Shown piece by piece: positions 1 to 64,000 of a stretch of DNA of 64,000 bases. Below the pieces are notes generated by a model. That model did no database searches and was not told where the DNA came from. It saw only the letters and a program-made list of their open reading frames with translations. A program made the translations under genes and the position numbers. Numbering within the stretch: the stretch's first letter is position 1; every line of letters begins with the position of its first letter. The stretch spans positions 1,461,695 to 1,525,694 of the forward strand of contig NW_011887298.1 in NCBI RefSeq assembly GCF_000151315.2, in the 5' to 3' direction. The DNA comes from Capsaspora owczarzaki ATCC 30864. Taxonomy: Eukaryota; Opisthokonta; Filasterea.

Positions 1-2395
1 CTCGGCATCTCGCAGCGCATTGCACTCTGTTGTTGCTTGCTCAAGCTGAGCTGATAGCTGAGCCAACGTCGCCGACTTCTCCGACAGTTCAGACCGCAGA
101 TTGTCGCTATCGGATGCAGCGCCCGATGCCAAACGTTCACGCTCTGTGACTTCGGATGCAAGCTGCTGTTGGAGGGTGGCCAGGTCGGTGGCCAAACCGC
201 CCGCTTTGGCTTCCAGCTGATCCCGTGCCAACAAAGCCGATGCCAGCTCGTCGGCGGAGGCAGCGCGAGCGTTGCCTGCCAGTTCCAGTTCACGTTGAGT
301 ATCTGAGGCTGCGGCCTTGGCTGCTGCGCACTCCTGTGCGAGCGACTCGAGCTGAGTTCGGGCCTCGGCTAGCTGCTGCTGCAATTGCGCGGTCGCAGCT
401 CCATTCGCATCGGAGGATTGAGCGATATCGGCAAGCAGAGAGTTGTGTGCGTTCGTCAGCTCGACAAGCTTGGCTTGCGCTTGTTGGGCAGCTTGCGTCT
501 CCTGGGCAAGTTGGCTTTGCACGCTCGCCAACGAGTCCAAGGCTTGCTGTTTGCCCTGTTGTGCTTCTTCCAGCGAGGCCTGCAGTTGTGACGCGCGGGT
601 CTCTGCTTGGTCTGCCGAGGCCTTTGATGATTCCAGATGCTCGTGAAGCTTGGCCTGAGAAGTAGCCAACTCCTGCGCAAGCTCAGCGCGCAGTTGCGTC
701 AGAGAAGCTGAATGCTGCTCAGCCATTGTTTGTTCCGTTGCTTGGCGCACCTCCGCCAGCTGGGTCTGGGCAAGCGAGGCCTGCTGTTCCAAATCTGCGC
801 GAAGCTGAGCGATGGTCGTCAGAGCACTCTCACCATCGTGCTTGTCTTGCGCGGCCGCCTTGCGCTCCTCCTCGAGCTGATGGGTCACCTCCGCCAACTG
901 GGTTTGAGCATGCGAGGCTTGCTGTTCCAAATCTGCGCGAAGCTGAGCGATGGTGGCCAGAGCACTCTCAACCTCGTGCTTGTCTTGCGCGGCCGCCTTG
1001 CGCTCCTCGTCCAGTTGACGGGTCAAAGTTGCGTAGTCCTCGGTTGACTTGTCCAGCATCGCTTGCAGCTCTTGGTGCTTTGCTCGCCAGTCTCGCTCGA
1101 GCTGCTCAATTTGCGTCTGGTGGGTTGCTTGAAGCGCTGCCGTGATCTGCTCTTCCGAGACTTGCGGAGAAGCAGTCTGGCTCGCGCTAGCTGCAATCGC
1201 TTCCAATTCTTGGATCCGCGCGCCCTGCTTTGCGGTTGCTGCTGCGTTTTGCTCACGAATCTGCTCGAGCTGAGCATGGAGATGGGCGAGTTCGCCCTCG
1301 TTGGTCTCTCGGATGCCCGTGAGCGACGCTACTTGCTGCTCCTTGGCTGCAAGTTGCTGCTGCAGCAAGACCGCCTGCTGCTCGCGCGCTTGCTCTGTGC
1401 TCTTCAACTGCGCGAGATCCAATTCACGGGACTCGAGCTTGGCGCCAATCTCCTGCTGCACCTTGGTCGCGTCGGCCAGCTGCTGGTCGAGACGAGCGAC
1501 TTGCGCCGCCTTCTGAGCGAGCTCTGCTTCACGAGCAGACGCTGCGATTGTCGCTGAAGCGGCGGCCTCCAATGCAGAGTTGAGCTCGGCCTCACGGGCA
1601 GCGAGTTCGCTCTGGAAGTTTGTCGCAAGGGACTGCTTTGCCAGCGCGTCGAGGCGCTTCTCCTCGTTGAGCTCGCGCACCCTGCGTGCTGCAGCGTCCT
1701 GCTGCGCTTCGAGTTGCTTTTCGAGCTTTTCCAGTGCAATCTTGCTGGCTTCGTCGGCCGAGGAGCGCTCGGTGACCTTGGCGGTGAGCGCTTCCTTCTC
1801 GGCCTTGAGCTCCTTGCATGTCGCCCACAGCGTCTTGAGCTTGCCTTCGTACGCCTTGAGCTTCTCTGCCTTGAGCTGGTACGCCTGCACGAGCTCTGCG
1901 CGCGACATGCTCTCCGGGTTGGCCGAAGCAGCGAGGGCGGCGGTGGTCTGCTTGCCGTCCTCGCCCTCCGCCGTCCCAACGCTGGAGTCTGCTGCTGCTG
2001 CTGCTGCTGCTGCTGGTGTTGTTGTTGTTGTTGTCGCTGGGCTTCGCTGGGCCGTGTGCGGGGTCGCTGGCGGCGCAATCACAGCCACGTCGCCCGATTG
2101 CTGCTGCTGGTGCTGATGCTGCTGGTGCTTCGCTTTGGCTGGCGTTGCGGGCGGCGTTGACAGGTCGACAAGCACGTCCGTCGCAACATCCGTCGATGAA
2201 GAAGTTGTGGTGGTAGTCGCATTGAGTGGATCGGCTGCGTTGGTGGCGGGAATGGAAGATCTGCGATTCGGCGCCGAGTCGTCCGATTGCGACCCATCGA
2301 GGCCATCACCACCATTGCTCGGAGTATGAGTGGTGGTGGGATGAGCAGCGTTCGTCAGTGGATCCGTAGGGGTGCTGGTGGCTGGCTGTTGCTGC

Positions 2396-2427
<32 letters not shown>

Positions 2428-2457
2428 AGCAACCTTGTTCTTGAGCCCTTTGAACAT
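1..2457 (-). CDS. Golgin-245/golgin-97-like coiled-coil protein (partial, C-terminus off the left edge)
   Basis: One uninterrupted minus-strand frame runs from an ATG at 2457 to the window edge (819 codons visible). The protein opens with MFKGLKNKV, very like the N-terminal tip of the human trans-Golgi golgins (golgin-245 starts MFKKLKQK). A polyQ run and a disordered S/T/P/Q region of about 170 residues follow. A segment at about residues 180-225 (MSRAELVQAY, then LKAYEGKLKTLW) matches the conserved start of the golgin-245 rod, and the rest is almost pure coiled coil rich in A, Q, E, L and K. Golgins of this class tether vesicles at the trans-Golgi; their N-terminal tips capture endosome-derived carriers and a C-terminal GRIP domain binds Arl1. 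The GRIP domain would lie beyond position 1, so it is not seen. Two neighbouring 138-bp blocks are duplicated in tandem. Other long coiled-coil proteins remain possible. Confidence 0.68.
748..1023. repeat. 138-bp in-frame tandem duplication inside the golgin rod
   Basis: Two adjacent copies begin at 748 and 886. They differ at only a few bases, and both contain cttgtcttgcgcggccgcct. The unit is 138 bp, or 46 codons, so it adds one 46-residue block of coiled coil without disturbing the frame. The high identity suggests a recent duplication. Confidence 0.85.
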
Positions 2458-2757
2458 TTTGGCAAACAACAAAACTCAGAAGAAACAAATAAAGAAATAA
2501 GAAAAAAAAAGAACTAAGAAAGAAGAAAAGCAAAGAAGACTGAGAACTGAGCCAACATTCACAAACGGATTGATCACCAGAGCGCCCTCTTTCTCACTGA
2601 ACACTGGGGAGGGATGTTCTCCATTGCACCATTGCACGAGACACTGACACTGCTGCTGCTGCTGCTGGAGGTACTAGTACAGTATGAGGGCATAGATGCA
2701 GGGCAATATCGGCTTTTAATCGCAAATCAAATCAATAGTCTCTTCACCAACGCACGC
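2458..2757. other. Intergenic, golgin 5' flank / FSP1-like 3' flank
   Basis: A 300-bp stretch between two minus-strand genes. It should hold the golgin promoter and 5' UTR. It has a purine-rich A/G tract near 2495-2540 and a short CTG run near 2651. No other signal is recognised. Confidence 0.5.
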
Positions 2758-3948
2758 TCAAATCTTGAACGTCGAGGGCACAGCATTCACAAACATTTGC
2801 TTGCTCTTGACGCTCGTGACAAGCCAGCCATGCGAGTATCCGAGCAGAGGCAGGCGGCCAAAGCCGTAGGTCCGACCCATGCTGATGGCAAAGACTGGCG
2901 AAGCGAGCCGGCTGTATGTTTTGAGCGACGGTTGCGCAGGCTTCTTGATTGTGGCGAGAATGTTGGCTGCCACCACTGCACCAGCTGCAGTGGCGCGATG
3001 GGCAAACTTGTCGTCGGCGTTCGTCACATCGCCTGCGGCAAAAATGTTGTTGTTGCCAGCAGAGGCAACGCGCAGGTACTGGTCGACCTTCAGCAAGCCT
3101 TGCTCGTCGATGGCTCCGGGGAAGCTTTCAGACAGCGCGCCAGACACGCCGGCTGCCTTGGGCGGAAGGGCAACAATGACGAGGTCTGCGGTAATCTCAG
3201 CTCCCTTCTCGGTTTTCAGCGTCTGCGGGGTTTCGTGGCTGGCAAGGGCAGCCGCCTGGTTGGCAGCATCGCGGTCGATGCGGTCTGAAAGCACCAGTTG
3301 CACATTGTGCGAGGTCAGGAACTTGCGTGCGTGCGTGTCTGCTTTGCTGCTCTTCGGGTCGAGCTTTACCAGCTCGGATCCGCTGTGCACCAGCGTGACG
3401 GTCTTGTCTGGGTAGTCTGTGGCAATTTCCGCGGCAACTTCAACGCCAACCGCGCCTCCTCCCACAACGAGAATCTTCTTGGCGGGCAGCAGGCGCGCGT
3501 TGTGTGACTGCAAGGCGGCGACACGCTTGGCGCTCGTCTCGTCGAGGCGAGTCGCCTTGAACAAGGAGTTGGTGTAGTCGGCACCCAATCCGGTCGCCAA
3601 CACAAGGAAGTCAAAGGCAATGTCCTGCAGCGCCTGGGTGGCAACGAGCTGCACGGTGATGGCCGTCGATGCCACTCTGGTCATTCGCGCGTGCACAAAC
3701 GAGACGCGACCGGCGAATTGTGGAGCAAGGTTGGCAATCCAGGTTGCGTGCGGGAGCAGCGTTGCCTCTGCAATGGCAGGCTGCACCAGCACGCGCGGGG
3801 TTGCCAGATTGAGGTCAAAGTAGTCCTTTGAATCGACAATGGTGATGCGCACCTGTGGGTTTTTGATGAGCGCCTTGAGCACTGCCGATCCGGCAAACTG
3901 CATGCCGACAATCACGACGTGATGTTGCTGTTTCTGTGTTGCAGACAT
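2758..3948 (-). CDS. AIFM2: FSP1/AIFM2-like FAD-dependent NAD(P)H oxidoreductase
   Basis: Single-exon gene of 396 aa, close to human FSP1 (373 aa). FSP1 is a type II NADH dehydrogenase-like flavoprotein that reduces ubiquinone and other quinones at membranes and limits lipid peroxidation. Visible motifs are the FAD-binding dinucleotide fold at residues 11-17 (VGMQFAG, a degenerate GxGxxG), the ATG motif LATGLG near residue 117, the NAD-binding GGGAVGVEVAAEI near residue 160, and the second FAD motif FAAGDVT near residue 300. The C-terminal end, from ISMGRTYGFGRLP to VTSVKSKQMFVNA, matches the FSP1 tail. It starts MSAT and therefore lacks Gly2, so the N-myristoylation used by human FSP1 is not predicted. 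A general AIF-like or NDH-2-like oxidoreductase is the alternative. Confidence 0.85.
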   Translation of the reverse strand: MSATQKQQHHVVIVGMQFAGSAVLKALIKNPQVRITIVDSKDYFDLNLATPRVLVQPAIAEATLLPHATWIANLAPQFAGRVSFVHARMTRVASTAITVQLVATQALQDIAFDFLVLATGLGADYTNSLFKATRLDETSAKRVAALQSHNARLLPAKKILVVGGGAVGVEVAAEIATDYPDKTVTLVHSGSELVKLDPKSSKADTHARKFLTSHNVQLVLSDRIDRDAANQAAALASHETPQTLKTEKGAEITADLVIVALPPKAAGVSGALSESFPGAIDEQGLLKVDQYLRVASAGNNNIFAAGDVTNADDKFAHRATAAGAVVAANILATIKKPAQPSLKTYSRLASPVFAISMGRTYGFGRLPLLGYSHGWLVTSVKSKQMFVNAVPSTFKI

Positions 3949-5246
3949 TTTTGTTTCTTGATTGCTTGCTTGCTTGTTGATGTGAAATCGAGAGTCTGGT
4001 GTGAAAACGGCAGCGCAAAGTCAGGATGATACTGCCTTTTGCCCCATTTCCTTATTCTCAGATAATCGACCTGAACCCTTCGATCCAACATCCAACATCA
4101 AACATCCAACATTGTTCGTCCTTTGCCTTACTCGTTTTTCTGAATGCCTCCGAAACACAACCAAAATGTTCGATGAAACTAGTTCAAAAATTGCGAGAGT
4201 GAGCCTCTTCCTAATCGAGGCACTGCTGGCTTTTGAAGCGGGGTTTGCGGGAACAACGAGCGGAGGAGCCGGCAGAGTACAAGTGGTCGAGGCTCACGCA
4301 ATCCCAATGGAACAAAACTTCCGCTGAACTGTAAATCTTGTAAAACCTCATCCTGCGTCCCGTAAAACCCCATAAAATTGCAGGTGACATGCAGCGTACT
4401 AAAAGGCCTCGTCTTTGCGGTCTACGAGGCCTCGACAGGCACTGGAGATCGGCAGACTGGAGCAAAGCGGACAGTCGAGGGAAAGTGGTCGAGGCTCGCG
4501 CAATCCTCCGCTTTTCTCCGTGCTTCCTGTTGTTTGTTGTATTTCTCGAGCCTTGTGTGCTTGTGTTGGAGCTTTGGTTCGAGCGCCATGTTGGACGTAC
4601 TGCTCTCCATTGTATTCTTCTGCTTGTGCGTTGTGTGAGAGGCTGCTCGGAGGGGCAAGATTGGATGGCAAAACACACTCGTGGCGGATGCAACTTCCAA
4701 AAGCGCCACACCCCCGCGCTCCCCCTCCCCTCTCCTCAAGGACTTTGGTTTCAATCGCATCAGAGGAGTATTCAGACTTGCACAGCTCAGCAGAAGCTCA
4801 ACGAGCCACAAAGAAGTGCCATCCCCCAAGTTGATCACTGGCAAAACTGCTGCACTTCTTCCAAAACTTGACGCTCCTTTCGACTCACATAGCCATGCTG
4901 TCCTTGATGGATTCACAAGATATCTCTGATGTTCGATTCGATGCACTTTGGCGCGCTTTGCCGTCCTGCAAGCCTGGCACTGAAATTGTCGAAAAGCGAC
5001 GACCAGTCCCGTCAGCCTGATTGACTTGATGTTTCGTAGGTGATGCGATGTCAATGCAGTGATCCATGATCCAATGTAAAAATGATTCAGTCACCATTCT
5101 GTTTCCCTATTCACTTTTTCACTATCCACTATTCAGTCGCTGATTCTCAGACTGAGCTCTCATCCTAACCCTAACCCCCCAAATCCCCAAATCCCTCCCC
5201 CATTCTCCCTAGGACCCTGACTCTCCTGCCCTGCCTCTATCCAACG
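3949..5246. other. Intergenic region between divergent FSP1-like and MDM34 genes
   Basis: About 1.3 kb with no convincing gene. It should contain both promoters. A 22-bp motif, aagtggtcgaggctcrcgca, occurs near 4281 and again near 4483 as an imperfect direct repeat. Two copies of the telomere-like hexamer CCCTAA lie near 5165-5177, followed by C-rich tracts just upstream of the MDM34 start. Open frames on either strand here are short and of biased composition. Confidence 0.5.
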
Positions 5247-6054
5247 ATGGCCTTCCGGTTCAACTGGGGACCGTTTGACCCGACGCTGCTAGCCGAAGCA
5301 CGGCGCGAGATGACTGCTGCACTGAACAAGGGCGATCGTCATCCAGCCATTGCCGACGACATTATTGTCCACGAGCTGCACCTCGGCACCACTGTAAGCC
5401 AACGTGAAAGCGTCCGCTTGCTCCCATTGGAAAGTGCGGAAAAAGTTGGTTGGAAGTGGAGGAAGGGGCTGCAAGTGGAGTGCTGCTCGACTGCACTGCT
5501 TGCTGCACCACAATGGTACGACATCGAACATCACCCATGCACTCACGACACTTGTGCTTGAAATAGCCCCCAGAGCTCTCTATTCTCGAAATCTGCGAGA
5601 TTGGCGCGGATCACTTCCGAGGCATCTTTGAGCTGGCCTACGCCGGCGACGCACACATTGTACTGCACACGAAGGCTCAAGCAAACCCAATCCACCCGAC
5701 CAAGCCGAGGTCGGCAATCACAAGACACGGCATTCTGGCTGCAAACAAGCGGCTGGTGGTCCCCATGGAGGTCCGCATCAGCGCGTTTCGATTGAACGGC
5801 GTCTGCGTGCTGGACGTCGGCCTCAAGACGGGCGTCTCGCTCTCGTTCAAGAGCGATCCCCTCAAAAGCGTCAAGGTCAACACGACATTCGACGACCAGG
5901 CCAACGTCAAGCGGCAGCTGCAAAACATGATTGAAGAGCAGCTGCGAATCCTCGTCAACCACGATCTGCCCCGGATGGTCCATCTTATTTCCCTCGGCAA
6001 GGAGGTGAACGATACAACAAAGGTAATTCAAGAGGAGGGGGGGGGTGTTGTATG

Positions 6055-6130
<76 letters not shown>

Positions 6131-7810
6131 ACTGCGGAGAAGGAAGACCTAACTTGTTTGTTTTTCGCTTTGCTTTGTTTGGTTTTTTTTTTTGCGCGCC
6201 AGAAACAAGACCCGACCGAATGGCACCCGGATACGACACCGTTCGTCACACCTTCGTCATCTCCACCAAGGAGTAGAGCAACATCCTTCTCGCTCCAGTC
6301 TGTGCTAAGTACCATGTCGGGCACCGAAGATCCCGAAAACGAGGTTGCCGAGTTGCTCAATCCGTCGCGCAATACCATCACTGCTCATTTGGCCACGCTG
6401 AGCAACTCGGCGGCGACCATGTATCCCTATTCAACGAGCAGTGCGGACACGGGTGTTGCCCATCGCTTTACTTCGTCGCGGGGCTCGTCGCTCGGATCGT
6501 CGCCATTCCTCGGCTCCGAGTTTGACGAGCACGACGTTGCCGCGCCGCCAGCGCAGCAGCCACACGGAGCCATTGCACCGGACGCGAGTCCGCCGATGCT
6601 GGGTGTGCCGCCACGAGCTCCCGCTACGCCGCCCAAGCCAAGCAGTACCGATCCCAGCGCGGCGGCGCATGCTGCTGCGTCGGCCCTGTTGTACAGCCCA
6701 GCGCACCGCACATCCGTGAGCGATACCATTGGCGACGTTATTGCCTCGGCGGTGAGTGGACTGCCGCCACCAACAAGCGCCTCGCTACCGGGATCTCCGC
6801 TTCACATGCCCAAGAGCTCCGCCGCTGCGGCACTGCCGCGGTCTGCCAGCTCGGATCCCTTGACGGATCTGGACTTCCACAGCAGCCCTCTCACGCACGA
6901 AACCAGGGCGCCCAGCATTGTGGAATCCGAGTACGCCGCGCTGCTCGTCCTGCAGCAGCAAGTGCAGCAACAACAACAGCGGCTCTTGCAACTCCAGCAG
7001 CTTCAACACCAACAGCAGCTTGCCAACCAGGAGCAATTGCTTGGACACCGACAGCAGCTCCTCCTCCCCGTCTCGCAGCCTCGTCAACCCCAGCCCGCAG
7101 CCTCGCAGCCTCGCTCCCGAGCCTCGTCGCACTCGTCCAAGACTTCTGCAGCCGCCCCTCCTCCTCCTCCGCCTCAGCCTGTTCGACCAACCCCACGGCA
7201 TCTTCACGTGTCGGCCGAGCAGCAACTCCAACACCAGCAAGCGTACAGCAACACGTCGGCTTTCACTCCTCTGCGGCAAGTGCCGGCATCCTTCGTGTCT
7301 CGCTCGTCGACCTCGTCCAGTGCTTCCACTCCACAGCCACCGTCTCTGTCCAACAGTGCATCGCGCGTTCCAAGAAGTGTCGCAGACTGGCACGTGGACA
7401 CTGCGCCGGCCGCCGCTGAAGTGACCATGGTTGGTGGATTGTCGTACAGCACGACACGCCGGCTCTCGTTCGCCCATGAAGCCGGGCCAATCGCTGCGTC
7501 GTCCAGCAGCGCGGGCCGTGCTAGCGCAACGACCTCCCATCGAAGGAGCACCTCCACGGCCTCGCTGCCAGATCTGGCCGTCATGGCCGGGGCACCCGCA
7601 AACGGCGCATTACGCAGTCGACGATCCTCCGGTGCCATGTCACGCGACGAGGCTGCCGCTGCCTCTGCCACCAAGCACAAAGTTGCGCTCCACGATGCCA
7701 TGCTTATTTCTCGCGCGATTCTTTCGCGGCACGACCCAGCTGTCGCACAGCCCGCATCGCGGCCTTCCTCCACCACGCCCAGTCGCAGCAGCCTGCTTTC
7801 GTTCTTTTAA
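5247..7810 (+). CDS. MDM34: Mdm34-like ERMES subunit (SMP domain)
   Basis: Exons 5247-5393, 5567-6022 and 6203-7810 give a 736-aa protein. The first 200 residues match the SMP (lipid-transfer) domain of yeast Mdm34/Mmm2: MAFRFNW at the start, LSILEICEIG after intron 1, then VPMEVRISAFRLNGVCVL and SFKSDPLKSVKVNTTFD, ending IEEQLRILVNHDLPRMVHLIS. In yeast, Mdm34 with Mmm1, Mdm12 and Mdm10 forms the ER-mitochondria tether that moves phospholipids, sitting on the mitochondrial outer-membrane side. The remaining 530 residues are disordered and rich in S, P, A and Q. Introns have normal gtaagc...tag and gtaatt...cag ends. Intron 2 (180 bp, containing a GT array) is a multiple of three and free of stops, so retained transcripts would still be translatable. 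The polyA signal AATAAA lies near 7933. Confidence 0.88.
6057..6129. repeat. (GT)n microsatellite, about 36 units, in MDM34 intron 2
   Basis: An uninterrupted alternating GT tract lies on the sense strand of the intron, between the donor at 6023 and a T-run before the acceptor at 6202. Alternating purine-pyrimidine DNA of this length can adopt Z-form. Read in the flanking frame it encodes alternating Cys-Val. Confidence 0.95.
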
Positions 7811-7989
7811 GCCACATCAACAACAACACACAAAAAAAATGTACATCAATTTTCTTTCTTTCTTCTTCATGCTTGTTATGAATTAATACAGGTTTCCGCT
7901 TTGGGGATGTAATCATTTCTAATCTGTTAATCAATAAACTTTTCCGAAAAATAACAAGCAAAATAAACAATCGCAAAACAAACGTGTTT

Positions 7990-10406
7990 TTAGACGGGAA
8001 CAAGATTGGGTTCTTGCGCAGCTGATTCCTCAAGCATTGCTTGGAGCTCTGCGGCAACTTCGAACGCTGTTGGCCGACGTTCGGCGTCGTGCTGCCAACA
8101 CGCTTGCATCAGGGCGGTGAATCGAGGCGGGCAGTCGCTGGGAATGGACGGCCGCAACTTTTGTTCGCAGATGAGCAAGGCGAGGTACTGGTTGTTCCGT
8201 GGCAACCGATCAAACCACTTTGGCTGTGACGACGCTGACGCGTGCGTTGTAACATCCTGGAGCAACGGAGTGCGATCGTTCAGCGATTCCACGCGCGACC
8301 CGGGCAAGCTTCCAAAGATGCCAGAGTTTGTGAGCGATGAAGGCCCAGAGTTTGCGGTCGGGCGTCGGTACAGTGGGTCGTCATAGGGCACTTGGCCAGT
8401 GACAATCTCAAACAAGACCATGCCCAGCGAGTACACGTCCGACCTGTCTGTGAACATGCCGCTTGATATCACTTCTGGAGCAGACCAATTGACCGTTTCC
8501 GGGACTTGAACATTGTCCACATACAAAGAGAATGCGTTCGAAGAAGAAGAAGAAGAAGCAGATGCAGATGCAGAGCTTGAGGCGGCGGCAGCAGCATCGG
8601 ACGCAGGGTCGGTGTGTGTTTCCTGCTGCTGCTGCTGTTGCTGCTGCTGCAGTAGTGATGGACTATTTGACTTGAATGTTGCTCGGCGACCGGATTTGCC
8701 GGAATGAGACCGATCTGGAACGCGCTGTGAAAGCTCGAAATCAGACACTTTGGCAAGGCCGTCCACGCCAATCAAAAAGTTGCTCGACTTGAGGTCCATG
8801 TGCAAAATGCGCTGCTCGTGCAAAAACGCAATGCCTTTGGCGCAGTCGGTGGCGATTCTTAGCCGGGTAAACCAGTCCAGAGGCCGGGCGGAATCGCGCA
8901 GACGATCAAACAAGGAGCAGTCGCAGAGCTCCATGACGAGACAGAGGGACGGCGGCACAATGCACACGCCTTCAACCTTGACGATATTCGGGTGGTTGAG
9001 CGCGCTCAGCAGGGCGCTCTCGCGACAAAAGTTGCTAATGATGGCTGGCGTCAGGTCGACGCAAAACACAATCTTGATGGCAACCGGCCTGCCGTGCAGC
9101 TCGCCCCGGAAGACCTTGGACAAGCCTCCCATGCCGATAAAGTGGTTGGCGTCCATCGACAAGAAGGCATAGTTGATAATGTTGACGCCCTTGTGGAGCT
9201 CGTCCACGCGCGCCGCAAGCTCGCGCGCAGAGTGGGAGCTTAGCGAGGTGCCCAGCAGTGGCTGTGTAATACTGGCGCGATTCCGATCGGGCTGCGAGCC
9301 AGTCACGCTGCTATTGTTGTGGGTGCCGCTGGCGCGTTTGTTGTTGTGTTCACCACCGCCGCCCAATGACTGCGTGTCGTCGTGCCACGTCGACGAGTAT
9401 GGCTGGTAGCCAGAGTAGTGCGAGACGCGGTCCTCGTCGATCGAGACGGAGGCAGCGTCTGGGTCGTACGACGTGATCGAGTCGCGCGGGAACTGGGTCA
9501 TGGAGGGTCCGTTGGAAGGAGCAGCGGATGCGCGCCGGATGTCTGCATCTTCGACAGGGGCAGGCTGGTACAGACCCTGCCAGTACTCGGAGTCGTGCAG
9601 AAGGGTGCGATACACAACCAAGGGCTTGACGCAGCCAAAGAGGACCCACAGCACAAACATGGACAGACAGTCGCCTGCGTCAATCTCAAAGTACTCGAGC
9701 AGGATGGCAATGACGTACATGGAGCGCTCGCAAATCCAAAACACAGAGTAAACAAAGAGCGCCGGGCGCCGGAAGACGTGCGAGAGCGGAGCCAGCGCCA
9801 TCACGAGGTAAAAGACGATCGTGACAAACTCCCAGCCGAGCTGCAAGCCGAGCGACAGCGGGGTCTCTCCGAGATAGTACGCAAAGGTGTGAACCGTTGT
9901 GGTGATGACACCGCCCCAAATGACCGCGGCAATGCATGCGCGGATGACGGCGCGTGTGCCGCCACCCTGCTGCATGAGAAAGAAGGCAATGCCGTCGAGC
10001 ACAATGTGGTAAAAGCCCCATCCGGCGCCATACAGGATGCTGGCTGGGACGGCGTTCGGTCCGTCGATTTCGATGGACAGCCCTATGCTGATGGAGCCCT
10101 GGAAGAGGTCTGCGAATGCGAATGCGTACAAGGTCGCCATGTAAAACGGGAGAATGAGGCGTGCAGCCGCCACGCTGTCTCCCTTGAGTGCTAGTCGGGA
10201 CTGCTGGTGCAGCCAGAATACTATTACCAAGATCTGTAGGAGTAAGAGGAGGCAAGGGCAATTGAAACGGGGTGAGTAAAATGAATGTCTGAGATTTTTT
10301 TTCAGTTTCCCCAGGTCTCGTTCGTTGGCTGGTTCTGTTCAAGGCGAGCTTTTTGCGATCAACCATTGTGAACATTGTATTGCCAAACATGGCCTCGGTC
10401 TGAGCG

Positions 10407-10455
<49 letters not shown>

Positions 10456-11089
10456 GCCACGACACTTTTCATTGAGTTTTGCATTGCATTTCTTTGTTTT
10501 CAGTGTCTCTCTGCTGTCTGACTGGCTTTCATTCGTCCTCTGATGTCCAAAGGGAGGGAAGAAGCATTCCACTCCATCGATCACACGCCAGCCCTTAATG
10601 GGGGAAGCAGACTCCCCTCCCCTCCCCTCCTCGACTGCAAAGCGAGAGAGCGGTTTTGCTTTTGAATTCAATGGAAAAAAGCTGGTTTTGCATTGCATTG
10701 TCAATCCCATATGCAAAGAGTGGCTGTTTCCGCTCCCCCTGGTGACTCTCTCTCACTCTCTCTCGCTCTCACTCTGTCTCTGTCTGGCGCTCGCTTTCAT
10801 TGCGCTGAGGCTGGCGGACCCCCGGACAGTCCCTTCGCTTCCCCTTCACTGTGTGTGAACTTTGAAACCGCCCCCCTTCTACCTCTCTCTCGTCTCTCGG
10901 CTCTCGTCTCTCTCTCCAGTCCAGTCCAGTTACTCCCTTGTTGCAATGTAGCTCGTCGCTTTTGTTGCCTCGCTTTTGTTGGTTTACCGTGACAAACTGG
11001 ATGATGGCAAAGACAAACGACAGCAGGCCAATCTTGCCAATCGGCGCCCAAGTGATGAGCGTATGGCAGAAGCCGTCCGCCGTCGACAT
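7990..11089 (-). CDS. Seven-transmembrane protein with C-terminal TKL-like kinase domain
   Basis: Exons 10988-11089 and 7990-10233 (phase 0) give 781 aa. Residues about 18-250 hold seven hydrophobic segments; the first is split by the intron (GLLSFVFAIIQFVT, then ILVIVFWL). A disordered linker of about 140 residues follows, then a protein kinase at about residues 390-770. Kinase landmarks are the glycine loop GMGGLSKVF, VAIK, the alpha-C Glu in CRESALL, HMDLKSSNF in the catalytic loop, SDFELS in place of DFG, SAPEV for APE, and DRSDVYSLGMVLFEIVTG in subdomain IX. The overall look is that of tyrosine-kinase-like Ser/Thr kinases. The catalytic Asp, Lys and Glu are present, but HRD reads HMD and DFG reads DFE. 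About 70 residues rich in Q, A and S lie between DFE and APE. It is probably a membrane receptor or sensor with a cytosolic kinase. The ligand and the 7TM family are not recognised. Confidence 0.82.
10234..10987 (-). other. Intron 1 of the 7TM-kinase gene
   Basis: A 754-bp intron, donor gtaaac and acceptor ctacag on the minus strand. It holds a 45-base T run (10409-10453 on the plus strand) and CT-rich tracts near 10745-10790. No gene is seen inside it. The T run would read as poly(A) in the transcript, but there are no flanking direct repeats to argue for a retroposed insert. Confidence 0.75.
10409..10453. repeat. 45-base poly(T) run
   Basis: Homopolymer T on the plus strand in intron 1 of the 7TM-kinase gene. 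Length is read directly from the sequence; such runs are prone to sequencing and assembly error. Confidence 0.9.
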
Positions 11090-11360
11090 TGATGAAGAGA
11101 GACAAAGAAAGAAGAAGACTGGACAAGAAAAACGAAGCAACTGAAACTCAATGAAAAAGTAGACTTGGATGCGGGGAAGGTAAAAAAAACGAAGAAAAAT
11201 ACACACTTCAAACAAAACGACACAATTCACAGCCGCTTCAATCGACCGCCATCAGCCACCCAAGACAGCCCACCTTAACATGCTCAACCAAACAAACAGA
11301 TGGCTCACAACATACACACACACACACACACACACACAGCTCTCGGTGTCGTCATTGCGC

Positions 11361-12790
11361 TCAGGACCGTTGTGCAAGAGCCGCTTGCAGTCGCTTGACT
11401 TCCTCCGTCAGCGCGCTGTTCTGCTGCTCAAGAACCTTGACGCGGTCTTCGAGCGTCGAAATGTACTCCTTCTTCTTTCTTCGGCACTCCTTGGCAGCCT
11501 CGCGGTTTTTTTGCAGGCGGCGCTGCTTTTTGTCCGCCGGTCGAGTGGTGGAGAATCCATGCTGAGATTCCGCGTCCGACGACGTGTCCTAGAGGTGACG
11601 ACAAGACCAAAAGAGCACACGACAAGAAAAAGAAGAAGAAGAAGAAGAAGCAGTTGGAAATCTGGCAAATGTTGTAAACCCAATGCAAGACTCTCACGAA
11701 CGTACATTGTGGTCATCGTCTTGCGCGTGCCATTGCGATGTTGCAGCAGCTGCTGCTGATGCTTGCTGCTGCTGCTGCTGCTGCTGTTGCTGGGATCGAG
11801 TGCTGCCTCGTGTGGCTGAAGCCGGAGGAGCAGTTGTCAGCGGAGTCGAGGGAAGCACTTGCATGATAAACTGAGGCGGTTGCCCATGTATCGGGATTGG
11901 TGCTGGCGGCTGGGCCCTGAAGACGGCGGGAGCATACTGGACAACCGTGGGAGTGTAGTCCAAGGCTGGCTGCCACGGCTGTTGTAGTGATTGTTGCGGT
12001 TGCTGTTGGTCTAGTAGTTTTTGCTGATGAGCTGGAACTGGTGGAAAGTGGTGGCCTGCCTGAGGCTCTGCGACACCTCGTGAGGCGGTATGCTCGCCAT
12101 TCAGCTCCGATTGAGCCTTCTCTTGCTTGTGCAGATCGTCGACCAGCGACAGGAATGACTGTCGCTTCATGAGCTCCGAGTCTGACGCCCTTCGCTCGAG
12201 CGAGTCCGATGCCACTGTCGCAAATTGCAATCAAAAACGGTCAAAATTCAATGAGTTAGTGTGAACAATATTGATGCACTCGATGTCTGAGAAATTGCGC
12301 GGTCTTTTTTTTTTTTTTTTTTTCTTTCTTTCAAGTTCGGAGTGCTTCAGCCAATCCAACCCCCGTGGTGAATGAGGGAGAGGGAGTGAGGGACTCTGCA
12401 AATCCAGCCAGCATGACAAAGTGACGCTGTGAGTGCGCGTGCGGTGGGACTTGCATGGAGTGCAGCAGCGAGTGAGTGAGTGCGGGAACATGGCCGACAG
12501 CACTACCCCAGCAGCCCCATCTGGTCACCTCTCCCTTGTCCCCAACGAAGGTGCTTTTTTGCTCAATGGCTCGAATGCCAAAGCGCATCCGTCATTTGGA
12601 GTTTGGGTTGGTCGGGGACGGGGGTTGAGCACTGAGCACTACTGAGGCCTTCCCTTTTAAACCTCCGTCTGCTCTCCCTTCTACTACTGCCCCCCCTGCT
12701 ACTCCTCTGCTTGCTTCTGGCTTTCTTACGAGTGCGATCCAGCTCGCCCAGGCTGACTCTGTTCTCGAGCAGATTGACATGCGCAGACAT
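11361..12790 (-). CDS. CREB/ATF-family bZIP transcription factor with a KID-like motif
   Basis: Exons 12730-12790, 11706-12214 and 11361-11588 give 265 aa, and all phases agree. The C-terminal bZIP (residues about 210-260) has the basic region QKNREAAKECRRKKKEY, nearly identical to CREB1/ATF1 (MKNREAARECRRKKKEY). It is followed by leucine heptads (LEDRVKVLEQQN), and the protein ends five residues after the last leucine. Near residue 45, after a PKA-type RRAS, comes KRQSFLSLVDDL. This matches the kinase-inducible domain core of CREB (RRPSYRKILNDL) in its basic pair, serine, aromatic and final hydrophobic-DL pattern. The middle is rich in Q and P and carries a polyQ run. It probably binds CRE-like sites as a dimer and may be controlled by phosphorylation of the KID-like serine; that last point is inference. 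Confidence 0.85.
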
Positions 12791-13171
12791 GTTTGCTTGT
12801 TTGCTTAGTGTTGCGTATTCGTGATGGTGACAATTCAATTGGAGTTGAATGAGTGAGCGAGTTCAAAAGAGTGAGTGAGCGCGTGTAATGGAAAACACAA
12901 AAAGAGATAGAGACGTCAGAGTCACAAAATGAGAAAAAGGTCAACGAAATAGGGGAAGGGAGAGGATGGAAGGAAGGGAGGGTTAACAGTGAATATGCAT
13001 TAGAGTTGCATTTGGGGCGATTGGCAAGGAGCAGACGACCACCAACACCCGGAACATGAACAGTTGGTCGATGATAATAAAATAATGCATTGACGGAAAG
13101 TGCTTTTTCACTCTTTCTCTTTTCGTTTGCTGTCTGAGTTTTTTTTTTTGAGTAGTGCAATTGAGTGAACA
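12791..13171. promoter_or_regulatory. Shared divergent promoter region of the CREB-like and oxidoreductase genes
   Basis: This 381-bp interval separates two start codons that point away from each other, so both promoters must lie here or overlap the 5' UTRs. It is A/G-rich on the left half and ends in a T run just before the oxidoreductase ATG. No full palindromic CRE (TGACGTCA) was spotted; cgtcag occurs near 12913. Confidence 0.45.
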
Positions 13172-13228
13172 ATGGCATCGACGTCTGCTGCAACCAGCAG
13201 TGCAAGTGACGCTACTGCACCATCGCAT

Positions 13229-13270
<42 letters not shown>

Positions 13271-14879
13271 GCAGCAGGAGGCCGTCGTCTGCGCCTTGGA
13301 GTGCTCGGCGCGTCGTGGATTGCGCCAATGGCCGTCATCAACCCTGCCAAGACCGAGGTTTGTGCAAGCCACACCGTCCTGGCAGAATGCGGCGTTGCTC
13401 AACCTCGAGTAATAGATGCGGGGTGGTGGTGTATGGGAAATGGAAAGGGGTTAGGGTGAGGCAGTGTCAATCTCACAAAAAACTCTGAGTTTTTAGTATA
13501 CGTTGCGTTGTGCTCCGATACAAGACAACCATAGCAGACCAGCCAAACACCTCAAACTTACCACCTCAAAACCATGAAACCCCCCCCCCCCCATCTGGCA
13601 CAGGTACCGACGGTCGAGGTGACGGCGATTGCTGCGCGCGATGTCGCTCGTGCACGCTCGTTCGCAAAGAAGCACGGCATTCCGCGCGTGTTTGACACAT
13701 ACGACCAGCTCATTCATGATGCGGTAAGCAATATCACATGTAGTTTGGATGCTGGACGAGCGAACGAATGGAGCAAAAGCCTCGACTTTTTGTTTTTGTT
13801 TTGTTTTGTTGGTCTGATTTCCGCCTTTTAGGACATTGATGCAATCTACATTGGCTTGCCAAATAGCCACCACTGCGAATGGACGATCAAGGCGCTTCAG
13901 GCTGGAAAGCACGTCCTGTGCGAAAAGCCAATCTCCAACAATGCCCAGGAAGCAGGTTTGGCTGTTGAAGTTGAAGCAAAAATGTTGCCACTTATCGCTC
14001 AACTCCTCACGTTGTTCACGCACGCAGAAACCATGGCCGTCGCTGCAGAGAAATCCGGCAAGGTCCTGATGGAGGCGTTCCACTACCGCTACCACCCGCT
14101 CATTCAACGCGTGCGCGAGCTCATCCTGACAAACGCGATGGAGTCTCCGCTGCGTCACGTGCACGTCAAGTTTGCCTTTGCTGTCTTTTCCTCCAACGAC
14201 ATTCGCTGGCAGTACGACCTCGGCGGAGGCTCAATGATGGACACGGGCTGCTACACGGCCAACTGCGTCCGGTAAAAAAAAAAAAAAAAAAAAAAAGCCG
14301 AAATTGCGTTTGCTCGCTTCTCTGCCTCTGCAGCTTTTCTAAAGCCTCGTGTTGTTGTTCTGGTGTTTTTTTCGGTTTGCTTTTCCTTTTTCTTCTTTCT
14401 TGGCTCCCCTCAGCTACCTCATCGGAGAAGAGCTCGATATTGTGTCCGCCACGGCCACCCCTTTGCGCAAAGACGGGCGTGTCGACCAGTCCATGCGCGC
14501 CGAGCTGCAAACAACCAGCGGAAGCTCCGTCACGGCCTTGATCGAGACATCGATGTGGTCGCTCATCCCTCGCATCTCGATTGACATTCGTGGCGCGAAC
14601 GGGCAAGCGCAAATCACGGCGACCAACTGGCTCGCCCCGCACGTGGTGTACAACAATGTCACCCTCAAGACGGCCAGCGGCAAGAAGACCAGCGAGAGCT
14701 TTACCAAGGCACGATCGACCTACGGTCTGATGCTCGAGGCGTTTGCGGACGCCACCCTGAACAACAACCGCGCGGCCATCCTCACCGATGCACACGATGC
14801 GGTGCTGAATATGCGGTTGATTGACAGCATCTACACTTCTGCAGGCATGTCCATCCGCGAGTCTCGTGCCGAAAAGTAG
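13172..14879 (+). CDS. Gfo/Idh/MocA-family NAD(P)-dependent oxidoreductase
   Basis: Exons 13172-13357, 13604-13723, 13832-13955, 14028-14271 and 14414-14879 give 379 aa. A low-complexity S/N start of about 37 residues precedes the Rossmann fold (LRLGVLGASWIA). Family marks follow: DIDAIYIGLPNSHH, then HVLCEKPISNNAQEA, then MEAFHYRYHPL, then GGGSMMDTGCYTANCVRYL. CEKP carries the usual catalytic lysine, and the EAFHYRYHP signature is typical of trans-dihydrodiol dehydrogenase and D-xylose 1-dehydrogenase relatives. It probably oxidises a sugar or cyclic diol with NADP in the cytosol; the substrate cannot be told from sequence. Intron 3 (13956-14027) is only 72 bp, a multiple of three and free of stops. 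It is called an intron because translating it would insert 24 residues into a conserved stretch. Confidence 0.85.
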
Positions 14880-15049
14880 TTTGTGTGTGAACTTTGTGTC
14901 TCATTTTGTTGTACTGAGCCAAGGGATTGTCAATACAAATATGTTCAATAGACAGTACTATCGATGGCCAGTGTATTTTCAAACTACAAGCACTGTCATG
15001 GTGGATTTCCATGATAGAAACAAAAAAAAAAAAACGCTCAATGTTGAAC

Positions 15050-17988
15050 TCAAAGACTAAATCCGTTCGGCACGGTACCGCCGGTGGCCATCAATTTTTC
15101 GATTTGCTGAATGTACAGGGCGTCCTTGTAGGACGGAGTGAGGAATGTTCGAACAACGGCCGAGTCCCGGACCTGCGGGATGCTCATGACAGCCTATGAA
15201 AACGCCAGCCACAAAACAAAAAAGTCAGCTTTGGCAAATCGTTTTCAACAAACAGTGCAAAAAAATCGCCTACCTGGATGTACTTGTCGAGTTTCTTGAC
15301 ACGCTTCGCAGCGACGTCGTTCTTTTGGCCTAAAGTCCGGACAGAGCGATCAGAACCAGGCGCGCTTCAAAATGACAAGCTTGTCAAACACTCGCTTCAA
15401 CCACTTACTTCGCCCAAGTAGAATCTTCTCCGGCAACGCATTGGTCAAGGTGGTTTTATCGCCCGGGAATGCCTCGCAAATCCGCTCGTTGAGATCGAAA
15501 AATTCGCTGTAGCGTCGCAGCACGTAAACCAACGTGCCGTCCCTGCGCTTCGCCTCGATCAAGTACACCTGACAATGACAATTAAGGTCAGTAAAACGCA
15601 AGGTGAGAGTAAATTCACTAGGAAGAAACAAGGTTGAGAAGAAAAAAAAAAGAAAAAAAAAACGAAAAAAAAAAAAAAAAAAGGAGAGCAAGCGAGTGTC
15701 GTATTTCGAACTGCCATTTCAGTGGCGTCAGGGGTTCATGTTGTGATCCCACCAATCCATCCGAATGAGGAAATTGCTTTAGGCTCAATTGCGATTGACT
15801 TGGAAGCAGTTCGAGTGGCTCGCTTGCGAAAACCTCTCTTGGGCGTTTTGCTCAACTACCGCACCCCTCTCCGCGAATCACCACTCGATGATGTTTTTTT
15901 CGCAGAAGGGAAAGCAGGGCAGATCATCATGATATCATGATGGCGAACGACGGGGGGGGGGCGACGAAACAACAATCGCCAAGGGGAAAAAAAACTTGCT
16001 GAGTCAGCAATTTTCCGTGACATAACACTCACATAAAATTTGTCCGGATCAAAGACCTTCCTGAAATCAATGACCTCGGCAGAGATCACAGCGGTTGTGT
16101 CGGTTCTGTTTGATCAGGAAGAGGGGAGAGCGGGGGGAGGGAGAGAGAAAGAGCGTCAGAACGAAGCTCAAGCGAAAAATAAACAAAAACAATTGCTTCC
16201 AGCGAAACTTTCACAATCTACGCTCCTCCGCCTTCCAACTCACTCGTCTTGGGAAGACAACCCATCCGCAGCTTGCTTGGCCGCCACGTCCTTGGCAGTG
16301 GCCGTCAAGAATGTGCGAAGCAGCTCGCATTGGATGACCACGTCGGGCAACGCCATGATGGCCTGCAAACCACCACCATCCCCACAGAGTCAGAAAAACA
16401 CGCGCGCAAGGCCAAGAAAATCCTCTACAATGACGAATAACGGACGCGTGCGTACCTGCATCATGTCGTCCAGCTCCTGACAGGCGGCGTTGTAATCCGT
16501 GAAAATGTTCTCCTTGACGTTCGGGAGGGCAGGGATGGGAATGGCAGACGTATCCAGCTCGTCACGCCCGGCAAACAGCTTGCTGAGCTTGCGGTGCATC
16601 TCTCGGAACTGAGGGAAGCGGCGGTAGATGGTTTCGGTGATGCCGCTGACCGCGGTGACCTCGACGACAAAGACCTGAAGGCAACAAAAGAAAAAAAGGC
16701 AACAGAGTGGAAGGATGTGTGTGAGGTGAGGTGAGTGGCGCCAGTGTGCAAGAGTCGACGGTTCGACTCAGATACCAGGGCTGAAAAGCAGCGGAGCTTC
16801 AATTCTCACACCCCCTTGGCTCTTTGTCCAAATACAATCACAGCAATGACTCATCAAAGGGCATCTTACAATGAACTTGGAGTTGGTGTACGCGTCACTG
16901 CGCTTGTCGTACCCAGTGACGGCGACGGAAACGCCCGACGGGGTGACAGATTGCCGCGACCTGCGCGACACAAACGTCGTTGTCCCGACCGTCTGGGTGG
17001 TGAGTGGCTCTGCCGCAGCTTCATCGCTCGAGCGAGACGATGACAGATCGCTTGGCGCACGGCGCGCGGGCGGTGGGCGTCTGGTGCTGGCCTCGCCGTT
17101 CACCTTGAGCGATCCGCCGCGCGTAAATCCGCCATTCATGCGCGATCCCATGGACGATATCGCCGATGACAGCGCAGACGGAGCTTGATCAGGCACTAGT
17201 GATGAAGATGAAGGCGACGAGGACAGCGGCGACGACGACGACGACGACGACTGGCCAGCAGTGGTCGCAGGGATTGGCCGTGCAGGCGGACGCGCAGCCG
17301 CATTTGGCGACGAGGCGCTGCGAACCACCGACGCCGGTCTGGGAGGTCTTGCGCTTGGGTTTGCGCTTGGGGTTGCGCTTGAACTAGGGTTTGAACTTGA
17401 GCTCGAGTTCGTGGGTGGTAGGCCAGAGACCGGCGAAGAGGAGGAGGAGGACGACGCAGCGGGAGAGGGCTTGGGGAACGAGGTGAGCACGGATGGAGAC
17501 GGCTTTGGGCGCACCGCGGCGGTCGACGGAGGAGGGGACGGTCGTGCAGGCGCTGCCGAGAAGGCGACAGAGGAGGTCTGCTGCTGCTGAGGCCGAGCTG
17601 AGGACGAGGATGAGGATGCAGAGGGAAGCAGGGACGGAGACGAGGCCGACCAGGCGAACGGCGAAGCGCTGACACGGGACGACGAAGCTGCTGCTGCTGC
17701 TGAGGGGGATGATGACAATGAGGTGGGCTTCCCAGCAGGCGGCACTGGTCGCTGCGACTGAGCACTGGTCGTGGTCGTGGTGGTCGCTGCGGTTGATGGG
17801 GGTGATGATGTTGTGGATCGGAGTTGGGTTCGCCAGATGGCCGGATTGGAGCCACCGCCACTCGCATTCCCACTCGCACCGGATGATGATGATGATGATG
17901 ATGACAGTGATGATGACAGTGATGATGATGATGTTGCATTCGCGCTGCTGCTGCTGCTGCTGCCGCTCATCACAAGCGGACGCGACAT
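15050..17988 (-). CDS. Tandem PX-domain protein
   Basis: Seven exons (16870-17988, 16456-16674, 16244-16362, 16033-16105, 15409-15568, 15274-15329, 15050-15193) join in phase to give 629 aa. Residues 1-350 are low-complexity S/P/A. Two PX (phox homology) domains then follow back to back. PX1 starts near VSVAVTGYDKRSD and carries the phosphoinositide-binding signature RRFPQF, then a proline-bearing loop and a helical end FLTATAKDV. PX2 starts near AVISAEVIDFRKVF and has RRYSEFFDLNERI, the loop NALPEKILLGRS, and an end FLTPSYKDA. PX domains bind PI3P and related lipids on endosomes, so a membrane-targeting or sorting role is likely. No BAR, SH3 or kinase domain is seen. Tandem PX without another folded domain is unusual, and I do not recognise a named family. 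Confidence 0.83.
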
Positions 17989-18306
17989 TTTGGTTTGGTT
18001 TTTTGTGGTGAAAAGTGTGAGGAAAGTTGCTTTATTTATCGTATTGTTTGCTGTTTTTTGTTTGTTGTTTTTAATTGAGTTTCACGCTCGAAAACACGGA
18101 AATAGAAAAAAGTGTAGAAACAGTGGAGAAAAAAAAAAAAAAAAGAATGAAGTAATGAAGAAAATTGAATCTCAGAAAAGAAGAAAATAAAATAACAGAA
18201 TGAACGAGAACGAAAAAAAGAAATACAAGTAAAGAATTGGAAAATTCGGAAACACAGTGGATTTACACGAAACAATCACACGGATTTGAGACAACTCGGC
18301 GCGATA
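17989..18306. other. Intergenic, tandem-PX promoter and ALIX 3' flank
   Basis: A 318-bp A/T-rich interval between two minus-strand genes. It contains purine A-runs near 18127-18180. Nothing else is recognised. Confidence 0.5.
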
Positions 18307-19104
18307 TTAGAGCAGCAGCAGTTGGTCGACTTGGCTGAGAGACGCTTGAGGTGGAACAAGCAGCTGCTGGGGCTGGTAGGGCAACTCGGACATGTACGAC
18401 TGCTGCTGCTGCGGCGCACCACCATACGACTGCTGGGCGTCGTATGACGTCGGTTGCTGTTGTGCCGAAAACAACGACTGGCTCGCTTGAGGCGCGTGGC
18501 TCTGGTAGGACGATTGGACCTGTTGCTGATAGGGCTGATACTGCTGCTGCTGCTGGGTCTGCTGCTGCGAGTAGATTGGCTGTTCAAACGACTGCTGCGG
18601 AGGATTTGATTGATGTTGCTGCAAAGGCTCTTGTTGTTGTTGCTGCTGTTGCTGCGGCAAACCATACGACAGCTCAGCATTCACCCCAGCGTGCGAGTTC
18701 TGATAACTTGAAGCAGAATACTGGCTCTGTGGCAGACTCGACCAGGCTTGCTGCTGCTGCTGCTGCTGCTGCGGAACATAGACCGGCTGTTGCATCTGCA
18801 AAGATTGACTCGACCAGGAGGATTGGGGAGAAGCAAGAGTCGAATGCTGCTGAGGTTCGGAGGAATAGCTCTGCGTATGCAAACCTTGTTGCGGCACATA
18901 CGCTCCTTGCGTTGAGTGTTGCAACGTCGAGTACACTTGTGTCTGTTGTGGAACCTGCTGGGCATTGGAGGGCTGATAACCGAAAGCCGCGTATTGGCTC
19001 TGGTGTTGTTGCGGCTGTTGCTGTTGCAGGGCGGAGAGTTCGGAAATGTACGACGTTGGCTGCGATAGCTGAACTTGAGGCGAGTAAGATTGCTGCTGAG
19101 GTTG

Positions 19105-19137
<33 letters not shown>

Positions 19138-20635
19138 AGCTGGCTGCGGATGGAACGAGTTGAGATCAAATGCTCGATTGGCAGACGCGGGTGTTTGGTA
19201 GCCAAACCCATCCGTCGCTTCCGATGCCGGCGGAACATACTGTTGGTATTGCTGATGCTCTTGCTGCAGTTGGTGCTGCTGCTGCTGCTGTTGCTGTTGG
19301 TACTGCGAGGAGACCAGCTGCGACTGCGTTTGGTGGGGCTGCTGCTTGGGACTTTGCATCACTGGCGGCGATACGGGAGAACGATCAAACAAGGAGCTTG
19401 AATTGTGACTCGAGCTCGCATTGCTGGGAACAAGCTGTTGCAAAGATGATTGCTGGTACTGATGATCCAGCGATTGATACTTGTCGCCGCCGTACAACAG
19501 CGAGTCGTGACCTCCATTGATGCCATTTCCGAGGGCGGGACTTGCAAACAAGGCAAAATCTCGCGAAGGAGGCTGTTGTTGCTGTTGCTGATGTTGCTGG
19601 TGATGATGTTGCTGCTGTGGCTGTTGTTGCGACGCTGCTGCCTGATACCCATAACTCATCCCGCGTCCATGCGAGCTGCTGTTACTGGCGCTGTTCGTCA
19701 GAGAATCGTGCGGCGAGAGGCTGAAGAGAGACGTTGACGGAGCAGACATCATTTCTGTCGAAGGGGCCGAGAATGGATCAAACCGTCCACCCGCTGGCTG
19801 TTGTTCCTGCGACTGGAAGGAGCCTGCGTACGCTGCAGGAGAAGGCTGCTGCTGTTGTTGATACTGTTGTTGGTGCTGATGTGGCTGCTGATGTGGCTGT
19901 TGCTGTTGCAAGCTATTGAACCGATCGGGGAAGGAGTGTTGTTCCGGTTGATGTTGCTGCGGCAATGTCAGCACCTGTTGATGATTGGCTGACGAAAGTT
20001 GGTTGGACAGCGCAGATGACGAGAACTCGTACTCGGAAACCGGCTGCTGCTGGTGCTGGTGCGGCACCTGAGCCTGTTCTTGCTGCCGTAGTCCCACACC
20101 ATTTGTCGCGTCGCCGCTGAGACCAAACGTACGCAGGGACGTGTCGCCCCCAAGATGCTGGAACGGAGCCAAAGACGAGTCTGGCAGCGGAGTCCACGAC
20201 CCGACAATGTGAGGAGCAGGCTGCAATCCCGACTGGGGGACGGCAAAGCTCACAGAGAACGCCGACTCGGCAAACAGAGAGCTGTCGCGGAACCGTCCTG
20301 CGGGCAGTGCAACTGCTGGTTGCTGCAACGGCGATCCAAACTGCTGCTGCTGTTGCTGATACTGCTGTTGTTGCTGTTGCTGCGGCTGCTGTTGCTGCTG
20401 CGCTTGGTATTGCTGTGGCTGATGGTGATGCAGAGTGTTGCTCGAAAGGGGGTCGGCGTGAACCGCCATAGCAGCCAGCCGGGATCGCAAGGCGCTCAAC
20501 TCGTCACCCACACCACCCATGGTACTCGAAACTGCAGGCAAGTCGGCAGGAATCTCCGCGAGTCCAGGGGCGAACGTTGGTTGCTGCATTTGCATTTGCA
20601 TTTGCATTTGCTGTTGTTGCTGTTGCTGTTGTTGC

Positions 20636-20685
<50 letters not shown>

Positions 20686-23600
20686 CAACAACTGTTGCTG
20701 GCGTTGCTGGAATGCGCGCGCCGCAGCGGCAGCTGCTGCAACCGCTGCTTGCTCTTGAGCCTCGCGCTGCGCTTGTTCAAGCTTTTGCTGCTGCAACAAG
20801 AGCTGTGCCTGCTTTTCCTGCTGCTGGCGTTGGAGCTCCATCTCGAATATGGCGCGCTGGGCGGCCAATTCTGCTTGCTCTTGCTGCATTCGAGTGCGCC
20901 ACGCTTGCGCCTGGCTAAAGGCATATTGCTGCTGCTGCAGGTGCTGTTGCTGGGTCAGTTGCGACTGCTGTTGCTGCACAGTGAACATGTCGTCATTGTT
21001 TGATGCGAGCGGACTGAGCGGCAGGCTTGGAGCGTTGCCCAGAGGCGTGTGAAGCGATGATGGAGAGGCTGGCACGGTGGGCAGGGGTGTCAGATTGAGC
21101 GTCAGGGCAGACGAAGGGGTTGTCGGGACGCTGGGAACGGTCGGAGTGGACGGGACGGACTGCTCGCGCAAGGCAGAGGAGAGGCGAGCTCGCTGCAAAT
21201 CTCGCGACTTGCTGCGTCGAACAAACATGTCTGCACCCGCCAGGGCGTGCCGATCGAGTGCCTCTCCAAGCTGGCAGTAAAAGTCCACGCCTTGGCCAAT
21301 TTTCCGCTGAATGTCCATGAAAACGTCAAACGCAGTCATGATGGAAGCCACCGTCTGGTCGCGCTTGGCGCGCACCTCCTGCTCCGCGTTGCCTCGCTGA
21401 GAAGTGACGAAATTGGCATTTTCCGCGGTAATCTCGCGCATCAGCACATCCTCCGTCTCATTGGAAGCAAACTGCTGGTCCACCATCGTCGTGTACTTTT
21501 GCAGCTGGCTCGCAACAATCTTCTTGCGCTCTTTCGTGTTGACGCCAGCGGCAAGTAATGCAGAGCGCGGGTTGTCGGTCGACGCGAGACGCCGGGCGTC
21601 GTCGAGCAGCTTTTTGCGAGTCATTTGCAGCGTCGTCACTCTGGACATGAGTGAACGGAGCTTGGCGATCGAGGGGTCCTCGGTCGCGGCAGTGTCGAGC
21701 AGGTTTGCCGCCGGCAGCGCTGCCAAAATCCCATCGGGGCCGGCGCACAGCATGCGGATGCTGTCGCGAGTCGAGTCAAGCAAGCCCACAAGCGCCTGAT
21801 CGGACGCTTGGGCTTCGGTCAGCTTGCCTTCCAAGATGCGCACATCCGATCGCAACGCGTCCAAGGCGTTTGCATCAACGGTCGTGCGTGTCCAACGATC
21901 AGCGCCATGCTCTCGCAGCGCTTCTTGCTCGGCGTCTTCGTCGCGCTGAATGGCAGCTTTGAGATTGGAGATTGAGTCGGTGGCCTTGGAGGCAACCTGC
22001 TGCAGAGCCTCAAAGCCGTGCTGAATGCTCGAAAGGCCGCCTGCCGTGATGGCTTGCTTGGATTTTGTGATGAGCAGCTCTGGAAGCGCATACGGCTGCC
22101 CAATCTCATCAATGGCGCGCGGCAATCGCATCGCGTCCAACATGCGGGTCATGGCTGCATCACGCTCGGCCAGCTGCGACGACATTTTGCGCACAATCTC
22201 GTTCGCTTCCTCGCGGTAGGCGAGATTGGCCTCCTCGACGTGCGTCGGGAAGAGATTGGGGAAGAGCTCCTGGCGGTCTTCCAGCATTTTGATGACAAAG
22301 GCCCGTGGCTCAAACGGGGTCACGTTGGCCAAAATGGACCCCTTGATCTCGGGCAGGGCAGACACGGGGGTTTCCGTGACGTGGTAGACATTGTCATTGT
22401 CCTTCTGGGCTTGTTGCAGCGCTCGCGTGATGGAGTGAAGGTGCAAGGCGACGGCTTCCGCAAGCGTGTTTTGTACCTGCTGCAAGTTCGTGGTGACTGC
22501 TCCCGCCACACCCATAGCACCCGCCGCCGCCGACGACGAGGAGGAGCTGCTCAAACCTGCTGCAGACTTCTTCTTGTCGGCCTTGGAGTCGGCAGACTTG
22601 TCTGGCTTTGCATTGAGAATCTGCGAAGCCTCTTGGATGAACTGGTGCGCAAGACGGAGTCGCGCAAGCTCAACCCCGTACTGTTCCTCGGCAGTGGTGC
22701 CAGCTGTGGTCACCGCCGCCATCGCGCCCTGGTGCTGCGTCACAGCGCGGTACATGCGTGCCTTGGTCTGGATGATCTTGACCCAGGCCTTGTCAATCAC
22801 GTCGACAAGCGGCGCGGCAGCAAACGCAGTCGCAATGTCATCGTAAAAGGCCGCCGTTTGGGCAGCCACCTTGCAGACGACAGAAGGCTTGAGGTGGTCC
22901 ATGGTAGATTTCATGAGGAAGCATTCCTGGGCTTGTGCCTGTGGGGGGGGGGAACGCGCGAGGTCAAGCGAGAGGCGAAAATCACAAAAACAAAACAAAA
23001 CCGACCATGGAAAAAAAAATGAACAACAAGCGAAGCTTAGAGCAACAAATCACCTCAGCTCAAGGAGAAACCGCAGGGGGCAAATCGTTACCATCATCAA
23101 GTTGCGGAAGGCGCCAATGAAATCGCGCGAAATGTCGACGGTGGGGGCATGAAGAAAGTTTTCACCAATGTACTTGCAAACGCCTGCAGCAAACTGGAAG
23201 AGGGATGCCTGGTGCTTGAGGCCTTCGGACGTGGTATGGTCGGAGCGAACAGCGACTTGGGACGAGATGGCGACGAGGTTGAACAGGGTGCAAGCCTTCT
23301 CGTAGGCGACGCTAAACTGCTTGACCGACTTGCCCGTGAGCAGATCTGTCCAAGTGAATGGCATCCGCACGCCGTGCTCGTTCAACGGGAATCTCAGTTC
23401 GAGGCGTTCGAGCTGAGCATAGTAGTTCAGGATGGCGATTCTGCGATTTGTTGAAAAAAAAGAGGTTTAGTCTGAGCGTTTCTAAAAAAATCGAGCTGTT
23501 GCCTGTGTTTTCTGTTTTTTTTTTTTACCTGCCATTCTCAGAGCGAGCGACGCTGACCACTGCGTCGTCTCGAATACGCTGCAGCCGAGCAAGGTCTGTT

Positions 23601-23792
23601 GCGTATGGCGCTGGGTCTTGCTTGAAGTCTGACTGAATGTACCTGTTAAAATCCAAAAATCAACTCAGAATTAGCTCGAACAAAGCAAAAGCATTCAACA
23701 AACCAAAGTGTCACATCTCAACTTGAAAATCGCATTCGACATTGAGAAATATTTGAGACAAAGAGAGAAGAAAATAATAAGAAAGCAAGTAG

Positions 23793-23826
<34 letters not shown>

Positions 23827-24132
23827 GAACTTTTGTTGTCATCAAAAAACAAAAAACACTTGTTTTTGAGCGGACGAACGAGAAGCATAGCGAACGAGAC
23901 GAGACGAGACGAGTGACGGAAGAAGACACGATTGAGCGCTGTCTTTGGAAGTTGGAAGCGGAGAGAGAGGCAGAGAGACTGACCGCTTCAAGGCAGAGGC
24001 AACGTCGAGCGCGTCGGCCTTCTTGAGCTCGACTCCAGTCATCAGCGAGCCGTCGTTCAGCGGCGCAGACCCAGACCCCGCAGCAGCGGCAGCGGCAGAG
24101 GCAGACGACAGATCAGCGTCCGTGCCTGACAT
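18307..24132 (-). CDS. PDCD6IP: ALIX/PDCD6IP-like Bro1-domain protein with very long Q-rich tail
   Basis: Exons 23984-24132, 23529-23642, 23092-23440 and 18307-22938 give 1747 aa, twice the length of human ALIX (868). The Bro1 domain (residues about 30-400) is clear: GVELKKAD, FPLNEHGVRMPFTWTDLL, YEKACTLFNLVAISSQVA, GLKHQASLFQFAAGVCKYI, PTVDISRDFIGAFRNLM and AQAQECFLMKSTMD. The V domain follows (LPRAIDEIG, LLITKSKQAITAGGLSSI, ADRWTRT) to about residue 730. ALIX binds CHMP4/ESCRT-III through Bro1 and acts in endosomal sorting, cytokinesis and membrane repair. From about residue 790 to the end the expected proline-rich tail is replaced by about 950 residues rich in Q, S, Y and P, with long CAG/CAA runs near 20600-20690. 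Intron phases agree throughout, and the acceptor before exon 4 is preceded by a C-run. Confidence 0.9.
20600..20690. repeat. CAG/CAA (polyQ) repeat in the ALIX tail
   Basis: An almost continuous run of CAG and CAA codons on the minus strand encodes about 27 glutamines, followed by alternating Q-M codons near 20587-20606. Mixed codon use suggests selection on the peptide or an old, stabilised repeat. Confidence 0.9.
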
Positions 24133-25058
24133 GGGTGCTGGGTGGCGGGAAGTGAAGTGGAGGGGGGTGGTCGAGTGCGAACGACGAGAATTTCAGGGGA
24201 AAAAGGAGGAGGGTTTGGATTCTGAGGGGGAAGGAGTGAACGCGGGGTGTGTGTGTGTGTGTGATTGAACAGAAACAGAGAGTGGATTGAACTGGAGATA
24301 CAAAATGAAAACGGAGAAAGAGAGAGAGAGAGAGAGGATCGATGAGAGCTCGCAGCGTTGTTCGACGTAGATGAGTGCTCGACTGGGACGCTCTGTCTGC
24401 GATTTGCAGTTGGATCAATGATCTACTCCCATCCCCCTATCAACTTTGTTGTCAAATCTCAGTTGTTCTGGAATTGGGCGAATGGAGGTGGTATCAGTCT
24501 CTTCGTTGGTTTCATTTTCAGCAAAAAAAAGCAAGGATGAGGTTTGTTTTCCGCTGCTGCTCTGCACAACCAGACATTACTACCGCCTCCAGATTGTGTG
24601 GTTGAGTGTAGTTATGTGTGTGTGGTAGAGGGCAGTGGAGGAAAGGGGAGGGACAGGGGGGGGGGGGTAGAGATCTCGCCATTGAGAGCCTTACGGGACG
24701 TCTGGACTCTCCTCGCGCGAATGTGCTTTTGACTGCGCTGTAGCATTGCGGCATTGCGACGATATTGATGGGAGTGTGAGTGTGTGAGTGTGTGAGTGTG
24801 TGAGTGTGCTGAGCAAGCCGCCATTGAGCGCCAAAACGCCGAGATCCCTCACTTCTCGCTCGCTCTCCCTCACTCATCGCTGTGACTGCGTGGTGTCCCT
24901 CATTCAATGCTAGCCCCATTCTCTCTATACTACGGGGGCTCAGAGTACGAGAGCGAGTCCTGAAACCCCCGTTGATCGTTGATCGTCGTTCATGGATCGA
25001 CTTTTTTGACCTTACGCACACTCACACACGTTCTATCTCGTCCGATGCTTGACCTGCA
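24133..25058. promoter_or_regulatory. Divergent promoter region of ALIX and SmD2, with probable SmD2 first intron
   Basis: A 0.9-kb stretch between divergent genes. Left of about 24536 it should hold both promoters and contains GA-rich and GT-rich repeats (near 24250 and 24320). The right part probably holds the first intron of SmD2. It includes a G run at 24657-24668 and repeated gtgtgagtgtgt near 24775-24810. No other gene is seen. Confidence 0.4.
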
Positions 25059-25408
25059 GCGAGGTGGACAAGTCGCAGATGAGCGAGGCCGAGCTCGCCC
25101 AGCACGAGAAGGAGGAGTTTGAGAAGGGCCCATTGAGCGTCCTGACCAAGGCCGTGCGATCGAACGCGCAGGTGTTTATCAACTGCCGCAACAACAGGAA
25201 GCTGCTTGCTCGCGTCAAGGCATTCGACCGCCACTTTAACATGATCCTCGAGGACGTCAGGGAGTTCTGGACCGAGGGCACGCGCGCCGGCAAGGGCAAG
25301 ACCAAGTCAAAGCCAGTCAACAAGGATCGGTTTATCAGCAAGCTCTTCCTCCGCGGCGACAGCGTCATTATCATCCTGCCAAACCCAAGCCAGGCCACTG
25401 CTCAATGA
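25059..25408 (+). CDS. SNRPD2: Small nuclear ribonucleoprotein Sm D2
   Basis: The frame covers nearly all of SmD2. It aligns with human SmD2 from [12 protein letters not shown] (human NKPKSEMTPEEL) through [55 protein letters not shown] and IIILPNPSQ. SmD2 is one of seven Sm proteins forming the ring on U1, U2, U4 and U5 snRNAs, so it is essential for splicing. The exon begins just after a cttgacctgcag acceptor at 25058, in phase 2. A candidate first exon is the 5-base ATGAG at 24537-24541 with donor gtttgt, giving [14 protein letters not shown]. If instead translation starts inside this exon, the first ATG is at 25079. The body is certain; the start is not. Confidence 0.9.
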
Positions 25409-25636
25409 TGATCAAACTCCAGCACTCTTCGTGTTTGCAGTTTTGTTTTGGGCGGTCTTGTTTGGTTAAGTGAGGACGGAGGATTGTTCGTTTTCGACCA
25501 AACCGTCTCGTTTTGGTGGCGCGCTGAGATCCTCAGAGTGTCTATTTCAAGGGCCTTTGTCGTGTTTCTCTCTGCGCTTGGGCGAATTCGGTTGGCCATC
25601 TCCCTCTTTCCTCCTCCTTGTCTCGTTTCCTATTGC

Positions 25637-25669
<33 letters not shown>

Positions 25670-25958
25670 TCTGTGAGAATTATTTGTCGCCGTGTTGCTG
25701 TGTTTGTGGTGTCGTTGTTAGCACATCTACTATTGTCATACCACTGATCTCTTACTCGTAGTAGCGTGAATTGAACCAAAGAACTCGCAAGCTCTGAAAT
25801 CCCATCTCCATGCACGTAGCCGAAAAAGCAGAAAAGACTTTAGTGAAACAAAGACATACACACATCAAAGCAAAGATCATCTCGAAATAAAACGCAACAC
25901 TTAAAAGGTTGGCTGAAAAACCCAAAATAAACTACAAGGCAAGAGTAAATAATAACGA
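25409..25958. other. Intergenic, tail-to-tail between SmD2 and CASD1
   Basis: A 550-bp stretch holding the 3' ends of two convergent genes. A (TTG)n run lies at about 25636-25668, and AATAAA occurs near 25887. No gene is recognised. Confidence 0.55.
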
Positions 25959-28900
25959 TTAATAATGTTGGTACGTCTCAGTGTTGGCCTCGAGAGCCTG
26001 GCGAAGCATCCACCAGACGCCGCAGAACACGAGAAGGCCGCAAAAGCGCGAAATGACGGCGCGCGTGTTGTCGCCTGGCGCAAGCAAGCTGACAATCAGC
26101 GCCGAGCTGTCGGAGGCAACCTCACTGACGGCAACAAACAGGCCGGTGGTGAAGGCGGCGTTGAGCAAGCGCCAGAAGCCACTGGTGCCGGGGATGAGCA
26201 CCAGAATGCCCTTCGTGTCGGCCGCGAGCCAGATGTGGAACTGGAGAAGGAAGAGTTCCAGCGAGAGCTGGCCAATGTAGGCAAAGAAGCGGCTGTACAC
26301 AGCCCGAGACCTGCCGGTCAGGTTGCGCAAAAAGGCAAAAGCGGCCACGAGGAAGGGCGACGAGAACGTGTGAATGTAGTTGCAGTAGGCCTTGTCCGTG
26401 CACGAGCGTGTGAACATGATGTACCAGCAAAAAATGCCAATCGACACAATGGACAGGATGGCCGAAGTGGCCGTGTTGAAAAGCAGACCCGAAAGCAGAG
26501 GGCCGGGAGGAGGCGGGGTTGTTCCAGGGCGAACTGCTGGTTGGTTGTCGTGGATGACGCCGTGCGACTTGGCGATTTGGTAGGCGTAGGCAATGAGCAT
26601 GCCATGAGCGACGATCTGCAATGTAGAAGCAAAGATAAAAATGATGAGAGCGAACTCAAACAATGCGATGCAGTAGAACGAGAGAACAGGCAAACACCAC
26701 CAACAACAACAACAAAAAAAGAACCAGCCGGAAAGATCCGTACAAAGCAATCGAGACCAGAGCGGAAGCGCCACTCGTACAGACTGTCGCTCACGCTGAA
26801 CAGCTCCTTGATCGGCCACCAGTCAAACAGGAACTGGAAGATGGGAAAGTCGTCGGCACTGGTGCTCTTGTAGTTGCCGCTGAACGGCAGCCAGACAATG
26901 GAGCAGATGGTAAAGAGCGCGAGGATGCGAGCTGGCGCATCGAGACCCGGGAAGCGCTTTTGCACGGCAGGAATGGACGGGAATGCCATGATGGCATACA
27001 CGACAAGGAACCAGAAGCTGGAAAGCGGGACAAAGTAGTAGAATTGGTAGGGCTTGTCCATGACCATGCACAGGCCGATGGTGAGAACGTTCAGACGCGT
27101 GAGCACCTGGATGATGCGCGTGATGCCAAACTGCTTCTTGGTGTAAAAGAAGGTAAAGTGGCCAAAGCCAGTCAGGAAGAGGTAGCTGGCAACAAAGACG
27201 CGCACAAGCATGTAGAGCGGCAGAACGGAGCTGCCGCCAAGGAAGTGGTAGATCAAAAAGACAATCTGCATCCAGCCCTTCCACTCGTCTGTCTGGTCGC
27301 GACTCAAAAAGGTCGGCGCCGTCTTGACATGGGTGAGTGTGCACCACCCAGCAACGAACATGACGCCAATCGACGCAATCAGGTCAAAGTGGGTGTAAAT
27401 CTTGCGTTCCTTGGGGAAGATGTGGGTGCGGTCACACAGGAATGCAAAGACAAGGACGAGGCCCAGCTGGGCCACAGGCATGGCAACGCTCAGCAGGTTT
27501 GGCGACGACAGCATGTGGCGCGCACGAGCCGTGGCCCCGAATGCAGACTCTGCGCCCGACGCAACTGCGCCACCGGTGTGGTGACGGGCGGCATACGAGC
27601 CTCCGAGCCAGCACACGAGCGCAAACAGCACGACGGCAAAGAAGACGTACTGCAGACCAGTGAGGGCGGGGTAGGGTGCGCAGCACGTCACGTCGTCGGG
27701 ACGGTCCCAGGCTTCGTGACGACGGTTGCAGAAGGCGTTGAGAATGACGTTCAGTTGCGCTTGCACGGCGGCGTCGGGAAAGTGGACGCCGTCGGTAGAG
27801 TCCTCGGCAAACGCCTTGCCAATGCTGCCAATGCTGCGAGAAATGAGCATGTTGGGCGCCAGGAAGCCGCCCTGCGTGGCAAGGTCGGCCGTGTGCGGAA
27901 GATCCGGGACAATCAAAGGCTCGAGCGCGAGGCGACCCGCGCGGTGCGGCAGGGGCTGCTGGTCGAGGTTGCCACCGCGAGCGCTCTCTTCCGCGCGCTC
28001 GTGCAAGCTGTGGGCAAAGTCCTCGGCCACGGGCAAAACGGCCTGGTTGAATTGGGCAATGCGCTCGTTCGTGATGGCCTGGCGATCGGGCCGGAGGTTG
28101 GCTTCGTTGACATTGAGAGTGACGCCCCAGAAAATGTCCAGATCCGCGCTGCTCTGTTCCCAGAGCGAGGAATGGGCGTCAAGCCACTTGGCACTGACCC
28201 CGGGACGTGGGCGGTCGCCCGCAGCATGGCCGTCGAGATCATTCAGGAATTGCAGGGAATCGCGATAGACTTCGGTCAGCTGCTGCTCGACCTGGTCGGG
28301 GGTGATCAAATCGCGCACATCCCAAAGGCCGACGCCGTGCACAAGCAAGCTCGGGCGCGTGAAGGCGCCTTGCGGTGCTGTCGTCGTGCCATCGTCTGCT
28401 TGCTGCGCATCGTCCAACAGGTTTGGGTTGTGCTCGCCGGCAAGCAGCAGGCGGCTGGAGATGGTCGCCAGGGACTGGTTTGCGACAAACGGAAGCCACA
28501 GAAAGTCAAGGGTGACGTTGTGACCGTGCCTGTTGAGGCCGAGCTCGTGTGCAAACGTCAAGTCCGAGTTGACCTTCTTGCCCGGGACGAGCATCGGGGA
28601 CGGGGTGGCAACGGTGACGGACATGTCCGTGTGGTAGTCCTGCTGCGTGACTTGCGGGACGGCGCTCTTGTCGAGCAGGGCAATCATGCCAAGCCAGAGT
28701 TGCCGCGCGCGCGAGTCGCCAGCAAAGACAATGCGTCGCCCGGCGAGACAGGCGTGCGCAGCTGTTGCGGCCGAGCCAAACTCGCGCGCCATGCAGCCCT
28801 GTGGGCGCCACGACTTTGCGCCTGACTTTGGGTTGATCTGGACGCTTCCCTCTGCGTTGAGCAGGTAGTTGCACGAGTCGTATCCTGTTTCGAGGTTGAG

Positions 28901-29614
28901 TTGGATGGAAGAGCGACAACGGTGAGTGTCAGTGAGTGTCAGTATTGCGACTTCCTCCTCCTCCCCCCCCTCCTTTCTTTGATGATTTGGGGGGTGGCTA
29001 GTCTTTGACTGAGTTTGAATGAGGCTGTTGGGTTTTGTTGAGGGTCGGTGGTCAGGGGTCGGTGGTCAGGGTGGGAGTGAACTGTGAAGGATTTGGATTC
29101 GCCGTGTGCTCAATCTCTCTCTCTCGATCTCCCCACTCAAGCGCTCCATTCCACTCGTGCGCGTTCATCACAGAGTAGAGTGCTGCTGCTTGTCCTGTAC
29201 CCAGCCACTGCTCCCCCTACTCCCACTCCCACTCCCACTCTCTCCCATTCCCCTCCCCAGCAACAGCAATAAAAAGTATAAAAATCAAAAAGAGCCATCC
29301 CGCCCACTCTGCTTTCAACCGAAGGGGAAGGACCACAACCGCTCCCCCCCTCAACTGCCCCATCTCGCTCTGAAGAGTGGTGAACGCAATTCAAAATGGA
29401 CCTGCTTGCCTGAGGAGAGGCGGAGGAGGTGCAGCACGAGGAAGACGGCCGCGGCAATCAGAAGCCCGCGCTTGACCTGCGGCCACGACACACCGCCCAC
29501 CAACGAGGACAGCCCAGCAGAGGACGATGAGGAGTTGTTGTTGTTGTTGCGTGCTGCAATCATCGCAACCATCCGCTCGCCGCCGGCAGTCGACACGGGC
29601 AGAGACGCCGACAT
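25959..29614 (-). CDS. CASD1: CASD1-like sialate/glycan O-acetyltransferase
   Basis: Exons 29410-29614, 26744-28884 and 25959-26615 give 1000 aa (human CASD1: 797). An N-terminal hydrophobic segment near residue 53 (GLLIAAAVFLVLHLL) anchors a luminal PC-esterase/SGNH domain. It shows YDSCNYLL, then the nucleophile block IVFAGDSRARQLW near residue 121, and the Asp-His pair in DSTDGVHF. The C-terminal half is the multi-pass acyltransferase region, with stretches close to human CASD1: RDQTDEWKGWMQIVFLIYHF, MDKPYQFYYFVPL and LLQFHIWLAADTKGILVLIP. In animals CASD1 transfers acetyl from acetyl-CoA to CMP-sialic acid in the Golgi; fungal relatives acetylate capsule or wall glycans, so the acceptor here is unknown. 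Intron 1 appears to be GC-AG (CAG|GCAAGC), the only donor that keeps the frame with the conserved next exon. Confidence 0.9.
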
Positions 29615-29946
29615 GATTGGGCAAGGAGAGAGCTGACTGACTGAGAAAGTGAATAGAAAAAGTGAATAGAAAAAAAAAGAGAGACTGAATGAGTTTGGAG
29701 ATGGACAGTTCAGTCATGAGAAGGGGAAAAGGGGAATAAGGGAGGATGCAGCGATAGGGCATGGAAATCAAGCTCATGCAAACAAATGGAGGAAAACGCT
29801 CGCTGCACCCAACTGCCAACAAGCGCCGTGCTCTTTCACAAATGGCAAACTTTAATAAAGTAACAAAACGAGATCATGGTTGCAATACAGACAAGGGGTG
29901 CAGCGGCACCGCCTTCCTGAGAAACTGTGGAAAAACCTGGCTTGGT
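29615..29946. other. Intergenic, CASD1 5' flank / gamma-tubulin 3' flank
   Basis: A 332-bp interval between two minus-strand genes. It contains the CASD1 5' UTR and the 3' UTR of gamma-tubulin, with TTTATT near 29850 as a minus-strand polyA signal. Nothing else is recognised. Confidence 0.5.
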
Positions 29947-32339
29947 TTACTGACCAGACCCACCGGCACCTGCAGTACTGGCAGGAAGCCGCGTTCCATA
30001 GGTGGCATAATCCGCACGCTCGGCAGCCTTGTACTCGTCAATCACTTGCTGAACAATCTCACTGTAGAATGAAGAAAAAAAATCATGGGCCAAAACCCGC
30101 AGTCAGCCGCTTGCCTCCACTTTCTGCATATGCCCAGGCCCAAGCCTCAGTCCCACTGCAGCCGCGACTCACCGCGAAGAATCAAACTCATCCAAGCTGT
30201 CGCTGAACATGGGTTCTTTGCGGAACTGGTCCATATAAGCCTCGCGCTTTCGCATCTTGTCGTATTGCCGGCAAGTTCGTTCAAAAAGCTGCATCAATAT
30301 GATGCGGTTCAAAGAATAAACGTTAATCCAGAGCCCACCAAGCAGCAGCAATACCTATTTGAAACAAAAAGAAAAGCTCACCGTATGGATACTCGTGTGA
30401 TTCGCTAGCATCAACCCGCTGACGCGGTTGGTACTTTGAATGTAGGGAGACTGGTTTGACAGGGCGACTTGAATGCTTGCGGGACCCCAGAGAATGAACT
30501 GCGCCAGCTTGCGCTCTCGGATGCGTTGCAACGACTTGTGCACTTGCGTCGGATCGACTTCGCCTTGGATAATGTTCAAGATTGAAATGTAGACGCCAGT
30601 GCGAGTAGGAGTCGACACCATGATGTTTTTGGGCTGCAGCAACCGACGCATGACGTCGAGAACGGTAGTTTTGCGCACGCTTGACTGTAAATCCGAAAAC
30701 AGAAGAACAAAACAAACCAAAATGGCGTCAGCGCGCTCCAATGATGCAGGACACACTGACATCCAGAAGGAAAGCAACACTAAACGCAAGCAAAAAACAA
30801 ACCGAATGTTCCGTCGAAAGAGGTGTGTAGCCAGACGTGAGGAAGTGCAATCGAGGGGTCGGGACGAGGTTGGCGACCAAGCCCACCATGTCGTTGTTCA
30901 TGTAGCCAGGATAGCGCAGGGTTGTCGTGCTTGCTGCCATGACCGTTGATACCTGATGTGTGAAATCGCCGGGGCACAGTGGTTTGAAAATGAGGGTGGG
31001 GGAGACAAACGCGGCACAATTCCCAACTGAGCCTACTCACCAGTTGATTGACTTCAGTAAAGCTCGGCTTCTCCACGTGCAAACGATCTGCTGCAATGCG
31101 GTTGAGCGCCGTGTTGTCCAGCACGTTCTGCCAAAAGAAAAGAAGGAAAAAGTCAACCAAAAACCAGACAAAACCACATCACGCAATTGGAACCATCCTA
31201 CTCACCACACAGTCAGCATTCAACGTCAGTCGCTTCAGCGTCAAGATGCTGTTGTATGGCTGCACAACGACGTCTGACATTTCCTCTTGATTCGGAAAGA
31301 CAGAGTACGTTTGCACAAGCTTTTTCGGGTAGCGATCGTTCAACCGCTCCAAGAGGTACGATCCCATGCCTGAGCCGGTTCCACCAGCAATAGCGTGTGT
31401 CAGCACAAAGCCCTGTTGTGCAAAAGAGTTGTCGAGTGAGACACGGCGATGCTGAGCTCGGGTGCAAATGCAAAAGTTTTTTTTTTCGTACTTCCAAGCT
31501 GTCGCTGTTATCGGCCTCGCGATCCAGAATGTCAATGACATCGTCGTGTACAACGTCGCCTTGACGGTAGCCGCTGGCCCAGTTGTTACCTGCACCGCCA
31601 CCGTCCGCCGACATGAAGACATTCTCCTGGTTGTACAGATTTGCATATGCGCTCGTTTTGATGCTATTGATAACGCGTGGCTCCAAGTCCATGAGAATGG
31701 CTCGCGGAATATAGTGATCGTCGTCAGCCTGTCCCCATTGATATTGATGTCCGTGATGAGGGTTGCGAGTTGGAGGATTAGTGAGTGAGTGAGCATTGGA
31801 GCAAGAGCTCGCCACCTCATCCCCCGACTTCCCCAGCCCTCTCTTGCCGACGAACAAAGAGACTGAATGGGCCGACTTACCTGATAGAAGAAGACGTCCT
31901 TGCGATCCGTGCCTTCGACGGCAAAGTCCTCGAGGCGACCCGACGGGTTGATGCCGTGCTCGACGCAGAGCTGCTTCCAGAACTCCATTCCGACTGCCAT
32001 CCAGCAAAGCACACACGAGTGAGACGCGTTCATTTGCCAGGGTCTCAAAGCGCTGCATTGGAAGGCCAGTTCGGACGGCGGCAAAGCGACGAGGCAACAA
32101 CAAAAAAAGGTTGGGATTTTGGCGGGAAAAACAAGACCGAAAAGCCATTGTTTGTTCAATCTCAGTCACTTCTCACTGCGTCAGCAGGTGTTCGAGGTGC
32201 GGGAAGTGCAAAGTTCAGCATGGAAGACAGGCATTGAAAATTGGCGGGATGCAGAGGAAGCGGAGTGTGGTGGTGGTGGTATTGGCTTACTCTGGTTGCC
32301 GCATTGGCCAAGCTGCAGCGTGATGACTTCGCGCGGCAT
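29947..32339 (-). CDS. TUBG1: Gamma-tubulin
   Basis: Nine exons (32291-32339, 31881-31993, 31492-31728, 31206-31412, 31041-31127, 30803-30952, 30382-30684, 30173-30288, 29947-30061) give 458 aa; human is 451. It starts [16 protein letters not shown] and keeps gamma-specific stretches: [22 protein letters not shown], the GTP-binding loop [73 protein letters not shown] and [20 protein letters not shown]. It nucleates microtubules as part of gamma-tubulin complexes at the microtubule-organising centre. All introns are short, with gtaag/gtgag-type donors. The loop after MVST is a few residues shorter than in animals, and the tail is G/S/A-rich. Confidence 0.97.
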
Positions 32340-32538
32340 CTCAGAAAACGAAGGGGTGGGGGAAAAAAAAAGACTGAGATCAAAAAATTGTATAGAATTG
32401 GAATTGGGAGACGAGTGAACAAAGCAAAAGGTATCGAATTGAAATAAAAGTGGAACAAACATTGAATTACAAACTAAAAGTACAAGGATTGTCATGATGC
32501 ACGCAACAACATCAAAGAGGTCAAAGAAAGGGCTGTGG

Positions 32539-33778
32539 CTAGTCGCTGTCGCTGCCAGACTCGCTCAGCTGAAGCTTGACCGCTAATACAACAGAATCAA
32601 ACGATGCATTCAAAAAATTAGAAATCTCCACTCATATCACCCTCCCCCCATCCTTGTGAGCTTGCTTCCACTCAAAACGCCTTACATAGATTTTCAAGCG
32701 CGCGAGCACGTTTAATCACGGGTAAGACGTCAGCCGTGCCTGTTGCGATTGGCTTGGAAGTGGCGCGGACGTGCATCTCGGAATCACTGTCGTCGTCAAT
32801 GGCTGCAACCCGGCGCTTCCGAGAGGAAGAATCGACCACAGCAGGTGGATTGAGCGCACTAGCAGAGACGGCGGTAGCTGGCAAGGAACTGGAGGTTGAG
32901 CCGGGGGAAGCAGCAGCAGCCGTTCGGGCGAGTGGAGCTCGTGATGCGGCGGCTTTCCCTGCAGTGCTAGCAGATGGTGCACTCGATAGAGTGTCAGCCG
33001 GACTCGAGATTGCAGGTGATGAGGTTGACGATGATGTCGCAGGCTTCGAAGGCGAATTCGTGGCAGACGACGACTGCGACTCACTTGTCAAAGCACCTGC
33101 GCTCGCAGCCCCACTTGGCATGCCACTTGTCGTCGTTGTCGTCGCCGTCGTCGTCTTGCGTTTGGTTTCTCTCACTTGCTTGAGCGTGATATTTGTCGTG
33201 AGGCGTTCAAGGTAGAATTGCTGCGTTTCGCGATCGTAAATCAGCACGCATTCCCGCATGGCTGGCTTCTTTGGTCCAGCAAAACCAGCTTCGCCATGTG
33301 TCTGTCGCACCATTTGACAATGTGTAGAGTTGAATCAGAGTGGTCAGGGTTGGTTCGTAATGTTAGAAGGTCTTTCTTTGCCAAGCAAACTGTGCGTTTT
33401 TTGACCTGACTTGGCCACAATGCAACTTACGCCTGTTGTTGGGACTGTGACTCTAATGTTATCGCGCTGCACTGCGATCGACCCTGGCTTTGACTCGTCG
33501 ATGGACGCCGGCTTAAAGTCGTCTGCTCAATGCACGTCAAAGGTCAATGCAAGCACGAGCCCAATGTCCAGATGTCCAGATATCCCGGTGCGCTTACATC
33601 GCAGGCCGTGGAAGCTGACGTCGTCTCGTGCGAACGATGCGCCCAGGATGAGCGGGAGCGGCTGGTCGAGCGGGAATGGCAGCCCAGCAGTCGCCGCAGT
33701 CAGCGTGGACTGCGCTTCAGCGGCAGCCGAGATGCGCTGCGACGACGCGGACGGCGGCGGGACGTACATGCTCTCCAT
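32539..33778 (-). CDS. EAF1: ELL-associated factor (EAF) transcription elongation protein
   Basis: Exons 33598-33778, 33431-33522, 32686-33301 and 32539-32582 give 310 aa (human EAF1 268, EAF2 260). The N-terminal domain matches EAF: SFHGLRYDFKPASID spans the first intron (human SFHTIRYDFKPASID), then IRVTVPTTG, then MRECVLIYDRETQQFYLERL (human DCVLIINHDTGEYVLEKL). The middle is disordered and rich in S, T and A. The final 14-codon exon ends LQLSESGSDSD, almost identical to the human C-terminus. EAF proteins bind ELL and stimulate RNA polymerase II elongation in the little and super elongation complexes. The ATG at 33778 was chosen; an in-frame ATG at 33904 would add 42 residues unlike EAF. 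Confidence 0.92.
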
Positions 33779-34699
33779 TTGTGTAGGGTTCAAATATGGG
33801 TGAGCGAGACAGAAGACAAAACGCTGCAAAAAGTTGAGCTTTGAATGGATGAACGAGAGGTTTGTGAGTTTCAGAGAACTGAGCCAGTGCTCAGATTTGG
33901 ACATTTAGATCTAGGTGATCAAGATGTGGTATTGGATCAAAGGGAAATATAACAGAGGTACAGCGACCATGAGCGAAGGGGGATGAGAGAACATTATTGA
34001 ATGACATTGAATGACATTGACCAGTGTTACGACCTTACCCGGAACTTGACCTAGAATCACTACTGAAGCGTACGAAATGTATGCGGAGGTATATGTATCG
34101 TTTACTAAGAATATAGTGTAGAATGAGGGGAAGACCGATTAGGGATGAGCCCAGTTCGTAACAAGCTCAGTGTGTCTGCGATTGCTCTTTGTCATCGTTG
34201 AGCCTGATCTCTGCCTCTTTTTCCCCCGTCCCCTTCTACCCCCGGGGAGAAATTTCAAAGCTCGATCATACTCGCACTGGATTTTGGATCATGATGAGCA
34301 AGGTTCGGAATTGGAGGAAAATCACTTCCCAAAAGAGAAACAAAAGCTGACCTGTTTCACTTCAGTCTATTTCGTTGCTTTCTCACCCATGGCTGTAAGT
34401 GCTGCGAAGGCCTCCTCGTGGGTCTCTCCCAGCTCCACTCTATCGTGCACTCTGCCACCCGCAAGACACAGAACCGCGATTCATCTTTGATACTTTCACC
34501 GACTCTTTCCATCGAAACTGGGGTCGAACGACATGCATCGATCTGTTCTTGGCAATTCTTGGCGATTCTTGGCGCCTTTTTTTTTTTTTTTTTTCCTTTC
34601 TTCCTGCTTCTCCCGCTTCCCCCTGCTGTCCCTCAGTTCCTCGTGAAACGCCCTTGGTGTAATTTAGTCAACAAAGACTAAAGCATCGATTTTGACTTG
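33779..34699. other. Intergenic, left edge of the accessory island
   Basis: About 0.9 kb upstream of both EAF (-) and the NTPase gene (+). It contains a short direct repeat ttgaatgaca near 33995-34015 and a T run at 34568-34584. No convincing gene is seen; a possible short leader exon (ATGGCT followed by gtaagt) lies near 34389. Confidence 0.45.
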
Positions 34700-37718
<3,019 letters not shown>

Positions 37719-38109
37719 GCCGTAGACAGTCCAACCTCTAGCATAAATTACTGTGCTGGGTGAATGTACAGGGTGACGCTCAATTGGTTTTGGAACTCTG
37801 CAGAGCGACTCACCGCTGCGAAGTACTCTTGGTCACCTCAGAGATCTTTCTCCTTCCCTTCCCCCGTTACTTGAAACTCCAAATTCAATAAAGCAATGTG
37901 TATATCAACGTGACCAAGACAAGGTTAATACGAGATTGAAACTGCTCAAACCCCGTTGTTCTACAGAGACGACAAACACTTGAGCAACGCTGCAGCAGGA
38001 GGTCGAGTCTTGCAGTAAACACAGTAGAGCGCGCGCTCGAAAAAAGGAGACAAGTCCACAAAAGATCAGGTTTGACCAAGCTTTTGTGGTCTAGAATGCT
38101 GTATTGTAC

Positions 38110-38373
38110 CATAGTCCTCGCTGGCGGGGTCCGAGACCGCCTTGAGCTTGGAGGCGAGTGTGTCCGTGTTGCGCTGCTTGATGGCAAAGATGATCGAGAT
38201 GAATGCGTCAGAAGCAAAGTCAAACTCGACAGACGTCGGTCGAGGCTGTTCTGGTCTGCAGGCACGAGCGGGTTGCGATGCGAGGTCGATGGCGGCTATG
38301 CGAGACCAGCCAGCGGCCGCTTCCGACTTGACGGGGCTGGCGCATGATCCGCTGTGTGCGACAAGTCAAACTG
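38110..38373 (-). pseudogene. Orphan exon/fragment of a sedolisin (TPP1-like, S53) prodomain
   Basis: One minus-strand frame encodes GWSRIAAID, then PTSVEFDF, then FAIKQRNTDTLASKL and KAVSDPASEDYG. This matches the pro-kumamolisin activation domain of tripeptidyl-peptidase 1 (human: LTFALRQQNVERL then QAVSDPSSPQYG). The frame stops upstream without an ATG and is followed by a GT donor (gtacaa) at 38109. No exon for the rest of the prodomain or for the Ser-Glu-Asp catalytic domain was found downstream, where the next coding gene on either strand is the NTPase. It is either a remnant of a lost or moved gene, or an isolated exon. Confidence is good in the family and moderate in the pseudogene status. 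Confidence 0.6.
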
Positions 38374-38647
38374 TGAATCAGAGCGACACTATGATCGAGA
38401 GCGAGTCAAGTGAGTGACGTAACATTGGGGTGAAGTTGATGGGAGCTTGCATTTGTAGTCAAAACGAAAATCGCAACCGAACGAAAAACCAAACACGTCC
38501 ACGAACATCAACTGTGTCTCAACATGTCGAGTCTTCGTCGTCATGATGAAGCTGGACAAACGAAACAAACACGCCAATGACAGGATTTCCAAAAATACTT
38601 CGTTGAACAGGTTCAGTTACCGTTTCCTTCGCTTGTCTTGAACACAA

Positions 38648-38745
38648 TGCTGAGTGCTCGTCTTTCGCTCATCAAAGCAGCAATCCGTCGTGCTGCATGT
38701 ACTACCACGACTCTTGCGCCGAAACGTCTGCATGATAAGGTCTTG
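38648..38745 (+). other. Possible orphan mitochondrial-presequence exon
   Basis: An ATG opens MLSARLSLIKAAIRRAAC followed by a T-rich stretch and APKRLHDK: basic, hydroxylated, without acidic residues at the start, and predicted amphipathic. That is how mitochondrial targeting peptides look. The frame then loses protein-like character. It could be a first exon whose gene is missing, or chance. Confidence 0.25.
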
Positions 38746-39154
38746 CTCCAGTTTCAGTCCACCGACGCCCTCCCACTTCCCTGCTGGTCAATGAGAGCCA
38801 ACGCGCGGTGTATTTTTATTGTCGTTGTGTGGCGTGCATGCGCGCCAACGTTCGATCAGTTGTTGTTTCAGTCGAGTTCGCCTCATTACCGGGCATCAGG
38901 GCCCCTAGACTCGCGCTGCGCCCCGTGTCTACAATGCCAACTCCATCACCTGCGTACTAGCAGCTAGTGACTGGTGTGCGTCGTCTCTTTCGGCTTGACA
39001 GCAGTTTGAACGAATGAACGACCGATGGGCACCGCGTTCTCGGATCAGGTTCTGTAGTTCTGTATAGTACAACCAGCATGGTACGACGGTTACAGAATTG
39101 TTATTGTCAAAGCAAGATCGGACAGGAGGCCGCCAATCAAACTCCCTCACCCTC

Positions 39155-41464
39155 TCACTTCACCAGACACACGATGGAAACACTGTCGTGGAAGGCGATG
39201 GCCTCTGGGGCAGCGCGAATCGACTCGGTCTGGAAATCGAGAACGCGCAACGAGGTCAGGGCGGAGACACGCGAGAGAGCGACATACGCCTGCCCAGATT
39301 CGAACGCCCGCGAAAGGGAAACTTCCGCGCAATCCAACGTCAACCCTTGCGAACGGTGAATCGAGATGGCCCAGCCGAGCGCCAACGGCACCTGCAGGCG
39401 TTGACTAGCTCCAGTAGCATCGCTGGGCAGCGCAAATGCCGCTGGCGAAACGACGCGTTCCGTGCCAGTGCGAACAAAGCGAACCAGGGGATAGCGCTCG
39501 TGGGTCAGCTCCTGCTGTCGAAGCTCCATGTACGCTGGGGCATTGGCAGCTTGGGGCCGGCCATTCGCGGCCGCCATGCCTCCATTTGGCGCTGGCCGGG
39601 CAAAGCCCACGACCACGCCACGCGCACCGTTAACGAGTCCTTGAGCCACGTCCAGGTTCCGTAGCAGGATGACTTGCGCCCCAACGCACAGCTCGAGCGT
39701 CCGCGGAGCCTGCACGCTCAGGTCGAGCATCGATGGGACGCGCGAGTCGCCGTCCGGCGTATCGCGCGCGTAAAAGGTCATGCGCTCTCCCGAAAGCTGC
39801 GCCAAACGCTGTTGATTGATCGAGACAACCATGTCAGTGTGCGTGCATAGCCGTGTCGCGAGGACACCGTGCTGCTCGATTTGCTGGGCGCCAGTGGCCA
39901 AAAGGGTGTCCGCAACCTCCTGGCTGCAGTCACCGCGGCGTAGCTTGCGCAAAAGCTCAATAAACCCGAGGTCGTTTTGGCGATGAATCTGGCGTAACTC
40001 GAGCGTGACTGGGACGGCCTTTTGCCAACAGGCTGCCTCGAAGGCAAACTTGCGACGCTGGCTTGTGACGTGGTTGAGATACTGCGCTGCAGGGTCGTTG
40101 CGCTGAATGACGGGCGGGAGCTGGAGAAAGTCCCCGCAAAGAATCAGCTGAATTCCGCCAAAGGGCTTGTTCGACCCCAGCACTTGCTGGATGACTTGAT
40201 TGAGCAAATCAAACAAGTAGGCGCTCACCATGGAGATTTCGTCAATGACAAGGGTGATGCAGTGTCGCCAGCGCTCGCGGCGGAATGAGTTGGCTGTGGC
40301 CGCGACGCACGAGGTGAGCTGCTGGTGAAAGATGGGGTCGATGGGTTGGAGAGCTGCCTTGGTGGTTGCTGGAGTGCGTACTGCTCCACCTGCAGGAAGG
40401 TTGCTAGACTGTTGTTGAAGAGGTTGGAGGGCGGGACGATCGATGGAGGATTGCGAGTTCGCCGTCGTCGGATTGCTCGCTGCGGACAACCCGATGAGCG
40501 AGTGAATGGTGACACCGCCAATCAAACTCGCAGCCATGCCCGTGGGAGCCGCGACAAGAACGCAATCGTTGCTGCCGTAGCGATCAACCAGGCGCTGAAC
40601 AATGTGGTTGAGAACACGCGTCTTGCCACTGCCTGCGCCGCCCGTGAAGAACAGGCTCTGCCCAGAGAGCGCCACATCAACGACTTTTTGCTGTTCAGGT
40701 GAAAGGTCTGCGTAGCTGGAATAGCGAGATGCGCGAAGTGCTGGGGCCGTGGTGAGATTTGCAACTGCAACTGGTGATGATGGCGGCTTGGCGAAATGGT
40801 TGGCTCCAACGTGGGAGGTGCTGACCATGAAGATGCCGGCTGGAATGCGCCCTCTTGGTGTCGATTTTAGCTGCTGTCTTGCCCGGGCTTGTGAGAATAC
40901 GCTCGTTTGGGATGAAACCGCCACGGCGTGCGATTTGGCAAAGGACCCTTCGGCGGCAGCTTCGCGCTGTCGCTTAATCTCGAGTAGTGTTCGGTCTGAA
41001 TCAAGACACGAGCTTGTTCGATGCTTGCTGAGCCCAATGACGGAAATTGAAGACGGATCTCGCGGGAGAACTGGAGCGATGGTTGGAACGGGTGATTCGC
41101 ACTTGGCGCCTCGCCGACGCAATTCCTGAAGCAGGTCTTGCAAATCGTCAATCAGATCTGGTAATTTTGTGTTGATCTGCACGAGGACGAGTGCGCGAGG
41201 CGTTTTGATGGAGGCTTTGCCCTCATGGAGGAATCGGTCATACAGAAACACATTTGGCCAAGGCAGCTCTACCTGCTGGGATCGACCACCTCCTGCCGTT
41301 ACGGACAACACGGCCCTGTTCTTGTAGTCCAGACAGACAGACACGCGACCGCCGGCGGGAGTGGAGGCAGAGGAAGTGGTGGTGATGCACGAGCTGTTGG
41401 CCGTTGACGGCAGGAAAATCTGCAGGGTCACCTTGCACTCGCCAACCTCTGACAAGACGTGCAT
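39155..41464 (-). CDS. PIF1: PIF1-family 5'-3' DNA helicase
   Basis: A single long exon gives 769 aa from the ATG at 41464. Residues 1-110 resemble the N-terminal region of animal PIF1 (RAVLSVTAGG, PWPNVFLYDRFLHEG). The helicase core, residues about 255-760, shows every superfamily 1B motif: LSPEQQKVVDVALSGQSLFF (Q motif), GGAGSGKTRVL (Walker A), AAPTGMAASLIGG, VIDEISMVS (Walker B), LCGDFLQLPPV, LELRQIHRQND, WAISIHRSQGLTLD and AYVALSRVSAL. PIF1 unwinds G-quadruplexes and acts in mitochondrial and nuclear DNA maintenance and in telomere control. The frame is open a little upstream of 41464 but without another ATG, so a short additional 5' exon is possible. No presequence is evident at this start. 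Confidence 0.93.
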   Translation of the reverse strand: MHVLSEVGECKVTLQIFLPSTANSSCITTTSSASTPAGGRVSVCLDYKNRAVLSVTAGGGRSQQVELPWPNVFLYDRFLHEGKASIKTPRALVLVQINTKLPDLIDDLQDLLQELRRRGAKCESPVPTIAPVLPRDPSSISVIGLSKHRTSSCLDSDRTLLEIKRQREAAAEGSFAKSHAVAVSSQTSVFSQARARQQLKSTPRGRIPAGIFMVSTSHVGANHFAKPPSSPVAVANLTTAPALRASRYSSYADLSPEQQKVVDVALSGQSLFFTGGAGSGKTRVLNHIVQRLVDRYGSNDCVLVAAPTGMAASLIGGVTIHSLIGLSAASNPTTANSQSSIDRPALQPLQQQSSNLPAGGAVRTPATTKAALQPIDPIFHQQLTSCVAATANSFRRERWRHCITLVIDEISMVSAYLFDLLNQVIQQVLGSNKPFGGIQLILCGDFLQLPPVIQRNDPAAQYLNHVTSQRRKFAFEAACWQKAVPVTLELRQIHRQNDLGFIELLRKLRRGDCSQEVADTLLATGAQQIEQHGVLATRLCTHTDMVVSINQQRLAQLSGERMTFYARDTPDGDSRVPSMLDLSVQAPRTLELCVGAQVILLRNLDVAQGLVNGARGVVVGFARPAPNGGMAAANGRPQAANAPAYMELRQQELTHERYPLVRFVRTGTERVVSPAAFALPSDATGASQRLQVPLALGWAISIHRSQGLTLDCAEVSLSRAFESGQAYVALSRVSALTSLRVLDFQTESIRAAPEAIAFHDSVSIVCLVK

Positions 41465-42014
41465 TGCTCGATAACGGTCTGTCAAATGATATTTGTCGTA
41501 GGCTGGGTGAGCAGCGGAAGGGCAGCGAGCTCGCAAACAGGATGAAAAATGGACTTGTTTCAGAGCGGTTGTTTCAGCAAAAAATTCAAATGTTGGATTT
41601 TGCCGCCAAAAACAAAACCTTCAACTCGACCACTGTTGTTGCTGCGTGTCACTGTGTGGCCTCTCAGCGTGGCGAATGGTATGCAAATCTTACAATGAAG
41701 GCGACAGAATGGGATTCACGGGTTGGAACGAGACGCGGGGTGGAAAATGAGTGAAAAGCAGCCCAAAAAGTGCTTGTTTCAAAAGGACTGCTTTGGAAGT
41801 TCTTGGGAATGAAACAAATGTTACTCCGCTCACAATGCAACAGAGCATCGTTAAAGTCCTATTCATGATGAATTCGAACTCGATTTGCAGTGCGCGGCTG
41901 GTCTAGAGCAAAAACAACAAACGACAAACGACGAATCGGCGTTCCATCGCAAAACACAGCCATGTATTGACGAGTACAACACCAAAGACAAAACTAGAGC
42001 CAAATAACAGGTGA
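41465..42014. other. Intergenic, PIF1 5' flank / mL49 3' flank
   Basis: A 550-bp interval between two minus-strand genes that should hold the PIF1 promoter. Nothing gene-like is recognised. Confidence 0.5.
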
Positions 42015-43037
42015 TTATACAGATGGTTGGGGCTTAGCAGATGGCTGGGGCTGGGCAATCACGCTGAGGACGCGCTTCACTTGCTCGACAAAGTGACCTT
42101 TCACAATCACAGTCTCGTTGGCCGTCGGATGCAACTGAACATAGTTTGCAGGAACTTGCAGAGCAGCAGACAGGAATCGAGCGAATGCTCGCACGTCGCC
42201 GGAAACGCGGCGAACATAGGTGCTCGTGCGGGAGCGCGCAGACGCGAATTTTGCGTACACTGGCAGCTCGCGAGACGTTGTCGGAGCCACGCTAAACTTA
42301 CCAACCAAGCTGCGAAACCAAAGATAGAAAGCGGCAAATCAAGGAAGAGGTTGAGTATTCGTGAGCAAGAGCAAGAGCAACAAAAAGCATGGTCTTAGAA
42401 GAGTGCGACCATGTTACCTTGCATGAAGCTCCTTGACCTGCTTGGCAGAAATGTATGGGTTGTGGTTGACGCTGTCCGTGTATGTGACTGGGTTGCGGTA
42501 GTCTGCGCGGTTTGGCGCGGAGAGCACGCGCTGGCTCGTCTGTGGGGCGCCGCGCGGGATTGCGTTCAACGCAGCCGGCCAGATCGTCGTGGAGGCCTCC
42601 CTGCGGGCGACGGCCGATGCAGAGAGTTTCTTGTCCGTTTGTTTGCTAGGAGCAGTGGGAGTAGTGGCGGCCGTACTGGTGGTAGAAGAGGGAGCTGCGG
42701 GTGAGGATTTCACAGCGTCGATCAGCGTCTGGCGAGCCGGGTCAAACCAGCCGAGCTTGCTGGGCTTGAAGGGCGTCTGCACGACAGCTGCCGCAGTTGC
42801 TGCTGTCGCTGCTGCTGCGGCAGCCTGGGCAGCAGACTTCTTGCCGGCGGTCGCCTTGCTGGCTTTGGCTCCCTTTGCTGCTGCTGCTGCTGCTGCTGCT
42901 GCTCCTGCTGCTGCTGGTTTGGCGGGCGCCTTGCTGAGGGCGGTTGCGGATGTCGATGCGGCTGCGGCTGCGACAGGGCGCGAGACCACCGCCGCAGACA
43001 CGACGGACGGGGCGACGCGCAGCGAACTGAGCAGCAT
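42015..43037 (-). CDS. MRPL49: Mitochondrial large ribosomal subunit protein mL49 (Img2 family)
   Basis: Exons 42418-43037 and 42015-42309 give 304 aa. The C-terminal exon is the Img2/mL49 domain: VAPTTSRELPVYAKF, TYVRRVSGDVRAFARFL and NETVIVKGHFVEQVKRVL match human mL49 (LPVYTD, then IRKIEGDIWALEKDV, then TLRIKGYFDQELK). mL49 is a component of the mitoribosomal large subunit. The start (LLSSLRVAPSVVSAAVVSRP) has the composition of a mitochondrial presequence. About 150 Ala/Lys/Ser/Thr-rich residues follow that have no counterpart in the human protein (166 aa). The intron is 108 bp with donor gtaaca and acceptor cgcag. Confidence 0.9.
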
Positions 43038-43325
43038 GTGCTTGAAAGAAAAAAAAAAAAAAAAGAGTGGGCAAACATCAATGGAAAACTCAATGGAAAA
43101 CTCAATGGAAACATCAATGGAAAGCTCAATGGAGAGCTGAAAACTGGGAAGACGAGGGACGAGATGAAAAATAGAGAAAACAAAGGGGGGTTGAGGAACT
43201 GAGTGGAACAAGACCAACTGATCTGAGCGTAATCTGAGCTTGGTCCAGATGGGTGAAAATGTCGCTTGCTGCTCAGTCGTTTATTGTTTTTATCAAAACT
43301 CCCATTCAAAGTCAAAAACACTATC
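43038..43325. promoter_or_regulatory. Divergent promoter region of mL49 and the small membrane protein gene
   Basis: A 288-bp interval between opposite start codons. It carries an A run beside the mL49 ATG and a short minisatellite, caatggaaa(a/g)ctcaatgga-like, of about five 12-13 bp units at 43079-43138. Confidence 0.45.
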
Positions 43326-43503
43326 ATGGCAAACAACGATCAGCTCAAGAGCAAGTTGCTGCGATGGACGTTCGCGTTGGCCGTCGTCCAGATGGTTGTC
43401 GGCTGCGTCTGGTGCTTCCTGGCGCCAGTCAAGGGCGAGCCGTCGCTTATCAAGAGCTACGCCGCGTTCCGTGGAACCCATCACCAGTGAGTCGCACCAC
43501 CAC

Positions 43504-43537
<34 letters not shown>

Positions 43538-44194
43538 GCAATTCGGATGGACGTCCATCGTTGAGGTTGAAATTTGAAATTTGAAATTTGAAATTTGAAA
43601 TTTGGAGGTCAAATTGCCGCCGGTCGTGTCATTGCGCCACGCTCCCTTCACTCATGGCTGCACCCGTCATCCGACGGCGTTTCATTCACACATGTCCAAG
43701 TCAGAGCGTGCAGGGGGGACCCAGCCGACATGAGATTGTTGCTTAAGAGAGATTTAAATCATCAACAACAAGACACATTCGCAATGCTGGTCGCTTTGGA
43801 AACGCACAAAAACCCGACAAATCATGCTCACCCATCTATTCCAATGTGGCACAATCACAGGTACACGCATCAGGCAGAGTGGACGGCTGCGGTGGCATTC
43901 ATCTTCCCGTATCTGGAGCTCTCGCCCGGATTGCTGTGGTTGACGTTCGTGCTGCTCCAGGTCGGCACCTGGACGAATCCGATTGCGTACAGCATCATGG
44001 CGCTCACCGGGATTGGTCATGACATGGTGGCGGGTGCCTTTCCCGACCTCGGCCGCAGCGAGCCCGTTTCGTCGGTCGTCGAAGGGACGCTCAAGTTGTG
44101 CGCAGTCACCTTCCTTGCCTCGTGCGTCCTCATTCTGATTGGGGTTTCGCGTTATCGCTTCCGTGCGCCTGCTTCCGCGGACAAGACCAAGTAG
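43326..44194 (+). CDS. Small multi-pass membrane protein, possibly related to hydroxylaminobenzene mutase
   Basis: Exons 43326-43486 and 43861-44194 (phase 2) give 164 aa. Four hydrophobic segments are visible: FALAVVQMVVGCVWCFLAP, AAVAFIFPYLELSPGLLWL with the adjoining TFVLLQVGTWTNPIAYSIMA, and LCAVTFLASCVLILIGV. The pattern of a His/Gln/Glu-bearing loop (THHQYTHQAEW) before helix 2, a WTNP turn and a final glycine-rich helix recalls bacterial and fungal (hydroxyamino)benzene mutase-like proteins. That is a weak resemblance from memory. The gene shares its promoter interval with mL49 and ends 71 bp before the 5S rRNA gene. The reading frame and intron are convincing; the function is not. Confidence 0.7.
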
Positions 44195-44265
44195 TCGGTC
44201 CTGTTTGTGCACCAACCCTTGCTCACAATCTCAACACAAGTCCATTGCCCAAGTGCTGTATTTCA

Positions 44266-44382
44266 GTTACGGCCATATCTGGTGGAATGCACCGCATCCC
44301 GTTCCGCTCTGCGAAGTTAAACCACCATGAGAGTAGTTAGTACTGCGGTGGGAGACCACGCGGGAATACTGCTTGTTGTAAC
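44266..44382 (+). rRNA. 5S ribosomal RNA
   Basis: The 117-bp sequence begins gttacggccat and ends cttgttgtaac, so its ends pair to form helix I. The 3' half is classic eukaryotic 5S: gttagtactgcggtgggaga, then ccacgcgggaatactg. The middle has gcgaagttaaacc in place of the usual ggaagctaagc, which is the internal control region read by TFIIIA and RNA polymerase III. A T run at 44388-44395 follows as terminator. It is a single copy in this window, between two polymerase II genes in the same orientation. Confidence 0.93.
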
Positions 44383-44387
44383 TCTTC

Positions 44388-44395
44388 TTTTTTTT
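44388..44395 (+). terminator. RNA polymerase III terminator of the 5S gene
   Basis: A run of eight T on the sense strand six bases after the 5S end, as expected for polymerase III termination. Confidence 0.8.
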
Positions 44396-44634
44396 GTTTC
44401 CTTTCTCTTTGCTTTCTTATTTGTTTCGCTTCGTGTGTGAGTTTTTTTGTTTTTTTTTTTTGCTGCTGGTTTGACCATTGTGTTGACTTGAATATTCTGA
44501 TCCTGCACCACGCTGATCGATCTGAACAAATCTGAGCCGTCATTTTGCCAAATCATTTCACTCTTCCTTTTCTTGTTTTTTTTTTTTTGACTCTCGTCTT
44601 TTCATTCATCGCTTTTTCTCATTGCTCGCCATAA

Positions 44635-47600
44635 ATGTCGTTTGTCGACAAGATGAAGCGCGGGCTGGCGACCGCGGTGGACAAGATTCCCGGATCGCCT
44701 GGTGGCGGCGGGGTTGGCTTTGGCACGGGCGGTGGTCCGCCTCGCATGAGCAGCGAGCACTCGCAGTCCCGCTCGCAGCTGTCTCAGTCGCAGTCTGCAG
44801 ACTCTGAGCACTCCCAGGCGACCAAGGTGCGATGCGGGATGCAGATGGGAAGCGGGGGGGGGGGCAAGCAGGAATTGAAAAGCGCGTTGAGGTTGGGAAG
44901 AATGGCTGTTGTAGCTCACTGTGCTGCCTCTCATCGCCACCCGCTCTCCAACCCCCTCGCATCGTGGGCAAACAGTCTGCCATGGTCGCAGCACAGGTCT
45001 CGATGGAGCGCAAGGCCCGCGCCCCGACGGTGGACGACGAAGCGCTCATCGCCAAGCTTCCGCCAGTGTTTTTCGAGGTGCGCCCTCTCTCGCTCACTCA
45101 CACTCACTCTCTCCTGAAGCCCAGCTGCTCGTTGCTTTGAATGCAATGCAACTGTGTGATGATTGCGACGATGGTCGATCCTCGAATCACTGTGGCTTTT
45201 GGCTCTTGGCTTTGGCTTTTGGCTTTTGGCTTTGAACTCCATTCAGTTCAAAAGCAAACAGGTTTTTTTTTTTTTTTTTTTTTTTCCCCCCCCTTTCTTT
45301 GACCTTGGAATTGAGTTGATTTTGAGAGTGCCTTTTTTTGCTCGTTCTTTGTCGCTGTCCGCTCGGATTTTGACTTTGAATGATCTTGAAATGGGGGGTT
45401 AAGCGGGTGACGTCCCGTTGGTCAAAGTGCGATGAAGCCAAAAACTGTTCAATCGTTGTGTTCGCCCCTTTCCAACAACGGTGGTCTCCATCCGACTGCA
45501 CTTGACAAAGGGAGAACTCGCCAGCAATAAACACCCATCGAGAAACAATCGGGGAGTGCGGAGCGGAATGGGGTCGGGTGGTGAAGAAGACACGCCACTC
45601 TTTGCAACGGCGCCAATGCCAATGCTAACCAATTCTCACCCTTTCTTCACCTTGGAGCAGAAAAACTTTGACGCTGTCAAGCACATTGCCACAAACCTGC
45701 CGGAAAACCTCAACACGCAGGTCATCCAGGCGCAAAAGGACGAGCTCTTCCGCTGCTTGCAAATCTACTCGTCGCGCCTCTCCACCCTCGTCATGGACAA
45801 CCACAAGTCGTTCGTGCAAGAGCTGCACCGCGTGTCGGAGCTCCAGAAGGAGCTCGCGCTCACAACCTACATTTGCCGCACGGGCCGCCGCAACCTCTCC
45901 CGCGCCAGCGATGGCGTCAACAAGAGCGGCCTGGAGGTGCTCGTCAAGCACCGCAAGCTGCACGCGCTCACCGGGTTGCTCAAGGCGCTTTCCGCTGTCC
46001 AAGGCATGCAGAACGCCTTTGGCGATCTCAACGTTGCCCTGGAGGCTTCCGACTTCCCCACCGCCATCGAGCTGTGCCAAAAGATGCAGCACACTGCCCA
46101 GACACACAAGCAGTTTACGTGTGTTGCCGACATGTCCTACCGACTGAAGGACACCTACGAGCAGATTGAGGTGCGGATTTGGTCTGCTTGCTGAGCGTTT
46201 TTCTGGGGATTTCTGTGGATCTGGTTTTTTTTCTTCCTCGCCTCAAACCTCGTTTGCTCATCGATTTTTTCGACCTCGTATCTGCAGGATCGTTTGGACG
46301 AAGCTTTGAAGAAGGTTGCCAACGACTTTGATGTCCAGGCCTATGAGAAGGTTCTCACGGCGTATTCGCTTCTCGGCAAGTCGCAACGTGCCATTGATCA
46401 AGTTCATATTCATTTTGCCGAGGCTGTTGCCGAGTAAGTGTGCCACAATCTGGGTCTCATCTGTGACGCTGTGCTCACGCTTGCCCATTTTTTTAATTTT
46501 TTTTTTAATTTTTTTTTTTTTGAAATTTCCCCATGTTTACAGCCACTCGCAAGCCATCGCCCTGCGATACGCGCAACAATCCGTTGGCTCGAACGCTACT
46601 TCCCGCCCCATCAACAAGATGTTGTTCAAAGAGCTGTGCTCGCTGTTGGAGGTCGAGAAAGCGTACTTGCCATGCCTGGTCGATCTGTGCACGGCCATGT
46701 GCAATCTCATGTACAATTACCACTCGATTGCAAAGTGGCACACCCGCCACCAGTTCCAGCTGGCACCCGCGAATGGCTCTGTCGCTCCCGAGGCTAGTTC
46801 GGCAGCAGCAGCAGCAGCCGCAACAGGTGCACCTGTCATTGCGACCGCCACGCTCGACGGCTCGAACGCTGCCAACCCACCACCGCTCGGAGGAGCGTCT
46901 GCGAGCGCCGATCGCCCCTCGTTTGGCATCGATCTCAAGAAAAAGCTCGAGCACGGTCGCAGGAGCATGTGGGAGGACATTCAGCGCAAGCTGTCTCTCT
47001 TTGTGCTTGCAAAGGACTTGTCTTCGTTCAAGTTTGAGTCCTTCATCCAAGTGCTGGACATTGTCAATCGCCTCATTGAGATTGGCGACGGCTTTGGAGG
47101 TCAAGGCAGCTCGACCAGCCTCAAGGACAGTCTCAAGCAGAAGAGCGCGCTGTACTTTGGCAAGTTCCACCGCTCGCAGATGGCCGATCTTCGCGTCATG
47201 CTCGAGCACGAGTCGTGGTTCCGTTGCCCGGTGCATCCCTCCTTCTCGGCGCTCAATCTCAAGGAGTTTTACTTTCTGCGCGCCAACGCCATTCGCAAGC
47301 AATCGGCACCCACGCACTCGACGGGGCTTGCTGGCTTGGAGTTTTTCGAAAACTACAGCACCAACGGCAAGACCAACCCGTTCGAGGCCGTTCTTCGTGA
47401 CGCTGCGCGCCAGGCAGAGGACATTGGCATGGTCGATCTCGAGGACGGCCAACAGCCCGACCCGACCGATGCTCGCCGGCGCTCGACCGCGACAAAGCTC
47501 AAGACCGCCAAGAGCAAGGACGAAGACGACGAGGATGAGCGCCTCAAGGGCGACTTTATCGACGAGAACGACGGCTCCCCGCTGTCCCCTCCTTCCGGCA

Positions 47601-49332
47601 AGGTTCCGCCGTCGGCCACCGCAGCCAGTACCATCTCGTCCACCTTGGCCGCCGCCAGCAGCAATAGCCAATCGCGCCCACGCACCGCATCCTCTGCGAA
47701 AGACATTGAAGAGGCGGGTCCGATTGTCTCGCTGGCGACCTTGAACTACCTGCGCGTCATTGGCCGCTACATCCAGATGATGGATGTTCTCAAGCCGATC
47801 GTGTTTGATGTCATGGTGGGCATGTCGCAAATCTTTGACTACTACATGTACTCGGTCTACCTTTTGTTTGGCGTGGATACCAGCGGCAGCGTGAGTTTGA
47901 TTTGGTTTTTTTGTTCTTTGCCGTTTGCATGGCTGCGCTGACTTTTTATTTTTATTTTTTTTATTTTGCGTTGTTGTTGTTTTTGGACGTCAGCTGCTCA
48001 ACCAAATCGCACAGACGCGTATGTCTCCCAAGCTCAGGGCAACGCTGACACGTTTGCAACGCATGGCAGACCGCACCGCGAACGGCCCTGGAAATCCGGC
48101 GTTGCCTGGCCAACCAAGCGGTCCGGGACAACCATCGCAGCCGGGCGCTCCTGGACAGCACCATCCCGCCAATGGCCCACAGAGTGCTGGACAACAGACA
48201 TCTGCTCAGACACCGCAGGGAACCCCTGTGCCTGCGCCGCAGCCTGGCGACTTTGATGGCATGCTGCGTGAGGGCGGATTTACGCCTCCCAGCATCCAGC
48301 CGCACGTCACTGAAGAGCTTGCCAATGCTGCTACCCTGTTCGGCCTTCCCGAGCGCACAGTTGGCATTGAGTCTTTGATGTACCTTCATTCCGTGCTGCA
48401 AAAGCTCAAGGTAAGGGTGAAGAAGCAAGATTCAGCTGAACCGCGGTTTTTCATTTTGGCTCACCATATTTTGGATGTGTTGATGTACTTTTTCTCCAGC
48501 CCAAGCTGCAAAGCACGATTCCACAGGCACACTCGTCCTTCTTGACCCAGTTCTACGCCCAAACCGTCGACGTTGTGCCTGATCTGCACATTCTGGTCTA
48601 TCAGAACATTGGTGGCCGTGTGATTGATTTTGGAAAGGTGAGTTTTGAGCTGATTCATGCCTGGCCTTCGCGGCATGAAAGTACGCAAGCTCTAACGCGT
48701 CTGTTTTTCTTTTTCTTTTGAACAGCTCCTGCGCAACATTGAGGCGGTCAAGTGGGGAGACTTTAAGGACATGCCACACGCACACAACAACTACATTGAC
48801 CAACTGGTCTCTTGGTTTTCCGCATTCAGCAGCCGTCTGTCCGACCTGGGCCGGTATGTTGGTCGTTTTTTCTGAGTGGTTGCTTTTGGGTTGTCTTGTG
48901 TGCCGTCGAGCTCACTTTCTGATGCATGCTCATCATGTCGTCAGATCGCGCGTGCCGGCGGCCAGCCAGCGCCTGCTGTGGGAAGAGTTGCTTCTCAAAA
49001 CCATGGACGCCTTTGTCGAAGGCTTTGCTCGCGTCAAGCGCTGCTCGACCGAAGGCCGCGCGCTCATGCAGCTGGATTTCCGGACTTTCTTGCAGCTGAT
49101 TGAGCGCATCACTGCCGTGCGCCCCATTCCCAACACGCTCTACGTCGAGAACTACATTCGCGCGTACTACCTCGCGAACGAGAAGGAAATGGAGGAGTGG
49201 ATTCGCACGCACTTTGAGTACTCCATTCCCCAAGTCGCCAGTCTTGTCAACTGCGCCATTCTCCCAAATCAAAACAAGAAGCTCAAGGCACGCTTCCTGA
49301 CCATGCTCGACGAGATGGACAAGCGACGATGA
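44635..49332 (+). CDS. VPS50: VPS50/syndetin-like subunit of the EARP tethering complex
   Basis: Nine exons (44635-44826, 44976-45077, 45661-46170, 46288-46433, 46543-47890, 47994-48410, 48500-48637, 48726-48853, 48945-49332) join in phase to 1122 aa (human 964). Matches to VPS50 run end to end: LPPVFFEKNFDAVKHIA, the coiled-coil block ELHRVSELQKELALTTYICR, GRRNLSRASDGV, AYSLLGKSQRAIDQVHIHFA, KKKLEHGRRSMWEDIQ, LRVIGRYIQMMDVLKPIVFD, MSQIFDYYMYSVYLLFG, VKRCSTEGRALMQLDF and IRAYYLANEKEMEEWI. VPS50 replaces VPS54 beside VPS51-53 to form EARP, which tethers vesicles for endosome-to-plasma-membrane recycling. Extra P/Q/G-rich linkers (near 48080-48240) and an acidic S-rich linker (near 47500-47690) explain the added length. 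Confidence 0.95.
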
Positions 49333-49762
49333 TTTGTAATTATTATTTTTTCGTGCTTTTTTCGTGTGTTTGGCGTGACTCGCAGATGTTTCGGTTGTTG
49401 GTTGAAACTCGCTGTGCCATTTGTTTTTGTTTCCCCCCCCCCCATGCTATTTGATCTGTCTTGATCCGTTTCCCAATTGTTCATATGCGCCGCACTGCAG
49501 CGGCTGTTATTTTTGGCTGGTGTCTGATGTTCCAAATTGCAATCTTGCACTTCCCAAACTGTTGCTTTTTTTTCCCCGTTCCCGTTGTCCATCGTTTGTG
49601 TGAGTTGACATTCGTGGATGGCCTCCTAGGCGACAGTTCCTCACACCGTTGCAGTCTCATAGCCCTTCGGGATTTTCACACACTGTCGGCATTTGTCGAC
49701 CGTGTTTGGAATTGGACAGAGCGCAGTCTTTCGCAGTCTTTCGCTTTACAAAATCTCCATCC
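49333..49762. other. Intergenic between VPS50 and the carboxylesterase
   Basis: A 430-bp interval with the VPS50 3' end and the esterase promoter. It has a C run near 49434-49443 and several T runs. Nothing else is recognised. Confidence 0.5.
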
Positions 49763-52700
49763 ATGCTGCGACTGGGCAACCGTGTTGCTTCCGCTGCACT
49801 TGCGGCTGCGACAGTGTTGCTCGCCATCGCGACCATTGCGCATGCCGATGGCACTGTGGTCATCCAGACCAAGAGCGGCCCGGTCAAAGGCAATGTGCAC
49901 TCGAACGGCGTCACCAGTTTCCACGGTACACACCTCTCTCTCTCTCCGTCGGCGGTCCATTTTTCCGCTCCTGCTGATCCTCCACCACCACTACCATCAC
50001 ACGCCTAAGCACACACACATCCACTCGGTTGCACACGCACTCGTGTTGTTGCGCAGTGATCTGAGCTTGAGTTCAAAGTAGCTTATTTAAAAAAAGCTTG
50101 CGAACTTCAGCCCAAATTAAAACTATGCTGCCAATTTTCCCGTCTTGGCGATGTTGCGGTCAACGGAGACGTGGAGATAGCGAGAGAGAGAGAGAGAGAG
50201 AGATAGAGATATAGAGGTAGAGAGCGAGATTGGGTGTGTAGTGGCCGAGTGAGTGTGCTTGTCTGAGATGGCTGGTGGCTGGCTGCAGCATTATTCATTC
50301 GACCAACATCGAAAGCCAATTCTTCGGATAAACCGCACGGAACTCGAGTTCAAATTTCACTTCCGAATGTGATGATTCCGGATGTTGCCGTGCTTTGTCA
50401 CTGACTGACTGACTGACTGACTGAGACGAGGCTTGGTGAGGGTGGATTGACGAGCAGCTGGAATGGGGGCAAAAACATGAAAGAGCTGTCACTTGATCTC
50501 ACGCACGGCTTCTCGATGATGGTGATAATTTCGCATCCTAATGTTTAATGTTGTTGATCACACATCACAATCAAACCTTGACTTTGAGATATTCTGATAT
50601 GCTGAAAATGTGCTGCAAACCAAGAAAAAAAATTGGCTCACTCTGCGTACTCGCTTGCTCACAGGCATCCCATTCGCAGAGCCGCCGCTCGGCGAGCTTC
50701 GCTTTGCATCGCCACTGGCATTGCAACGCAACTGGACGGATCCGATCGACTGCACATCTGTACGACAAGAAGCAACAAAAACAAACTTTTGTCATGATCA
50801 TCCTGTCTTGAAATTGCACTCACAAATCCGCGTTTTTTGGTTTCTGTGCAGAATACAACCACGCTCATGTGCCCGCAAATCCGCCTCGACATCTTTGACA
50901 TCATGGGCCAAGAAGACTGTCTGTACCTCGACATTTACATGCCACCCGGGGCCCAGGCTTCTGCGACTCAGCTGCCAGTGGTCAGTTTTGCACCTTGTTC
51001 TCTGTTTGTTGTTTGTTTTGCATTCATCGAACGGGCGCTCACCCCTAGTCGTTGATCTTGACGCTGCGCAGATGTTTTGGATCTACGGAGGCGGGTATGC
51101 AAAATCAACATGTTTCTGAGCCTTTTTGGCAGCTGCTGTGCGTGCGCTTTTAAGATTGACTGATGATGAGCACGCTGGTTTTTTTTTGGTCGTTGCCAGA
51201 TACGCCTTCGGTGACAAGTTTGAGCTGGGCCTGTACAATGGAATCAACATGTCTTACAATAACAATGTGATTGTAAGTCTGGATGCCCAGCTGCAAAAAA
51301 CAAAAAAGAGCATTTCGTTGGACGGATTACTCACTGCATCCCCCCCCCCAACCGCAGATTGTCGCAGCAAACTACCGCGTGAACGTGTTTGGCTTCCTCG
51401 CGAACAGCATCCTGCAAGCGACCGACCCGCAACACTCGACGGGCAACTTTGGTCTGCTGGATCAGCGTTTGGCCTTGCAGTGGACGCGCGCAAACATTGC
51501 CAATTTCAACGGCAACAAGGACCAAATCACCATCTTTGGCGAGAGCGCAGGCGCCTTTTCGGTCTGCTTCCACCTGGCGTCGCCTGCCTCGCGTGGTCTG
51601 TTTGCCTCTGCAATCATGGAGTCGGGCACTTGCTCCAACACATTCTTTTTCCAGACGCTCGACTTTGCGGAATCGTTTGGCGAGATTTACACTGCCACGT
51701 TTGGTTGCAACGCGACGCAGCAAACTGCTGCCGAATATCTCAAGTGCTTGCGCACTACCCCAGCCACCGATATCATGACTGGTCTTTTGTCCTGGTGAGG
51801 GAGGCTGTGGCAGGCTATTCTTTGTTTTTTGAGATTATTGGTGATTGGGCAGCAAGTTGAATCAAATTGTGTTTTGACTGGAGCTGACTTTGACTTGGCG
51901 TGACCCGCTGCTGACATGACAGGTTTGGCCCGGATTGGCCCAACCACATCAACTTCCCGCCAACCTCCTTCGAGGGGGCCAACCAAGCTCCTCGCGCCCT
52001 CGGAATCCTGCCCACGCTTGCACCAATGTAACCCCCTTGCGACATGTCTTTGTTTGGTTGTAGATTGATTTGCTTTTCCAAAACAAAAAACAAAAAAAAA
52101 AAAACAAGACAAAAGCACTGACTGACTGATGCAAACTTTTTTTCCTTTGACCAGCTTCCCGTGGGGCCCAGTCATGGACGGCTCTGACAACGGTCTGCCC
52201 GACCTGCCGTTGAGCATGATGACGCGCGGTGATTTCGCCAAGGTGCCGCTCATCATTGGCACCAATGCGAACGAAGGCGTCATTTTCGTGCCCTTCGCTC
52301 CCATCATTGAGCACGGCGTGCCATTCCCGCTCACCGATGCGGGATTCCAAGAAATCATGCTCCACTTTTTCAACGAGACAACCGCCGACCAGGCCGAGGC
52401 CATGTACCCCAAGAGCGATTACACGAGCAACGACCAACGCGCGACGCGCATTCTGACCGATTTCTTCTTCTCCTGCGACGCCCGGCGCATTGCGCGCACG
52501 TTCAGCGACTACAACGTGTCCGTCCACTTGTATCAGTACGTGTACAAGGACAATTTCATTGACGGATGGCTCCTGGGCGATTACCACGCTTCCGAGCTGT
52601 ACTTTGTCTGGGACAACCAAGTCCCTGCCGACATTCACAAGTTTAACGCAAAGGACTCCCAGATGGCCTCCACGTTTGGCACCTATTGGACCAACATGCC

Positions 52701-52881
52701 CAAGGTTGGCTCGCCCAACGCCAAGTGGAACAATGCCACGTACAATCCCGACTGGCCGGCATTCACGCGCGCCAACGACATCCATCTTGCTCTTGACGTC
52801 CCGCCGTCCACGGGCACGCAGCTGCTGCAGCAAAAGTGCGATTTCTGGGACACTGTTCAAGGTTTCTCTGTCGCGCATTAA
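49763..52881 (+). CDS. Secreted carboxylesterase/cholinesterase-family hydrolase
   Basis: Eight exons (49763-49925, 50665-50759, 50852-50980, 51072-51094, 51200-51272, 51358-51794, 51923-52027, 52155-52881) give 583 aa. A signal peptide of about 27 residues (ALAAATVLLAIATIAHA) is followed by the alpha/beta-hydrolase fold: GIPFAEPPLGELRF, GQEDCLYLDIYMP, MFWIYGGGYAFGD (oxyanion hole) and AANYRVNVFGF. The catalytic triad is visible as Ser in FGESAGAF, Glu in GTNANEGVIF and His in DYHASELYFVW. The type-B carboxylesterase family hydrolyses carboxylic esters outside the cell or in the secretory route; the substrate is unknown. No hydrophobic GPI-type C-terminus is seen. Exon 4 is only 23 bp, yet it codes the conserved oxyanion-hole residues. 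Intron 1 (739 bp) has GA repeats near 50190-50220 and TGAC repeats near 50400. Confidence 0.9.
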
Positions 52882-53201
52882 TAATCTGGCAGGCGATTTG
52901 TGTTGATGTTTTTGTTGTGAATAGATCAAGCTGTTGATTTTGATATTCAACTTTTTTTTCTTTGCAAATATTGCACAACTGTGAAGTGATCGAGTTCGAT
53001 AAACATGTATTTGCATACAAGCACACGCTCCCCAAAAAAACAAAGGTACTGCAACCAGGCAGCACGACACAAACAGAAACAGAAACAAGCATGCACGTGG
53101 AGCGCAACACTCATACGCTCCAGAGAAGAACACAAAACACAGAAAAAACACGCAAGCCAGAAAAAAACAAAAAACAGACCAGAAGCGAGCGAATCAACCG
53201 C
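52882..53201. other. Intergenic, tail-to-tail between esterase and DEP/RGS genes
   Basis: A 320-bp interval holding two 3' ends. Minus-strand reading is T-rich. Nothing else is recognised. Confidence 0.55.
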
Positions 53202-55463
53202 TCAAATCCAGGCAAAGGTGATGCGATCCGTTCGCATGGTGCGCATGAGCTCGCCATAGTGCTCGGACTCCAAGAAACGGGGGTAGGACATTTTGCGCAT
53301 CAGGAAAAAGACGGCCTTTTGCGCCTCGTCAAAGACTTCGCGAGTGGGCGCGGTCATGCGAGGGGTGACGGCATTTCGCACCTTGGAGTCAATGTTCACT
53401 TCGTGGGGAGCACCGGGCGCGACATGCTCGTCGTAGATGAGGTGTGCAAAGACGCTCACGGCGTTGGCCTCGACCACGCGCAGACACTCGACCGCGAGCC
53501 AGAACTTGATGTGCTCGTCGCTGAAATCCTTCTTGAGGAAGCGTTGGAAGGCACGCAGCTGGGTCGGGTTGCAAATCAATTCGCGGAAAATGTTGGACTG
53601 CTCCTTGCCAGTCAGCTGGGGCGAGTTGGTAGATGACACTGAGCCCGAGGATCGCTCCAGATTTTTGGGAGTGCTGGTGCCAGTGCTGGAGGGAGACTGG
53701 TCAAAGTCGTGGTCGAGGTCGCTGAAGGAATTGGACTCGGTCATACCGGCCATGCCCGCAATGACGTTCGAGCCGTTCAGGGCGTCGAGGTCGTCTTGCA
53801 AGATCTCGTCCGAGGCATCCTGTGCAAACCGGAAGGGGATCTTGTCGTTGCGGAAGGAGTTGATTTCAGGCGCAACGCTGCACACGTGCCCGTCCATGAC
53901 GAGCAGCTCGGAAATCTTGACTGCGTGCGCTTCGCTCTCGGCGACACCGTCGTCGATGAGCTTGGCGACGAGCTCCTTGCCGAAAAACACATTCTTGTAC
54001 GTCTTGAAGCGGTACGAGCGGTTTTTGGTTGGCAGGTTGGCCTTGAGATACTTTGCGCCGACACCAAGGGACTGGCGCACCAGGCCGGGGATGGTGCTGG
54101 CAGGCACGCCGGGGGCGACCGTGACGTGCTCGAGGTTGAGAGGCGAGAGGTCGCGCACCCATTGCGGGGTCTCACCAGCGTCCTCCAAGGCGTCACCGTC
54201 GTCATGCTGCTGCTGCTGCTGCTGCTGTTGGTGATGTTCGGCGGCCGCTCGGTCGACGTCGGCGGAAAACCGATAGAGCACGCGCGAGTTGTCAAACGGC
54301 TCGCTCTTGGACACGTGCTCAATGATGCCGGCGTCCATCATGGCTTGGCCAACACGAATGGCGAGCTTTTCGTCGTCAACGACACCTTCCGTCACCAACC
54401 AGGCGACAGCCTCGCAGCCGAGGAAGCAGCGGCGGTGCGTGCGGAGTCGCCACCGGCGGTCGTGAATGTTGATTTCTCGGTGCATGTTGGCGGCCACAAT
54501 GCGCAAGTTGACAATGCCTTCCTTGGGCATCTTGGTGGCCGTGACTTGGTCGCGCAGACGCAGCAAGATGGCCTCGCCCAGGCCGCCCAGACTGCTGGCA
54601 ATGCTGTCGACCAGCTCGGTCGGCTTTTCGTGCACAAAGAAGCGGTAGTAGGCGTTAATGTCGGAGCGGAAGTTGCCGTCAGCGGCGGACGCGGGCACTT
54701 CCTTTTCGCCAGCCGTGATCGGGGCCAGCAGCTTTTCGCGGAGCATGAGCGTGGCAATCTGTGTGGCGTGCAGCTCGTCCTCGGCAATCGCGCGGGCAAT
54801 GAGCCATGCAATCACCTCGCGTCCGAGCACGGTGCGGATGCACGCCTTGGCAAACTTGGTGCCGAGGCGGCGGTTTTTGACGTGCACGTCGTCGACGAGC
54901 AGGCTGGTCAGGGTGACGAGGGCGCGCTTTGTTTCCCGCACGAGGTGGTCGTTGGAGCCCGTCTTGAAGACCTTGAGGCAGATGGGGGAGAGGGCGCCAA
55001 TGGTGAGGGCGTACTGCGACCACTTCATCGAGGCGAGGACGGTGCCAAACTGGCGGTCTTCGAGCGAGGCAATCTCCGTGGTGGATGATGGGTTGGACAG
55101 ATTGCTGCCGCCGCCGCCGCTATTGTTTCCTGCTGGGGACGCTGCTGGCGACGCGTGCGCTGTTTCTTCGTGGGCGGCAAAGCGGTAGTAGAGAAAGTCG
55201 TTTCTGAAGCCAGCCTCGCGCGTGACGTGGTGGAAGACGCCGTCCTCGAGGAGCGCCTGGCCCATGTCGACGGCCTCGTCCTCGTTGGCAGCGAGGCCCT
55301 TGGAGGTCATGTAGACGACTGCCTCGCGGCCGACAAAGCACTGCTTGTGGGTGCGGAATCGGAACTTGCGGTCCTTGATGTCGAGGCCGGCGAGCATGCG
55401 CATGGCCGCGTCCTTGAGCTTTTCCTGTTGCTGCGGCGTGCGCGTTGTTGCCGAGTAGACCAT
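53202..55463 (-). CDS. Protein with four DEP domains and a C-terminal RGS domain
   Basis: One exon, 753 aa from the ATG at 55463. Four DEP-like units can be read. DEP1 (about residues 20-105) has FRTHKQCFVGREAVVYM and ends FRNDFLYYRF. DEP2 (about 165-285) is divergent, with TVLGREVIAWLI and FRSDINAYYRFF. DEP3 (about 314-405) has LRTHRRCFLGCEAVAWLV, and DEP4 (about 460-550) has FKTYKNVFFGKELVAKLI. The RGS domain (about 615-751) has FRELICNPTQLRAFQRFL, FSDEHIKFWLAVE and the final helix SYPRFLESEHYGELM. RGS domains speed GTP hydrolysis on G-alpha; DEP domains bind receptors and membranes. Yeast Sst2 has DEP-DEP-RGS, and animal R7 proteins have DEP-GGL-RGS; no GGL is seen here. The frame stays open upstream to 55745 but without an ATG. 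Confidence 0.88.
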   Translation of the reverse strand: MVYSATTRTPQQQEKLKDAAMRMLAGLDIKDRKFRFRTHKQCFVGREAVVYMTSKGLAANEDEAVDMGQALLEDGVFHHVTREAGFRNDFLYYRFAAHEETAHASPAASPAGNNSGGGGSNLSNPSSTTEIASLEDRQFGTVLASMKWSQYALTIGALSPICLKVFKTGSNDHLVRETKRALVTLTSLLVDDVHVKNRRLGTKFAKACIRTVLGREVIAWLIARAIAEDELHATQIATLMLREKLLAPITAGEKEVPASAADGNFRSDINAYYRFFVHEKPTELVDSIASSLGGLGEAILLRLRDQVTATKMPKEGIVNLRIVAANMHREINIHDRRWRLRTHRRCFLGCEAVAWLVTEGVVDDEKLAIRVGQAMMDAGIIEHVSKSEPFDNSRVLYRFSADVDRAAAEHHQQQQQQQQHDDGDALEDAGETPQWVRDLSPLNLEHVTVAPGVPASTIPGLVRQSLGVGAKYLKANLPTKNRSYRFKTYKNVFFGKELVAKLIDDGVAESEAHAVKISELLVMDGHVCSVAPEINSFRNDKIPFRFAQDASDEILQDDLDALNGSNVIAGMAGMTESNSFSDLDHDFDQSPSSTGTSTPKNLERSSGSVSSTNSPQLTGKEQSNIFRELICNPTQLRAFQRFLKKDFSDEHIKFWLAVECLRVVEANAVSVFAHLIYDEHVAPGAPHEVNIDSKVRNAVTPRMTAPTREVFDEAQKAVFFLMRKMSYPRFLESEHYGELMRTMRTDRITFAWI

Positions 55464-56342
55464 GGTTTTTTGTTTTGTGTGTGTGTGTGTTTTGAGTTTA
55501 TGAGATGCGGTTTGTTTCTTGGACGCTTGTTTGAGTTGAGTCGCTTTTCTTGGAGACTTGAGCTTTTGAGTTTGACGTTGGGTTGGCGCGGTTTTGTTGG
55601 GTTTTTGATTTGTGTTTGGTTTTTTGTGGTCTGCTGTTGTTTTTGCGGTGGTGACTGTTTTAGAAAAGACAAGAGCGAGACAAAGAGTGAGCAGCAATAA
55701 CAGGAGCACAGCCAGAGTGAGTGGAAACAGCAGAGGCACAAACAAGCAAAAAGGGAGGAGAGGGGGAGGAGAGGGGGAGGAGAGGGAGGAGAGGGAGCAG
55801 AGAGTGGGGCGTGCGTGGGTGATAAAGCGAGTGTGGTTTCAAGAGTGTGATTTGATGACAGACTTGACGATCACGCACGAGGGAGAGAGAGAAAGAGAGA
55901 GAGAGAGACATAGCAACAAAAGAGCGCAAGTGAAGTGGAGAGGAGTAGGGGGATATGGATGAGATATAGAGACAGACAAGGGGGAGAGAGCGAGAGAGGG
56001 TGGCACACACGATAAAAAAACCGCATAAAAAAACAACATCAAACAAACAAACAGGACAGGCGATCGGACGTGACCCCCCTCCCCCTGCCCCCTTTCTCGC
56101 TTTGGAGTCGTGGTTCATGGGTGAAGGAGGCATGAGTGCGGGGTGAGAGTGAGTGAGAATGAGTGAGCGAGTGAGAGGAGGGAAAGAAGCGGGAGATCAA
56201 ACAAAGAGATACAACCAAAAACAACGAAAAAGCAATAGTCTTCAGCCAAACATAACAACCGAAAAAGTGAAAGTGACCAAAAGAGAAGACTGAACAAACA
56301 GAGAACAAGATGAACAAGAAGAAGAAGAAGGTGATGTGGTGG

Positions 56343-56421
<79 letters not shown>

Positions 56422-58454
56422 AAAACAATCAACCAAGGAGAGAAAGAACAAGATGAAGAAAGCGGAAATCGTCAACTGAAGATGAAGACGTCAACGGAAG
56501 AGGACATCCGCTCTTCCCCTTGAACACACACAGCACCTAAATGCGCGCAACTCACGAGGATGCAGAAGTGCACGCACCGCACCGGCTGCAAGTCAAGCGA
56601 GCAGTCCAAAGGCAGGTGACTCACAGTTTTGAGTTTTGTTTTTGAGGAGGTCAACACTCACAACTGGTGCGCTGATCCAGCTCAACTCCCCTCATTCATG
56701 GACTTGGCATCCATGAGCATGAGCACTCCACCGTCGTACCTCGACTTTGAACGACCCCCACAGTCCAAGAACAGAGGCAGATCGAAAATGACAGCCCCGA
56801 TGAGAAGGCGTGCTCGTTTTTTTCCAGCCATCGCCCTGCTCGCTCTGCTCCTGCCACGCACACACACTCACTCGCAGTAACAAGCACACTGTGTCACACA
56901 CGCACAGAGCCCACCAGCGTCGTCGTGTTTTTTTGCATCCTCGTCGATCGCTTTCTCTTCGTCGGGGCGAATTTGGTCTCGCTCTCTCTCTTCCGCAGCG
57001 TGACTTTACTGCGCCATGGCCCATGTTCGCACTTTGATCCCCCAACCCTCACTCCCTCCCTCCCTCCCTCCCTCTTTCGCTCTAACTTGTCTTTGTTTTT
57101 GTGTGTCGTTCGCATCACAACAACAGCAACAAAAAGCACAAAAGTCGTCTCATGGCTTGAAATGGGTTGTTTTGCGGTTAAGGGGTTTTATTTGTTTTTG
57201 TTTTGTTTTGTATTTGTTTGTTTTTTTTTCTGTTGAGCCCTTTTTTCATTTGCTGGCCTTTTTTGAATGTGCGTCGCTTTTAAGACAATGTCAAGTTTGT
57301 TCAGCGAGACCTTTTGTGTGGAGAAGCGAGAGTGAGAAGAGTGAGAGCAAGAAGCGGAGGCGAAGGGAAGGGGGAATGGTGAAAAGCAGCGAGAAACAAA
57401 AGGGATGTGACAGCGTGACAGTTGTGTTGAGAAGCAGCCACTGACACACGACAAGACAGAGCGAGAGCGAGAGAGAGAGAGAGAAAGAGAGAGAGCACAG
57501 GGGCGACGCAGCCACAGCGCAAGAGCGAGCAAAGGGATGGAACAGACGAAGGCGGGGGGAGGGAAGAGGAAGGGACTGTGTGAGAGCGAGCGGCAATGAG
57601 AATGGGGAGCGGCAACCGTCCTCGTCCCTCTCAAGCAACAACCACTGCGCCGACCACGGCAAGCAAGAGCAGCAGCAAACGACACTCGCTTTCACAACCG
57701 GAAGCGCAACAGAGTGACGCACACTGTCGACAAGCCAAGCCAACACGCATCAAAAGAGAAAAGAAAGAAAAGGAAAAATCGAAGCGAATCGCGCGGCAAA
57801 ACCATCCATTGCCGCTCTCTCACTCTCTCTCTCGTACTGGGCACTGGAGCGCACATCGCCAACCCAAAATGACAACGTGCTCAATGTGCATGAATGAATC
57901 AATGGGTGGCTCGTGCGGGCGCGTTGAAGATGACGGGGTTTTTGCACTCACCACAATGCTCACCAGATCAAAAAAACCGATCAAGAAAAAAGGAAGAGTG
58001 ATTCGCATTTTGCAGCTGCGTTTCTAAGATGTGCGAAAATCGGCGACCATCGATTGCGGACAAACAATCCAACACCACGATGAGCAATCAAAGCAAAGAA
58101 TCAAACACTCCACAGACCGCCACCAACAAGGCAACAACCAAAAACGCAGAAAACCATCCAAGCGAAATACAGAAACGGTGACGATCAGAATGGGGGTAGG
58201 CTGTATTTGTAATGAAACAACAACAACGAAAACGACACAAGCATATTGGCATGTGTTAAAAAAAAAAAAAAAAAACACCCAGAACAACAAGAGACAACAT
58301 CGAGTAAATGTGCAACGCCCGAGCCACAGACAGCGCAAGGCAAAAAGCAAAAAAATAATATCAGACAACCCAAAAAAACAAACAACAGCAGCAGCAGCAG
58401 CAGCAAAACACCAAAGATCCCGCTCCAACCAAAAAAACTCAGGCACCATGCCGC
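55464..58454. other. 3-kb gene-free, purine-biased repeat region
   Basis: No believable gene was found on either strand between two minus-strand genes. The plus strand is strongly A/G-rich from about 55740 to 57600: aggagaggggg tracts near 55755-55800, GA repeats near 55880-55910 and 57465-57495, a (GAT)n array at 56341-56420 and a CCCT repeat near 57050-57075. It must contain the DEP/RGS promoter and 5' UTR on the left and the 3' end of the deacetylase-like gene on the right, where A-runs occur near 58258-58276. Confidence 0.6.
56341..56420. repeat. (GAT)n trinucleotide array, about 26 units
   Basis: An uninterrupted tract of atg/gat units on the plus strand in non-coding DNA upstream of the DEP/RGS gene. 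Confidence 0.95.
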
Positions 58455-61400
58455 TTAGGCAACCAGGCGCCAGTCCGTGATGGTCGTCAGGAACTGACTC
58501 ATGCCGGTGAGAGAAAGGCGGAAAACTTGGTCCCAGTTGGTCGAAGGGCCAAAGGCGCTCAGCGGAATGACCACCTTGGTGGTTCCAAACAGCTTGAAGG
58601 AGGCATACGCGTTCAGGGACACGGCAACGCTCTTTGTGAAGCCGGTGGCCAAGTTCACGTTGGCCGAGAGGCAGGCGGAGACAGAGTGCGCCTCGATGGA
58701 GATCAGGGCGAACGGACTGGCCTTGAGCTCAATCTCGACAAACTTGTACTTGCTGAGGTTGCCACACTGGCCAGCCGGGGCCACTGCAGAGTAGTAATGG
58801 CTGTGCGCGTTCTTCGGGAAGAGGAACAGGTTGATGTAGACGGCCGCCGTTTGCATCGTGTCGTCGTCCGAGCAGTCATAACCAGCAGAGTTTTTGAAGA
58901 AGGAGGCCGACAGACCAAGCTGGAACAGAATGAGCGGGTACGGCTTCGGGCGAGGCGGGTGAGCAGGGGTGGCAACGGCAGTGCTGGAAGCGGACGTCGC
59001 GCGGGCAGCGGTGGCAGTTGCAGACGGAGACGCCACGAGAGCGGATTGCGAGCAAGGTGCAGGCCAGGACACGAACATGATGCTGTCCAGCTCCACAGTC
59101 ACGCACGACGGGGGCAACAGGAACGAAATGGCATGGAGCTTGCGCACGTCAATCACGCAGGAGAAGGCCGACAGGGGAATGTTGACAATCGTGCCGCCGG
59201 GCAGCGCGTCAGCATTGACGAAGGGATCAATGGAGATGTAGGCATCGAGATCTGCTTGGCGGGCAACGCAAGCATCGTCGCGGACTTGCACTCCGAGGGC
59301 AATGCTCGTGCCGCGGGGCGCCTTCACACGGAAGCTGATGGCAGAGTACTGGGATGCATCAAAGCAGTCCGCCACGCCCGCGCTCGTGTTGGTCAGCAGC
59401 GTGTAAAAGTACGTGTTGGACGGGCGGGATGTAGCCGCGGTCAAGGTCAGGACACCGCCAGCCACAGAAATGGATTCTGCAGTGCCATCGTCGCCGGCCA
59501 CAAAGCCAAGATCGTTCGGCGAGACACACTCGTTGGTAAAGCTGTTGACCACCAGCGGGGGAATGGTCGTGGTCGTGCAAGGTGCGGTTGTAGCAGAGGC
59601 AGAGGCAGTGGCAGAGGCAGAGGCAGGGGCGGAGACGGAGGCGGAAGGGGCCGAGCCGACATGGCAAGTGGCAATAAAGTCAGCCTGGATGAAAGCCGCG
59701 AGACTGGCAATGATGACGCGGTTGCCCAGGATGGTGAATGCTCCGCACTTGGCACAAGTAAAGCTCGAAATAGTGTCGCCAAACTCGAGCGCCAGGTCGA
59801 GCGTAATCACCGCCGCCGCACTGAGAATACGGCCTTCGTAGCGCGGGGTGCCAACAGTCGCGATGAAGGTGGACGTCACATCGATGGCTTGGCGAGCACG
59901 CCACCAGTCACTGACAGCCTCAAGGCCAATGTTGCGGCGAATGTTGTGCTGCGCCGCAAAGGAAAAGATGAAACGACCAATGGCACGCTTGCTGGCCAGG
60001 ATGTCTTCGTTGCGCGGGCCATCGCCCCAGCCATCGTGGTCGAGCAGCACAGTGTAGGCATTGTTGCGCTTGTTCTGGAGCATGTTGTACGACCAACGTG
60101 TGCGGAACCACAGGGTGTTTGCAGCCTGGACGTCGTAACGCACGTTGTCGACCACACAGCCGTCTTCCGAAGAGAGAGGGAACTCGAGAAGACGGTGGTT
60201 TTGGCTCCACCAAGCCAGGTACGGGTAGAGCTCCAAGTCGACGGGCAGATTCGACTTCAGATCGCCAATAGCCAGGGACGACGAAGCAACCATGCTCATG
60301 TTCACCATCTGCGGGACCATGCCAGTGTTGAGCATGAGCCAGGGCGCGCGCAGCAGACGCACGTCAGAGCCAGTCGCGCGCTTGATAATTTCAGCATTCA
60401 CACGGAGCTCACCAGCCATCGTTGCATTGTTGTTGCCGGTCAGTCCAGTGTAGCCGCCAGCGAGGGACTCGCGATTGGAGCCGGCAGGAAGGGCGTTAAA
60501 GTTGAGCACATGGTTGACCGTGTGGCCGCCGATGGGGCACTGGCCTGCATTGCACATCAGGGTCAGCGGGGTTTGATTGTTGTCCTCTGTGCTGGTCACC
60601 GAGAAGAAGGAAATGCGCGGAGCAGGCGCGCCATCGTTGTACGGAGCAGTTACGTTGGCGAGGAACTTGGTCACCGTGTCGGACATGTCGTGGGTGTCGG
60701 TCGTGAACAGCAGCGCCGAGTCCAGGCCACCAGGAATGGTGTGCTTGAAGACCGAGTGGCCCTGGCAGCCTTCGTGCAGGCCGTCAAGGAGCATGAGACC
60801 GAGAACGTCGAGCGAGGGTTCAAAGCAGTTAATGTAGCACTTGTAGCCCGAGGAAGAAGATCATGTCGTGGCCGAACGCGTAGATGGCGCCGCTTCCGAC
60901 GGTACGACGGGTGAGGCCTGCGCCGAGGAGCGAGTTGCCAGAAGCGCCCGTAAAGACGTTCATGAGCACATTCACGCCGAGGATTGGATTGAGGACGACA
61001 GACGCGTGCAGGACTTGTGAATCGCCAGCTCCAGTGAAGGCATTGATAAGAAGGTTGGTCTCCTCAAAGGTGTCGAGGTGCGCAAGGATTGCCGCACCAG
61101 CAGAGGAAGACGTCGACGACGTGCGCATGTAGGTGACGGACGTCGAGACGGCTGCAGAGGAAAGACCGCAGAACGCATTGGCCGTGGCGCCGTTGTCGGG
61201 CAAAAAGGCAAACACAATGCCGCCAGCGTTCGCAAACAGCTCGAGATAGGCGCGGCGAGTGTTGGTCAGCCAGGCGGAAGTCCATCCAGGAGGCAGAATG
61301 ACGAGGGAGTACTTGGCGCGCAACGACACAAGAGCAAGATCGATGGCGGCAGTGCCAGAAATCAGGTCGTACGGCAGACCGCGCTGGTCGAGCACCATTC

Positions 61401-62186
61401 GGTAGCCAGACGGGCTGCTGGGGTCGACGCCATCGAAAGCAAAGAGCGCAATGCGGGCGCTGATGCCAGCAGCAACGATCGGCTTGACGTTGTCCACAAT
61501 ACCGTCGCAATCGTCGTCCAGTCCGTTGTACGTCTCTGGGCGCGGGGATGGGCCGAGGCACAGCTTCACGCCCGAGCGATCCGGGTGGCACTGAGCATAG
61601 CCCGTGGCGCAAACACCCTTCAGACCCGTGTTGCACACATTTTCGGGAACCGGCAGGAGCAGGTCAATGTTGCCGTCGCAGTCGTTATCAAGTCTGGATG
61701 TTGCAGGGGAGCGACATGGCAAAAACAGTCAAGACCGCAGACAAAAACAAAAACAAAGGTGCAACTGAGTAAGCGAGCAAACAAAAACTAAGGAAGGTGG
61801 TTTTGGACGGCTTCCCAAAAAACAACACAATAGACTTGCTCGCACCCAAGCAGACCAGAGCCAAAAACACAACACACTTACCCATCACAGAGCGTCTCGA
61901 AAGGTTCACGAATGGCCGAGCAGTTCTGAGGCTTGCAACCAATCACAGTGGATTGCGAGGGTCGCTTGCCGCCAAGTCCAAGCAAAGACAAGAGGTCGGA
62001 GACGATGGGCAGTCCGCCAGCAGGTTGAGAGCCTTGAGAAGGTTGTTTGCCGCCGCCAAGGCCAAGCAAAGACAGGAGGTCGGAGACAACGGGCAGGCCA
62101 TTCGCGGGTTGAGCAGTAGAAATGACAACCAGCACGAGCGCAACGGCGAGCAGACCAGTCCCAAGACGGGATTGACGAGAACGCAT
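58455..62186 (-). CDS. Secreted multidomain polysaccharide-deacetylase-like protein (apparent one-base frame break)
   Basis: Exons 61882-62186 and 58455-61693 give about 1180 aa if one base of a three-G run at 60847-60849 (CCC on the plus strand) is not counted. A signal peptide (LLAVALVLVVISTA) leads into two copies of GLPxVSDLLSLLGLGG. MopE-like Cys/Asp repeats follow (LCDGLDNDCDGNID split by the intron, and YNGLDDDCDGIVD), as in calcium-binding extracellular proteins. A Rossmann-like region comes next (ARIALFAFDGVD, SLVILPPGWT), then a NodB-type deacetylase-like domain with FTTDTHD and GGHTVNH, the metal-binding His pair. The C-terminus has two beta-rich, carbohydrate-binding-like domains joined by S/A/T/P linkers. 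It probably acts on, or binds, extracellular or cyst-wall glycans. The DD motif of true deacetylases is only loosely kept, so activity is uncertain. No membrane anchor is seen. Confidence 0.72.
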
Positions 62187-63674
62187 CGCTGGTTGGGTGC
62201 TGAGGTTTGAGAAAGAATCGAGAGTTTTGCAGACAGCAGAAAAAAAAAAGAGAAGTGATCTTGTCGGAGCTGGCTGCGGGCGGCTTTTAAAGCAGAATCG
62301 AGAGGTGCGGCTTCTTTGTTTCGCCATCCTTGCTTCTGGCGGTGCTGTTCCTCTTTGTGCGCGATCGCCAAGCGGCACCTCCTTAATATAAAAGGTGTTG
62401 TCGCGGTAGGACAAGGCCAAGACGTGTCCAAATTGACTAATTTGTTGTGTTGTTGGTTTTTTTTTTTTGTGTGTTGTCAACCGCCTCCTTTGCTCTGTTG
62501 ATTCGAATTCGAGTCAATCAGTCGAGGGGACGATTGTTGTGCCGGGAGCGATTTTTTTGGGGATTCGAGTTGAAGCTGTTGCGTGGTTGGTCACAGCGGG
62601 GTGGCTGTGTATCGCTGCCGGTTTGGCTGATCTGTTGAGCAAGAGGGCAGCCTGTTTGTAGGTAGGTGGGCAAGCAGCGAGGCGATTGGTCCAAACACCC
62701 TGGCCCCATCGGCACATGTGTTGCCAGATCACACGTCCTGTTATGCTTGCCAAAGGGGCGGGCGAGACGCGAGTCTGGTCTTTGAGCGAGACTTCAGGCC
62801 GTGGCAGATGGCTCGTGTCTCGGCAGCGTTTTGGCAAGAAGGAGAGAGCCACTGGAAGGCGAGCAAAAGTCTCTTCATGAAAGGATGGACAAGGAGGGGG
62901 CGGAAGCGGGGGTGGTGGCGAGCTGGACGGCTTACTGGGACAAGTCGGGTGTCACCCTTCCAAACCGCGCCAGGGGGCAATTCGATTTAGCCAGCCCCCT
63001 CCATCTCCTCCTTTAATGGGCTTGTCCTCTCAGAGCATTAACGGCAGGAGGGAGGGGGCGGAAGAGGCCGGGGGGAGGGGGCGATGGGTCACTTTTGACC
63101 GCGCTCTCCCAAGGCGAGCTCTGCGTCATGCACTGCAGGCAAAACACCAAGCCGCCTGTCAAAGCAAAACACCACACGCTGATTGGATTGAGCTTGGTGG
63201 TGTCGACAGGTGTCTCCACGGACGTCAACACGTTCCGCGTGCGAGATAATCATCAAAATCATCAAGGTGTCAGTGCACTCTGTCCCGATCATCCACAGAC
63301 ACTATCACGGAGTCCAGCTCCCTGTGTGTGATTGTTCTCGTTTTCAAACGGATTTTACAATTTACTGGCGCGCTCGAGCGACCAAAATTCGCTGCACTCA
63401 GTCATTTTGCGCGCGCTGAAGAATCTGGGAAGAACACCTCCTTCGATTGCTCGCCATTCAACCTATTCGGTAGGTGCTCTTGCTCGTTCATGGTGCGCAT
63501 GACATGTCGCCCTTTCTGATGCCGGCGGAGTTGCCTCGACGCGGCTCGCGCGAGAGCCAAGCAATCGCTGCGGTTTTTGTCGTGTGGCTTCTGGAACTTA
63601 CTGTAACGAACTTTTATGGTATTGATCGACCATTGGACTTTTGATTTTACAACAGGTCAAAACAACTTGTTGTG
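62187..63674. promoter_or_regulatory. Divergent promoter region of two secreted-protein genes
   Basis: About 1.5 kb between start codons facing away from each other. It has a T run near 62457-62468 and G-rich tracts near 62890-62915 and 63050-63085. No gene was recognised; open frames here are short and of biased composition. Confidence 0.45.
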
Positions 63675-64000
63675 ATGCCGCGGTCCCGCCGCACCTTGCT
63701 ACACAATGCGACCGCGGCTTGCTTTGTGGCTGCGATTTTGTTGGCCGCGACGACCAGTGCTCTGGCGGCGTACTCGAGCGCCTCCCAGAAAAAGATGCCA
63801 ACTGCTACGACTCGCGCAATGTGGGTGTGGGAATCCTGGTCGACGCTTCAGGTCAAGGAAAACGTGGCACCGTTCCTGGACTTTTTCCAACGGCCGTTCG
63901 GCCACACCGAATACGCCTACAATCGCATTCTCCTGTCTCCTGGCGCGGCAGCGCTCGTCACAGACCAAGCTGCGCTGCGGTATTTTATCTCTCAGGCGCA
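63675..64000 (+). CDS. Start of a secreted protein (partial, runs off the right edge)
   Basis: The frame is open from the ATG at 63675 to the window end (108 codons). It begins with a basic stretch (MPRSRRTLLHN) and a hydrophobic core (CFVAAILLAATTSALA), which form a good signal peptide. After it comes ATTRAMWVWESWSTL, then FLDFFQRPFGHTEYAYNRIL and LVTDQAALRYF. The RAMWVW start, with later alternating strand/helix text, resembles the first strand of a (beta/alpha)8 glycosidase-like domain, but too little is present to name a family. It is divergent from the neighbouring secreted glycan-related gene. Confidence 0.65.
   Translation, partial: MPRSRRTLLHNATAACFVAAILLAATTSALAAYSSASQKKMPTATTRAMWVWESWSTLQVKENVAPFLDFFQRPFGHTEYAYNRILLSPGAAALVTDQAALRYFISQA

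Follow-up and report, generated by a model that had tools for sequence, protein, structure and literature searches.

A gene of Capsaspora owczarzaki predicted to join a seven-pass membrane domain to a TKL-type protein kinase

Structure and surroundings of the gene

The window analysed here is a stretch of 64,000 nucleotides from Capsaspora owczarzaki ATCC 30864, a single-celled filasterean related to animals (contig NW_011887298.1, positions 1,461,695 to 1,525,694), and all positions given below are counted from its first letter. A gene on its minus strand occupies 7990-11089, the exact extent given in the first-pass annotation, with the ATG starting at 11089 and the stop ending at 7990, and its predicted product is a protein of 781 aa. 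Exon 1 (10988..11089, minus strand; 102 nt, residues 1–34) encodes a short N-terminus and the first half of the first transmembrane segment (TM1), and exon 2 (7990..10233, minus strand; 2244 nt including the stop, residues 35–781) encodes the rest of TM1, TM2–TM7, a linker and a kinase domain. The putative intron between them (10234..10987, minus strand; 754 nt) has GT-AG borders, is in phase 0 and lies within TM1. Simple repeats abound in this long intron, among them an uninterrupted run of 45 T residues at 10409-10453.

The two exons are presumably spliced to each other. Their joining would turn the two halves of TM1 into a continuous hydrophobic helix, with LLSFVFAIIQFVT before and ILVIVFW after the intron site; the earlier suggestion that an intron interrupts the first segment in a phase that keeps the helix agrees with the phase 0 and with the hydrophobic run, which would be continuous after the splice. 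If exon 1 is disregarded and the frame of exon 2 is followed upstream, a stop is encountered after 36 codons, with no Met in between, and the earliest in-frame ATG of exon 2 corresponds to residue 66. In terms of codon usage, exon 1 scores 0.94 bits per codon, more than all 652 intron windows of the same length (maximum 0.41). This score supports exon 1 but falls short of proving it, because windows from the T/C-rich 5' flank score at least as high in 11% of cases. It might accordingly be asked whether the 5' part of the gene model is wrong, so that TM1 comes from another exon or translation starts within exon 2 and yields fewer segments. The shortness of exon 1, the length and repeat content of the intron and the matching scores in the 5' flank speak for such an error. 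On the other hand, the splice yields an unbroken hydrophobic helix in frame, the ATG at residue 66 falls inside TM2, and the stop of a gene on the same strand (11361-11363) leaves 271 bases upstream. We therefore consider a misplaced 5' end to be quite improbable.

Exon 2 consists of 747 stop-free codons, with TM2–TM7 and the kinase together in a single frame. Were the membrane part and the kinase two separate products, these would have to arise through alternative promoters or through splicing within exon 2; given that TM2 through the kinase can be read in a single frame with neither stop nor intron, this is very hard to credit.

The upstream gene just mentioned encodes a bZIP transcription factor (minus strand, 11361-11600 and beyond; bZIP_1, E 2.3e-18), and the 271 bases lie between its stop and the ATG of the 7TM-kinase gene. 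The downstream neighbour is a long plus-strand frame ending at 7810, arranged tail to tail with the 7TM-kinase gene. Farther away in the window, a minus-strand frame at 53205-55838 contains four DEP stretches (E 5.3e-60) and an RGS domain (E 1.9e-28) and is likely to encode a regulator of G protein signalling. Another minus-strand region, at 26321-29065, carries a Cas1_AcylT ten-span acyltransferase domain (E 3.2e-110), which is preceded by a weak NXPE-like stretch scoring below the cut-off of the NXPE family.

The seven-pass part

Transmembrane segments were placed at about residues 18–42, 57–82, 95–122, 127–152, 161–188, 191–216 and 220–246. The second half of TM1 and TM2–TM7 thus occupy 9598..10233 of the minus strand (residues 35–246), an assignment based on hydropathy, loop charge and a low-confidence structure model. 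Residues 1–258 contain seven non-overlapping segments of 19 residues with a Kyte-Doolittle mean of at least 1.25, a cut-off that was chosen after the weakest segment (TM3, mean 1.27) had been seen; TM6 is also among the weaker ones (1.56), and only five of the seven survive a stricter cut-off of 1.6. When the whole protein was shuffled 500 times, seven segments within the first 258 residues were never obtained (0/500), the maximum being six, reached once. Hydropathy alone is unspecific, because the cut-off of 1.25 also yields two segments in residues 259–781, which fall in the N-lobe of the kinase. The topology score, which has no calibrated threshold, does not by itself favour seven segments over fewer. 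A single-sequence structure model of the exon 2 part contains seven helices, the shortest of 16 and the longest of 29 residues, at a pLDDT (49.9) that makes it uninformative on the fold. The first-pass annotation had read the locus as seven segments, a linker and a kinase in one gene, and this reading is borne out by the frame, the hydropathy and the shuffles.

In a model with the N-terminus outside and the C-terminus inside, six K/R residues fall in the inner loops between TM1 and TM7 (3, 1 and 2) and none in the outer ones, and the kinase is consequently predicted to sit in the cytosol. An extracellular kinase, which the first-pass annotation had regarded as incompatible with its proposal, is thus the opposite of what the charge pattern predicts. 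Residues 1–246 contain 11 K/R in all. Four of these fall within the segments as drawn and do not enter the loop total, namely R204 in TM6, K237 in TM7 and two at segment ends, K19 (TM1, outer end) and R132 (TM4, inner end). Beyond TM7, the opening 59 residues of the tail have four K/R versus nine D/E. In this topology little of the chain lies outside: some 17–18 residues precede TM1, and the outer loops measure 16, 17 and 4 residues, so that the 7TM-kinase model has no room for a separate extracellular ligand domain.

In order to find relatives of the 7TM part, we compared it with several sequence collections. No Pfam family and no chain among the PDB sequences matched at E values up to 10, and a search of the Capsaspora genome (27.5 Mb, 29 contigs) at E values up to 1 retrieved only the two exons of the gene itself. 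Pattern searches with the exon 2 part of the domain gave 9 matches in viral contigs and 25 in prokaryote genomes, none of which was confirmed as a relative. Alignment with hhalign to the adhesion 7TM domains of Capsaspora (five of the ten 7tm_2 matches of a genome that also has Dicty_CAR matches, partial 7tm_2 ones being left out) gave nothing useful, the probability being 0.2 of 100 in a comparison that had no control. Within residues 1–260, cysteines occur only at positions 8, 134, 202, 223 and 235, which we read as the lack of a TM3/ECL2 pair. An AD in TM2, a Trp in TM4 and a Pro in TM7, which resemble class A or cAMP-type receptors, were given no weight. The earlier statement that the 7TM family cannot be recognised therefore holds, as no Pfam family fits. 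A domain that is unrecognised in such searches is not for that reason unique, and the absence of matches is compatible with a GPCR.

The seven-pass part could instead be a transporter-like, channel-like or lipid-modifying domain that carries the kinase to the membrane and is perhaps regulated by it. This would agree with the failure of every GPCR model in Pfam to match, with the hhalign value of 0.2 obtained (without control) against the adhesion domains of the same genome, with the absence of a cysteine pair at the TM3/ECL2 position and with the small size of the outer part, in which a separate ligand domain could not fit. Yet seven segments with an N-out/C-in charge pattern are the usual topology of receptors, and other fusions of 7TM domains to kinases have been named GPCRs in the available parts of the papers describing them (PMC12716839, PMC5784254). 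A domain of this non-receptor kind appears to us rather unlikely.

The linker and the kinase domain

The seven segments are followed by a Ser/Thr-rich linker with no Pfam domain (9154..9597, minus strand; residues 247–394) and by a protein kinase domain of TKL type (8011..9153, minus strand; about residues 395–775), recognised by matches to Pfam and to PDB sequences. The Pfam matches are to PF07714 (PK_Tyr_Ser-Thr, E 6.8e-45) and PF00069 (Pkinase, E 1e-40). With 240 distinct PDB sequences matching at E values up to 1e-20, sequence similarity among solved kinases is greatest to Roco4 (E 6.5e-34) and MLK4 (E 1.9e-32), then to MAP3K9, CTR1 and MAP3K12. All five belong to the tyrosine-kinase-like (TKL) group, and ABL ranks below the TKL kinases. 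The phmmer alignment to Roco4 breaks twice, at query positions 258–335 and 376–440, and these gaps mark two insertions. The first is a low-complexity stretch of poly-Q, poly-A and poly-S in the activation segment (8506..8703, minus strand; about residues 545–610), where the distance from DFE to APE amounts to 87 residues; the second lies in the C-lobe (8200..8388, minus strand; about residues 650–712).

The kinase motifs, as we assign them, occur in the order GMGGLSKVF (glycine loop), VAIK, RESAL, HMDLKSSN, SDFELS and SAPE; RESAL presumably supplies the glutamate of helix alpha-C. Retained are the catalytic Lys of VAIK, the catalytic Asp of HMD (D514), the Asn of KSSN, the magnesium-binding Asp of DFE and SAPE. 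The activity of the kinase is nevertheless uncertain, because HMD replaces HRD, DFE replaces DFG and a Ser takes the place of the third Gly of the glycine loop. The same three departures, together with the interruption of the C-lobe by two long insertions, would suit a kinase that is weak or dead, in which case the protein would be a seven-pass receptor or scaffold binding its partners through the kinase fold. Two observations argue the other way: the residues that bind ATP and magnesium or take part in catalysis are retained, and HLD replaces HRD at six of the 17 kinase loci of the genome with a recognised loop, so that the loss of this Arg alone is no mark of a dead kinase. A weak or inactive kinase is, in our judgement, unlikely.

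As for specificity, a DLKxxN loop points to Ser/Thr kinases, and we place a Thr shortly before APE; with HMDLKSSN and this Thr, the domain looks Ser/Thr-specific. A Thr before APE is used as a criterion of Ser/Thr specificity in the available part of the Dictyostelium kinome paper (PMC1420674). The domain is not of the tyrosine kinase group, since it has HMDLKSSN versus HRDLAARN at four other kinase loci of the genome (L001–L004) and its best PDB matches are TKL kinases. Nor is it a PIP kinase: its Pfam matches are to PK_Tyr_Ser-Thr and Pkinase, and none of those listed is to PIP5K. No DEP domain was detected in the protein by Pfam.

To the best-scoring other kinase in the genome the domain is 40% identical over 145 residues, so that it is no recent duplicate of any other kinase detected in this genome. 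At most one membrane segment (cut-off 1.6) precedes the kinase at the 17 loci with a recognised kinase loop, each of which extends only 1500 bases past its match. These come from a small sample of 19 loci (L001–L008 and L012–L022; L013 overlaps L006 and L015 overlaps L005), most of them chosen by likeness to the 7TM kinase, set against 150 kinase matches scored and 176 counted in the genome. Six short kinases in the sample (L016–L019, L021 and L022), spread over several contigs, have near-identical loops that read HLDLKT, not HRD. Two PIP-kinase regions (L031 and L032) were inspected by eye in three frames of one strand, and no fused 7TM domain was evident; the GPCR-PIPK named for Capsaspora in PMC5784254 was thus not found within these two regions. 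The genome sequence used for these searches contains exact matches to both Capsaspora GAPDH qPCR primers of PMC9170242, which face each other at a distance of 532 bases, long for qPCR, and it matches the CoSrc2 N-terminus of PMC6001378 at 25 of 25 residues. A 90-base coYki arm and one coYki primer of PMC9170242 had no match in it, perhaps because part of the genome is missing there; on balance the sequence is taken to be that of Capsaspora owczarzaki.

Interpretation and comparison with known 7TM-kinase fusions

At the sequence level, the gene has an open frame, seven hydrophobic segments, an inside-positive charge pattern and a kinase with its catalytic residues. By architecture, the predicted protein is a 7TM-TKL fusion, of a kind known from other lineages. 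The reading that we prefer, with a probability of roughly 0.6, is that of a single membrane protein composed of a seven-pass domain, a flexible linker and a cytosolic TKL kinase of Ser/Thr type, working as a receptor-like kinase. We infer that the kinase would face the cytosol, be activated by the 7TM part in a receptor role and act on substrates there. A small or membrane-borne cue might alter the packing of the seven helices, and the altered packing would pair the kinase domains or free them from an inhibited state. The kinase could then phosphorylate itself, for which the Ser/Thr-rich linker and the insertion in the activation segment are plausible sites, and also a cytosolic target, perhaps acting in the manner of a MAP3K, as its MLK relatives do.

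To the knowledge of the authors of PMC12716839, as stated in the available part of that paper, no GPCR-TK, GPCR-TKL or GPCR-K has been functionally characterised. Capsaspora can be transfected and one gene has been disrupted in it, according to the accessible portions of PMC6001378 and PMC9170242. In such a manipulable organism, a single-copy gene would allow a direct test of the idea that a 7TM domain turns on the kinase fused to it.

The two surveys with Capsaspora in their scope (PMC5784254 and PMC12716839) give no such protein-kinase fusion for it in the parts available, and the accessible text of PMC10445921, PMC4053784 and PMC3019232 contains nothing on 7TM-kinase fusions of Capsaspora. 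Among the matches listed in a search of titles and abstracts in the open literature, supplements and closed journals being beyond its scope, there was likewise no 7TM-kinase fusion in Capsaspora. The validation described in the available part of PMC12716839 relied on GPCR matches, seven segments and structure, other families being sought with known members, so that a 7TM domain matching no model could escape it. For Filasterea in general, a survey that starts from established 7TM models might overlook the fusion, since its 7TM part matches none in Pfam. The protein described here would extend 7TM-TKL fusions to Filasterea, with a 7TM part that is unrecognised, and, if the reading is correct, that lineage would have its first reported example. 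As a tentative proposal, at somewhat less than even odds, we entertain a separate origin, in which a 7TM domain of Filasterea with no recognised relatives was fused to a TKL kinase independently of the corresponding events in amoebozoans, oomycetes and choanoflagellates. Near the origin of animals, seven-pass receptors would then have acquired a kinase of their own on at least one further occasion.

The first-pass annotation had called the architecture rare, which stands, and had suggested that this may be a poorly described receptor class; by architecture alone the class is not new, the kind having been described already, as the parts available of PMC1420674, PMC5784254, PMC6033456 and PMC12716839 indicate. 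In the kinome of Dictyostelium, seven segments are joined to a kinase in two proteins, 7TMK1, of the TKL group, and 7TMK2 (PMC1420674, in part). The Capsaspora protein shares with both the seven segments and the kinase, and with 7TMK1 also the TKL group. 7TMK1 is reported to be close to SplA and possibly to phosphorylate Tyr; in the Capsaspora kinase a Thr precedes APE, and the solved structures most similar to it are Roco4 and MLK.

Phytophthora infestans has 17 GPCR-TKLs, eight of them with a DEP domain after the kinase; the same mBio paper, in the part available, reports homologues of GPCR-TKLs in amoebozoans and no evidence for them elsewhere, and names a GPCR-PIPK in Capsaspora (PMC5784254). 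Possible working modes of such proteins are set out in the accessible part of a PLoS Pathogens review (PMC6033456). Like the oomycete and amoebozoan GPCR-TKL bigrams of these two papers, the Capsaspora protein has an N-terminal 7TM domain and a C-terminal TKL kinase predicted to be intracellular. It differs from the P. infestans proteins, which come from many genes and carry DEP in eight of 17 cases, in that it lacks DEP and its 7TM part is present in one copy.

Among holozoans, the available part of an eLife paper of 2025 (PMC12716839) describes acanthoecid GPCR-TKL/K proteins, a cluster of 176 receptors of which 92 have a kinase, as the first GPCR-kinase fusion in holozoans to the knowledge of its authors; it also reports GPCR-TKs from choanoflagellates and sponges and from no other holozoans, the Capsaspora proteome being in its sampling. 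The Capsaspora protein resembles the acanthoecid proteins as a holozoan 7TM domain with a C-terminal TKL or other non-tyrosine kinase, a likeness of architecture. What defines the acanthoecid cluster is its 7TM sequence, and no group other than acanthoecids is reported to have it. With the GPCR-TKs it likewise shares a holozoan 7TM domain and a C-terminal kinase; these are tyrosine kinases, whereas the Capsaspora domain is a TKL kinase with a catalytic loop of Ser/Thr type. Finally, RpkA/GPCR-PIPK, reported from Capsaspora in the accessible part of PMC5784254, is also a 7TM domain fused to a catalytic kinase; proteins of that type carry a lipid kinase, whereas the one described here carries a protein kinase.
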